A stretch of 48,414 nucleotides of DNA from Aurantiochytrium sp. KH105 (Eukaryota > Sar > Bigyra > Thraustochytrida > Thraustochytriidae). The position numbers and the translations under genes are program-made. Shown here piece after piece: positions 1 through 48,414 of this stretch. Numbering within the stretch: the stretch's first letter is position 1; each line of letters starts with the position of its first letter. The notes beneath the pieces are model-generated. The model worked only from the letters and a program-made list of their open reading frames with translations, was not told where the DNA came from and did no database searches. The stretch spans positions 1 through 48,414 of the forward strand of contig BGKB01000266.1 in the NCBI GenBank assembly GCA_003116975.1, read 5' to 3'.

Positions 1-353
1 CAAGGCAGCTCGGAGAGCACTTCTCGAAGCTGACCCGCCTCGGCGACGCCGCTGGCTTCGACGATAATGTAGTCGAAGCCATCTTCGCGGCTTGCGACGA
101 GAGATTCGATACTCTCGACAAGATCATCGCTCGCGGTGCAGCAGGCGCAGCCGTTCTCGAGCTGCACTGAGACAAGCTTTCCTTGCGCGTCTTCGGCCAC
201 GCTCTTGACCAGCTGGGCGTCGATATTGACTTTGGCAACGTCGTTTGCAACGACACCTACGCTCACATCGTCGGGACACTGCGTCAACACGTGCTGCAGC
301 GTCGTGGTCTTTCCCACGCCCAGGAACCCGCACAGCGCCACCACGCGCGTCAT
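1..353 (-). CDS. CobW/COG0523-family G3E GTPase, N-terminal part (truncated by window edge)
   Basis: The reading frame starts at the ATG complementary to 351-353 and runs off the left edge, giving 117 codons. Seen: a P-loop GFLGVGKTTTL at residues 9-19, the CxCC-type metal-binding motif GCACC near residue 70, and EASGVAE, the counterpart of the family's E(S/A)(S/T)G(L/V)A motif. These three in this order define COG0523 (CobW/YjiA/ZNG1-like) GTPases. Members use GTP hydrolysis to deliver metal ions, zinc in the case of eukaryotic ZNG1, to client enzymes. The substrate cannot be read from the fragment. The gene is divergent from the SDR gene starting at 1175. The C-terminal CobW_C domain would lie outside the window. 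Family assignment is secure; metal and client are unknown. Confidence 0.93.
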   Translation of the reverse strand, partial: MTRVVALCGFLGVGKTTTLQHVLTQCPDDVSVGVVANDVAKVNIDAQLVKSVAEDAQGKLVSVQLENGCACCTASDDLVESIESLVASREDGFDYIIVEASGVAEAGQLREVLSELP

Positions 354-1174
354 TTGTCAACGAGTGCCTTCGCCTCGAGAATCGTCGCTTATGCGCTTTT
401 GCCAGACCAAGAGATTCCGTTCCCTCAGTTGCCCGTTACAACTTGAACCCGAACGAACTTTGAACCATCATCGTGACTTCGAAGTCTAACTACAAATAAA
501 ACTAACTTGGCCTGGGCCTATCAGTGGTGCCGATCTCGACGATCAATCGTTCGACGAAAGGCCTACTACTCGGAATCGTGTTTCCAGGAGACTTTGCTTT
601 GCGCATCTTTAAACCACGGATCCAACCCGTCGTAGAATTTTCTTGAAAAAAAGAAAAGCAAAGAATGAAAAGAAAAGAGAAAGAAAAAGAAAAAAAGGAA
701 AAAAGATCAGCACCATCGCACCCCGGGACAAGGGCCTAGGCCTACTACATCCGTGGGAACGATTGCCCATTCGCCCACGAACGACAGCGAGTGACTCCCA
801 CCTCGTCTTGCGGTCCCCGAGGAGACTGACTCAGACTGGCCGACTGAAGGACGCTTGATCGAACAGGGAATCGCGCTGGCGATCGATCTTCCCTGTCAAT
901 GAGCCCTTTCTTCATGGTCTGCAGCTGGCAGCAGGCTGCGATGGCGGGAGGGCGTGCGGTCGAGATCCTGGCTCGGCAGAACGGAAACGCGGCTGCAGTG
1001 TAGCGGGTGGAGCGTCAAGCGTCGAGACGGCTGCGAGCGGACCAGCAGCGCGACTGCGACTCGCCGCGCGCGCAGAGCACGCCCGGGCCGGCGGAGGACC
1101 GGGACCTGGACCGGGACTGGGACTGAGAGTGGGGACTCGGCGTGGGACCAGAACTGTCGAGTCGAGCGCGCAAG
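354..1174. other. Intergenic region between divergent CobW and SDR genes
   Basis: No convincing coding sequence is seen on either strand. It holds a purine-only tract (about 642-706, mostly A/G on the plus strand), then a GC-rich stretch leading to the SDR start. An inverted repeat lies at 863-896 (separate entry). It presumably contains both promoters and 5' UTRs. Confidence 0.6.
863..896. promoter_or_regulatory. Inverted repeat in CobW/SDR intergenic region
   Basis: ACAGGGAA at 863-870 is matched by its exact reverse complement TTCCCTGT at 889-896, with an 18-nt spacer holding the palindrome GATCGATC (881-888). This could be a transcription-factor site or an RNA hairpin. No function is assigned. 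Confidence 0.35.
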
Positions 1175-2185
1175 ATGGCTTCGCAACTGGGAGACTTCCA
1201 GCCCAAGTGGTTTCCCGACTTTGCGCAGAAGCTGCCCCGCGTGGAAGGCAAGGTCTTCGTTGTCACGGGCACGACTTCCGGCACGGGCTTCACCGCCGCG
1301 AAGACTGTCGTGGAAAAAGGCGGCACGCTCGTCGCTCTCAACAGACCCTCAGAGCGCGCCACCGCTGCCCTCCAAAAGCTCAAGGATATCCCAGAGGCAA
1401 GCGACCGCGTTCATGGCGTAGATTGCGACCTGCAATCCTTTGCCTCCGTGCGCGAGGCCGCAGCCAAAGTGCGCGAGAGCTTTCCGGAGGTGCACTGTCT
1501 TGCCAACAATGCGGGCATCATGGCGACTCCCGACCGCGCCACCAAGGACGGCTTTGACGAACAGATGCAGACAAACCATTTGTCGCACTTTCTACTCGTA
1601 AAGGAACTGATGCCGTGTCTCTTGGCGAGCGCCGCCAAAACGGGCGAAGATGCCCGCATCGTGAACCACTCAAGTGGCGCGCGCAAGAGAACCCAGGTTC
1701 TCGAGGAGAAATACTTTGGCAAAAACGGAGGAAATCTCGGCGGGGATGAGGTCTCCAATATGGCGGGCCCACCCTTTACGCGCTATGCGCAGACAAAACT
1801 CGCCAACTCGGTGTTCACGCATGCGCTGGCGGACCGTCTCGAGGCCGCCAAGCTTCCCGTAAAGGTCTTCTCCTGCCACCCGGGCGCAAGTGCCACGAGC
1901 CTCGCCAATCACCTCGACATCAACTCTCTCTCAAGCTTCAAGGTTTTTTTCTTCAAGATGATCCTTCAAAGCGCTGATGATGGCGCCATGGGACTTGTCA
2001 AGTGCATGATGGATCCCTCTGTCACTTCCCGGGGCATGTACGGCCCCAACGGCTGGTTCCAGACCTTTTACGGACCTGCCGAGTACACCAAGCCGCTCGA
2101 CAGTGAGACAGACAAGGCGAATAAGGACCTGCTCTGGCGCGCAAGCGAGCAAGCCATTGGTGAAACCTTTACTGTCTCCCAGTAG
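1175..2185 (+). CDS. Short-chain dehydrogenase/reductase (SDR), retinol-dehydrogenase-like
   Basis: A 336-residue single-exon protein. The frame is open upstream to a GTG at 1142, but the first ATG, at 1175, has A at -3 and G at +4, so it is taken as the start. Seen: NAD(P)-binding TGTTSGTG at 31-38, NNAG at 111-114, the structural Asn in the QTNH context near 134, Ser 166/167 in HSSGA, and YAQTK (Tyr204, Lys208). The full classical SDR catalytic set is therefore present. The layout (long C-terminal arm, NHLSHF after NNAG) resembles the RDH11-14/WWOX/protochlorophyllide-reductase-like branch that reduces retinoids, steroids or other lipophilic carbonyls. The substrate cannot be told from sequence. 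Stop TAG is at 2183-2185, with an AATAAA about 95 nt downstream. Confidence 0.9.
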   Translation: MASQLGDFQPKWFPDFAQKLPRVEGKVFVVTGTTSGTGFTAAKTVVEKGGTLVALNRPSERATAALQKLKDIPEASDRVHGVDCDLQSFASVREAAAKVRESFPEVHCLANNAGIMATPDRATKDGFDEQMQTNHLSHFLLVKELMPCLLASAAKTGEDARIVNHSSGARKRTQVLEEKYFGKNGGNLGGDEVSNMAGPPFTRYAQTKLANSVFTHALADRLEAAKLPVKVFSCHPGASATSLANHLDINSLSSFKVFFFKMILQSADDGAMGLVKCMMDPSVTSRGMYGPNGWFQTFYGPAEYTKPLDSETDKANKDLLWRASEQAIGETFTVSQ

Positions 2186-2280
2186 GCCTCGACCGGGCCG
2201 ACACGATTTTGCTCGTGAGTAAATGATCTTGTTCCCTTCGCTCCCTTCATTCCCTTCCCTTCCCTTTCCTCTTCCCTCTA

Positions 2281-2286
2281 AATAAA
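2281..2286 (+). terminator. Candidate polyadenylation signal for the SDR gene
   Basis: AATAAA lies 96 nt after the SDR stop codon, just after a pyrimidine-rich stretch (2230-2280) and about 195 nt before the next start codon. It is the only such hexamer between the two genes. Confidence 0.4.
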
Positions 2287-2479
2287 GAAAAGATCCAAAT
2301 CTGAACTCTCTGCGTGCCTGCGCAAACTAGCCAGCAAGCAAACTAGCAAACAGGCTAAACCTCAGACGAGAGACAAGACAGTCGCCGCGCGCGCGTGCGC
2401 GAGCAACTCGTCCCTTAAGCGCCCCGCGCAAGAGAAGAAAACCATACGAGCCTCGTAGAGTAGAGAAAGGCGAGCAAGC

Positions 2480-3586
2480 ATGTCGGGCCCCTCGCTGCGC
2501 GCGGCCAACGGCGGCGTTCCCGCCAAGCTCCAATTCTTCGATGCCAGCGCCGACGCCGTTGCGCCAACGCCAACGACACCCGTGGTCGTTGTCACGTACG
2601 CGGGCAACGACCTTGCCAACGTCCCTGCGCAACTCGAGGCAGCGCTTTCGACGCAAGGTCTCGAGGCACTTCGGCACCTTGCCAGCAACGTGGCCAAGCC
2701 GTCGCGCGACGCTGCAAAAAAGTTCGAGACCCACGTCAAGATCTCAGAAAACGAATGGCAGCGCATCGCACTTTGCGTGCTTCCCTCGCATCGCCCTTCT
2801 CGCCACGCTGCCAAGGGCCACCCTCATGCACTCGCTGACATTGTCGGGTCCGCTGCCGGCGGCGGAAATGCGGCCATCTTCCTCTTGCTCAAGGATCCGC
2901 AGGAAGAAGGCTTTGCCGCATGCTGCGCTGTCGCGCGCGCTTTCCCCACGTACTCTTTGAAGTCATCTGATGTGCAAAAGTCCGAGAGGGCTTCCTCCAC
3001 GCCCACCGAGGTTCGCATTTTTGTCGATCTACAGTGGGATTTGCTCAGCGTGGGCCAAGGTACCGTCGGCCCGAAGGAGATGAACTTTGTGGCTGCAATG
3101 ATTCAAGAATCGGCAGCGCTAGTGGACATGCCGACCAACATTCTCCAGGTCACATCATACGTGAAGCGAATCGAAGAACTCGTCTCGCAGACGGGTCTCC
3201 CCGTCGAGGTCAAAGTCATTCAAGGTGAAGAACTCTGCACACAAGGCTTTGGCGGTATTTACGGCGTCGGAAAGGCCGCGGAAAACCCACCCGCGCTCGT
3301 CATCCTCTCTCACAAGCCGGAAACCAAGTCCTCGGCCTCGGTGTGTCTCATTGGCAAGGGCATCGTCTACGACACCGGTGGTCTCTCCATCAAGTCCAAG
3401 ACTGGAATGCCTGGCATGAAGCGCGATATGGGCGGCAGCGCTGGTTGCCTTGGTGGATTTTTGGCGCTTGTGAATGCGGGTGGCATTGGCCAGGAAATGC
3501 ACTGCCTTTTGGCCCTCGCGGAGAATTCGGTGGCCTCGAACGCGACTCGACCTGACGATGTTCATACCTTTTACTCGGGGAAGACA

Positions 3587-3618
<32 letters not shown>

Positions 3619-4063
3619 CCTTGTGATGGCTGATGCCCTCGCGTATGCCGTGAAGCACCTCAATCCCGAACTTCTCATCAACATGGCCACGCTCACAGGT
3701 GCGCAAAGCTCCGCAACGGGACTCAAGCATGCTGCAGTCTTTACGAACCTTGACGAGGTGGAGGCCTTGGCCGTGCAAGCTGGCCAGCGCAGCGGAGATC
3801 TCGTCCACCCGCTCCCTTACACGCCGGAGTTCTTCCGTGGGGAGTTCAAGTCTGAGATTGCGGACATGAAGAATTCACAAAAGAATCGATCAAATGCTGG
3901 CTGCGCGGCACCTGCGACGTTTCTGAGCAATCACATTGAGCCTTATCTTGACCAGAACAAGGCCTGGCTCCACATTGACATGGCGTCTCCCGCGGAGAAC
4001 AAGGGCAAGGCCACAGGATACGGTGTTGCGCTGCTCTTTACTTTGCTCAAATCGCGCATGTAG
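2480..4063 (+). CDS. M17 leucyl-aminopeptidase family protein, NPEPL1-type
   Basis: A 527-residue single-exon metallopeptidase starting at an ATG with A at -3 (caagcATG). Seen: the M17 signature NTDAEGRL at 374-381, and the metal/catalytic block GKGIVYDTGGLSIKSK with Lys293 and Asp298. This is followed by MPGMKRDMGG, whose wording is closer to animal NPEPL1 than to bacterial PepA or plant LAP. The N-terminal third is the usual divergent macrodomain-like part. M17 enzymes are dizinc hexamers removing N-terminal residues from peptides in the cytosol. All expected motif residues appear present, so activity is likely, though NPEPL1 itself is poorly characterised. No targeting peptide is obvious. 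Confidence 0.92.
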
Positions 4064-4237
4064 ACTCAGAGCCCGAGCAGCGGATCTCACGCTTCCAATT
4101 CGCGAAACCTTTTCGTCTCTTATCAGGCGACATAGCCATTGGACTCGTCAAATGCAGTGCAATTCGCCAATGTCATGCGTACCTGCCGGTCCGCTCGCCA
4201 TAAATCGGATGGAGGAAAGTCGAAAGTGGGCGGTCGT

Positions 4238-4276
<39 letters not shown>

Positions 4277-4778
4277 CAAACGGAGAAAAAGAAATATACA
4301 AGCGATTTTTGTTTGAAGGGGTCGGGTGCATCTTTGAATCCAATATTTGACTCAATGTGAGCGCGTTGGTTGCCAACAATTTAAGGGAGAAGAGTGTTTT
4401 TTCGGCAAATAAAGCATCCGTTGCCGCCAGGAAAGGCAGGGCAGAGTTTCGAATGTCTTGCGTCATAAGTAAGGAGCTTGATCGTGTCCTTCACTGTAAA
4501 ATTGAGGCAGGAAACAAAAAGACTTTTCGCGCGCTAGTCTGCATACTTGCGTGCGTGTACATTGTACTGCGGCGGGGCCGGATAGACTGGAGAATTCAAC
4601 ATGGGCGGATCGCGAGGAAAAGCCCGTACCTTCCATCTTTTGGTGTGTAAAATAGAAAGAGAAAAGCGGAGCAAAGCCGAGTTCGCCCGCATCATGGTGA
4701 AATCTCGTGATGAAACCAAGTGGAGGAACCTCTGGAGTCAAGTCCTACGACTTGGTTCATCTATCCGGCCTTGGACCC
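4064..4778. other. Convergent intergenic region with (CAG)12 tract
   Basis: This lies between the 3' ends of the aminopeptidase (+) and BioD-like (-) genes. It holds a perfect (CAG)12 at 4238-4273 and an AATAAA at 4408-4413, 345 nt after the aminopeptidase stop. No gene is recognisable. Confidence 0.6.
4238..4273 (+). repeat. (CAG)12 trinucleotide microsatellite
   Basis: Twelve uninterrupted CAG units on the plus strand, in the presumed 3' UTR of the aminopeptidase gene, outside any convincing reading frame. Confidence 0.95.
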
Positions 4779-5870
4779 TCAGCCAGAACGTTTAGCGCCA
4801 TTTTCTTTGGCGCGACGAATGATCTCCGCCTGCGTGAGCTTTCGCTTCACCGATGTTCGGGCAGGCATCTTGGGGACGATGACGGAGCCATCGGTCTGAG
4901 CATTTTGCTGCAGAATGGGCGACGGCGCTCGGGGCTCCGGCCCATTTGCCATGGATGCAGCTGCATCTTGAATTATGGCCCGCACGCTGTCTGCAGGAAT
5001 GCTGCCGAGAAGAGCCTGCACCGCCTTGGCTTGTGCGCTCCCCCAGGTGACGCCATCGTCTTCCGCTTTGGCGAGCTCCTTGAGCTCCTCAAGCTCGGTG
5101 AGACAGGCGTAAACCTTTTGCGTCTGCTTGAACTGGGCAAAGTAGGCTCGAATACTGGGCTCCGCCTTGTCGACAGCATAGAATCCCTCGCGCGAAAACC
5201 TGTTAAAAAGCGCCCCGAGCACTTTTACCCCATGGGCCTCGAAGAAAGTGGCATTCAAATTGTACGAGTCGATGGCGTTGCCAACGCCCGACGGACAGAC
5301 CAAGACAACGGGCGCGCCAATGCGACGGGCCATGGCCGCATTCGAAAGTCCCACAATACTACCAACAGCAGGGTAGCCAACTCCATCGACCACGACAAGA
5401 CGACGACCAGGCGTCCGTCTCAGTGCGCCGACTGCTTCTTCGATATCTTGAAGCATTTCTTCGCTTGTCTTGGTATTGCCGGCCAAGAATTCGCGCGTGA
5501 ATCCGCTCACATAGGTGACGGGCCCGGTAGGTGCCTCGATGCCGTGCTTCAAGGCGTATCTTGTCACGAGCTGTACCGCCTCACACTGCGTGGCGGGCTT
5601 AATGTAGGCGAGTTCGTGGGCTGCATAGCCGAGCTTTTCGTGCAGCGTCGCGAGAAGACCCAGACACGTTGAGGACTTTCCTACTTGCGAGCGGTCTCCA
5701 GACACGAAGATGAGGTCAGCAGGTTTCGCCTGGACGCCCGCGCCGCGGTCGCCGCCGCCGCCGCCGAGGCGGGCTACCTCGGACCTTGCCGCCAGTTCTC
5801 GGACCCATGAAGTGCCGGAAAAGACGCGCGGCGTCGCCTCGGGCGTGGCCGCCGGCCCGGCGTCTCCCAT
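4779..5870 (-). CDS. P-loop NTPase with dethiobiotin-synthetase/AAA_26-like domain
   Basis: A 363-residue protein. The frame is open a further 91 codons upstream to an ATG at 6143. That extension is basic, low-complexity, and collides with the neighbouring spliced gene ending at 6144. The ATG at 5870 (G at -3, G at +4) is therefore preferred. Seen: a Walker A variant GDRSQVGKSS (58-67), AYIKPATQ resembling the BioD KPVA segment, and VVVDGVGYPAVGSIVG followed by APVVLVCPSGVGNAIDSYNL, matching the BioD/Pta-N fold order. The C-terminus is basic (KRKLTQAEIIRRAKENGAKR), perhaps a nuclear signal. AAA_26 proteins bind ATP or use it for ligase-type chemistry. Whether this makes dethiobiotin is doubtful, since the BioD GT(D/N)TxVGKT loop is altered. 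Confidence 0.75.
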   Translation of the reverse strand: MGDAGPAATPEATPRVFSGTSWVRELAARSEVARLGGGGGDRGAGVQAKPADLIFVSGDRSQVGKSSTCLGLLATLHEKLGYAAHELAYIKPATQCEAVQLVTRYALKHGIEAPTGPVTYVSGFTREFLAGNTKTSEEMLQDIEEAVGALRRTPGRRLVVVDGVGYPAVGSIVGLSNAAMARRIGAPVVLVCPSGVGNAIDSYNLNATFFEAHGVKVLGALFNRFSREGFYAVDKAEPSIRAYFAQFKQTQKVYACLTELEELKELAKAEDDGVTWGSAQAKAVQALLGSIPADSVRAIIQDAAASMANGPEPRAPSPILQQNAQTDGSVIVPKMPARTSVKRKLTQAEIIRRAKENGAKRSG

Positions 5871-6143
5871 TGCGCGACCTGCGTGCGCGCGCCCTTGCTT
5901 CGCGTCCACCTCCTCGCGCCGCGCACGGCGGCTCGCAAGGCGTCGGGGGCTCGCCGCGCGGGCGACTGGAGTCCGCTCTTTGCCGCCTCCCCCAAGTGAC
6001 CCAAGAAATGCAAATGAAAGTGGAAACTCGGATTGGATTTCCTTCCTTTTAGGCCAAGTCGAGTATCGAGCCTCAGAGAACAATGAGTGAGACGCCGCAG
6101 CTGAGCGAGCTTGCGAGCTGCCCCGCGAAGGATCATGCTTCAT

Positions 6144-6838
6144 TCATTCATACAAGGCCTGCACATCAGCTTTGGCGGAAGAAACTTCAGTCTTTTCTTT
6201 GCGTTGCTGGATGGTCTTTTTGTTGCACCAGCCGTGCCGAGGAGGAGTCCTGCAACCACAGAACTTCGGGCAACGAAGTCTTAAATGGTCTCAGGCTACT
6301 GCTCTCGATCGACCTTGATCTCATTTGCAAGGACCACATCGTCCGATTTTTCTGCAGTGCATTGCATTGGGCACTCCTCGCGATAGTCAGTCGCACTACA
6401 AGATCGCCGCCAGAGCATTGAAGAACTTTCCCTGTCCCATTTGGGGAAGAATAGCAGACAAGGAGGAACGCAACAACGTAAGAGCGATGATTCAGGAAAA
6501 AAATCGTTGAGCAGCTGGTTTTTCACGGTGAGCATTATTGCGATTCCAAGACTTGAGGAAGAGCCCTGGAAACAGCTCCGTCACAGGTATGAGACGGGGT
6601 TAGTAGGTGGGTGGATGGTAGAAGTAAAGTAAGAGAAAGTTTGCTTGCCGAGCGAGTGCGCGGGGGCGGATCGTACGCCATGTATAATATACCTCTTGCG
6701 GGAGGCGGCGTAGGCATATTGGGGAAAAAGGCGAACGGGCTCTTCGAGGTGCGCATCCTTCCACAAGCTTGCAGCAGCACGAGTCAGTCTGTCGCGCCGG
6801 ACCTGCCGCCCGCGCACACCATGACCGAGGCAAAACAT
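6144..6838 (-). CDS. Probable three-exon gene, product unknown (about 177 aa)
   Basis: This gene was found by joining minus-strand reading frames. Exon 3 (6249-6144) encodes a peptide ending KADVQALYE-stop after a TTGCAG acceptor. Exon 2 (6565-6300) contains YREECPMQCTAEK and ends at donor GTAGCC; the intron 6250-6299 is 50 nt and joins in frame at a Gln codon. Exon 1 (6838-6677) starts MFCLGHGVRG and contains ARKRY-like basic/aromatic text (AYAASRKRYIIHG). The intron 6566-6676 has GTACGA, a perfect TACTAAC branch site at 6605-6599, and TTTCCAG. All phases match (162+266+106 nt, 178 codons). Exon 3 and its intron are the best supported. The middle of exon 2 is less protein-like, and exon 1 could start or end elsewhere. 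No family is recognised. Confidence 0.5.
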
Positions 6839-6943
6839 GTGCCGGCGGCCGAACGGAGATCAACCAATCAATCACCGACATCACCATCACCACACTTGCA
6901 TATTGGAATGATAAAGATGTGGGAAAGCGAATCGAGTCGTCAG

Positions 6944-6963
6944 TGATTGATTGATTGATTGAT
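6944..6963 (+). repeat. (TGAT)5 microsatellite
   Basis: Five perfect TGAT units in the short gap between the three-exon gene and the 3' end of the cyclin gene. Confidence 0.9.
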
Positions 6964-7020
6964 ACCTTCGCCGGCAGGCACCGCGACCTCGGTCAAGGGC
7001 TGGACGTCAGTGTGCGCCGT

Positions 7021-8193
7021 CTACACGAGCTCGATAGTCGAGACGTGCATGTACTTGGACGACGAGTACTTTTTGTTGACCGCCTGCAGGTAGTTCTTCT
7101 GGTTCGTGCTGTAGAGCGTCTTCATGGTGGACATGCACTCTTCAATGTCTTCGGGTCCATAGCCGGCGTGGCGCGTGAGCGTATGGCCCCACGACTTGCG
7201 GCTGTCCGTGAGGGACTGGGCAATGTACAATGCGGCAGCAGCCACCAGCGATGGGCGAAAGGTGAGCATGCGGTACTCTTGCAGAGATCGCTCAACGAGG
7301 TACGTGGCAAAGTGCTGGGTTTTGGCGCTTGAGCATGCGACCTTCATGAAGCGGCGCAAAAAGGTGTACGGAGATGGAGTGGTGAGGTGGAAGTCGAGAA
7401 CATTAAGCATAACGCCCTCCATCTTGAGGAGCTCCTCGGCGGTGAATGCCTTGTCCGACATGGAGACAAAGTCGGGGGCTTCTGGAGCGTAGATCTCCTC
7501 GTACTTGGACGCGAGCAGCATGGCGGCGCAGCCCACAAGCTGCAGCTTGCGCCGTGGGACAACCTTGCGCTCGAGGAAGCGGTCGAGAAGGTTGACAGTC
7601 AGGTACAGGGTCTGCGGCAGGAGCTCAAACTTGACGTGGACCTGGACGAGCCAGTCGATGAGGAGTGCGCGCATCTTCTCGTTGATGTCGGTCTGCGTGG
7701 ACATGTAGTCCGGTCCGGCCAGGTACTTTGTTTCCACCTTGCGGTAGTGGCTGTAAATGTCACCAACGTACTCTGCAGCGTACTTGGGGTTGCTAAGGTC
7801 ATTCTCGTCGGCAATGTCGATGTTGGTGGCCGGAACACGGTGCGTGTGGTTGTTACTCTTTTCGGGCCCGGGGGTGGCCATCTCCATCTTGCTGCTGGTG
7901 TCATCTTCAAAGTTGGTCGGGCTGTGGTTCTTCTCCAAGAAACGAGTTGGCTTTTCCTTTTCTTCGACGGCGACCGAGAATGGCTTGGCGACCGTGTGCT
8001 GCTTCTTGGTGCCCTTGTCGCCAAAGCCGACACCGAGGCTGCGGTTGGAAATATCGCCAAGAGCGGCGCGCGGGCCCTTGGCGCCGCGCTTGAGGTTGTC
8101 CTTGCCGTGCATGTTATTGTTGACACCGCCGACGTTGCTGGGCATCGGGTTTGACGACCGCAGCGAGCCCTGCCATGACGAAACGCGGCTCAT
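7021..8193 (-). CDS. B-type (mitotic) cyclin
   Basis: A 390-residue single-exon protein starting at the ATG at 8193. Seen: an N-terminal destruction box RAALGDISN (residues 42-50), with KDN at 31-33 as a weak KEN-like site. The cyclin signature MRALLIDWLVQVH is at 174-186. Two cyclin folds span about 146-272 and 274-385 (ASKYEEIYAPEAPDF, then TPYTFLRRFM-like text in SPYTFLRRFMK). Length and order match cyclin B. It should activate CDK1 at the G2/M transition and be destroyed by APC/C through the D-box. The N-terminal 130 residues are otherwise disordered. The C-terminus lacks any membrane or localisation signal. Cyclin A is a less likely alternative, since YVGDIYSHYRKVE and the D-box context fit B better. 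Confidence 0.94.
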   Translation of the reverse strand: MSRVSSWQGSLRSSNPMPSNVGGVNNNMHGKDNLKRGAKGPRAALGDISNRSLGVGFGDKGTKKQHTVAKPFSVAVEEKEKPTRFLEKNHSPTNFEDDTSSKMEMATPGPEKSNNHTHRVPATNIDIADENDLSNPKYAAEYVGDIYSHYRKVETKYLAGPDYMSTQTDINEKMRALLIDWLVQVHVKFELLPQTLYLTVNLLDRFLERKVVPRRKLQLVGCAAMLLASKYEEIYAPEAPDFVSMSDKAFTAEELLKMEGVMLNVLDFHLTTPSPYTFLRRFMKVACSSAKTQHFATYLVERSLQEYRMLTFRPSLVAAAALYIAQSLTDSRKSWGHTLTRHAGYGPEDIEECMSTMKTLYSTNQKNYLQAVNKKYSSSKYMHVSTIELV

Positions 8194-9837
8194 TTTTCTC
8201 TGTGTGGATGAATGTGTTTGCTTTCGCTTTGCTTTGCTTTGCTGGACGCTGCAGCTCTCGCTGTCTCGCCGAGCGGCTCGAGGTCTGCCTACTTTGGGTA
8301 AGCGCTACGGTTACGCCAAAGATCCTCCGAGCAGACGTTCGTTCGTCTACCTTTGACCGATCTGATGGATCGGTAACGCAGCAGTCGCTCGCGCTCGCTT
8401 GTTCACTTCAGGCTCGAATCCGTCCGTCTGTCGTCAAGCGATGCTATTTGCGATTTGACCGTGCGCGTTGATTGATTGCTTGGTTTCTTCGGCTGGTCGT
8501 TTAGTTGTTTGCTTGCTTGTTGCTTTGTTTGCGGCCGGCCCCGTTCCCTTGGAATCGGGCACGAGGTTTGTCCGGGGCTTCTCGCGCCGCGCGAGGTCGA
8601 TTCCGTGGCTCGAGGTCCTCGCTCTCGCGCGTGGCTCCGGCTCGCTGCGCTCTGCTCTGTTCTGCTCCGCTCCGCTGCGCCGCACCTCGCTTCGCTTCGC
8701 TCGACTCTGCTCTGCTCTTGCGTCGCGGTCGAAGACTCGCCTGATCTCGGACTGCTGTCGCCTCCAAATTGCTCGACTTGGGCGCGCTGTGCAAAGTCGG
8801 TTTTACGCCCTGCCACTGTGGCTTTTCCTGTTTTCTGAGTGTCTCCTCGAAGGTCTACTTCGTCCCATGCAGAGCCGCTCAAGCCGCTCAAACCGCTCAA
8901 AAGCCGCGGGAAAGCCGCGCAAAAGCCGCGGGAAAGCCGCGCAAAAGTAGCGCAAACTCGGCAGAGAAGAGCAGCGCAGCGCAGCGCGGAGCGGAGCGAG
9001 GCGCCGCGCGCGGCTTGGCGCGGCCTTGCGCGCTGGCTGGCGCCGCGGTCGTTTCCCTTCCCCAGCGGCGTGACGCGCAAAATTCGCGANGCGGCGGCCG
9101 TTTCTCACGCGGGAACTCCCAAGCCGACCCCCCACGCCGCCTCCGTGCGCCGCGCGCGCCGGCCCCGTGCAGGCACGCAAGCAGGCAGGAACCGGGGGCC
9201 CCCCGCGGTTCGCATTTGAAATTTCGAAATCGCGCCCAGACTACCCCCCGCGCGCACGGCCCGTTACGTGCGGGGCGGTGACGGTTAGGTTCGAGGCGCC
9301 GCCGCGACATGAACGAGTGAATGCGCGATTTCATGCGTGCGTGCAGGCATGAACGAACGAATGGATGCGTGAGAGCACGGCTGGAGAACTCGGCTGCAGC
9401 AACTGGCCCGAGCGCTTCGCAGTCGCGTGCGTGCGCCTCGCCCGCTCCGCCGGATACATCGATCCGGCCGTAGTACTCACCGTGACACACACCCAGGCGA
9501 GAATGCATGCCGGGATGCAGAGCGATCGCACGCAGGGGACACATGCGCGGAGTACGCACGCGCTTCTCACATGGATGGCGAAACGCCGCGCTCTGTGCGA
9601 GAGAGGGAGGGAGGGAGGAAGGGAGGAAGGGAGAGTCGCGGCAGCGGGGCGAAACAGAGAGAGGGAGAAAGGGACACCGGTGAGGACGTGGGCGAGGACA
9701 AGCGAGCGATTCCGATTATCTTCTAGGAAAGGCAACTGTGTGGGTGGTGTAAGGCAGCCAGCCACCCAAACTAGCGAGCGAGGCGGGATATAGAATATCT
9801 GCCTGCTCGTCGGCGCTTTGGTTGAAAAAGGATCAAA
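8194..9837. other. Repeat-rich, GC-rich gap upstream of cyclin B; no gene seen
   Basis: It contains a (GCTTT) run at 8226-8240 in the cyclin 5' flank, a tandem block at 8872-8947, the single ambiguous base N at 9090, and a GGGA-type purine tract at about 9600-9670. Long open frames exist on both strands, but they are Arg/Ala/Ser-rich, overlap one another in several phases, and arise from the composition. Nothing is supported as coding. Confidence 0.6.
8872..8947 (+). repeat. Short tandem repeat block, CCGCTCAAA and AAGCCGCG units
   Basis: Three copies of a CCGCTCAA(A/G) unit are followed by alternating AAAGCCGCGGG and AAAGCCGCGC units, two rounds of each. Degenerate purine/GC-rich tandem array of unknown function. 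Confidence 0.8.
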
Positions 9838-10640
9838 TCAAAGTAGGCCTACCGTGCCATGTAAGGAATAGAAATTCTGCAAGGAAAGGATTATCGCAAG
9901 GAAAGAAAACGAAAGAAAGAGGGATAAAAACATTAGAGGAATAGAAAGACAAACCATACCACCATGTCAATTCCGAGACTCTCAATGTAGGTGCCGAGCT
10001 CGACCATCTGTTTGCCAGCCTCGCTCTCATACTGGGCTGCCTCTTCCCAGCCACGTGTCAAACGAACCACAAAGAGGCGAAACAAGTAAACGGGTACCCA
10101 AAAGAAACACGTGGAAATATCTCAGCATGTGAGTGCCAAGGGCTCGTCTTCAAAGCCCTGGAGAAAACAAATGATGTCATAAATGTCGAGGAGGCTGCCG
10201 CTTCCAAGGAAAATGAAAGTGGACGGATCGTGGACAAGTTGTTCTCGCACCTCGGGGACTAAGCCTGCCGCCAAACCTGCGATGCCGAGGCTAACTCCGT
10301 TTGCAACATGAGTACCGAGTTTCTCATGCCGGCGCCAATCCTTGATGGCAGCCTTGCTCGTGAGGGTAGCCTGGACCATCTTGTAGCGATACCAAATCAT
10401 CACGAGGATCGAACAAATGGCAACCACGAGGGCTGCTGCGCCCAAGAGCTTGTTGTACGGCAAGGCTTGAACGCCCACGAGAATGGTGAAGATTGGTTCA
10501 GACGCTGACGAAAGCAAAAAGTGGAGGTCCCATGCTCGAATGTACCTGGAGCTGGACACTTTCACCTCGGGAGTATAATCATAGTTGGACCCCGTCTCGG
10601 GGTCCACCACCCCGATTCGTCCGCGGCCTTCGTCCGCCAT
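9838..10640 (-). CDS. Small multi-pass membrane protein with in-frame TGA, probably spliced
   Basis: The start is the ATG at 10640. The frame encodes 172 residues to a TGA at 10124-10122. It then continues in the same frame for a further protein-like stretch (FFWVPVYLFRLFVVRL, then RGWEEAAQYESEAGKQM) to a TAA at 9933. The simplest gene model removes a 48-nt intron (10121-10168) that contains the TGA, and a second intron 9877-9959 (GTATGG donor, long pyrimidine tract, TTGCAG). It ends at TGA 9838. Hydrophobic segments are near residues 48-60, 65-85, 115-125 and 140-155, with one more after the TGA. The first donor (GTTTTC) is poor, so selenocysteine or a disrupted gene remain possible. No family is recognised. 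Confidence 0.5.
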
Positions 10641-11951
10641 GCTCCCGTGCCGTCGCGATGAGGTCCACGCGATTTTGGCTTTGATGGCAATATTTTCCCG
10701 TTGATGTTAGTATGGTATTGCCCCTCAACTCCGACCTCGTGCTTGTGTGCTAAACATGAGCGAAAGTGAATGTAAGGCAGTCTAAGGTCCTAGAAAGTGT
10801 GAGGGGTACTCGCGCGTGCCGTGGTGCCATCGATCGTCTATCTCTTGCGGCCATGGCGGGCTAAGCCTAGCTGCAATTCCCGGGTCCCGGCCCGAGTCCT
10901 GACTCGTCATTTCTACCCTATTGCACCCGGTCAGACCTTGCAGCATCGTGGGCGCGTGTGCGTTTGTGCGTCGTTTGAGTGCGTCGCGTGCAAGACCCAA
11001 AAGGGGAAAAAAGAAATAAGAGGCTGTGTTGTTGACCGCGGGGTGAACAATGATGATGCAAAAACCTTTGCTTCGACTTACGAAAGGAAGTCGCGGCCTG
11101 GCGGCTGCTAAATAGATGGAGAAGGACACAGCTCGCCTCGCTTGCCAAGTAGCAATCAGCCAAGTGGCCTTTTTTTACGAATTTGACGCTGCCGAAGTCG
11201 TTCACATACTACTATTTCCTCAACCGCGATACATGATTCCAACGAGACCACGCGCGATGGCATGGACTTGAAGATCATTTTGTACGCTTGCAACAACGGC
11301 TTGCAATCAGTTTTCATTTGCCATCTTGCGTTCCATGATCTCGCGTGTCCCTCCCTGGAGTTTTAGCACAGTGAGAGTCTGTCCACCCGAAATGGCATCG
11401 CGCAAGCGAAGACATTCGTTTGTTCGCCCGCTCGTTTGTTCGACGATGAAGCCGCGCGGAGATCTACCTCGAATATCGCAAGACGAATGGAAGACCGAAC
11501 TGGTGCTTAGAATGCTTTTTTATTTTTTAGGGAGTCAAGGGCGGGAGCGCAAAGCTGCCAGCTGCAATGTTGTACAATCAACCGACAAAGCTGCAAGACT
11601 TTCCTGACCATCACCATCACGTCATCAAAGTCCGTGGCCTTCGTCGTCACGCCATGGTGAAAAGCAAAGAAATCACCGCGACGAGAGAGTTCAACAGAAT
11701 CCAATTCACTTTTGAGGCAGGTCGACCTGATCTGGGCCTCACTTGATCACAGTTCTCAATTGCCGGATTTCAGATTGGATCGGCTGCGCTGCGCTGGTGG
11801 GCGCGCGCGACGAGCGGGAGCTGGAGGCGGCGCGGCAAAAGCGCAGGAGCCGCGAATCTCTTCCGCGGGCCCGGGCTCAGGCACGGAGAAGCAGAGAAGC
11901 GGGGTGATAACGGCGGAGCCAAGGGCTCGCTCGAGCGTGGGGCACAGCAGC
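10641..11951. other. Intergenic region between divergent membrane-protein and SLC37 genes
   Basis: Mostly without recognisable genes. Minus-strand frames at about 11307-11519 (ending in a TGA after GGTREIMERKMANEN) and 11590-11753 (containing RRGDFFAFHHGVTTKATDF) read like exons of a small spliced gene. I cannot place the introns or an ATG. The plus-strand frame leading into the SLC37 gene is open from 11712 but has no ATG before 11952. Confidence 0.4.
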
Positions 11952-13919
11952 ATGTATCCTCTGCGCTACAAGGTGCGCGTCTTTTTGCTGACGTTCGCGG
12001 CGTACACGTGCTTTCACCTGACGCGCAAGGTCCCGAGCGTACTCAAGGGCGTCCTTCATCCACAATCATCGTCGGGAATCAGCGCGTATGACCGCGAGAC
12101 GAATCCCGGCTGGGCACCGTTTAACCAAGATATCGTGCCAGCGCAGGCGAGCGCTCACGGCTACATGGTAAGCGGATCGCACGACGCCTTCGACGGGACA
12201 TATGCTTGCGATGTCGACTACAACGCCTCGCATCCGTGCGAGGTGTATCGCAAGCTGGATATTTGGTTCTTGGCTCTTGTGCCGCACCCGCACGATGCCC
12301 TGAATGTAAGCTGTCCGCTTCAGAACTTTACGAGATGCTGGGTGCTAATCACGACGGAGCAGGAAGGAGTGGAGTTTGCGCAGCCGCATGGGGGCCGCAT
12401 GCCCGCAAATGCCGGGTCAAGCGACGCCCCAGACTGCGTGCACTGGTACAAGCGCAACATTAACACAGACATTTTTGAGGAAAATAAGGACATTCGCACG
12501 GTGCCCAACACGCCCGATGGCAATGTGCTTCTCGGCCTCTTGGACTCTGTCTTCCTCGGGTGCTACACGGTTGGTCTTTTTGTGTCCGGCTTTCTTGGGG
12601 ACAAGGTGAATTTGCGATACTTTTTGACAGCGGGCATGGTAGGATCCGCACTGAGCATGTTCATGCTCGGGCTCGCGTACCCATTTCAAATTCACAATCT
12701 GTGGTACTTTGTGGCGCTGAATGTGATATTTGGTCTTTTCCAGTCTACTGGGTGGCCCAGTGTCGTGGCCGTCATGGGAAGCTGGTTTGGGCACGGGTCG
12801 CGCGGGCTCATCATGGGCATCTGGAACGCGCACACCTCGCTAGGCAATATTCTAGGGTCGATCGTCACAGCCTGGGCCATTGGCGAGGGCATGCATCACG
12901 AAGACTGGCCCCTCGGGTACACGGTTCCCGGCGTTGTCATGCTCGTCTGCGGTCTGGCAGTCTTTGCGCTCCTCATCCCGCACCCCAAAGACGTTGGACT
13001 CACGAGCGCCGACTTGCTCGGTGGTACGGAAGATGACACGAATGATGGCGAGCTCGAGTCACCCCTCTTACATGGCGCAGGCGGCCATGAAGACGATGTT
13101 GAGGGAGGGCGTGCCGAGGCATCGAATGTAAACTTTGAGGACAGCGAGGACGACGCCGATGACGACAACTCGCGTACCATTGAGGACGCGACAACACTTC
13201 GCGCGCGCACGGAAGAGGAGCAAGCACGCATGCACGATCGGGTGAGCGAGTCCAGTGGGGCCGAGGGGCTCGCTGATGAGCCGCGACGCGGTCTTTGCTC
13301 GTCGTTTGGAGATGCTCTTTCGATTCCCGGTTTGATTCCTTTTGCGTTATCGCTCATGTTTTCGAAGATGTGCGCGTACAGCATCCTATTCTGGGGTCCA
13401 TTTTACCTCGGTTCTCTTGGCTTTTCCTCGTCGCACGCTGGATACTTGTGCAGTTTCTTTGATATCGGCGGTGTGCTGGGTGGTATCACTGCAGGATTCC
13501 TTTCTGACCGTTTGCAAGCGCGCGGCCTCGTGGCCTTTATCTTTCAGCTATGCGGTGTCCCGGCCATGTGGTTCTACTACACTTCAACTTCAGCTTTGGG
13601 GCCCAAAGTCATGCCAAATATCTGGCTAATGATCCTCGTTGGTTTCTTCATCAATGCGCCGTATGCGCTCATTACGACGGCAGTGTCGGCAGACCTTGGC
13701 ACGCAGGTGCACGGCAAGTCGCATCTCCTCGCTCTGGTCACGGGAATTATTGATGGAACGGGCTCGTTTGGCGCCATGTTACAGGGAATTCTTGTTGGCT
13801 ACGTCAGTTCAACGAGCTGGGCCGAGGTGTGGCAGATGCTCATGCTCGCGCAAATTCTCAGTGCTATTATGATCGCAAAGCTTGTCTACCGAGAGGTGGC
13901 GATCGTATGCTCTCGATAA
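11952..13919 (+). CDS. SLC37-type sugar-phosphate/phosphate antiporter (MFS)
   Basis: A 656-residue multi-pass protein starting at the first ATG of the open frame. Seen: the first membrane helix with TCFHLTRKVPSVLKGVL, LLGLLDSVFLGCYTVGLF, and the highly characteristic GLFQSTGWPSVV followed by GIWNAHTSLGNILGS. These match animal SLC37A1/A2 very closely. Family members exchange glucose-6-phosphate or glycerol-3-phosphate for phosphate across ER or plasma membranes. Two features are larger than in animals. One is a Cys-containing loop of about 150 residues between helices 1 and 2, with NxS/T sites. The other is an acidic central cytoplasmic loop (about residues 353-456) rich in Asp/Glu. Twelve helices are expected. 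The exact substrate is unknown. Confidence 0.93.
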   Translation: MYPLRYKVRVFLLTFAAYTCFHLTRKVPSVLKGVLHPQSSSGISAYDRETNPGWAPFNQDIVPAQASAHGYMVSGSHDAFDGTYACDVDYNASHPCEVYRKLDIWFLALVPHPHDALNVSCPLQNFTRCWVLITTEQEGVEFAQPHGGRMPANAGSSDAPDCVHWYKRNINTDIFEENKDIRTVPNTPDGNVLLGLLDSVFLGCYTVGLFVSGFLGDKVNLRYFLTAGMVGSALSMFMLGLAYPFQIHNLWYFVALNVIFGLFQSTGWPSVVAVMGSWFGHGSRGLIMGIWNAHTSLGNILGSIVTAWAIGEGMHHEDWPLGYTVPGVVMLVCGLAVFALLIPHPKDVGLTSADLLGGTEDDTNDGELESPLLHGAGGHEDDVEGGRAEASNVNFEDSEDDADDDNSRTIEDATTLRARTEEEQARMHDRVSESSGAEGLADEPRRGLCSSFGDALSIPGLIPFALSLMFSKMCAYSILFWGPFYLGSLGFSSSHAGYLCSFFDIGGVLGGITAGFLSDRLQARGLVAFIFQLCGVPAMWFYYTSTSALGPKVMPNIWLMILVGFFINAPYALITTAVSADLGTQVHGKSHLLALVTGIIDGTGSFGAMLQGILVGYVSSTSWAEVWQMLMLAQILSAIMIAKLVYREVAIVCSR

Positions 13920-14663
13920 AGGAAACTCGCATAGATTGGTATAGAATGGTGGGTGAGGTGAAGCGAAGCGTTAGCTTTTGCGTCTTTTGTTTGTCCTTGT
14001 AAAGACCGCCGCGTCAGGCTCTCCAGATTGCACTTGCATGGAGCAGGGGGTATGTAGAGGTGGGAGAAGTGAGATCTCTCACCGGGCTTGAGTTTTCTCC
14101 GAAAGTGCGTGCATGCATGTGTATGAGTTTTTACAGTGAAAGAGTCTTGTGAAGCATATTTTGCGAACTCGGCAAGAAGCATGAACCCTCCTCTCATCTT
14201 CAAAAATCACAACAATTGTAGTGCAGAATTTCTGTGAAAAGCAAATTGGGTCAGGGCCTCCTACGCATATCACTATACAAACAGAGTTATGGCCACAGAG
14301 ACTGTAGTCGGTCCGTCTGGTCACGTACGCACGCAAGCACGCACGCATCAGTCAGTGACGAGGTAGAGAACAAACATCCATAGGATTTCGATTGAGCTTT
14401 CTTTGATCATACTGCGCACGAAGATACTATTATTTTTTTTTCTTACAAAATTGCAGCCTCACCTTGAAGCGTGAAATGTACGCTGCGCAATTATTGAGAT
14501 GAGACATGCGTAGCACTGGGCATCAATTTCATTCGGGGTCCAAAAGGACGCAATAGGAAACAGAAAAACATAGCAAAAAGGAGCGAAAGAGAGACACGGC
14601 GAGCCAAAGAGAAAAAAGGTTGTGCCGCGCTGGCGACAACCCCCAGCTCGGAAAATCTCGCAT
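13920..14663. other. Convergent 3' flanks of SLC37 and BTB-WD40 genes
   Basis: AT-richer than its neighbours and ending in a T-tract near 14430-14441. No coding sequence, tRNA or strong hairpin was recognised. Confidence 0.6.
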
Positions 14664-17468
14664 TTAAGGGCCCCAAATACGAATGGTCCGGTCGTAGGAT
14701 GCAGTGACGAGCCTTCCCTGCACGGCCTGGAGCGCCATGACACAGCTCTTGTGCTCGACAAGTTCGGTGAGGCACTTTTCACTTTGAAGAATCTCGTCCT
14801 TGTCCCAAATGCCAACAACACCATTGCCAAGACCTGCAATAACGCGGTTGCCGTAGGACACGAGCGAGAGAACAGCGCGGCCGTGCCACGAGATGGAGCG
14901 CAGCTGCGTCCAAGTCTTGCAGTCGTGAATATTGATGCATCCGTCGTCCGAACCCGAGAGCAGCCAGCCTCGGGAATGATCGACCGTGAGAGCCTGCACT
15001 TCATCCTTGTGGCAATCAAGCGTGCACACGGCCTGAAAGCCGCCCTTGCGGCAGATGCTCCACACCTTGATGGTGGTGTCAGAGCTGCCTGTGATCAGAG
15101 TATCCTTGCCGTACGTGGCAAGGGCCCAAATGACATGTTGATGGGCAGAGACGTTGCGCAAGAGGTTCCACGAGGATAAACTCCAGGACTTGAGGGCACC
15201 ATCATCGCTGCCAGTAATAAGCTTGTCTTCGTGCACGATCATGGTGCACACGGAAGACTTTGATGTGGATACGACATTGAGACACTCCCAAGTGTCGGTG
15301 CTCCAAACGCGAATCGTCCGGTCGGGCGAGGCCGAGATGAGGCGGTCCTGGAAGGCGCGAAGAGAAACCACAGTGCTCTCGTGACCACGAAGTGTTGTGA
15401 CGAGCTCCCAATCACGAATACGATAAATGAAGATGGAGTCGCTCGAGGCCGCCGCAAGGTATCCTCCAACAAAAGCGAGTGCACAAACAGGGTGGACAAA
15501 GCCAGAGAGCGTGTGTTCGCACTTGTTGACAACGAGAGGAGCGAGATTCTCGGCCTCCTCCACGGGTGAGGGCACAGTGAGACTGGCGTTGGGGGTATAT
15601 CTCCGAGGCTTTGAAACGCTGCGCTTTGCGGAGGAATGGGCGGGTGCGCCGCTGGGGGGCGCAACTCCAGTGGTCTGAATGCGTTCCATGGCCTCATTGT
15701 AGAGCGCACGGCGCAGCTCCTTGGACTCGGAAATGAGTTTGTGGTTGGAGATCTCGAAGAGCTCGTCGCGCGACATGTTACTGAGGCGCAGAACGTCTCC
15801 ATCGAGCGCCATATTGAGAAAGTTGGTCTTGCGCTGCTCCTCAGCAGCGAAGGTCCAGTTGACGAGAGCGCGAAACACCATGATCTCGCTCATTGTGTGG
15901 ATTTCGTCACCAATGAGGATGGTCCGCAGTGAATCCTTTGGCAACGCAGCCCAGCCCGGAAGTTGCGTGCACGTGTCAAAGTGACGCATAATGTACTCGC
16001 AGGCGGCCTCTTTAAGATTGGGCACGTGAAATTGCGAAGCGATATGCAAGGTCTCAAAGACATAGGTGGTGGAAAGGTTGCTCATGAGGTAACCCGAGGC
16101 GAGCTCGATGAGTGGCTTGATGTCGAGAATGAGGGCGAGCTGGAGAATTTGGGCCATGACCTCGGGTCTAAAGTTGACAATACCCGTGTACATGTATGTG
16201 CGAACGGCCACGGTTGCTTCTTCGCCAACGCGAGCGCCGTGGATCTCGAGCGAGATTCTGGGCTGACCAAGGTGCATTCGAGTGGAAACGCGCAGATAGC
16301 TTGAGGAAGGAGCTGCTCTGCGCGTTGCGTCTGCGAGCAAGAGGGATTTCGTTGACCCTGTGTTTGTAGCGGTGCGCATTTTCGCACCGAGCGCACTCAC
16401 TGCGGAGCCCTTGGAGGAGCATGTGGAGGACTCGTATGCCTCGGTGTCGCCACTGATCGAGTTCGAAGGTGAGTGCGCGTGCGCGAGGGAGGCGGCGCTT
16501 CCGTTCTTATTGCTTGTGCTGTCTTGGTTTTTGGAGTTTTTTCGGGTGCTGTTGGCACCGTTTGAGCCGGGTGACTTTTTCTTCGCGTTGCTATTGTTGC
16601 CGTTGGCGACGTTGTTATTGTTGTTGTTATCGCTGTTGGTAGTGGTGTTGTTTTGAGACTTGACCTGGGATGCTTCGTGAAGGTTGTCTTGTTGGACGGC
16701 TCGCGAAGAAAAGGGCGCGTCTTTGAGAAGATCGGCAATGACACTTGAGCAAGCGCACGCGAAGACAGCGTGGAGGGGGACAATGAGCTGTCGTGAGGTT
16801 TCGCCCGAGACAGGGTGAGGCGGGGGCGCCGGTAATCCTGCGGCGGCATGGGCAGAAGAAGGCCCCAAGGTGGGGGATGTGGAAGATTGCCCCGATGACG
16901 AGGACGCCGAGGCGGCAGAGGAGCCGTGTGGTGGGATTGGGGCTTCGGAGGTGTTGTTGTCTGCTGCAATGACAAATTCCAGGTCACAGAGCTCACCGCG
17001 ACGAGCCATGCGCTCCCAGCGTTGGCTCATGCGTATGAGATGATCGGGCGTAGTGAGAGTAAAGGACTCTGAACCGGGGCCCGAGAGCATGCTCTGGTTA
17101 TCATCCCAGCGAAGTCCATGTTCGCTGCCGCGGGTGTCGTCATTTTCGTTAAAGAGAGTGGCGGAGATGGGGTCTGCAGGAACGGCGCCAAGAAAGTCAG
17201 ACACGGGTGCGCCGTCGTCAAAGTCAAAGAGGAAGTCCATGGAGCCACCTCGCGAGCGCACGCGCTGGCGTTTGTGCGGATGGAGATTGGCATGTTCAAT
17301 GTTTTCCTGATGCGGGTGGTGCTGTGGATGCAGGTTCTGCTGGAGGCCTTCTCCAAAGCCTTCGTGGACTCCCGGCGAGTGGTGACTGGGAACCTGCTGT
17401 GGCTGGTGGTGCGGCTGATGCGGCACGGAGTGCGGGGGATAGGGGTGATGGTTCATCATCACGTGCAT
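14664..17468 (-). CDS. BTB-BACK-WD40 fusion protein
   Basis: A 934-residue protein. The frame stays open about 500 codons further upstream, but that part is Arg/Ala low-complexity over microsatellites. The ATG at 17468 (MHVMMNHH) is preferred. Order seen: His/Pro/Gln-rich N-terminus (1-70), possible nuclear signal HKRQRVRSR, BTB/POZ start (GELCDLEFVI, about 158-168; VPLHAVFACAC, 230-240), a disordered Asn/Ser-rich insertion (about 251-400), the remaining BTB (LEIHGARV to YMYTG, 407-429), BACK (about 465-595), and seven WD40 blades (650-934), e.g. LITGSDDGALKSW and LVTASYDRTIRIW. BTB-BACK proteins are commonly cullin-3 adaptors. WD40 would replace Kelch repeats as substrate-binding propeller. 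The ubiquitin-ligase role is inference. Confidence 0.88.
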   Translation of the reverse strand: MHVMMNHHPYPPHSVPHQPHHQPQQVPSHHSPGVHEGFGEGLQQNLHPQHHPHQENIEHANLHPHKRQRVRSRGGSMDFLFDFDDGAPVSDFLGAVPADPISATLFNENDDTRGSEHGLRWDDNQSMLSGPGSESFTLTTPDHLIRMSQRWERMARRGELCDLEFVIAADNNTSEAPIPPHGSSAASASSSSGQSSTSPTLGPSSAHAAAGLPAPPPHPVSGETSRQLIVPLHAVFACACSSVIADLLKDAPFSSRAVQQDNLHEASQVKSQNNTTTNSDNNNNNNVANGNNSNAKKKSPGSNGANSTRKNSKNQDSTSNKNGSAASLAHAHSPSNSISGDTEAYESSTCSSKGSAVSALGAKMRTATNTGSTKSLLLADATRRAAPSSSYLRVSTRMHLGQPRISLEIHGARVGEEATVAVRTYMYTGIVNFRPEVMAQILQLALILDIKPLIELASGYLMSNLSTTYVFETLHIASQFHVPNLKEAACEYIMRHFDTCTQLPGWAALPKDSLRTILIGDEIHTMSEIMVFRALVNWTFAAEEQRKTNFLNMALDGDVLRLSNMSRDELFEISNHKLISESKELRRALYNEAMERIQTTGVAPPSGAPAHSSAKRSVSKPRRYTPNASLTVPSPVEEAENLAPLVVNKCEHTLSGFVHPVCALAFVGGYLAAASSDSIFIYRIRDWELVTTLRGHESTVVSLRAFQDRLISASPDRTIRVWSTDTWECLNVVSTSKSSVCTMIVHEDKLITGSDDGALKSWSLSSWNLLRNVSAHQHVIWALATYGKDTLITGSSDTTIKVWSICRKGGFQAVCTLDCHKDEVQALTVDHSRGWLLSGSDDGCINIHDCKTWTQLRSISWHGRAVLSLVSYGNRVIAGLGNGVVGIWDKDEILQSEKCLTELVEHKSCVMALQAVQGRLVTASYDRTIRIWGP

Positions 17469-18124
17469 GAGCCTACCTTCGTGCTTGCCTCCTATCCACT
17501 CCACTTCTCGCGCGCGTGTGTGTGTGTGTGTGCTTGCCGCCCTTCGCTTCGCTTTGCGTCCGCGTCGCGTCCGCGTCGACGCTGCCTCTGCCTGCTCACG
17601 CGCCGGCCAGGCGGTGCTTGCTACTCTCCTCTCCTTTCCCGAAGGAGGCCGCGAGCCGAGGCAAGCAAAGCGCACGACGAAGCGCGCCTCGTGGTCGTCT
17701 TCGTGTTCGTGGTCCTCGGGAGCAGTAGTTGCAGCAGGTCGAGTCAGAAGAAGAGGACGCGCCGCAGCAAAAGCAAGAGCACGAGCACGAGCACGCGCAC
17801 GCGCACGCGGACGAGCGCGAGCACGAGCCCTTTTCTCCTCGCTCGATCGGCAGGCGACCAGACGCGCAGGTGCTTCGCTCGCTTGGGCTCTCTCTGTCCT
17901 TGTTGCTTGCTTCGTTCGTCCAGCCCTTTCCTCTCCTTTCCTCTCCTCCCCTCTCCTCGCCTTCCCTGGCGGCCTCCGCCTCGCGCCGCCTCGCGCCGCC
18001 TCGCGCCGCGCGGGGTCCTCCGCGCTCCCTGCGCGCGCCGGGCAGGCGCTCCTCCGCTTCGCTGCGCTGCGCTGCGGCGCTCGTGCGCGCGTGCTTGCGG
18101 CGTGCCGCCGGAGCCGCGATCGGA

Positions 18125-18148
18125 GTCTGTCTGTCTGTCTGTCTGTCT
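18125..18148 (+). repeat. (GTCT)6 microsatellite
   Basis: Six perfect GTCT units, followed by further imperfect TCTG and TTTC runs to about 18270. Confidence 0.9.
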
Positions 18149-18698
18149 CTCTCGACTGCCTCGCCCGCCTCTCCTGTCTGTCTGCCTCTCTCTCCGCCTC
18201 TGTCTGTCTGACTGCCTGCGAGTATTCTTTCTTTTTCTTTTCTTTTCTTTCTTCTTCTTTCTTTCTTTCTTTTGCCTGCTCTTCCTGTCCCTTCGGACCC
18301 CCCCGCTCTGTCCCCGCGCCTGCTCGCTCGAGCCGCCCGCGCACTCGCCCCCACCAACCAACAGCTCGCCATCTGCGGGACGACTGCGTGCCCGACTGTG
18401 GACGCCGGGTCCACTGCGCTTCACTGCCCGCAGCACCGAGTTCCCGCGGCACAGTGCAGGCGCGCACGAGCTGACCGACAGACTGCGCTATCCGGAATAC
18501 GCGACTTGCCGCCGCCGCGCTCAATGGACAAAAGAAACATCTCCACTTGCACCAGCCAGCCAGCCACAAGGCGGCCGCGGGGAAAAGCGGAGAAAGAAAG
18601 AAGGGCCCGCGAGCCCGCGTATACTTTTGCATATACACCGCCGTGCTTGCTTGAGCTTGCATGCTTGCTTGCAGGGATGGCCAAGGTTGCCGCGAGGC

Positions 18699-18757
18699 GC
18701 AGCAGCAGCAGCAGCTGCAGCAGCAGGAGCAGCAGCAGGAGCAGCAGCTGCTGCTGC
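18699..18757 (+). repeat. Interrupted CAG/CTG repeat
   Basis: CAG units interrupted by CTGCAG and GAG, ending in CTGCTGCTG. The block can fold on itself (CAG against CTG). Confidence 0.85.
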
Positions 18758-18819
18758 GCGCACGTTCGCGCGTCGCGGCCGGCTGCGGCGAGCGTGCGTG
18801 CGTGCGGAAGCGGCGGGTG

Positions 18820-18882
18820 GAAGGAAGGAGAGGAAGGAAGGAGAGGAAGGAAGGAAGGAAGGGGAAGGAAGGAGAAGGAAGG
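18820..18882 (+). repeat. GGAA-rich purine microsatellite
   Basis: Imperfect GGAA/GGAGA run of about 60 nt, purine-only on the plus strand. Confidence 0.85.
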
Positions 18883-19404
18883 TCTTGGAGGAAGCCAAGC
18901 ACCTGAGACAAAGAGCCGAGGCGAGACAGGGCAGCAAGGAAGCAGAAAACAAGAAGGAAAACAAGCATTGCGGTAGGAGCGCTGTACGACGGCAGCGCAT
19001 GGCTAGCTAGCTGGCTGGTTGCCGCGGTTGGTGGGTGAGCAAAGAAGAAGCGAACAACAGCCTGGCAGCTGCCATGGATGGGGCCGGGCTACTGCCAGTC
19101 GCCATTTGGGTTGGTTGCAGCAAACTGCTCCTGGCGCTCGCTCGTCCTCGTTGCCCCCGCCAAGGCCTGCGCGTCTGCGGCCGGTGGCGGATGCAGACTT
19201 CTTTCCGAAGACCACTACAGAGAACCAGCCTCCGGCCTCTGCCTGCCTGCCTGCCAGCCAGCCAGCCTCTTCCTGCCCCGCGCAGCGCAAAGCAAGGACC
19301 GCCAGCAAGGCCAGGCGAGCCGAGCCGACCCGGAGCCGAGCAGAGGAGAGGCAAGGCATTGGCGAACTCGGTCTTCGCGGATTTTACTGTCAGTGCGGCT
19401 GCGC

Positions 19405-19440
<36 letters not shown>
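19405..19440 (+). repeat. (CAAG)9 microsatellite
   Basis: Nine perfect CAAG units, immediately followed by a 7-bp-stem hairpin (CCTCGGG / CCCGAGG, 19441-19462). The same tetramer recurs at 22261-22288 and, as GCTT, at 32353-32372. Confidence 0.95.
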
Positions 19441-19441
<1 letters not shown>

Positions 19442-21326
19442 CTCGGGTTCGAAGCCCCGAGGCAGCAAGGGGGAAGGGAGGCAAGGACGGCGCGGCGAGA
19501 GGAACCCAAAGAGATGGAAGAGCTTCGGAAACAAAACAACAAGTTTGCCTGCCTGCTTGCAGTTGCTCGCTGTTGCTTGCTTTGCTTTGTCAACAGCCAG
19601 CCAGCCAGCCAGCCAGCCAGCCGAGTCAAGAGGCCTCGGCATGCGGGCAGGAAGGCAGGCAGCCGAGGGAGGGAGGTGGTGGCCGGACCAACTTGAAGCG
19701 GGCTGCTGCAAGATATGGCCGGTCAATAGGTTTCACCTGCGCGTGCGTCCGTATGCCGGTGTCGCAGTGTGAGGGCGGCCAGCCAGCCAGCCAGCCAGCC
19801 AAAGGAAGCCGCCTTCCCTCCCTCCCTCCCTTGCCTGCTTTCCTTTTTATCCCCACTTCGGCGGGGCCTCTGACTGTTGGCGCCGCAGCTTCTCCGCCGC
19901 CTCCCCTGCCCCACAGACCCGCGCCTCTCCCCCACAGTGGCCGCTGCGACGCAGCCCTCTTCTCTCCGCCTCCGCATTGACTAACAAAAAAATTAACACA
20001 CACACAGGCCGCCGCCCTCTCTCCCCGCGCCTCCTTGCCAGCCACACCACCACGCCGCGCTCACTGCCGGGCCCGCCGCCGCGCCCCCTCCGCGCGCGCC
20101 CGCCCGCCCGGCCTCGCCGCGCCCGTGCCGCGCGGTCCCGCCGGTCCGGCCAGGCCCCGCGCCGCCGCGGTGCCTGCTCGCCGGCCGCCCTGCATGCAGC
20201 AGCTAGCTAGCTCGCCGCTGCAGCTGCTCGCGGCGTGCCGACGTCGCGCTGCTCGGACCCTGCTCGCGCGGCGGGCGGTCCACGCGCTGCAGCTGCCTGC
20301 CTGCCCGCCCTGCCCTGCCTTGGCCTGCCCGGGCCCGCACTGCGCGGCTGCTGGCGGGGCGAGGCGGCGGCGACCGGCAGAGACGGAGGGAGGAGCGAGC
20401 GAGGGCAAGGGAGGGGGGGAGGGAGGAGGCGCAGGGCGGCGCAGGGCCGGGCGAGCTAGCGCGCAGGCACGCCCTGTACGCGCTGCATCGTGCATGTTTG
20501 CATCTACGCGCGCAAGCAACGGCGGTGTGGAGTGCGGTGCGGACGATGAGCGAGCGAGCGAGAGAGAGCAGGAGAGAGAGGTAGAGAGAGCCGCAGCAGC
20601 AGTGGCAGCTGCAGCCGCCGTGCCAGTGCCAGGGTGGGTGGTAGCATTTGCAGGGCAAGTTCCGCCTGGCGCTGCCTCCCCGCCACAAAAGCCGCGACCG
20701 CACGCCGACCCGACACTATCCAGGCCGGGTCATTGTGGCACGCACACACGCACGGTCGCCGCACCGCACGCAGCATTAGATGGTCGCGGCGGGCGCAACC
20801 GCCCTCGGTCGGCCGGGCCTCTCTCTTTCTGCGAGGAGGTGCTTTTAGCTTAGGTCTGGCTGGTCGTGCGCGTATGTATACGAACGTGGTGTCGTATTAT
20901 GTATACGTAGAACGTATCCTCGCTCGCGACGCCGCGGCGCGAACCAGCGTGGTCCCGCTGCTGCGCCGCGTGGCCTCCGTGGGGGTCGCCATCGCGACAG
21001 CACGGGTCGAACCCATCCCGGCTGCCGACTTGCCGACCTGGCTGGCAGCCCTGGCTGGTACAGCGGGATCTTATCATGTCGGTGCAGCGGCAGCCATTGC
21101 AGGTGCAGATTAGAGCGATCGATCGATAGATCGATCGAGAGCGATAGATGCCGGTCAGTTCGCGGTGGCCGAAGGCGGTGCAGAAACGCCCCATGCCGGC
21201 CGTACGAGAGCTCCGCTCAGCTCAGCTCAGGTGCAGGCAATGGCCGTGCCTTCCTTCCGCTGCGTCGCACTGCATTTAAGTCGTCGCCCGCCTTGCGTCG
21301 CACTGCATTGGTGATCTGCGCTGCGC

Positions 21327-21377
21327 TGCATTGCATTGCATTGCATTGCATTGTGCATTGCATTGCATTGCATTGCA
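21327..21377 (+). repeat. (TTGCA)n pentanucleotide repeat
   Basis: Tandem TTGCA units with one interruption (TTGTGCA) near the middle. Confidence 0.9.
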
Positions 21378-21490
21378 CCGCCGTCCTTCCCCTACAGTCG
21401 GCCCTCCCAGACGGCCAACCGCGGTTCAGCCTGCCCTCCTACCGCCAGTCGCAGCCACCTCGGCGATGGCCCCGCAGATGGGGCACTATG

Positions 21491-21518
21491 TCCCCGCAGA
21501 TTACCCAATCTGCGGGGA
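21491..21518. repeat. Perfect 12-bp-arm hairpin
   Basis: TCCCCGCAGATT (21491-21502), loop ACCC (21503-21506), and the exact reverse complement AATCTGCGGGGA (21507-21518). It is the strongest perfect hairpin noticed in the gene-poor region. Its role is unknown. Confidence 0.8.
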
Positions 21519-21810
21519 AGGAGACCCATTCGGCTCCCGCATCTCCACAGAAGTCCCTACACATCCCTCCCGCCGCGAAGCGATCTACACCGCAGTGGTT
21601 CTGTGCGGGATGCTGCGGGCAGTCGCGGCGGGACCAGCGGCGGTGCGGGGGCGGTGCGGGGCGGGCGGTGCGAGCGGCACGAGCGCCGCCTCGCGTCGAC
21701 CCGTCCCGCCTCGACTCGAGTGCGCGCTGCGAAGACGCCCTCGACATCACATCCGCGGCGCGCCGCCCTTGCGACTCCCGACTCCAATTCGACTCGACGC
21801 GTCCTCTCGC

Positions 21811-21852
21811 GTCGAGTCGAGTCGAGTCGAGTCGAGTCGGGTCGAGTCGAGT
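21811..21852 (+). repeat. (GTCGA)n pentanucleotide repeat
   Basis: Tandem GTCGA units with one G variant, flanked by degenerate CGACTC copies upstream. Confidence 0.9.
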
Positions 21853-22260
21853 TGCGAAGAGTGGGGTGAGCCGCGCCGCGTCGAAGTGCCGTGAGCACAA
21901 AAGCTCCACAATAATCTCGCCGGGGCAGGCGCGTGCACCGCGCACCCAGGCCTCGCCGCCAGGCCGCGGCCGTCTGAAAAGCCGCCGCCCGCCGGGGCTT
22001 GGCGTGGCTTGGCGTGGCTTGGCGCGGCGCGGCTCGTCAGACGCGGCTTGTTAGCGAGCGGCTGGCTGGTGGCGCTGGTGTCTCCGGTCTGTCAGTCCTC
22101 AGTCTGTCTGAAGAGGCGGATCGCGGCGGTGCGGCGGTCCGGGCGCACCACCAGTGCGCGCTCGTTCGGCGGCAGCTGGCTGGGGAAGGAAGGAAGGAGG
22201 GGGAGGAAAACAAACAAGAAAACACAGCCGCGGCGTCATCGCGGTGGCTCCGCTCCAGGC

Positions 22261-22288
22261 AAGCAAGCAAGCAAGCAAGCAAGCAAGC
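22261..22288 (+). repeat. (AAGC)7 microsatellite
   Basis: Seven perfect AAGC units, same motif as at 19405-19440. Confidence 0.95.
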
Positions 22289-23705
22289 CTGCCGCCAACG
22301 TGAAAATAGCACGTGTATACGCGAGGAGACCACCCTGCGCAGGCCCGGTCGGCCCCGCGCATACGTCGAGACGAGCATTGGCCGAGACCGGGACGGCGCG
22401 GCTGCGCGGGGCGCGCTTGGAGGTACGGCCGGTGGCGGCGGACGGATGGATGGACGGATGGGATGGATGGATAGATGCGACGGGCCGCAGGAAGGGAAGG
22501 GAGGAAGGGATGGAGCGAGGGAGGGCGAGAAAGGGGCGCGCGCTTCCTCGGCGCAGAGTGGGAAGGAGTATCGTAGCAACTCCTGGGCCACCACCCGAGA
22601 GAGTGATTTCTAGGCAGAATGCGACAGAATGAGGGAGATTCTGATCCTTGGCGGTCGGACTCATGCCAGTGGCGCTCGATATTCCTGCGAGGGCATTGCG
22701 CGGATGATGGTGGTGGTGATGGGGATGTGACGGCGGCCGCGGCCCGAGCGGCCAGGCTTCTCGGGCCGCTTGGATCGAGGTTCCAGCGGCCCGGCCCGGC
22801 AGGGATCACGCCCCCGCGAGGTCGACACGGGACGGGTCCCGCGAGGGAAAGGCGAGCGAGGGACGAGTAGGCCAGACTCGAGAGAAAAAGCGTGGAAGGA
22901 CCGGTGGGGGCCGGGTGATGACCTTCTTTTGGCCTCTTTCTTGTCTTGAGGAGAAATTTAAAAAAAAAAAAGTCAACATGACCTGTGAAGGGGTGACGTG
23001 AGCCGAGGACGATTCGTCCGTCGCGCGTAGCGTACGGGTTGGGGTTGCTGGCTGTCGGTTCGGCTGGCGAGGTGCGCCTTGAACGCTATCTTGTGTTATT
23101 GTAGAGGTGAAGAGAACCGTGATCTTTCGGGGGTCGACTTGTCCCATGACTTTTGGAGGCCCATGCGACAACCGAGCGTGACGTCGCCGCGGTATGCGAA
23201 ACGCAAGTACTGGTCGCAACATTCAACGGCGTCGAACCTTGTTTGATGCGTGCTTGATCTGAGAAATGACGATCGTTTGCAGCCAGCTGCATTCTCTTGG
23301 CTTGTGATCTTAGAGAAGATCACACTTGTAGCGGACAAGAAGCAAAGTTCGCAAGTTTTTCACTTTTTCGCATGGGCGGGCATGGAAAAACAGTAGTGGT
23401 GCAAAGTTTCGGCCACAAGGCTGATCTCCTTTCAATAGAGGTCTTATTCTGCGATATCCTACAAATTCCGAGGTCTTGTCCAAAACTTTACGTAAACTTG
23501 TGAAGATTCTCATTTCTGTGCGATCTAAGGGCATCCACTAGCGGATTATAGTCTTCTCGGTTTTCGCCCTTACATTCATTTTTACAACTGCCAAGAAAGT
23601 TGGATTGAGTTCTCTGGTCCGTTACGGGATAGCCCTTCCTGACAAAGAACGAGGGCATGTGACACGGTCACAATCGGCCATCAAGTAATAGTATACCTCC
23701 GTATT

Positions 23706-23724
23706 GGTACTACTAAGTAGTACC
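23706..23724. promoter_or_regulatory. 19-bp near-perfect palindrome upstream of the GH59 gene
   Basis: GGTACTACT and AGTAGTACC flank a single central A, 69 bp before the start codon of the galactocerebrosidase gene. A GGTACC follows at 23731-23736. The symmetric arrangement close to the start suggests a dimeric regulator site. That is inference. Confidence 0.4.
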
Positions 23725-23792
23725 ATTTATGGTACCGCTCAATCGAGCCTTACCAAAAGATATATCTTTCGCCGTGGCAGTTGAGAATCATC

Positions 23793-26552
23793 ATGCACGG
23801 ACTCTGGGCACTCGTCGCAACGCTGGCGCTGCTGCAAGCGCGCACGATCACGGGCACGCCCGCCTCCAAAGCAGCTAAAAGCATCAACGTCACCAACGCC
23901 GCAAAAGTCGCGTCCACCGTCAACTTCGCCTGGAACACAAAAGAACTCGAGGACCTGCACCGCTTCGACGGCATCGGGGCCATCTCCGGGGGAGGAGCCA
24001 CCAGCCGTCTCCTTGTCGAGTACCCAGACGATGTCAAGGCCGAGATCTATGACTTCCTCTTCCTCCCTAATCATGGCGCCTCCCTGCACATGGTCAAAGT
24101 AGAAATCGGCGGCGACGCAGAGTCCACCGACGGATCTGAAACCTCGCACATGCACGGCCCCGACGACCTCGACCTCACCCGCGGCTACGAATGGGAAATT
24201 CTTCGCGAAGCCAAACGCAGAAATCCAGACATTCTCACCTACGGTCTGCCCTGGGCATTTCCCGGCTGGCTCGGCAACGAAGCCCACGACAACCCCTTTG
24301 TCCAGCCCTACCGCACCGCAAACTACACCTTGCAATGGGTACTTGGCGCACGCGAGATACACGGCATCGAAATCGACTTTCTCGGCATCTGGAATGAACG
24401 CGGCGCCGACAGAGCCTACACGCTGGCACTGCGCGATCTTCTTGACGCCAACGGCTTCAAAAACACCAAAATCGTTTCGAACGACGGAAATGCCAGAGAA
24501 ATATGCCCCAAGCTCGTCGACGACAGCGAATACGCTGCTGCCGTCGATGTGATTGGTCTCCATTACCCAAGCGATCGAGACGCCGCGATTCGCAACCAGT
24601 GCGCCTTGCTCAACAAACCCATTTGGTCTGCTGAGGAAAGCTCGTCTTACGACGATCTCAATGGCGCCGCCTGTTGGGCGAGAGTCATCGCCGCGCACTA
24701 CGTTCTCAACAACATGACCTCTAATCTCATGTGGAATCTTGTCGGATCCTACTTTCATGGCACAAACTGGTACGCATCCTCGCTCCTTACGGCCGTGCAG
24801 CCGTGGTCCGGCTTCTTCGAGAGCGATCCAATGCCCGTGCTTTGGGCCACTGCGCACTACACGCACTTTGTTCAGCCCGGCTGGCGCTACCTGCCCGTCG
24901 GTCATGGCTCTGGCGAGCTAAAACAAGGTGGATACTACAATGCCTTTGTCTCGCCGGACGGAAAGGACTTTAGTCTTGTCATTGTGAAAATCTCGCGTGA
25001 TCATGCCAGCTGTACCCGCCCAGGCTTGTGGAATTATGAAACGGAGCCTGAAACCGTGCGATTCCAATTCGCAGAAGGGCTCGCGGCGCAAATCATTGCC
25101 AACAATCCTCTCTTTGGACGCTACTCCAATCTCGAGGAAAATGAGAACAAGCCTCCGACTCTTTTTGAACCGTACAATGTCAATCTCGAGGCGGATGGCT
25201 CGCTCGAAATTCATATTCCTGTTGGTGCTCTTTTCACGATCAGCACGGTATCCACATCGAAAAAGCCCAAGCCCGAGACACAAACAAGTCGCGCCTCTGA
25301 ACCGGCCTTTCCGCTTCCTTATCGCGACGACTTCGCTCACTACAATTGCTCCGGATGCTACGCACGTTACCTCACCGATCAAATGGGTGCTTTCGAGATC
25401 CGCCCTGACGCACGTGGAGCCGCAGGCGCGCCAAGTGTTCTGCGTCAGGTTGCCCCTTCCATCCCCGTCCATTGGCAGAACTTTCCCCTCGGACCGCTTA
25501 CCATCATCGGCATGACAGAATGGGAAGATGTCCACGTTGCAACGCGATTTCGGATCCCTTCCTCATACGAAGCGCCGGGGGCGACCACAACGACAACAGA
25601 AAACTCGTCTCGGCAAATCACATCCCAATCATCTCCTGCTGCTTGTGTTGCGACACGTACTACTCAGGTATGGAAGGACGCAGGCATCATACTTTGCGCC
25701 TCGACATCGCAGTGGGTGCTCCGCTATGGCGGCCCGCCTCGAAACACAGTCGTCGACAACCCAAAGGACCCAATGATCATTTCCAGTGGAAGCATCGAGC
25801 TCAAACCCGACACTTGGTACAATCTCGACCTTATCGTCAGCCTTGATAAAGTCGTCCACGCTTCCATTGGAAACCAGGTCCTCGCACAAAACCTTTCCGT
25901 GCGAAGCCGCGACAATGGCTTTGTTGGACTCGCGGTGAATGGCTACTTTCCTGTCGAGTTTGCCTACATTGACATCAAACCGGTCGGTAATCGTTGGGAA
26001 CCTCTCTCCATGCCCCAAGTCAACCAACAACGTGACCTCCTTTCCCCTTTTCCTAATGACGCCTCCCTCGGACTGCGGCCCTGCACAGCGAATGGCGTCT
26101 ATGACCCACTCCAGGCCTTTGCAATCGACTCCAACTGGCAGCTTCGCGCCTTGGGCGCAGCAGGTGCGTCTCGCGCGAAATCTTCCCTGACGGCTTCGCG
26201 CTTGCAATGCGTCGATGCAAGCGACCCAAAGCATATCGCACTGCGTGACTGCCGGCCGGGTGCCGCGACTCAGGCATTTCGCAATGATTATACCAATATC
26301 AGAAATCACCCACAACCGATGCGCAACACGGCGGGCAATCTCGTTGGAAATCCAGGAGGTCCCGCCTTTGTGACCTCGGCCAAGAATGCCGCCAAGGTGA
26401 ACAAGTGGGTCTACTTTCCAAACACTTTTCAGCTTCGTTCTCAACTTAGCTACTCGGCTCAAGTGGGCGAGCCTCAATGCCTCACTGTGCTTGCGTCGCA
26501 CCATGCTGGTTCTTCGACCTTGCAAACGGAGCAAATCCTCGCTGTGGCCTGA
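23793..26552 (+). CDS. GALC: GH59 galactocerebrosidase-like secreted glycosidase with C-terminal lectin-like extension
   Basis: A 919-residue protein from the ATG at 23793, beginning with a signal peptide (HGLWALVATLALLQA). Seen: FDGIGAISGGGATSRLL, a hallmark of GH59; GIWNERG with acid/base Glu202; and WSAEESS with nucleophile Glu281. Both match human GALC Glu182 and Glu258 in context. Downstream are the beta-sandwich and lectin-like domains seen in GALC. Animal GALC is about 670-685 residues. Here the final 180 or so residues (QCVDASD, ALRDC, then a late QCLTVLAS) resemble a ricin-type beta-trefoil. The enzyme should remove galactose from galactosylceramide-type lipids, in lysosome or outside the cell. 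Substrate identity and the lectin call are inference. Confidence 0.9.
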   Translation: MHGLWALVATLALLQARTITGTPASKAAKSINVTNAAKVASTVNFAWNTKELEDLHRFDGIGAISGGGATSRLLVEYPDDVKAEIYDFLFLPNHGASLHMVKVEIGGDAESTDGSETSHMHGPDDLDLTRGYEWEILREAKRRNPDILTYGLPWAFPGWLGNEAHDNPFVQPYRTANYTLQWVLGAREIHGIEIDFLGIWNERGADRAYTLALRDLLDANGFKNTKIVSNDGNAREICPKLVDDSEYAAAVDVIGLHYPSDRDAAIRNQCALLNKPIWSAEESSSYDDLNGAACWARVIAAHYVLNNMTSNLMWNLVGSYFHGTNWYASSLLTAVQPWSGFFESDPMPVLWATAHYTHFVQPGWRYLPVGHGSGELKQGGYYNAFVSPDGKDFSLVIVKISRDHASCTRPGLWNYETEPETVRFQFAEGLAAQIIANNPLFGRYSNLEENENKPPTLFEPYNVNLEADGSLEIHIPVGALFTISTVSTSKKPKPETQTSRASEPAFPLPYRDDFAHYNCSGCYARYLTDQMGAFEIRPDARGAAGAPSVLRQVAPSIPVHWQNFPLGPLTIIGMTEWEDVHVATRFRIPSSYEAPGATTTTTENSSRQITSQSSPAACVATRTTQVWKDAGIILCASTSQWVLRYGGPPRNTVVDNPKDPMIISSGSIELKPDTWYNLDLIVSLDKVVHASIGNQVLAQNLSVRSRDNGFVGLAVNGYFPVEFAYIDIKPVGNRWEPLSMPQVNQQRDLLSPFPNDASLGLRPCTANGVYDPLQAFAIDSNWQLRALGAAGASRAKSSLTASRLQCVDASDPKHIALRDCRPGAATQAFRNDYTNIRNHPQPMRNTAGNLVGNPGGPAFVTSAKNAAKVNKWVYFPNTFQLRSQLSYSAQVGEPQCLTVLASHHAGSSTLQTEQILAVA

Positions 26553-26805
26553 AAAGGTTCATTTGGCATGCGTGAGTTTCGTCTTCTGCTTCAATGCTGT
26601 CGCGCAGAGAAAGAAACCTCTAGTACTGCGAGCATCAGCGCGGACAACACATAGTTCATATCTTCAAGATTAACTTTCTAATTCAAAGACCGATTTCTGT
26701 TTCCAAGAAGTGTTGACTTTAGTGGCTGTACCACGGTGTATGAAAATGATGCGAAATGAAATTGTGGCAGCTACGTGGTTGCATGAGTCGGCCACAAGCG
26801 TCCTT
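26553..26805. other. 3' flank of the GH59 gene
   Basis: AT-richer than the gene itself. No coding sequence or regulatory motif was recognised before the possible small gene at 26806. Confidence 0.4.
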
Positions 26806-27026
26806 CTATCTCTCCCTTTTGCTGTATGTAGTGGCAATGAGCGCCAAGCGCGAGGCGACTGACGTCCCAAATTCGTCTACGATGCCATTTGTACTGCATT
26901 TGCTGAGCTCACACAAACACGTCTGTTGATGAATGTCCGAACATGTTATAGTGGTGCTCAAATCGTCTCAAGTTTGCGCTGTGCTCGTACCCAGATGGTG
27001 TGGGCGTGCACCTTGAGATCGGCCAT
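26806..27026 (-). CDS. Possible two-exon micro-gene (50 aa), unknown
   Basis: The ATG at 27026 opens MADLKVHAHTIW in a good Kozak context (atcATGG). A GTACGA donor follows, then a CTATAAC branch-like site and a CAACAG acceptor. The 68-nt intron (26923-26990) joins in frame to a 38-codon exon with CELSKCSTNGIVDEFGTS, ending TAG at 26806. Without splicing the frame stops after 22 codons. The text is protein-like, but no homology is recognised and chance is possible. Confidence 0.3.
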
Positions 27027-27449
27027 GATGAGGCAAGTCACGGCGCTGTTGACGGATGATACGTGGGGCGCAGTGCCGCGTCGTTGCCACTTTCTTCAAT
27101 TGACGCAAAGTCTCCCCTTCCGAAGGAACAATGTTACTTTCGAGTTTTTTTTTGTTTTTTGTTTTTTCTGAATGTCACCCGTCGATGTGACTGGGAGACA
27201 AGTTCATGTTCTTCCTGTTTGAAACGGGCAATGCTACCCGTCTAACGTGAATAATGTCCTGACGCGGGAACTCGGCTTGTGAAACGCAGTCATCGTCGTC
27301 TTTCGTTTTTTCCAATCAGTCCATTGGAGAAATGGAGAAATATAAGACTGGGAATAGTGCCATGCTGTCAAACAACGAAGAAATTCAACCACTAGCAAAT
27401 CATTCACGTTTACATGCACATTACACTCCTCGAGATAGTTTTCCTTTTA
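27027..27449. other. 3' flank of CDKAL1; no gene seen
   Basis: It contains T-runs near 27147-27170. Short open frames are present, but none has an ATG start with protein-like composition. Confidence 0.5.
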
Positions 27450-27451
27450 TT
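27446..27451 (-). terminator. AATAAA overlapping the CDKAL1 stop codon
   Basis: On the minus strand the stop and signal overlap as TAATAAAAGG. If used, the 3' UTR would be very short. Confidence 0.3.
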
Positions 27452-28952
27452 ACATTTCTTCCGCGGAAGCAGGATCCGATATTACCGACGCGGCAACGTG
27501 AAACTTGCTAGCCTCTGACACCTTGACAAACACGCGCTTTCCCTGAAGTGCATCGTCGCGAGGCGTAATCACCACCTTGACATAAGCATCGGTGTGGCCC
27601 ACACTCTGCGTCCCATCGCGCGAAACCTCCTCGGAGACCCAACATGGGACAGTCTTGCCAACAAGATGTTCATGCGGCATGTATGTCTCAAAATAGGCTG
27701 AAATTCGTCGACTCCTATCCTTGACAACCTGCGTCTGCAGACGCTTCATCTTTGCCGCCGGCGTTCCTGGCCGCGGGTAAAATTGCGAAATGTTCAGAAC
27801 GGGAAACTTGTATTTGGCCACAAGCTTCATCGTCTCGTCAAAGTCATCCTCCGTCTCGGTGGGAAAACCGCAAATGATATCGGTCGCAAGCGTCAAGCCC
27901 GGCACATGCTTGAGCATGTAGTCCGCCGCGCGCTCAAACTCTTCCACCGTGTACTCACGACGCATCGCGTCCAATACCGCATTGCTTCCAGACTGAACCG
28001 GCATGTGCAGAAACTTAAACATGTGACCGCTGCGCATGGCTGCCGCAATGCGGTCAAGCTGGGCAAGGATGAAGGGCGGATTTGTCATGCCGAGGCGCAG
28101 CATGCGATCCGGAAGACCGCGAGCTGCAACGGCTTGCGTGAGCCTTTCCAGGAGACTGCCCAGATTTGTCCCCAGATCGCGCCCATATGCCCCAGTGTCT
28201 TCGCTGGCGAGCCATATCTCGCGCGCCGCGAGACCGTTTTCGTCGTCCTCTTCAGCGAGGACAGCCTCCACACGCGCTACAATTGCATCTGGGTCATAGC
28301 TCCCCAACTTGCCTCGCGCATGCTTGGTCTTGCAGTACGTGCAGCTGCCCAGACACCCTGTGCTGAGCGGCACAATTTCCACAAGCTTGTTCTTGCGGAC
28401 CTTTGGCATGTCGAGACGTGGCAGCTCTTTCTTACCGAGAAGACGTACCGTGTTGCCCTTGAGTGCCTGCTCGACGACCTCGACAATGCGATCAATTTGA
28501 GTCACGCCCAGCACACTCGTCTTTTCGAGCCCCTTCAGCTTGCGATCGGCCTGCGGGACGCAGCCCGCCACCACGACGGGCTTGCCCAGCTTTTGGCCCT
28601 GCTCCACCACGTGCAAGAACGCCGACTGCGAGGGGTCTTTCACGGTGCAGCTGTTCACGAGCCACACGTCGGCGTCCTCCTTTGTCTCTGCCATGCGGTA
28701 TCCGTACTCCACCAGCGCGCCCTCCATGTACTCGCCGTCGCTCACGTTGTGCGAGCACCCGAACGTCTTGCTCCAGAACGAGCCCACGCCCGGCACGCCG
28801 TCCTGGCGCGCCGCGGCTGCAACCGCGGGGCTCTCATCCTTCGGGCCCCGCGCCCTGCCGCGCGCGAGCACCACGCCGCCGCCGCCGCCGCGCCCCGCCG
28901 CGCGCTCGCCGCCGCCCACGTCGGCGCCCGCGAGGTCCTCGATGTCCTCCAT
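27450..28952 (-). CDS. CDKAL1: CDKAL1-type threonylcarbamoyladenosine tRNA methylthiotransferase
   Basis: A 500-residue radical-SAM enzyme. The frame is open to a GTG at 29048, but the first ATG is at 28952. Seen: TFGCSHNVSDGEYM, NSCTVKDPS and AGCVPQ, carrying the three Cys of the UPF0004 cluster (about 66, 102, 131). Then GCLGSCTYCKTKHARG gives the radical-SAM CxxxCxxC (200, 204, 207). SEDTGAYGRD and FYPRPGTPAAKM are diagnostic of CDKAL1 rather than bacterial MiaB/MtaB. A TRAM region ends the protein. The enzyme thiomethylates t6A37 of tRNA-Lys(UUU), improving decoding. The human protein has a hydrophobic C-terminal ER anchor. This one ends in a polar tail (SDPASAEEM), so it may be soluble. 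The Gly/Arg-rich N-terminus is unusual. Confidence 0.95.
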   Translation of the reverse strand: MEDIEDLAGADVGGGERAAGRGGGGGVVLARGRARGPKDESPAVAAAARQDGVPGVGSFWSKTFGCSHNVSDGEYMEGALVEYGYRMAETKEDADVWLVNSCTVKDPSQSAFLHVVEQGQKLGKPVVVAGCVPQADRKLKGLEKTSVLGVTQIDRIVEVVEQALKGNTVRLLGKKELPRLDMPKVRKNKLVEIVPLSTGCLGSCTYCKTKHARGKLGSYDPDAIVARVEAVLAEEDDENGLAAREIWLASEDTGAYGRDLGTNLGSLLERLTQAVAARGLPDRMLRLGMTNPPFILAQLDRIAAAMRSGHMFKFLHMPVQSGSNAVLDAMRREYTVEEFERAADYMLKHVPGLTLATDIICGFPTETEDDFDETMKLVAKYKFPVLNISQFYPRPGTPAAKMKRLQTQVVKDRSRRISAYFETYMPHEHLVGKTVPCWVSEEVSRDGTQSVGHTDAYVKVVITPRDDALQGKRVFVKVSEASKFHVAASVISDPASAEEM

Positions 28953-29046
28953 CCCGGCCAACTCGCGCTCGTCGTCCTCCACCTCCACCTCGCCCTCGAC
29001 GACTTCGTTCTGCCCTTCCCTGCCCTGCTCCTGCCTGGCGCCATCC

Positions 29047-29121
29047 ACTGCGCAACCCCTTCCCGACTGCGCAACCCATTCTGACTGCGCAACCCATTAT
29101 TGACCGGGTACGCAACCCATT
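29047..29121. promoter_or_regulatory. Four-copy GCGCAACCCATT repeat in a bidirectional promoter
   Basis: Units ACTGCGCAACCCCT (29047-29060), ACTGCGCAACCCATT (29066-29080 and 29084-29098) and TACGCAACCCATT (29109-29121) lie between the divergent starts of CDKAL1 (28952) and the NOL9-like gene (29194). The core GCAACCC is invariant. All copies have the same orientation, at 18-25-bp spacing. They are likely transcription-factor or initiator elements serving both genes. That is inference. Confidence 0.6.
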
Positions 29122-29193
29122 CTAGAGCGGCAGCGGGACTGACTGAATGGCATCCAAAGCGAGAAAGCGGTGGACCCGAGCGCGCGCGGGGCC

Positions 29194-30606
29194 ATGGCGT
29201 CTCTTTGGGCGTCGAGCACGACGGCGGAGGCCGAGGTCACGACCGATGCTGGGTGGGACCGGGCGCTGGCGTCTCTGACGCGGCGTGTCGCCAAGCTGGG
29301 CGCTGGCGACGGCAAGAGGCAAGCCGGTGGTGACGGCGACGACAAAGACAGCGCCACGGTGAAGGGCGCCGAGGGCGAAATGCACGTTGGTGTGCTTGGC
29401 GCCAAGGGCCTTGGCAAGTCGACCTTTTTGCGAGTTGCTGCCTCTCGAGCACTTGACGCCGCATCTTCGGATACCAAAGTCTTTGTGCTTGACACCGACC
29501 CGGGCCAGCCGCTCTTTGAGCTTCCCGGCACGCTTTCGCTCTACGAGGCGGTCTTTGAGAATCATGCCGCCGTCGACGGCAAACCCGCTGCGAAAAAGCG
29601 CAAGCTCGCGGGAAAGAAAAGACCACGTGCAACGAACGACGCAAACGGACTGCAAAATCGGTCGTGGCAATCTTGCGCGTCAATTTTCCTTGGCGACGTG
29701 AGTCCTGCTATGCACCCGAGCTCTTACATGGACTGCATTGCTGCTCTCTTTCGTGTGTATGAGCGTCGGTCTGCCGATGCACCGTCCGTACTCTTTGTCA
29801 ATTTTCAGGGATGGTCGCTTGGCCTTGGCGCCGTCATGACCGCTGCGGCCATGCAAATGGCTCGTATCGGTCACGCCGTACACCTCCGCCACATGTCCAA
29901 GGCTGACGCCATCGAGTATGACGCCAAGGCCTTGGATCGCGTCTATCGTCTCTCGCCGGCTCACATTGCAGGTTCCGCCGAGTCGGCCCGCGAGATGCGC
30001 TTTTTGCGATTTGCCAACTACTTTGGCGCGCACAACTTGGCTGACCTTGACCTCAAGCGCGCTTTCTCTCTTGAATGCCCTCGCGAGATTCAGCTTGCTA
30101 GCCTGCGCGCTGACGAATCTGCAGACCTGGACCTCGCCTCTGCTGTTGAAGGAGCTCTCGTGGGTATCTGCCGGCCCTTTGATGAGAGATCATGTGCGCA
30201 AGCGTCTCTGGCCCAAAGCGCGGATGCAGACCAGCAACAAGACGGAGAGGATGAGGACGATCAAGCGTCGAGCGACGACGAGATCCACGCGTCGTCTCCC
30301 ACGATGGGCCCTCGATTCGAAGTTATTGCAATGGGCTATGTGCGTGCGTCCCAAAATGGAGTACTGACCGTGGTCTCGCCCGTTTCCAAGCAAGATCTCG
30401 TCGCGCGCGGCATGACACACCTTGTCCTCGGCACACAAGGCGCGCCGCTCGCACGTTGGCAAGCGAGTGACGTGGAAGCAGTGGCCAATGCCTCGGATCG
30501 GGCATTTTTTGCCGACCCCGACGTCGGTCTCGACCTCGTGCCACCGTCAGGAGTAAATCGCAAGAACCTCAAGCGTCGCCGGCTCGCCAATCGCGCAAGG
30601 CGATAA
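29194..30606 (+). CDS. NOL9: Grc3/NOL9-type polynucleotide 5'-hydroxyl kinase
   Basis: A 470-residue single-exon protein. The ATG at 29194 sits in a perfect GCCATGG; the frame before it has only a GTG. Seen: Walker A GAKGLGKST (69-76 region), then VLDTDPGQP and ELPG, and IFLGDVSPAMHPSSYMDCI. These three blocks are in the order of the Clp1/Grc3 kinase family, with DxDPGQ typical of all members and the GDVSP segment typical of Grc3/NOL9. The tail is basic (RKNLKRRRLANRARR), a nucleolar-type signal. Family members phosphorylate the 5'-OH made by Las1 cleavage of ITS2 during 28S rRNA maturation. The lid-module insert around 130-150 is Lys-rich. Clp1 is less likely given the low similarity in the C-terminal half. 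Confidence 0.88.
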   Translation: MASLWASSTTAEAEVTTDAGWDRALASLTRRVAKLGAGDGKRQAGGDGDDKDSATVKGAEGEMHVGVLGAKGLGKSTFLRVAASRALDAASSDTKVFVLDTDPGQPLFELPGTLSLYEAVFENHAAVDGKPAAKKRKLAGKKRPRATNDANGLQNRSWQSCASIFLGDVSPAMHPSSYMDCIAALFRVYERRSADAPSVLFVNFQGWSLGLGAVMTAAAMQMARIGHAVHLRHMSKADAIEYDAKALDRVYRLSPAHIAGSAESAREMRFLRFANYFGAHNLADLDLKRAFSLECPREIQLASLRADESADLDLASAVEGALVGICRPFDERSCAQASLAQSADADQQQDGEDEDDQASSDDEIHASSPTMGPRFEVIAMGYVRASQNGVLTVVSPVSKQDLVARGMTHLVLGTQGAPLARWQASDVEAVANASDRAFFADPDVGLDLVPPSGVNRKNLKRRRLANRARR

Positions 30607-30684
30607 GGAGGCTGGCCATCCACGCTTGCCCGCCCCTTGGTTAGTTTTTGTTATAAATGTCATCTTTTTTTTTTTGGAAAGGGT

Positions 30685-31200
30685 CTACGCGCTGACAGCG
30701 CTCAGTTTGTGTGCAAGAAAGTCCTCCATCTGGTCCGCGTCCCACCCGCGCACATCGATGCGCCTTACCGCATCTCCATCGGCGTTTCGCAAGATGAGTT
30801 CCGGCCAGCGCGCAAAGCGATCCGTGACCATGAGCGCATCGCCAAATCGTGCGCTCTTTTTGTTGATGAAATCAGCCACCGCGGGAAAACCTCCGATGCG
30901 AAATCTGTCCACAAGAAGCTCGGCACTTGCTATGGCCTGAGCTCCATCTGCGTTCGCCGCATCATCGTCCTCGTCCGCCGTGGAAACATCTGTGCAGCAA
31001 CGTTTGCAGTCCTCGACTACCTTGGCTGCTGCGTCGTTGTCGCCAACTGCCTCTGCCAACCGCACGCAAGTAGCACAGTGTAGGTCGCCGACGTCAAAAC
31101 CGGCCTCCGCGCAGAGCGAAGCGTCCGCCTCGGCGTGCACGAGCCCTACTGCCGCCGCGGCGAGCGCTGCCACGATTGCTGCACGCCCAAACCCGCGCAT
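30685..31200 (-). CDS. Sep15/SELENOF-family ER protein lacking the CxU redox motif
   Basis: A 171-residue protein. The ATG at 31200 starts a clear signal peptide (AAIVAALAAAAVGLVHAEA). The six N-terminal cysteines (30, 42, 45, 65, 68, 69) reproduce the UGGT-binding Cys-rich domain of mammalian Sep15, including a CxxCC ending (CKRCC). The thioredoxin-like part follows, with GGFPAVADFI and ILRNADGD. Where Sep15 has CGU between the beta-strand and alpha-helix, this protein has Asp-Arg-Phe (98-100). No in-frame TGA is present, so it is neither a selenoprotein nor a Cys homologue. An acidic linker (about 75-88) is inserted. The likely site is the ER lumen, with UGGT in glycoprotein quality control. 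Redox activity is unlikely. Confidence 0.85.
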   Translation of the reverse strand: MRGFGRAAIVAALAAAAVGLVHAEADASLCAEAGFDVGDLHCATCVRLAEAVGDNDAAAKVVEDCKRCCTDVSTADEDDDAANADGAQAIASAELLVDRFRIGGFPAVADFINKKSARFGDALMVTDRFARWPELILRNADGDAVRRIDVRGWDADQMEDFLAHKLSAVSA

Positions 31201-31249
31201 CTTTCTCTGTTGGGGGGTTTGGCTTCGGCCAATGGCATTTTTTTTTGTT

Positions 31250-31265
31250 AGGTCAAGCTTGACCT
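31250..31265. promoter_or_regulatory. Perfect 16-bp palindrome AGGTCAAGCTTGACCT
   Basis: It is 50 bp upstream of the Sep15-like start codon. It consists of two AGGTCA half-sites in inverted orientation with a 4-nt self-complementary spacer. It could be a homodimer binding site. The animal nuclear-receptor reading is not implied, as such receptors are not expected here. Confidence 0.4.
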
Positions 31266-31410
31266 TGACGATGTCCTGTGACACATTGCGATCGACCACA
31301 AAGAAGAAAAAATGGGCGGACAATTGCAGTCCGAGCGACACGGAATTGGGGGGCGCTGTTTAATCCTAAAGCTACTTTGCTGGCCGTGCCGGCCAAGGTG
31401 CCTACGTAGT

Positions 31411-31446
31411 CGATTCGATTCGATTCGATTCGATTTGATTCGATTC
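31411..31446 (+). repeat. (CGATT)n pentanucleotide repeat
   Basis: Seven CGATT units, one with a T variant, ending CGAG. Confidence 0.95.
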
Positions 31447-32352
31447 GAGACGAGATCTAAGTCTCCGTCTTCTCTTTTATTTTAGTTTTACCAAGCCTCC
31501 ATCAACTATGGCCTCATTTGCGTCCATTCGCTGCGCTCACCTACCTAGGCCTAATTAGTTCCTAAGGCGTGAGCCTATGTCGGTCTTGAAATTTTTGCCC
31601 CGGTTCATTCAAAACGTCCTTTTTGATCGACAGCGATCAACATCCATCTCCGCATCGTTTCTCGACCTAGGGGTTGATCGCTTGTGCCTTCTGCCACGTC
31701 ATCACCATCTCTTTCCTTTCTTGTAAAACCAAAAAAAAAACAAAAAAAAAAACACCTTCCCGCTCACACAACGATCAGGCTCGGAATCCGACCTCGCCCG
31801 GCCTCCTCACTGCTGCCCGGCCAAGAAGAACTCTGTCGCAGCTCCACCCGCGCGTCTCCGTCCCCGCCCACCCTCCCGAGGCCGCCCTCTCGTCTCAGCT
31901 CCGAGCGGCCGCGAGGTGCGCGCATGCTCCAACCGCCGCAGGCCAGCCTCGCGATCTTTTCCCTCTGTCCTTCTTTCCCGGCCATTGTGCACTTGCGGCG
32001 GCGCATAGCGCGCTTGCGCGGCGGCGAGGCGCACTTGCGGCGGCGCGGGCCAAGGGCGCTATGCGGCGCGATGAGCCACGCCTCTGCACGCCGCGGCCAG
32101 ACCCCCTTCGAGTCGAGCGTGCTGCGGCTCGAGCGGGCGCGGCTGCGCGGGAGCGGCGACGAGCGAGGAGGCGCGGCGAGGCGCGGCGCGAGCCAGAGCG
32201 CGGCCGGCGCGCGGCCGGCGGCGGAGAAAGAGGCTCATCGCCCGGGCCCGGCGGGCAGACAGACAGATAGACAGACACACAGACAGACCGCAGGAGCGCG
32301 AACGGCATTGAGCCGACCAGGTGGCAGCCAAAGCCGTGCTTGCTTCTGGCTG

Positions 32353-32372
32353 GCTTGCTTGCTTGCTTGCTT
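32353..32372 (+). repeat. (GCTT)5 microsatellite in the beta-COP 5' flank
   Basis: Five perfect GCTT units, then GCGT and GGGC tetramer runs to about 32412. This is about 110 nt before the start codon, so it may be transcribed as 5' UTR. Confidence 0.9.
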
Positions 32373-32483
32373 GCTGGCGTGCGTGCGGGCGGGCGGGCGT
32401 GCGTGCGTGCGGAGGCAGACGTAGATACGCGTAGGGAGGCAGGCAGTCGGCCAGGCGGTCGGCGTGAGACAACGTAGAGCACG

Positions 32484-35354
32484 ATGACGACCATGGAGCG
32501 GAACTGCACGCTCCTGATCCACATGGATAAGGGCATGCCCCCAACGGCTCAGGAGATCCAGGAGGACCTCGAGAGCGGCAAGCCCGGGCAGCAGGTGCGC
32601 GGCCTGAAAACGCTCATTCTGCTGCTCCTCAATGGCGAATCGCTGCCGAAGCTCCTCATGACGGTGATCCGGTACTGCGTCCCCTCGCAGGACCACGAGG
32701 TGAAAAAGCTGGTCTCCTTGTACTGGGAGTGCGTGGAAAAGTACGGCGAGGACGGTAAGCTCCGCGAAGAGATGATCCTCATGTGTAATGCGCTTCTTAT
32801 GAATCTCAAACATCCCAACGAGTTCATCCGTGGCTACACGCTCCGCTTCCTCTGCCGCGTCAAGGAAGCCGACATCGTGGAGCCCCTCGTGGCCGCCGTC
32901 AAGGAAAACCTCGAGCATCGCCACGCGTACGTGCGAAAGTACGCCGTCATGACCGTGTACACCATTTTTAAGAACTTTGGTGACGATCTCATGCCCGATG
33001 CCGACGATCTCATCGAGACCTTTCTGAAGAACGAAGCCGACGCCAGCGCACGCCGCAACGCGTTTTTGATGCTTTACCAGTGCTCGCAAGAAAAGGCCAT
33101 CGACTACTTTGTGGAAAATGTCGAGAACGTGCAAAAGTATGGCGACGGCTTCCAGCTTGTCATCCTCGAGCTCACCCGCAAGGTCTGTCGCACCAACCCG
33201 GCGCAAAAGTCGCGCTTCATCAAAATTATCTTTCAGCTGCTCCAGTCGCAGTCCTCGGCTGTGTGCTACGAGGCGGCCTGGACGCTCGTCTCGCTGTCGT
33301 CTGCGCCCACCGCCGTGCGCGCTGCCGCCGAGACCTACACCATGCTGCTCAATGCCGAGAGCGACAACAACGTCAAACTCATCGTGCTTGAAAAGCTCAT
33401 GGAAATGCGCCGCCACCACTCCAAGATCCTCCAGGGACTCCTCATGGACATTATGCGCGCGCTCGCGAGCCCGAACGCTGACATTCGCCGCAAGACGCTC
33501 GCCATTAGCATGGAGCTCGTCTCGCCCCGCAACATCAACGAGGTGGTGCTCATGCTGAAAAAGGAGATCCTCAAGACCCAGAGCAAGGATATGGATCGCG
33601 AGTCCGCAGCAGAGTACCGCCAGATGCTCGTCAAGGCCATTCATCAGTGTGCTATTCGTTTCGCTAACGTGGCCAGCTCCGTGGTGCACCTCCTACTCGA
33701 CTTTCTCAGCAGCGAGGGCGCAATCAACGTCATTCTCTTTGTCCGCGAAATTGTGGCCGTGTACAAGGAAATGCGCGCCTCGGTCGTGAGCAAGCTCATC
33801 GAGGCGCTCCCGGACATCAAGACGGCCCAGGTCTATCGCGTGGCACTCTGGATTCTCGGCGAGTACACGGACACGGACGAGCTGCGCCGCGAGGCTATCG
33901 AGTCCATTTACGCGTGCTTTGGAGAGCTCCCTTTTGTTGGCGCGGAGGCACGCAAACACGCCACGGAGGACGGGGAAGAAGAAGACGACGACGAGGCGAG
34001 CAAGCCCGTTGCCCAGGTCCTGGCCAAGACCCAGACCAAGGTGACTGTCTTGGCCGATGGCACCTACGCCACTCAAACCGCTCTTACGTCTGCGATTGAC
34101 GAGGACGACTTGGGTAGCAGTAACTCGGACCCGACCCTGCGCAAGCTCATGCTCAAGGGCAACTACCTTCTTGGGGCTGCGGCTGTGGCATCACTCATGA
34201 AGATTGTCCTCCGCATGCGTCGCGAGCGCGGCGCCGAAGACGACCTTGTCAAGCGGACTACCGTCAAACTCCTCATGACCTGCTGCTCCATGGTTCAGGC
34301 CGGCAAGGTCGCCAAGGGCCCCATGCGCCTCGACAAGGACTCCTACGAGCGTATTTCCTTTGTGATTCGGACTCTTCTTGACCCCACCGTGCTCGACGAA
34401 GTCGAGACGGCAGTCCTTGACGATTGCCGCCGTGTCTTTACGAGCGTCATTGAGCACGAGCGCAAGGCGCTCCGCGACCGCGAGGCGGATGCTGCCGCCG
34501 GCGTCGCCGCGCAGCCCGACGACCTCATTCTCTTTCGTCAGCTCAAGGCGCGACGCGCGCTTGGAACCACGGACGTCGATCTCGACGACGAGGCCTCGCT
34601 CTCCAGGGCCGCTGGCATGGGCGATGGCTCCGACTTTGCCGAGCAGCTTGCCCACGTGCACCAGCTGACGGGTTTCTCAGACCCAGTGTACGCCGAGACG
34701 CAGGTCACCGTGCACGACTACGACATTGTCCTCGACATTCTAGTCATCAACCGCACGCCCAACACGCTCTCGAACCTCACCGTTGAGCTTTCTACCATGG
34801 GCGATCTTCGCCTCGTGGAGAGGCCGCAGAGCTACAATATCGGTCCCAACTCGTTCCGTCGCTTTAAGGCCAATATCAAGGTGTCTAGCACTGAGACCGG
34901 CCAGATTTTCGGCAACATCGTCTATGACTCCTCGACCTCTTCGGCGCACACAGTTATCAACCTCAACGAGATCCCCATTGAGATTATGGACTACATCAAG
35001 CCAGCCACCTGCTCGGACGCCGCCTTCCGCTCCATGTGGGCCGAGTTCGAGTGGGAGAACAAGGTCGCTGTCAATACTCTCATTACCGATGTCGACGAGT
35101 ACCTTGACCACATCATTGCGTCAACAAACATGAAGTGCTTGAGTCGGGGATCGACCAAAGCGAACGGCCCTTGCAACTTTTTGGCCGCCAACCTTTATGC
35201 GCGGTCCGTCTTTGGCGAGGACGCGCTTGTCAATGTTAGCATCGAGGCCGTTGGAGGCACCGTCACTGGCTTTTGCCGCATCCGCGCCAAGGCCCAGGGC
35301 ATTGCGCTCTCGCTCGGCGACCGCGTCACTTTTATGCAAAAGACCAACAAATAA
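32484..35354 (+). CDS. COPB1: Coatomer subunit beta (beta-COP)
   Basis: A 956-residue single-exon protein, close to the 953 of human COPB1. Seen near the N-terminus: the adaptin-type HEAT solenoid with IRGYTLRFLCRVKE, EPLVAAVKENLEHRHAYVRK and YRVALWILGEY. An acidic hinge follows (GEEEDDDEASK, about residue 500), then the COPI beta appendage (NRTPNTLSNLTVEL, WAEFEWENKV, CNFLAANLYARSVFGEDAL). Beta-COP is part of the F-subcomplex of COPI. It binds ARF1-GTP and coats retrograde Golgi-to-ER vesicles. The start ATG has A at -3 region (gcacgATGA) and is the only reasonable one. The full family length indicates an intact gene. Confidence 0.97.
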   Translation: MTTMERNCTLLIHMDKGMPPTAQEIQEDLESGKPGQQVRGLKTLILLLLNGESLPKLLMTVIRYCVPSQDHEVKKLVSLYWECVEKYGEDGKLREEMILMCNALLMNLKHPNEFIRGYTLRFLCRVKEADIVEPLVAAVKENLEHRHAYVRKYAVMTVYTIFKNFGDDLMPDADDLIETFLKNEADASARRNAFLMLYQCSQEKAIDYFVENVENVQKYGDGFQLVILELTRKVCRTNPAQKSRFIKIIFQLLQSQSSAVCYEAAWTLVSLSSAPTAVRAAAETYTMLLNAESDNNVKLIVLEKLMEMRRHHSKILQGLLMDIMRALASPNADIRRKTLAISMELVSPRNINEVVLMLKKEILKTQSKDMDRESAAEYRQMLVKAIHQCAIRFANVASSVVHLLLDFLSSEGAINVILFVREIVAVYKEMRASVVSKLIEALPDIKTAQVYRVALWILGEYTDTDELRREAIESIYACFGELPFVGAEARKHATEDGEEEDDDEASKPVAQVLAKTQTKVTVLADGTYATQTALTSAIDEDDLGSSNSDPTLRKLMLKGNYLLGAAAVASLMKIVLRMRRERGAEDDLVKRTTVKLLMTCCSMVQAGKVAKGPMRLDKDSYERISFVIRTLLDPTVLDEVETAVLDDCRRVFTSVIEHERKALRDREADAAAGVAAQPDDLILFRQLKARRALGTTDVDLDDEASLSRAAGMGDGSDFAEQLAHVHQLTGFSDPVYAETQVTVHDYDIVLDILVINRTPNTLSNLTVELSTMGDLRLVERPQSYNIGPNSFRRFKANIKVSSTETGQIFGNIVYDSSTSSAHTVINLNEIPIEIMDYIKPATCSDAAFRSMWAEFEWENKVAVNTLITDVDEYLDHIIASTNMKCLSRGSTKANGPCNFLAANLYARSVFGEDALVNVSIEAVGGTVTGFCRIRAKAQGIALSLGDRVTFMQKTNK

Positions 35355-35801
35355 TGATGGGCCAGATTACTACAGTTCCCTTGTCATCGCTTCGAGCACC
35401 GCTAGCTATGAGGTTATAACAGCCTAGTTCCAACACTTGACATACATGCTCTGGGATCTCTTTCGATCCAGGCTGCCACATTTTTTGCCTTCGATGGGGA
35501 GAGGGCGCGGAGAGAGGTGCTTGCGGGCCAAGAGCAAAACTGCGAACTCTCTTGCCTTGCCCGCAACACGAAGGTCGACGCGCAATTTCGGCAACGCAAC
35601 ATGAACAGGAAAAAATGATAAGAGTACCAAGCTTCTTCTTCTTCTTCTTCTTCTTCTTCTTCTTCTTCTTCTTCCTTCTCAAAGTAAGTAGTCGAGTCCA
35701 CAGTTTGGTTGTCGTAGTAGCTTGGACGAGTGGGAAAAAAATAAATAAGAAAATGTGCCCAAAACTCCATTGGCAAGTGACATCTCTGGCTCTCTCACGA
35801 T
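35355..35801. other. 3' flank of beta-COP with (CTT)14 tract
   Basis: It contains (CTT)14 at 35632-35673 and AATAAA near 35740. It leads into the presumed right end of the IS607-like element. No gene is seen. Confidence 0.6.
35632..35673 (+). repeat. (CTT)14 trinucleotide microsatellite
   Basis: Fourteen perfect CTT units, about 130 bp outside the presumed end of the mobile element. Confidence 0.95.
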
Positions 35802-35822
35802 AACGCTACTATTAAAACCTAT

Positions 35823-35944
35823 AACTCAGCTGAAAATCTCGTTTTCCTCTTGGGAGACTGGGAGCATCCTCGGTAGATTTCTGCAATGATGGGATCGTAA
35901 GAGGACTACGCTTGCCCATCACAGGCCGTAGAGGCAAAGGCTTG
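35823..35944 (-). ncRNA. Possible omega-RNA (guide scaffold) region 3' of tnpB
   Basis: TnpB/Fanzor guide scaffolds normally cover the 3' end of the nuclease gene and the adjacent element end. These 122 nt between the TnpB stop and the presumed element boundary are the place to look. A small hairpin CGTA(AGAGGAC)TACG is visible at about 35897-35911. Placement is by analogy only; no conserved scaffold could be aligned. Confidence 0.3.
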
Positions 35945-37228
35945 TCAAAAGACAGAGGCCGCATACCGACCCATGTAGGTAGTCATGAATCGGATAAGAA
36001 TATTGCGCGCACCATTAATATCGCGGTCGGCGACGTAGGAACAGTTCGCGTGTGGGCAGCGAAAGGTCTTGTCACGACCAATGCCTGTATGGAGACGACC
36101 ACATTGGCCGCATGTCTTGGTAGTGTAGGCCTCGCCCGTGATGAACACCTTGGTCCATGAGTTAAGTTCCGCGTGCTCGAGAAGGTGTTGCCTGAATGAG
36201 TAGTGACTCCACGTCAACAACTTTCGCGCCGTAGCGGATGTAATCTTCCGCGAGCCACGAAGGACCATTTGACTGGTGTCGAAGGTGGGGAGAATAACAA
36301 CACGATAGTTGTTGCATAGCCAAGAGGCCAACTTCCTGTGCATCTCCTTGACGAGACGTCGAATGCGCACGAAAATCTTGCGCCATGCTCTATGGCGTCG
36401 ACGACGTTGCTGCTTGTTGCTGGCGTTCTCAATATTTGTTTGAAGACGATCCGCATGCCGACATAAGCGATAAATGCGCTGTATATCAGACTTGCCCCAT
36501 TCCGTGACGAGACCATCCGCATCAAATGTCGTCATGAAGCACCTCACGCCCGGGTCCATGGCCACCGTCGAGTGAAAGCCGGTCTCAGGGGCATGGTCAT
36601 CGCCCTTGATCTCAACACTCATCGGGATGCACACATAGAAACAGCCGTGAAAGTCTCTGACAATACGAACCGTCGCTTCCACCTCGGTCGGCAATATGCC
36701 CTCTGCCGCGCGTAAAGCTGGTCCAAATAGACCAGCATATTTCCCAGATTTGCGATTCCAGTCACGTGCACGCACTTCAAAGCTCTGCTGTCTGGCTTTC
36801 TTCGTCCTGAAATTGAACTTTGCTTTTTCGCTCACTTCCGTTTCGCCCTTCTTCTTCTTCGCGAAATGAGCTTGCCGTGCCTTATCCATGTCTCGCACGG
36901 CGGAGTCCCTCACCTCGTGGGGAACCTCTTGGAACCAATCATGCGCCTTCGCGTATTGGGATAGCTCGTGGCGCATCGTCGTCTTGCTCACTTCATGTTC
37001 GACAAGCCTGAACTTCTCCACCAGTTTGTTGTAGGCGAATCTCATAGTTCCAAACCATCTGAGCAGCTTTTGTTCTTGCTCCTTTGTCGGATAAACGCGA
37101 ATTTTGCGGGCCCTAATAGTCTTGGACTCGTCGATCTCGATCTCATCGTCGTCGAGAACAGACGCCTTCCGCTTGTTCTTGTTTGGTTCGTTCTCTCCCG
37201 ACGGGACCTTGTCTTCCCGGGACATCAT
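35945..37228 (-). CDS. tnpB: TnpB / Fanzor2-type RNA-guided nuclease (IS607-associated)
   Basis: 427 residues from the ATG at 37228; Met-Met gives 37225 as an alternative. Seen: a Lys/acidic N-terminal segment, the OrfB helix-turn-helix part (RARKIRVYPTKEQEQKLLRW), RuvC-I Asp225 in AMDPGVR, and the zinc finger CGQC...CPHANC (Cys373, 376, 391, 396). RuvC-III Asp403 is in ADRDINGARNIL. At the usual RuvC-II position (VVILPTFDTSQMV) there is no Glu. Instead Glu366 sits in GEAYTTKTC, just before the zinc finger, as described for Fanzors and related TnpBs. Such proteins cut DNA guided by an omega-RNA transcribed from the element's end. The frame stays open and coiled-coil-like for about 70 codons before this ATG, overlapping tnpA. 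A non-AUG start or frameshift fusion is possible. Confidence 0.88.
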   Translation of the reverse strand: MMSREDKVPSGENEPNKNKRKASVLDDDEIEIDESKTIRARKIRVYPTKEQEQKLLRWFGTMRFAYNKLVEKFRLVEHEVSKTTMRHELSQYAKAHDWFQEVPHEVRDSAVRDMDKARQAHFAKKKKGETEVSEKAKFNFRTKKARQQSFEVRARDWNRKSGKYAGLFGPALRAAEGILPTEVEATVRIVRDFHGCFYVCIPMSVEIKGDDHAPETGFHSTVAMDPGVRCFMTTFDADGLVTEWGKSDIQRIYRLCRHADRLQTNIENASNKQQRRRRHRAWRKIFVRIRRLVKEMHRKLASWLCNNYRVVILPTFDTSQMVLRGSRKITSATARKLLTWSHYSFRQHLLEHAELNSWTKVFITGEAYTTKTCGQCGRLHTGIGRDKTFRCPHANCSYVADRDINGARNILIRFMTTYMGRYAASVF

Positions 37229-37328
37229 GGACCACTCATACTGCTGTCGATACGCGGCGATCGCCTGCAGCTCCCCTTGCGCCCGGGTTACCTTCTTCTC
37301 CAGCTTCTCTCGCGTAGCTTCTGCATCA

Positions 37329-38003
37329 TCAGAAGCGGCGAGTGCGTCCAGCTCTTCCAGCGTCTTCTTCACCTTCTCCTCTAGCTTCCTCTGCCTCTTC
37401 GCGGCGTCTCTTGCGATTCGCAGCTGCTCTACGTCCGTTATGACTTGCCACAAGGAGCGTCGTGATAGCGAGCAGGTCGTCGGCGTCGGCTGTGCACATG
37501 TCGCTGCACTGGCTGTGAACCACGACCCGAGCCCCAAATTTCGCAAGGATCTGCTCCAGGATGGGGTATCCAACACGCGCAAGCCTGTCCTTGTGCAAGA
37601 CGACAACTTCCTTGAGACTTCGGTTGAAAGCGAGGTCCAAAAGGGCTTGCAGGCCTTTCCGACGGAAATTGGCGGCAGGTCCGGTATCCCAGATGACGCG
37701 GTGATCGGGGTATGCTCGACTGAGCTCAGCGACCTGTCGTTCGAGGTCGCCACGCTGCTTCGCGGAAGAGACCCGTGCGTATATGACGCACTGTCCGTCT
37801 CCGGCGTCGGCACGCGGAAGCCCGACGAGCTCGAAGACATCAGAGACGCAATAGCATCGCTTTCCACCAGGGAGACGAATCAAGCGGATACGTTTGCTGT
37901 CGGCGCTTTTACGTAAAAAGTCTTGCGACACACCCAGACGTTCCACGAAGTATTTACCGGACCTGAAGACGGGTTCTGCCCGACCCCCACTCACGTCAGA
38001 CAT
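37329..38003 (-). CDS. tnpA: IS607-family serine recombinase (TnpA)
   Basis: 224 residues from the ATG at 38003. Seen: an N-terminal MerR-like helix-turn-helix (FVERLGVSQDFLRKSADSKRI to KRCYCVSDVFELVG). The serine-recombinase core follows, with VIYARVSS (Arg77, nucleophile Ser79) and QRGDLERQV. TGPAANFRRKGLQALL corresponds to the IS607 SGxNFxRxG motif, and KDRLAR is at 138-143. The C-terminus has DDLLAITTLLVASHNGRRAA plus a basic/Glu-rich tail. Putting the DNA-binding domain before the catalytic domain is typical of IS607 and opposite to resolvases. It should bind the element ends and mediate excision and insertion with little target specificity. The catalytic residues look intact. The tail overlaps the extended tnpB frame. 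Confidence 0.93.
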   Translation of the reverse strand: MSDVSGGRAEPVFRSGKYFVERLGVSQDFLRKSADSKRIRLIRLPGGKRCYCVSDVFELVGLPRADAGDGQCVIYARVSSAKQRGDLERQVAELSRAYPDHRVIWDTGPAANFRRKGLQALLDLAFNRSLKEVVVLHKDRLARVGYPILEQILAKFGARVVVHSQCSDMCTADADDLLAITTLLVASHNGRRAAANRKRRREEAEEARGEGEEDAGRAGRTRRF

Positions 38004-38252
38004 GCGTGGGTGAGGTCTCGTTTCGGTTTTGCTGCCCGACCTTTCGGGTTTGCTGGATCACCAAACAGCGTAGACGATCCGAGCTTCTAGAAGGAATACT
38101 CGGATCAATACAATCCGCGCTAATATTGTATATAGCTTTGTTCACCAATGATCGTTTGATTAGTATATTCGTTCCTACCCTAACGACCTAACGACCGTCG
38201 TTAGTGAATAGGTTTGCAAAGCAAACGTTAACAAAACTATTTTCTAACCTAT
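38004..38252. other. Presumed left end of the IS607-like element with clustered palindromes
   Basis: CCCGA/TCGGG (38033-38046), GATCCGAG/CTCGGATC (38076-38083 and 38099-38106, enclosing the palindrome CTTCTAGAAG), CTAACGAC-C-GTCGTTAG (38188-38204), GTTTGC/GCAAAC (38212-38226) and ATAGGTT/AACCTAT (about 38208-38252). They are candidate recombinase binding sites or the tnpA promoter/leader. Confidence 0.55.
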
Positions 38253-38444
38253 CGGCAACGGCCACAAGCAACTTGGAGCAAGGCAGCAAGCCCAAACTCA
38301 ACCACGGCAGACGGGTAGGTGCAGCGCCGCGTCGGGTTGCGTAGCGTAGCGCTTTCTGGCTGCAGACACGTCGACCGACGCATCTGAGGAGGCCACGAGG
38401 CAGCGTCGGCAGAGTGGCGCAAACACGAGAGGCAAGCAGCAATC

Positions 38445-40922
38445 ATGGAGCCCGACGACGCCCTGGACGAAGTGGAGGCCGCCATCCGGCGCGCGGAGGA
38501 GCTCATGTCGAGAGACCTTGAGCTGCTCGCCGCGGCAACGTCACCCAACGAAGTGGATGGAGAAATGAATTTCCATGAAAAGGCCTTTGCCGTGGGAGAT
38601 TGGCGCCTGAACGCGGGCGAATTTGAGGTGAACGACGAGGAAGGGTTTTTCGAAACCAATCTCGCGCTCAACCGCAGCACAAGTCAGCGTCACCAGGGCG
38701 AACACACAGAGTCGGAAATTGCGGCTTCGTCACCGTCTACGCGAGAAACAAGCAGAGATGAAACCTCCTCTCAAATACAAGAGTCAAGAGAAGCAAGTGT
38801 GAACGACAACAACAACAACAACAACAGCGAGCTCAAGCCAAAGACTGCTGCTGCTGCTGCTGCTGCTGATGCTGCGACAAGGTATCGAAGCCGCGAGGCG
38901 CGCGAAGCCTTGATTGAGCGATTGCTACGAGAACGAGAAGAGGCCGTTGCTGCCAAGCTCGAGGTACAACAATTAGCCAAGGAAGTGGAAGAAAAGGAGC
39001 GAGAACAGCGCGAGCAAGAAAAGGCTCGCCTCGAGAGCCTTGAAAATCAGCAGCGTGAGGAAAACAAACAGAGAAGAGATCGCAACACGTCAATGCCATG
39101 GTCAAGGGCCGGCGGAGGACGCCCACAATCTGCGAGCGGAAGACGTCCCCACTCTGCTGGTGTCCACTCTGCGAAATTCACTCGGAAAACACTTGATCAA
39201 GTCCGACGCCAGGTCGAGGAGGAACGCGCCCGGGACTGCACCTTTAAACCACGGCTCGCACGCTCCAAAGGATCAAACATTGCGTCCAAACTGCGCAACG
39301 AAACCCCGGAAGAGCGTCTTTTGCGACTCGCTCAGCCCAAGAGTGAATATTGGGTGCGCTTCGAGGAGGAACGCGCAGCACGTGAATCTGCAGAGTTGCA
39401 AAAGGACTGCCCCTTCAAGCCAGATATTTCGCTCGCGCAGCCAAACGAAGTCACATCAGAATGGCAACAGCGCGTCAAAGAAGCGTACCGAAATCATGTG
39501 CCAGTAGAAAAACGTCTGCATCTAGATGCCAGTGAACGTTGGGCCGCACGTGAACGTGCCAAGCGCGAGCTTGAGGAAGCCGAAATGCAGGCGCAGCCCT
39601 TCCGTCCTCGAGTAAACCCTGTATCCGAGGAGATTGCCAAACAAACGGACTATGAGCCCATCGAACGTCGCGCTGCACGGGTCCAGCGCGAAAAGCAAGA
39701 GCGTCTCGTGAAGAAACAGCTCGAATTTGAGCTTAGCGACGGCAATCTCACCTTTAAACCGACCATTAACGAAGAATCACAACGGCTTGCGCTCGGCGCC
39801 TCGCTGCGTCGCGGCGAAGTCCCCTCTGGAAATGTCGTGGATCGGCTGCTTAGCCGGAACAACAGCGTTCACGAGCGGAAAAAGCATCGCGAGCAAATGG
39901 CTGCCCAGCAGCAGGATGGCGAGTGCAATTTTCAGCCCAAGGTGTCGAGTAACTCTGCAAGCCTTCTCCGCGGTAACGAACTGTACGATGGAGCGACCAA
40001 TTTTGTGGATCGTCAGCAAAAACTCGAGGAGCTTCGTCGCCAGCGCGCTCAGCAACGTCAGGCTGCGGCGCATGATATGTCTGGAGTTGCCACCTTTCGT
40101 CCGAAAACGCATCGTCCTGAAGCAATTCTCGTGCGCTCGCGGCCAGAGCTTCTCGCCGAGACCGAGGAGCAGCGCTACGAGCGACTCGCGCGTCGTGATC
40201 AGGAACGCAAAGAGCGCCTGCGGGCATCCATTCGCGAGCACTATTATTCACAATATGAACACAAGCCCCAGATCAACCGTGTATCTGCCGAAATTGTGCG
40301 CGGCACGCACAAGGCTGGTCCAGCACTCTTCGAAGACTTGCACCGGAACGAGCGCGGCCGTCATTACCGGGAAATGGCGCGCTCGCAAGTGGCCGAGGAG
40401 TCGCTCAAGGACTGCACCTTCAAGCCCAAAACCCTCAATCGTCCGGGAGCAGAGCCGTCAGCCGCGATCCGGCTCTCTCGTTTCAACGCAGAGCAGACCA
40501 TTGAGCATATCGAGCGTAGTCGTCGTCACAAGGAGCTTCGTCTTTTGGAACAGAAGCGTGAGCAAGAGTTCGAGGAGCTTCGTGAGTGCACCTTTACTCC
40601 GGCAGTGAATGCGGGCGTACCTCGACCCGCTTCTGCAGAAGGTGGCGGTCGTGTCGGCGGTCGTGTCGTAGTGCGAGGTCTTAACCGCCACTTGGAAAAG
40701 CAAGAGCTGGCAAAGCGTCAGGCGCAAGATCTGCGCGATCGTGAGGCCAAGGTATTTCTGGAAGACGCCGATAGAATTCAATCTGCACCGTACACCGTGC
40801 CAGAGCCCTTTAATTTGTCCCGAGGCAATGGTCCAAAGCAGACGGGCCCGCAATACTCGTTTCACCCGCAAACGAACCTCAAGACTAAGCGCAGGCAAAT
40901 TGCACAGATTCTTGGTCGGTAG
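38445..40922 (+). CDS. CTFxP-repeat coiled-coil protein, probably ciliary/basal-body associated
   Basis: 825 residues from the ATG at 38445, single exon. It has an acidic N-terminus, poly-Asn (about 125-130) and poly-Ala tracts, and a Glu/Arg-rich coiled coil (about 145-210). About ten repeats spaced 40-90 residues follow, with a (D/E)C(T/N/P)FxP core followed by basic text: DCTFKP, DCPFKP, QPFRP, LTFKP, ECNFQP, TFRP, DCTFKP, ECTFTP, YSFHP. Between repeats are RAARxRxERxxR heptads. Proteins of this style, without enzymatic domains, occur in flagellated protists and are often found in cilia or basal bodies. I do not recognise a named orthologue. Thraustochytrids have flagellated zoospores, which would fit. 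Function is inference. Confidence 0.7.
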   Translation: MEPDDALDEVEAAIRRAEELMSRDLELLAAATSPNEVDGEMNFHEKAFAVGDWRLNAGEFEVNDEEGFFETNLALNRSTSQRHQGEHTESEIAASSPSTRETSRDETSSQIQESREASVNDNNNNNNSELKPKTAAAAAAADAATRYRSREAREALIERLLREREEAVAAKLEVQQLAKEVEEKEREQREQEKARLESLENQQREENKQRRDRNTSMPWSRAGGGRPQSASGRRPHSAGVHSAKFTRKTLDQVRRQVEEERARDCTFKPRLARSKGSNIASKLRNETPEERLLRLAQPKSEYWVRFEEERAARESAELQKDCPFKPDISLAQPNEVTSEWQQRVKEAYRNHVPVEKRLHLDASERWAARERAKRELEEAEMQAQPFRPRVNPVSEEIAKQTDYEPIERRAARVQREKQERLVKKQLEFELSDGNLTFKPTINEESQRLALGASLRRGEVPSGNVVDRLLSRNNSVHERKKHREQMAAQQQDGECNFQPKVSSNSASLLRGNELYDGATNFVDRQQKLEELRRQRAQQRQAAAHDMSGVATFRPKTHRPEAILVRSRPELLAETEEQRYERLARRDQERKERLRASIREHYYSQYEHKPQINRVSAEIVRGTHKAGPALFEDLHRNERGRHYREMARSQVAEESLKDCTFKPKTLNRPGAEPSAAIRLSRFNAEQTIEHIERSRRHKELRLLEQKREQEFEELRECTFTPAVNAGVPRPASAEGGGRVGGRVVVRGLNRHLEKQELAKRQAQDLRDREAKVFLEDADRIQSAPYTVPEPFNLSRGNGPKQTGPQYSFHPQTNLKTKRRQIAQILGR

Positions 40923-41721
40923 GGTGAACCACGCAAAGCGGAAACGAGATTGGGGAGAAATCTTTGCTTGCGCGATCCAACAGGGCACTTTCAAATCTTC
41001 TCGCACCGACGAAGTTTTCGATGCAATCGCGCCAAAATCTATAAGTAAGCTTCTGAAAAGTGTAGTTTTGATCTCGTCCAGAACAATATAACCCTATGCA
41101 GTGTTTAAACTGCAAAGTACAGCTTAATTCTGCCTTGGATGATAGAATTGGGAGAAGTAATTTCTTTTTCTTTACATCACCGCGCACCCGACAAAGAACG
41201 CAGTCGTAGATTTCCCGAAGTCCACAAGAGCCCGCGAAAATAGGGGAGGGGATCCAATTCGGCGGCTGCGTGCATGTAAAAAGAATTTTTGGGGGGCTTA
41301 GAATACGCTGGGCCCGAAGAAATGTGACAATGGCTATGTGCGCCAATATTACATTGCTTCACCTCGTCTGCTTGTGTGAAGACATCAATATGTGTTGGCC
41401 AAACAAAAAATGATAATTTTCTCTTTCGGAAGAAAAAGGAGAGGAAGGAAAGTAGGGTGATGGTGAGAAGGAGGATAGATGTCGAATGGTGCAGTGCAGC
41501 ACTCTATTGACTTTATTTGCGATACATCAAGAGCTTGTTGCCGTAAAAAAGAGTATGAGGACATTAAACCCCAGAGAGTTGTGGCCTCGCGAGCGCTAAG
41601 GGCCTTGCATATACGTCATCAAAACGGCGGCAAGGCAGCCAAGTCTTTGCCAACCCAAGAATAAATTTCGCGCAGAGTGACTGTCACAAAGCCTTGGCGT
41701 AAACGCGCTATTTCCGAGAGC
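40923..41721. other. Convergent 3' flanks of CTFxP-repeat and kinase genes
   Basis: AT-richer. A 61-codon plus-strand ATG frame at 41479-41664 (MSNGAVQHSIDFICDTS...) is followed at once by AATAAA. It is mildly protein-like but has no recognisable homology, so it is not called as a gene. Nothing else is seen. Confidence 0.5.
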
Positions 41722-42726
41722 TTACTCGACCGTCGGGTCGCTGACAATGGTGTCAAAGGCCTGGAACGGGTCCGAGTTTGACGTAAAGCATTCGGGCTTG
41801 GTCAGAGTGTCGGGGTACGGGTCAAAGTTGGTGGTATCGCAAGGTCCGCTGACCTTGGGCTTAATGGGAGGCTCGAGGTATTTGCCAAGAAGCATCTCGA
41901 AGTTAAGCCCTGCAAGCCACTTGTGCTCCTTGATGTCGAGAGCACCCCGCTTGAGGCAGCCATAGCGCTTGGTCAAGTCTGCCGTAAGAAGCTTCTTGAT
42001 GAGATTCTTGGCCTGACGATCAAAATAGCGCGGAAAGTTGATGTTGCCGCCCAAGATCTGCTGGTAGATGCCCATGGGGTCATCGTCCACAAAGGGGGGC
42101 TGGCCGGCAAGCATCTCGAAAATGAGAATGCCCAGGGTCCACCAATCCACACCCTTTCCGTGGCCCTTGTTGAGAAGGGTTTCGGGGCTGATGTACTCAG
42201 GCGTGCCGCAGAGAGTGTACGTCTTGAAGAGGACCTTTTTGGCAAAGCCGAAGTCGGTAATCTTCATGAAGCCTTGATGGTCGAGAAGCAGGTTTTCTGG
42301 CTTGAGGTCTCGGTAGATGATGTCGTCGCTGTGAAGGTGCTCGAAAATGAGCGTCACGGTGGCTGCGTAGAACTTGGTGGCGTTGTTATCGAGCTGTCCA
42401 ACGCGGCGGAGGTGCGTAAAAAACTCGCCACCGTTTACATATTCGAGAACCATGTAGAGGTAGCAATCGTCTTGAAAGGTGGCAAAGAGATTGACGATGA
42501 AGGGGTGCCGCGCGAGACCCTCAGTTCCCTTGCTGATGCTCTCGAGGATGGACTTTTCCTGGATCATGTGATCGATCTGCTGCAGACGAACCACCTCGAC
42601 CTTCTTCAGCATCTTGATAGCGCATGGAACTTGCGGGTTCGACTTGTAGGTCGCGAAGCGGACGCGACCGAACGAGCCGGTGCCCAGGGTCACGCCCAGA
42701 TCGAAGTCATCCAAGCTAGTCGTCAT
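41722..42726 (-). CDS. AGC protein kinase, PKA catalytic-subunit-like
   Basis: 334 residues from the ATG at 42726. Seen: glycine loop GTGSFGRV (15-22), Lys38 in CAIKML, YRDLKPEN with catalytic Asp140, DFG at 158-160, and activation loop KTYTLCGTPEY with Thr171 as the PDK1-type phosphosite. The AGC tail has KYLEPPIKP. Overall length and the NxxFFTHLRR region (GGEFFTHLRRVG) match cAMP-dependent kinase catalytic subunits. In animals the chain ends in FxxF, which occupies the PIF pocket. Here the end is polar (IVSDPTVE), with DPFQAF nearby as the only aromatic pair. It likely phosphorylates RRxS-type sites under cAMP control. A PKG or PrKX relative is the alternative. Confidence 0.92.
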   Translation of the reverse strand: MTTSLDDFDLGVTLGTGSFGRVRFATYKSNPQVPCAIKMLKKVEVVRLQQIDHMIQEKSILESISKGTEGLARHPFIVNLFATFQDDCYLYMVLEYVNGGEFFTHLRRVGQLDNNATKFYAATVTLIFEHLHSDDIIYRDLKPENLLLDHQGFMKITDFGFAKKVLFKTYTLCGTPEYISPETLLNKGHGKGVDWWTLGILIFEMLAGQPPFVDDDPMGIYQQILGGNINFPRYFDRQAKNLIKKLLTADLTKRYGCLKRGALDIKEHKWLAGLNFEMLLGKYLEPPIKPKVSGPCDTTNFDPYPDTLTKPECFTSNSDPFQAFDTIVSDPTVE

Positions 42727-42811
42727 TCTCCTTGTTGTTCTTGTTCGGCAAAGACCGTCCTGCGACGGTGGCTTGACAAAAAGAGGTTTGCTCTTTGGCT
42801 GCTCACCAAGG

Positions 42812-42839
42812 GTGCGTGCGTGCGTGCGTGCGTGCGTGC
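42812..42839 (+). repeat. (GTGC)7 microsatellite in kinase 5' flank
   Basis: Seven perfect units, starting 86 bp upstream of the kinase start, followed by CAAG-type tetramers. Confidence 0.95.
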
Positions 42840-43231
42840 TTGCCTACAAGCAAGCAAGTGAACGAGCAAGCGAACGCTCGGTCAGGAGAGAGCTCTGCTG
42901 CGCCGGTCTGCCTTCCCCGCCTGTCCGCGCGCACGGCCTCTCGAGAGGGGAACGAGGGGGCGCACGCAAAGGCTGCTTTGCTTCCTCTCGCTGTGCCAGG
43001 AGCAACGCGCTAATAGCACAACGTGTCAGGGCCAAGCAAAGGACCAAGGCAGCTAGCTAGCTGTCTAAGACCTAGGCAGTGCGAGAAAATTCAACGTTCA
43101 AGTGCTGTCGGCAGAGAATTCTCTTGTGTTTCTCTTGCCATCTCTCTTGTAACTCTCAGCCTATCAACAGCCAGATCTCAGGAGCGAGCCGTTGAGTCTG
43201 GCCGTGCTCGCCTATATTTCTGTCTTCCTCT

Positions 43232-43267
43232 CTGACTGACTGACTGACTGACTGACTGACTGACTGA
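43232..43267 (+). repeat. (CTGA)9 microsatellite
   Basis: Nine perfect CTGA units. Confidence 0.95.
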
Positions 43268-44250
43268 TTGTCTGACCATGTGGCGCAGCTCAGGAAAGCC
43301 AGAGCGCATTATTTATCATTAGTGAAGAAAGAAACAGTCGGGCAGGCCTCCCCACCGAGAAGCGCCGACTTTCTCTCTGCCACTTTTCTTACTAGGCAAG
43401 CATCGCGATGGGTGGATTTAAAGCAGCAGCAAGTTCCTTTCGACGCAACGCATACATGTACCTGTTTCCCCTAGGTGACCTTAGGCTTACCGTTGGCCAG
43501 TTGCGCGCTGTTTCGTGCTCCAACTCGCGTTGCGGTCTGCCTTCGGCAAGGCGTCGCTCGCCGACGAGCGAGCGGTGAGATGCAGTAAGCGAGTCGAGGT
43601 CCCTCAAGGTGGGACATGCGCGGGACACGCATGGCCGAGGTTTCATGGTTCAACGACAAGAGCAGAGGGAGAAGAAACGTTGGTGCTGGCCACCTAGAAG
43701 CGGACGAGGGGAGATCGCGTGGTCCTCTTGAGAAGCGAAGGGCGAGGCGAGGCGAGGCGAGGCGGGAGGCTCGTCTCGTGATTCCATGCGTACTAGTGAA
43801 CAAGAAGCCTTTCTTCAGACGAGCCGGTGATGGCGCTGCATTACAAAGCCTCGGCATCGCGGGCATGTTCCATTGGAGGTGCACTCTCAAGATCGATCGC
43901 GCACCGCACACACTCGTCACTCTCACTGCCTCTGTCCCTCTGTCCATCTGTCCATCTGCACAGCTGCAGCTGGTCGGCCACTCGTCTCCATCGCGGCGAG
44001 CCTTACGTACGGGTGGTTGGTTGGGTGGGTGCCAGCGCGACAGGGACTCGCAGTCAGCGCCTCTCGCTGGACCCGCGTCTGCGCCGGCGCCGGCTCGCGC
44101 GCGCTGGCCGCCGCCGCCACCAGGAATCGTTTCCAGCGCGGGCATGATTACGAGCGCGAAGTGGATGAACATCCGGTCCCCGACAATGGGCGGCCGCACG
44201 GCGCTTCTTGAGATTACGCCCTGGCACAGAGAGCACCTGCGAGACCATGC

Positions 44251-44295
44251 GCTGCGCTGCGCTGCGCTGCGCTGCGCTGCGCTGCGCTGCGCTGC
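44251..44295 (+). repeat. (GCTGC)9 pentanucleotide repeat
   Basis: Nine perfect GCTGC units followed by GCTGT. Confidence 0.95.
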
Positions 44296-44869
44296 GCTGT
44301 GATAAAATGCGATGAGCCGACCCCGAAGTCTCGCGGCTTGACGCGGGGCGCGCCATGGGCCCAGCGAGAGCCGCCTGGCGTGGCGCAGCGGCGGTGGGTG
44401 CTGACATGGACGGCCAGGATGGTGTGGGCGGCAGGCAATCAAGTCGGGTGCGGGGCCGCCGAAAGTCTTTCAGGAGGCCTTGCAGTTAGCGCGTCTCGCG
44501 CGCAAACTACCTGTTCCTGATGCCGCTGCAGCTGCTGCTGCGCGCGCTACTGCTCCGCCGCTCAGCGCAGTATCCCAGCGCGACCAGCTGGCAAGCGAGG
44601 CAGGCGGAGACGAAGATGCGCGGAGCTCGACGCAGGAGCTCGCTCGCCAGCTAGCTCTAGCCCCGCGCGTCTTTCACGCGCTCTCTCCCCTACTCGCTCC
44701 CTCCCTCTCTCGCGTCGCGGCATTACACGCTGCCAGTGCAGCTCCCTCCCTTCTTTTCGCGTCTGCGAGTGAGTTGGTACTTTGGCGGAGGCGGAACTTC
44801 ATTCTCTCTCCCAAGCTCGGTCGCGACGCGCGCGAGCGAGGGACGGATGGCGGCAGCAGCCGCGAGGCC

Positions 44870-44924
44870 GACGAGACCGCGACGAGGCCGCGACGAGGCC
44901 GCGACGAGGCCGCGACGAGGCCGC
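44870..44924 (+). repeat. 11-bp tandem repeat GACGAGGCCGC, five copies
   Basis: The first copy has A in place of G (GACGAGACCGC); the next four are identical. A (GGCT)7 run follows at 44935-44962. Confidence 0.9.
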
Positions 44925-45260
44925 GAGGAATCCAGGCTGGCTGGCTGGCTGGCTGGCTGGCTAGCGCGACTGCGAGACCTCGCCAGCCAGAGCGCGAAAA
45001 CGAGCACAAAGTTTCCCAGACGCAGACGCAGACTGTGAATGTGCACGCACGCGCAAGCTTGTGAAAAGTGAGGTTACGACTGCTGCGCATCTCTACGGCG
45101 TGGAACGAGAGAGGGGCAGGAAAGGACCACCAGCAGCAGCAGCAGCCAGGCAGGTGGCGGCTGAGCGCAGAGAGCAAATCGCGTTTGGTCGATTGGTGAG
45201 GGAAAACAGGAGCGCTGCTGCGAAAGGCGGCGTCTGCGAGAGGTGAAGAGGGGGAAGAGG

Positions 45261-46187
45261 ATGGTCATGATGGGCAAGGGCCTCGCGCTGGTCGTTCTCG
45301 CGGTCGCGGCGGTCGTTGGCGGCGCGCGTGCCGAGGAAAAGCAGAACACACGAGGCTTGTTGCAGGGTCAGTCGGAGGCGCTCGTCGCACAAGCACTCGA
45401 AGCTGCGCGTGAAGACCGCCGCTCGCTGCTCGTGCGCACGCATGAGGACGATGAGGAGGACTTCGAATCGCGTCTTCTTGGCAAGAAGAAGAAGAAGGGA
45501 CTCGGCCTAAAGAAGGTTGGCAAGGCCATCTCCGGCGTCGGCAAGGACATTTCGAATGCGGCCAAGTCCGCGAAAAGCGCCCTCTCCAAGGCCTTCAAAG
45601 GCAAGTGGATCAAGCGCGACAAGAGCTTCTGGGACAAAATCGAAAATGGTGGTCAGGATGCCTGGAAGGGACTCGTCCAGGGCACCGGCACAATCGACAA
45701 CTACATGAACAATCACTTTGTCGATGATCTTGAGTGGATGGGAAAGCAGATCGCCGAGGCCTATGATGTCTTTTGTGGCATCGATGTGGCTGTGGTCGCT
45801 GTAATTTACGCGTGCTCCATCGCGCTCAACGCCGCGCTCTGTGCGGCAACCTCGGGATGCGGCCCTTGGTGCGGCCCTGACAAAAAGCTCATTCACAAGA
45901 TTCTCGAAATGGTCGGCGTTAGCGTTGCCTACAACCTCATCAAGTGCGGCGCCTATCATTCACTCAAGGAGATTGATGGTCTGTGCAAGGGACGCGCCAT
46001 GGGCGTGGCCGACCAGCTTGCGCTTTCCTATCTTGGTGACCCCTTTACGCCCACGTGCAACACTGCTGTCAGCTGCTCATGTGGGGATTGCTGGTGGGAG
46101 TGCTCCTACGAAGTTCATGCTGTCTGTCAGGGTAACACCTGGAAGCAGGGGATCAAAGCAATTGCCGATGCACTCGCTTCCCTATAA
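45261..46187 (+). CDS. Secreted cysteine-rich protein with cationic amphipathic segment, unknown function
   Basis: 308 residues from the ATG at 45261; the frame is open to a GTG at 45243. Seen: a signal peptide (LALVVLAVAAVVGGARA, cleavage near 24); a propeptide-like part ending in acidic HEDDEEDFES (61-70); then RLLGKKKKKG and a Lys/Gly/Ser/Ala stretch to about 118 with helical amphipathic periodicity (KVGKAISGVGKDISNAAK). A hydrophobic segment follows (VAVVAVIYACSIALNAAL, 177-194). The C-terminal half holds 13 Cys, including SCSCGDCWWEC (271-281). The signal-acidic-basic order resembles precursors of membrane-active peptides, and the Cys-rich half suggests disulfide-bonded extracellular folding. 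No family is recognised, and no toxicity can be claimed. Confidence 0.8.
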   Translation: MVMMGKGLALVVLAVAAVVGGARAEEKQNTRGLLQGQSEALVAQALEAAREDRRSLLVRTHEDDEEDFESRLLGKKKKKGLGLKKVGKAISGVGKDISNAAKSAKSALSKAFKGKWIKRDKSFWDKIENGGQDAWKGLVQGTGTIDNYMNNHFVDDLEWMGKQIAEAYDVFCGIDVAVVAVIYACSIALNAALCAATSGCGPWCGPDKKLIHKILEMVGVSVAYNLIKCGAYHSLKEIDGLCKGRAMGVADQLALSYLGDPFTPTCNTAVSCSCGDCWWECSYEVHAVCQGNTWKQGIKAIADALASL

Positions 46188-46927
46188 TTTCACAAAGATT
46201 GGGAAGTTGGAAATGAGCTCTTGTGAAACGACAAGACATAAAATTTTAATCTTGGCTTAGATCTTTCCCCTAAGAAAATGCATTTTGCTTTTCGGACGTC
46301 ATGGCACAGCTCTTCTTGTTGTTCTCTTCCCGATGATTCCTCACAAGAGGCAGTTTCACGTGACTTGACGAACCTTTTGTTGGCCGAGGTGCAGAAACGA
46401 GGCAAACGTAGAGTGTGTATGATTGCACGTAAAAATTGAACTGTGGTCGAGAGCTGTAGACAAGGCAACTTCTCTATTGTGAAATCACGCGAGATGGGAA
46501 CTCTGAACGAAGTACTGTTGTTGATATTGCAGAGCCCTCGTCAAATCGAGAATTAAAGAATGTACAGACGCTTGATCAATAATTATTTCTCCCCTAGGAA
46601 AAAGGTTACACCAAATTATGAGCAATCCAGGAAGTAAATTCAGATTGTCAAGCTCAAGAGGAGCTGGGACGAGTGTACCGTTGCCAAGCACAGGCATGGT
46701 CGCGCGCACAAGTAGCATTACTGCTGTTTCACCAACATGGCAATCACTTCACATCTTCGTCTGCGTCGCAATGCAGGCATTGAACTGGCTACAAGAGAAG
46801 AGAAGATTTGCGCTAAAGGAAAGCTTCGTTTGAATCATGCGTGAACCCGCATGTTCGAATGAAATGTCTTGGTCTACGAGTAAATCAAACTCAGCTACGC
46901 GGGATAAATCGTTAAAATTGTATGCAA
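46188..46927. other. Convergent 3' flanks of secreted-protein and GNAT genes
   Basis: AT-rich. Short overlapping ATG frames on both strands (46618-46833 plus, 46485-46718 minus) are equally weak; neither is called. Confidence 0.5.
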
Positions 46928-47545
46928 TTACGCTGACGACGCAGGTGCGACAAGAGGCTTGTGGTACACTTGAAACTTGCACTTCACGGCAAGCAGATCT
47001 GCGAGCGCAGGATAGCTTTCCTTAAAGTCTTCGACAGGGCCGGGTTCGTAGCCAAGGCGACAATACCATTTGTGGAGCCTCTGCTTGAAAGGATGCACAT
47101 ATTCTGCAGGCGAGAGGATCTCAAGGCGCATGACAGTGCACCCTTTAGAGCGAGCATGGGTCTCCGCAGCTTCAATAAGCTGGCTGCCAAGGCCAAGGCC
47201 GGTTGCATTCTCTGCCACGGCGAGCATACCGAGCTCGGCAAGCTCTTCGTTATCTTTTTTGAACGGAGCTTTACACATGACGCTGCCCAGGATCGTCTCG
47301 TCGTCTTCGTCGTCTTCCTTGCTGAAGATCAGAAGCAACTCCTCCGCGAGGAGCAATTTCTTGACCTCCTCGGGATTTGTGCGCTCGGTGGCGGGGTTGC
47401 GCCACATGCCTTCTTCGCCTCGAGAATACGCTGCGTTGATGATCGTGACGAGCGCGTCAACGACCGCCCCATCTTCGGCATCCTGGGGCCGGCTGACGCG
47501 CCAGCTCGTCGCCGTCCGCGACGCGGCTTGCGCAGACTCCGCCAT
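46928..47545 (-). CDS. GNAT-family N-acetyltransferase
   Basis: 205 residues from the ATG at 47545. Seen: acetyl-CoA-binding motif A in GMLAVAENATGLGLGSQLI (Gly116-Leu-Gly-Leu-Gly120, the R/QxxGxG/A loop with Asn/Ala variation), then AAETHARSKGC and MRLEIL (beta-5 region). YCRLGYEP near 161-168 matches the usual YxxxGF/Y end of the fold. The substrate (amine, amino acid or protein) cannot be predicted. An acidic loop (EDDEDDET) sits before beta-4. Single exon. Upstream lies the coiled-coil gene on the other strand. Confidence 0.85.
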   Translation of the reverse strand: MAESAQAASRTATSWRVSRPQDAEDGAVVDALVTIINAAYSRGEEGMWRNPATERTNPEEVKKLLLAEELLLIFSKEDDEDDETILGSVMCKAPFKKDNEELAELGMLAVAENATGLGLGSQLIEAAETHARSKGCTVMRLEILSPAEYVHPFKQRLHKWYCRLGYEPGPVEDFKESYPALADLLAVKCKFQVYHKPLVAPASSA

Positions 47546-48035
47546 GTTTTGCTTTTCTCCTTTTCTTCTTTTTCAGGCCTGTCACCACGCGCGTGGCGAA
47601 AGTGAGTCTTGACTCTATCGCGACTTCTGCGCTGTGCCGAAGCCACGACTTGCTTCTGCTCAGCCTGCCGCTCGCGTTCTTCTTCTGCGCCTGGCTACCT
47701 CGCGCCGCGGTTCGAGCTCTGTTCCTCAGGAGCCCTGCCAGGCTGCGTTCATGGCCGGGCTTTACTTCGCCTCCGTCGTCAACGATGCGAATTTCATGTC
47801 AAAAATAGTTCCGCTCGGAAAATGCGTTTCGCAGGTTCCAGAGAGTATATGGAGCTCGATCAGCCAGTGGGCGACGAGGAGAACCAATCGCCAAATCCCA
47901 GGCCCCCCTCGGGCTTGGCTTCGACCAAATCCACTACCGGTGCCAGACCCGCGAGTGTCGGGCAGACAGGCGACGGCGATTAAGCTGCCCCTTTGCGCGT
48001 GGACGTGGTGTGGCACGAAGAGGAAACGAGGCGAA
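47546..48035. other. Divergent promoter region of GNAT and coiled-coil genes, with possible upstream ORF
   Basis: A plus-strand ATG frame at 47849-47983 encodes 44 residues (MELDQPVGDEENQSPN..., Pro/Ser/Thr-rich), ending 52 nt before the downstream ATG at 48036. It could be an upstream ORF or a first exon joined by splicing. I could not find a convincing junction. Confidence 0.35.
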
Positions 48036-48414
48036 ATGGGCCTGGACGCGGCCATCTTTCGTTCCAAGGGCCAGGAAAGCGCCCTGCGCGACCTCGTAGC
48101 GAGTGAGAAGGCGCGTCAGCCCGACCATGATGAACACGAGGTCGAGACGCGCGTCAATGGTGCGGTGGACCTGTGTGAACGTGTCCGCGAGCTCGCCGAC
48201 GAATGCTCCAAACGGCGTGCAACAATCAGAGAACAGGGAGAGGCGATTCGCAAAGCGATGAAAGAGCGCCAACGTGACACGAAGCGCGAGGAAGGAGGCG
48301 ACGAAGCAGCAACAGCACATGTTGCTCAAGAAAAGACCGCATATCTTAAAGAGCTCAAAGTCGAACTCAAAGCTCGCGAAAAGGACCTCAAAGAGTTTCA
48401 ACTTCAGGCCGATA
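48036..48414 (+). CDS. Coiled-coil protein, N-terminal fragment (truncated by window edge)
   Basis: From the ATG at 48036 (A at -3, G at +4) the frame is open for 126 codons to the window end. It begins MGLDAAIFRSKGQES, then turns into Glu/Lys/Arg/Gln-rich heptads (RVRELADECSKRRATIREQ, then KEKTAYLKELKVELKA-like text). Composition and codon use are those of a real gene. It is a long-helix protein with no recognisable family. The remainder lies outside the window. Confidence 0.75.
   Translation, partial: MGLDAAIFRSKGQESALRDLVASEKARQPDHDEHEVETRVNGAVDLCERVRELADECSKRRATIREQGEAIRKAMKERQRDTKREEGGDEAATAHVAQEKTAYLKELKVELKAREKDLKEFQLQAD

Follow-up and report, generated by a model that had tools for sequence, protein, structure and literature searches.

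A eukaryotic IS607-type transposon in Aurantiochytrium sp. KH105 whose Fanzor2 N-terminus is very probably encoded within the transposase gene

The window analysed here is a stretch of 48,414 nucleotides from contig BGKB01000266.1 of Aurantiochytrium sp. KH105. Its minus strand carries a 2,451-bp element of the IS607 type, the ends of which were set by comparison of three copies (C266, the copy in the window, C165 and C242). On one flank lies a gene for beta-COP (32484-35354, plus strand; Pfam Adaptin_N and Coatomer domains), the product of which is 99% identical to a protein of the thraustochytrid Hondaea fermentalgiana, among the matches listed. On the other flank lies an ORF encoding a CTFxP-repeat protein (38445-40922, plus strand), without a Pfam match. 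Both neighbours had been named as such in the initial annotation. A TTC microsatellite is found at 35630-35680, between the beta-COP gene and the element.

The element encodes a serine recombinase, TnpA, and a TnpB protein, both on the minus strand (Table 1). TnpA scores 117.9 bits against the NCBIfam model transpos_IS607 (cut-off 110), and its match to NF033518 starts at residue 19, ahead of the catalytic motif, which is the domain order of IS607 transposases. TnpB scores 140.4 bits against guided_TnpB (cut-off 100), and contains Pfam HTH_OrfB_IS605 and a Cas12f1-like TNB zinc domain. Its RuvC domain reads D429-P-G, has a proline (P518) in the place of the canonical glutamate and an alternative glutamate at E570. 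The combination of DPG and alternative glutamate has been reported as the signature of Fanzor and pro-Fanzor proteins (PMC10711439), and the protein is encoded together with an IS607 TnpA in a eukaryote, as is expected of a Fanzor2. The co-oriented pair, the helix-turn-helix-first recombinase with its YARVSS motif and the TnpB with RuvC and zinc finger had all been recognised before, and are borne out here. The element had also been placed correctly to within 2 bp, and its ends are now corrected to 35804-38254. Both genes had been called intact. The ORFs do look intact, but the TnpB frame extends deep into tnpA, and the likely start is the ATG at 37840, giving a protein of 631 amino acids. An ACG codon or an ATG at the gene junction was considered as the TnpB start and dropped, since the conserved frame extends further upstream.

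Table 1. Features of the IS607-type element in the window
Feature	Position	Strand	Details and basis
Whole IS607-type element	35804..38254	-	CG at either end; copy comparison C266/C165/C242 and repeat scan of 35700-38350
Left (TnpA-side) end, CG	38253..38254	.	Proposed crossover dinucleotide; copy comparison
Right (TnpB-side) end, CG	35804..35805	.	Proposed crossover dinucleotide; copy comparison
tnpA	37329..38003	-	Serine recombinase, HTH first, 224 aa, YARVSS at residues 75-80; ORF and profile matches
tnpB / Fanzor2	35945..37840	-	631 aa from likely ATG 37840; DPG (D429), P518, E570, zinc ribbon, D607
Putative dual-coding overlap	37329..37840	-	512 nt; read as tnpA and, shifted by +1, as the TnpB N-terminus
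PFW...SWF segment	37487..37651	-	TnpB residues 64-118, predicted folded; wholly within the overlap
Five-codon ORF	37840..37857	-	ATG at +146 from the tnpA ATG; its TGA and the TnpB ATG share one base (TGATG); sequence
Non-coding right end	35804..35944	-	Candidate reRNA scaffold; one helix; also conserved in the 69% family

A search of the assembly (76 Mb, 367 contigs) revealed two further full-length copies, C165 and C242, with unrelated flanks and the same ends. The three copies lie on three contigs and are 98-99% identical in DNA, with 13, 18 and 11 pairwise mismatches, plus gaps; the pair is thus no product of chance ORFs. A fourth copy (G000:C27:514729-519613) is broken into four pieces that are 94-100% identical; its interior is replaced, and inserts of about 2.0 and 1.4 kb lie between the pieces. 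Two elements only 69% identical to the window family, on C200 and C201, differ in their flanks and have the same CG...CG ends. The repeat scan of 35700-38350 revealed no terminal inverted repeats. Five copies from two families therefore show the signs of IS607-style insertion, namely a shared CG dinucleotide at both ends without inverted repeats or target duplication. The intact-looking TnpA and Fanzor2 ORFs, the defined CG ends and the near-identical copies elsewhere support the reading of the locus as a eukaryotic IS607 transposon that moved recently and carries a Fanzor2-type TnpB.

The prokaryotic type of both proteins raises the question of bacterial contamination or a chimeric assembly, and phylogenies and a search for further copies had been among the checks proposed. 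The TnpB tree included 56 of 120 listed database proteins and the TnpA tree 60 of 120, picked by hand or as every second entry; PDB 9b0l was the only reference Fanzor2 in the TnpB tree. TnpB from the window falls in a clade of 56 rows (SH-aLRT 98) that includes Lipomyces, Diversispora, Gigaspora, Ectocarpus, a EukProt transcript and environmental relatives, and none of the 22 viral-contig or six prokaryote rows. TnpA from the window falls in a set of 39 rows (support 98), with the included viral-contig and prokaryote rows outside. Among the matches listed, the closest database TnpBs are at most 50% identical over about three quarters of the query, those with a name being from fungi and Ectocarpus, and the nearest prokaryote TnpB, from a cyanobacterium, is 36% identical. 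Single-sequence queries returned no relatives on viral contigs; these surfaced only when alignments were used as queries. The position of both proteins outside the sampled prokaryote rows, the decayed copy interrupted by other inserts and the spread of related families over many contigs all speak against contamination. Furthermore, three near-identical copies with the same ends in unrelated flanks make contamination or chimeric assembly unlikely, and taken together we consider its probability negligible. The signature, the trees and the copies thus agree with the earlier identification of this eukaryotic contig as the carrier of a prokaryote-type IS607 with a Fanzor2-type TnpB. That identification was made from the sequence of the stretch alone, and included neither the tnpA/tnpB overprinting nor the other genomic copies and families.

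Relatives for which DNA is available show the same arrangement: tnpB is shifted by +1 relative to tnpA, and its frame is already open well before tnpA ends. The openness of this frame was compared with shuffles of synonymous codons within each tnpA at the 42 loci whose TnpA match scored 80 bits or more and covered at least 120 profile positions, with identical DNA counted once. By TnpB profile score these separate into 36 loci above 140, hereafter the clade loci, and six at or below 136; a split by open length gives the same 36 and six. This genome contributes eight of the clade loci, and there are a few near-duplicates among the rest; one overlap analysis omitted six near-duplicate or weak rows. 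The shift of tnpB relative to tnpA is +1 in all 36, the +1 frame is open for 120-228 codons, and in 32 of the 36 the opening is greater than in the shuffles (p<0.05). The other four belong to the window family (L001, L003) and to the 69% pair (L004, L005); in these, GC-rich codons leave the +1 frame open in any case. An excess of +1 opening is seen in none of the six lower-scoring, non-Fanzor-like IS607 loci. At the level of the clade, the second frame is open and conserved beyond the demands of tnpA, whereas the window family taken alone is not significant for openness. This argues strongly that the N-terminal PFW...SWF segment of the Fanzor2 is encoded in the +1 frame of the catalytic half of tnpA, so that about 500 nt very probably encode two proteins. 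As judged from the gene sequences, this overprinted layout appears to be common to the Fanzor2-like IS607 elements that were examined, whether on eukaryote, viral or cyanobacterial contigs.

The motif encoded by the overlap is K-x-x-x-P-[FY]-W ... SWF, represented in the window by KACKPFW...GSWF (TnpB residues 66 and 106). The segment resembles no family in Pfam or PHROGs, and no PDB entry by sequence, the N-terminus of 9b0l included. An AlphaFold2 model based on 61 sequences predicts residues 1-63 as disordered, residues 64-118 as confidently folded (pLDDT in blocks of 69-91, mostly 77-91), then helices at 136-206 and a confident TnpB core. The best match among solved structures is the mimivirus Fanzor2 9b0l, and the alignment runs from residue 64 of the model and residue 53 of the chain onwards, as known from the alignment ends alone; for the five TnpB chains among the structural matches listed, alignments start at 239-241.

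The motif was also surveyed in the 120 listed of 221 database proteins, 43 of which have N-termini shorter than 70 aa, using a back-translation test for a hidden tnpA frame, which detected one in 27 of 34 positive controls and in 4 of 600 shuffles. The motif is present in four of the five proteins with an N-terminus incompatible with a hidden tnpA frame and in five of seven ambiguous ones, as judged from the proteins only. Two database proteins, P0133 and P0139, are 89% identical in their cores and 42% in their N-termini, and PFW and SWF are found in both. A viral-contig locus without tnpA (L083) has kept the P-F-W part and lost SWF.

These observations bear on an alternative in which conservation in the +1 frame reflects a signal at the DNA or RNA level inside tnpA, such as mRNA structure or a recombination or processing site, and TnpB starts downstream, for instance from the pair of ATGs that would yield MMSREDK, 103 nt past the tnpA stop. 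A nucleotide signal does not account for the +1 frame being selectively free of stops when the +2 frame is not, nor for the +1 frame scoring 28.7 against 12.1 for +2. The peptide motif is moreover kept where a tnpA frame is impossible, and the segment is predicted to fold, with the alignment to the resolved Fanzor2 beginning there. We therefore regard this alternative as unlikely. A second possibility is that TnpA and TnpB are made as a single protein by +1 ribosomal frameshifting, without a separate TnpB start. The constant +1 shift in the 36 clade loci and the long stretch over which the frames overlap are in line with it. However, TnpB has its own +1-frame ATGs within tnpA in the loci listed, a fusion would lose either the conserved end of TnpA or the PFW-SWF segment depending on the position of the shift, and Fanzor2s without tnpA exist. 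An obligate fusion thus appears very unlikely, and a dual-coding overlap with a separate TnpB start is the reading we retain.

Candidate modes for the start of TnpB translation are leaky scanning, reinitiation at TGATG, an mRNA of its own and frameshifting. The ATG of tnpA in the window is in a weak context (C at -3), and the next ATG is that of the five-codon ORF; this arrangement would fit leaky scanning or reinitiation. The TGATG could possibly be a reinitiation device. Leaky scanning as a general mode is not claimed from the order of AUGs: among ATGs within 330 nt, the first that is off-frame falls in the TnpB frame at 18 of 21 loci, and shuffles give 15.2 (P 0.06).

As to the origin of the overlap, we lean slightly towards the speculation that Fanzor2 gained its N-terminal domain de novo, through overprinting of the serine transposase gene in an IS607 ancestor, which would have locked nuclease and transposase onto the same nucleotides. 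Later lineages without tnpA, or on other carriers, would then have rewritten the segment and kept the PFW-SWF core.

Prokaryote-type IS607 elements with Fanzor2 are already known from eukaryotes (Bao and Jurka 2013, PMC3627910; PMC10711439), as is a yeast family of IS607-type recombinases (PMC2715888). The described eukaryotic and viral elements share with the present one a serine recombinase TnpA with a Fanzor2, the absence of terminal inverted repeats and the DPG/alternative-glutamate RuvC (PMC3627910; PMC10711439). They differ in that the host here is thraustochytrid-like and carries several families together, and in that the window family ends in CG where theirs end in GG. The mimivirus Fanzor2 L79 (PDB 9b0l) is more distant, with at most 22% identity and an N-terminus that the PFW-SWF sequence profile does not match. 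Cyanobacterial pro-Fanzor IS607 elements (Microcoleus, Scytonema, Brasilonema and others) have the same gene order and +1 overlap, whereas their TnpBs are 31-36% identical over the long matches listed and form a separate clade. In bacterial IS607a elements, partly overlapping co-oriented SR and TnpB ORFs have been reported, the overlap being mentioned without length, frame or coding constraint in the part of that source covered here (PMC9956272). The term overlap is absent from the main text of PMC3627910 and PMC10711439. The passages of the literature covered here hold no earlier description of a conserved dual-coding Fanzor2 N-terminus, although key subscription papers outside their scope may have one. 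The part found undescribed is thus the gene layout, with a dual-coding Fanzor2 N-terminus over tnpA.

As RNA-guided nucleases of eukaryotes, Fanzors attract interest. If the layout is as proposed, constructs begun at a downstream ATG would be without a conserved domain, and annotation pipelines that forbid overlaps would truncate one of the two genes. It would also mean a conserved overprinted pair across cyanobacterial, viral and eukaryotic contigs, and the lasting association of TnpB with the IS607 TnpA would gain a mechanical explanation. Decay or deletion of tnpA would damage the Fanzor2 N-terminus, and the overlap would thereby couple nuclease to transposase. On the model of IS607 biology, TnpA would excise the element as a double-stranded circle and reinsert it at CG dinucleotides. 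The Fanzor2 would be loaded with the right-end RNA, with a guide from the flank beyond 35804, and would cut the vacated or empty site, upon which repair could copy the element back.

The 141 nt past tnpB are conserved between the window family and the 69% family, with one helix that includes two compensated pairs. The stability of the fold is not out of the ordinary (z 0.09). No match was found in Rfam at E<=1. By analogy with other IS607 TnpBs (PMC10711439), this right end would serve as reRNA.

Near-identical copies and several families in one thraustochytrid-like genome would make mobility testable. No empty sites were found in the assembly; the right flank of the window element is single copy. 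In the 69% pair (G000:C200:91481-93422 and G000:C201:84213-86154), the first 27 or so tnpA codons are replaced by sequence with a GC-rich palindrome, and tnpB is still open in the C200 copy. The pair may have moved in trans. A search for further copies had been proposed along with the initial annotation, and other families are indeed present. A divergent one, family B, accounts for 28 matches at about 20 places, many of them partial, with TnpA about 38% and TnpB 26-29% identical to the window proteins where aligned. On the right, the element ends in AACGG before the flank; the left end is poorly delimited. In the tree, the family B TnpB stands beside one viral TnpB (SH-aLRT 91) on a long branch, and its TnpA is placed differently and weakly. 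Decayed TnpB remnants of a third family, on C11 (L040) and C18 (L042), are 84% identical to each other and have a recognisable zinc ribbon. Two family B copies (G000:C35:601907-602397 and G000:C9:470540-471029) have a common flank that is 97% identical, both sites being occupied, which indicates that the element was duplicated together with its surroundings. On G000:C179 near 118591 (L059/L062), the end sequence recurs as a near-tandem repeat beyond the right end of a family B copy.
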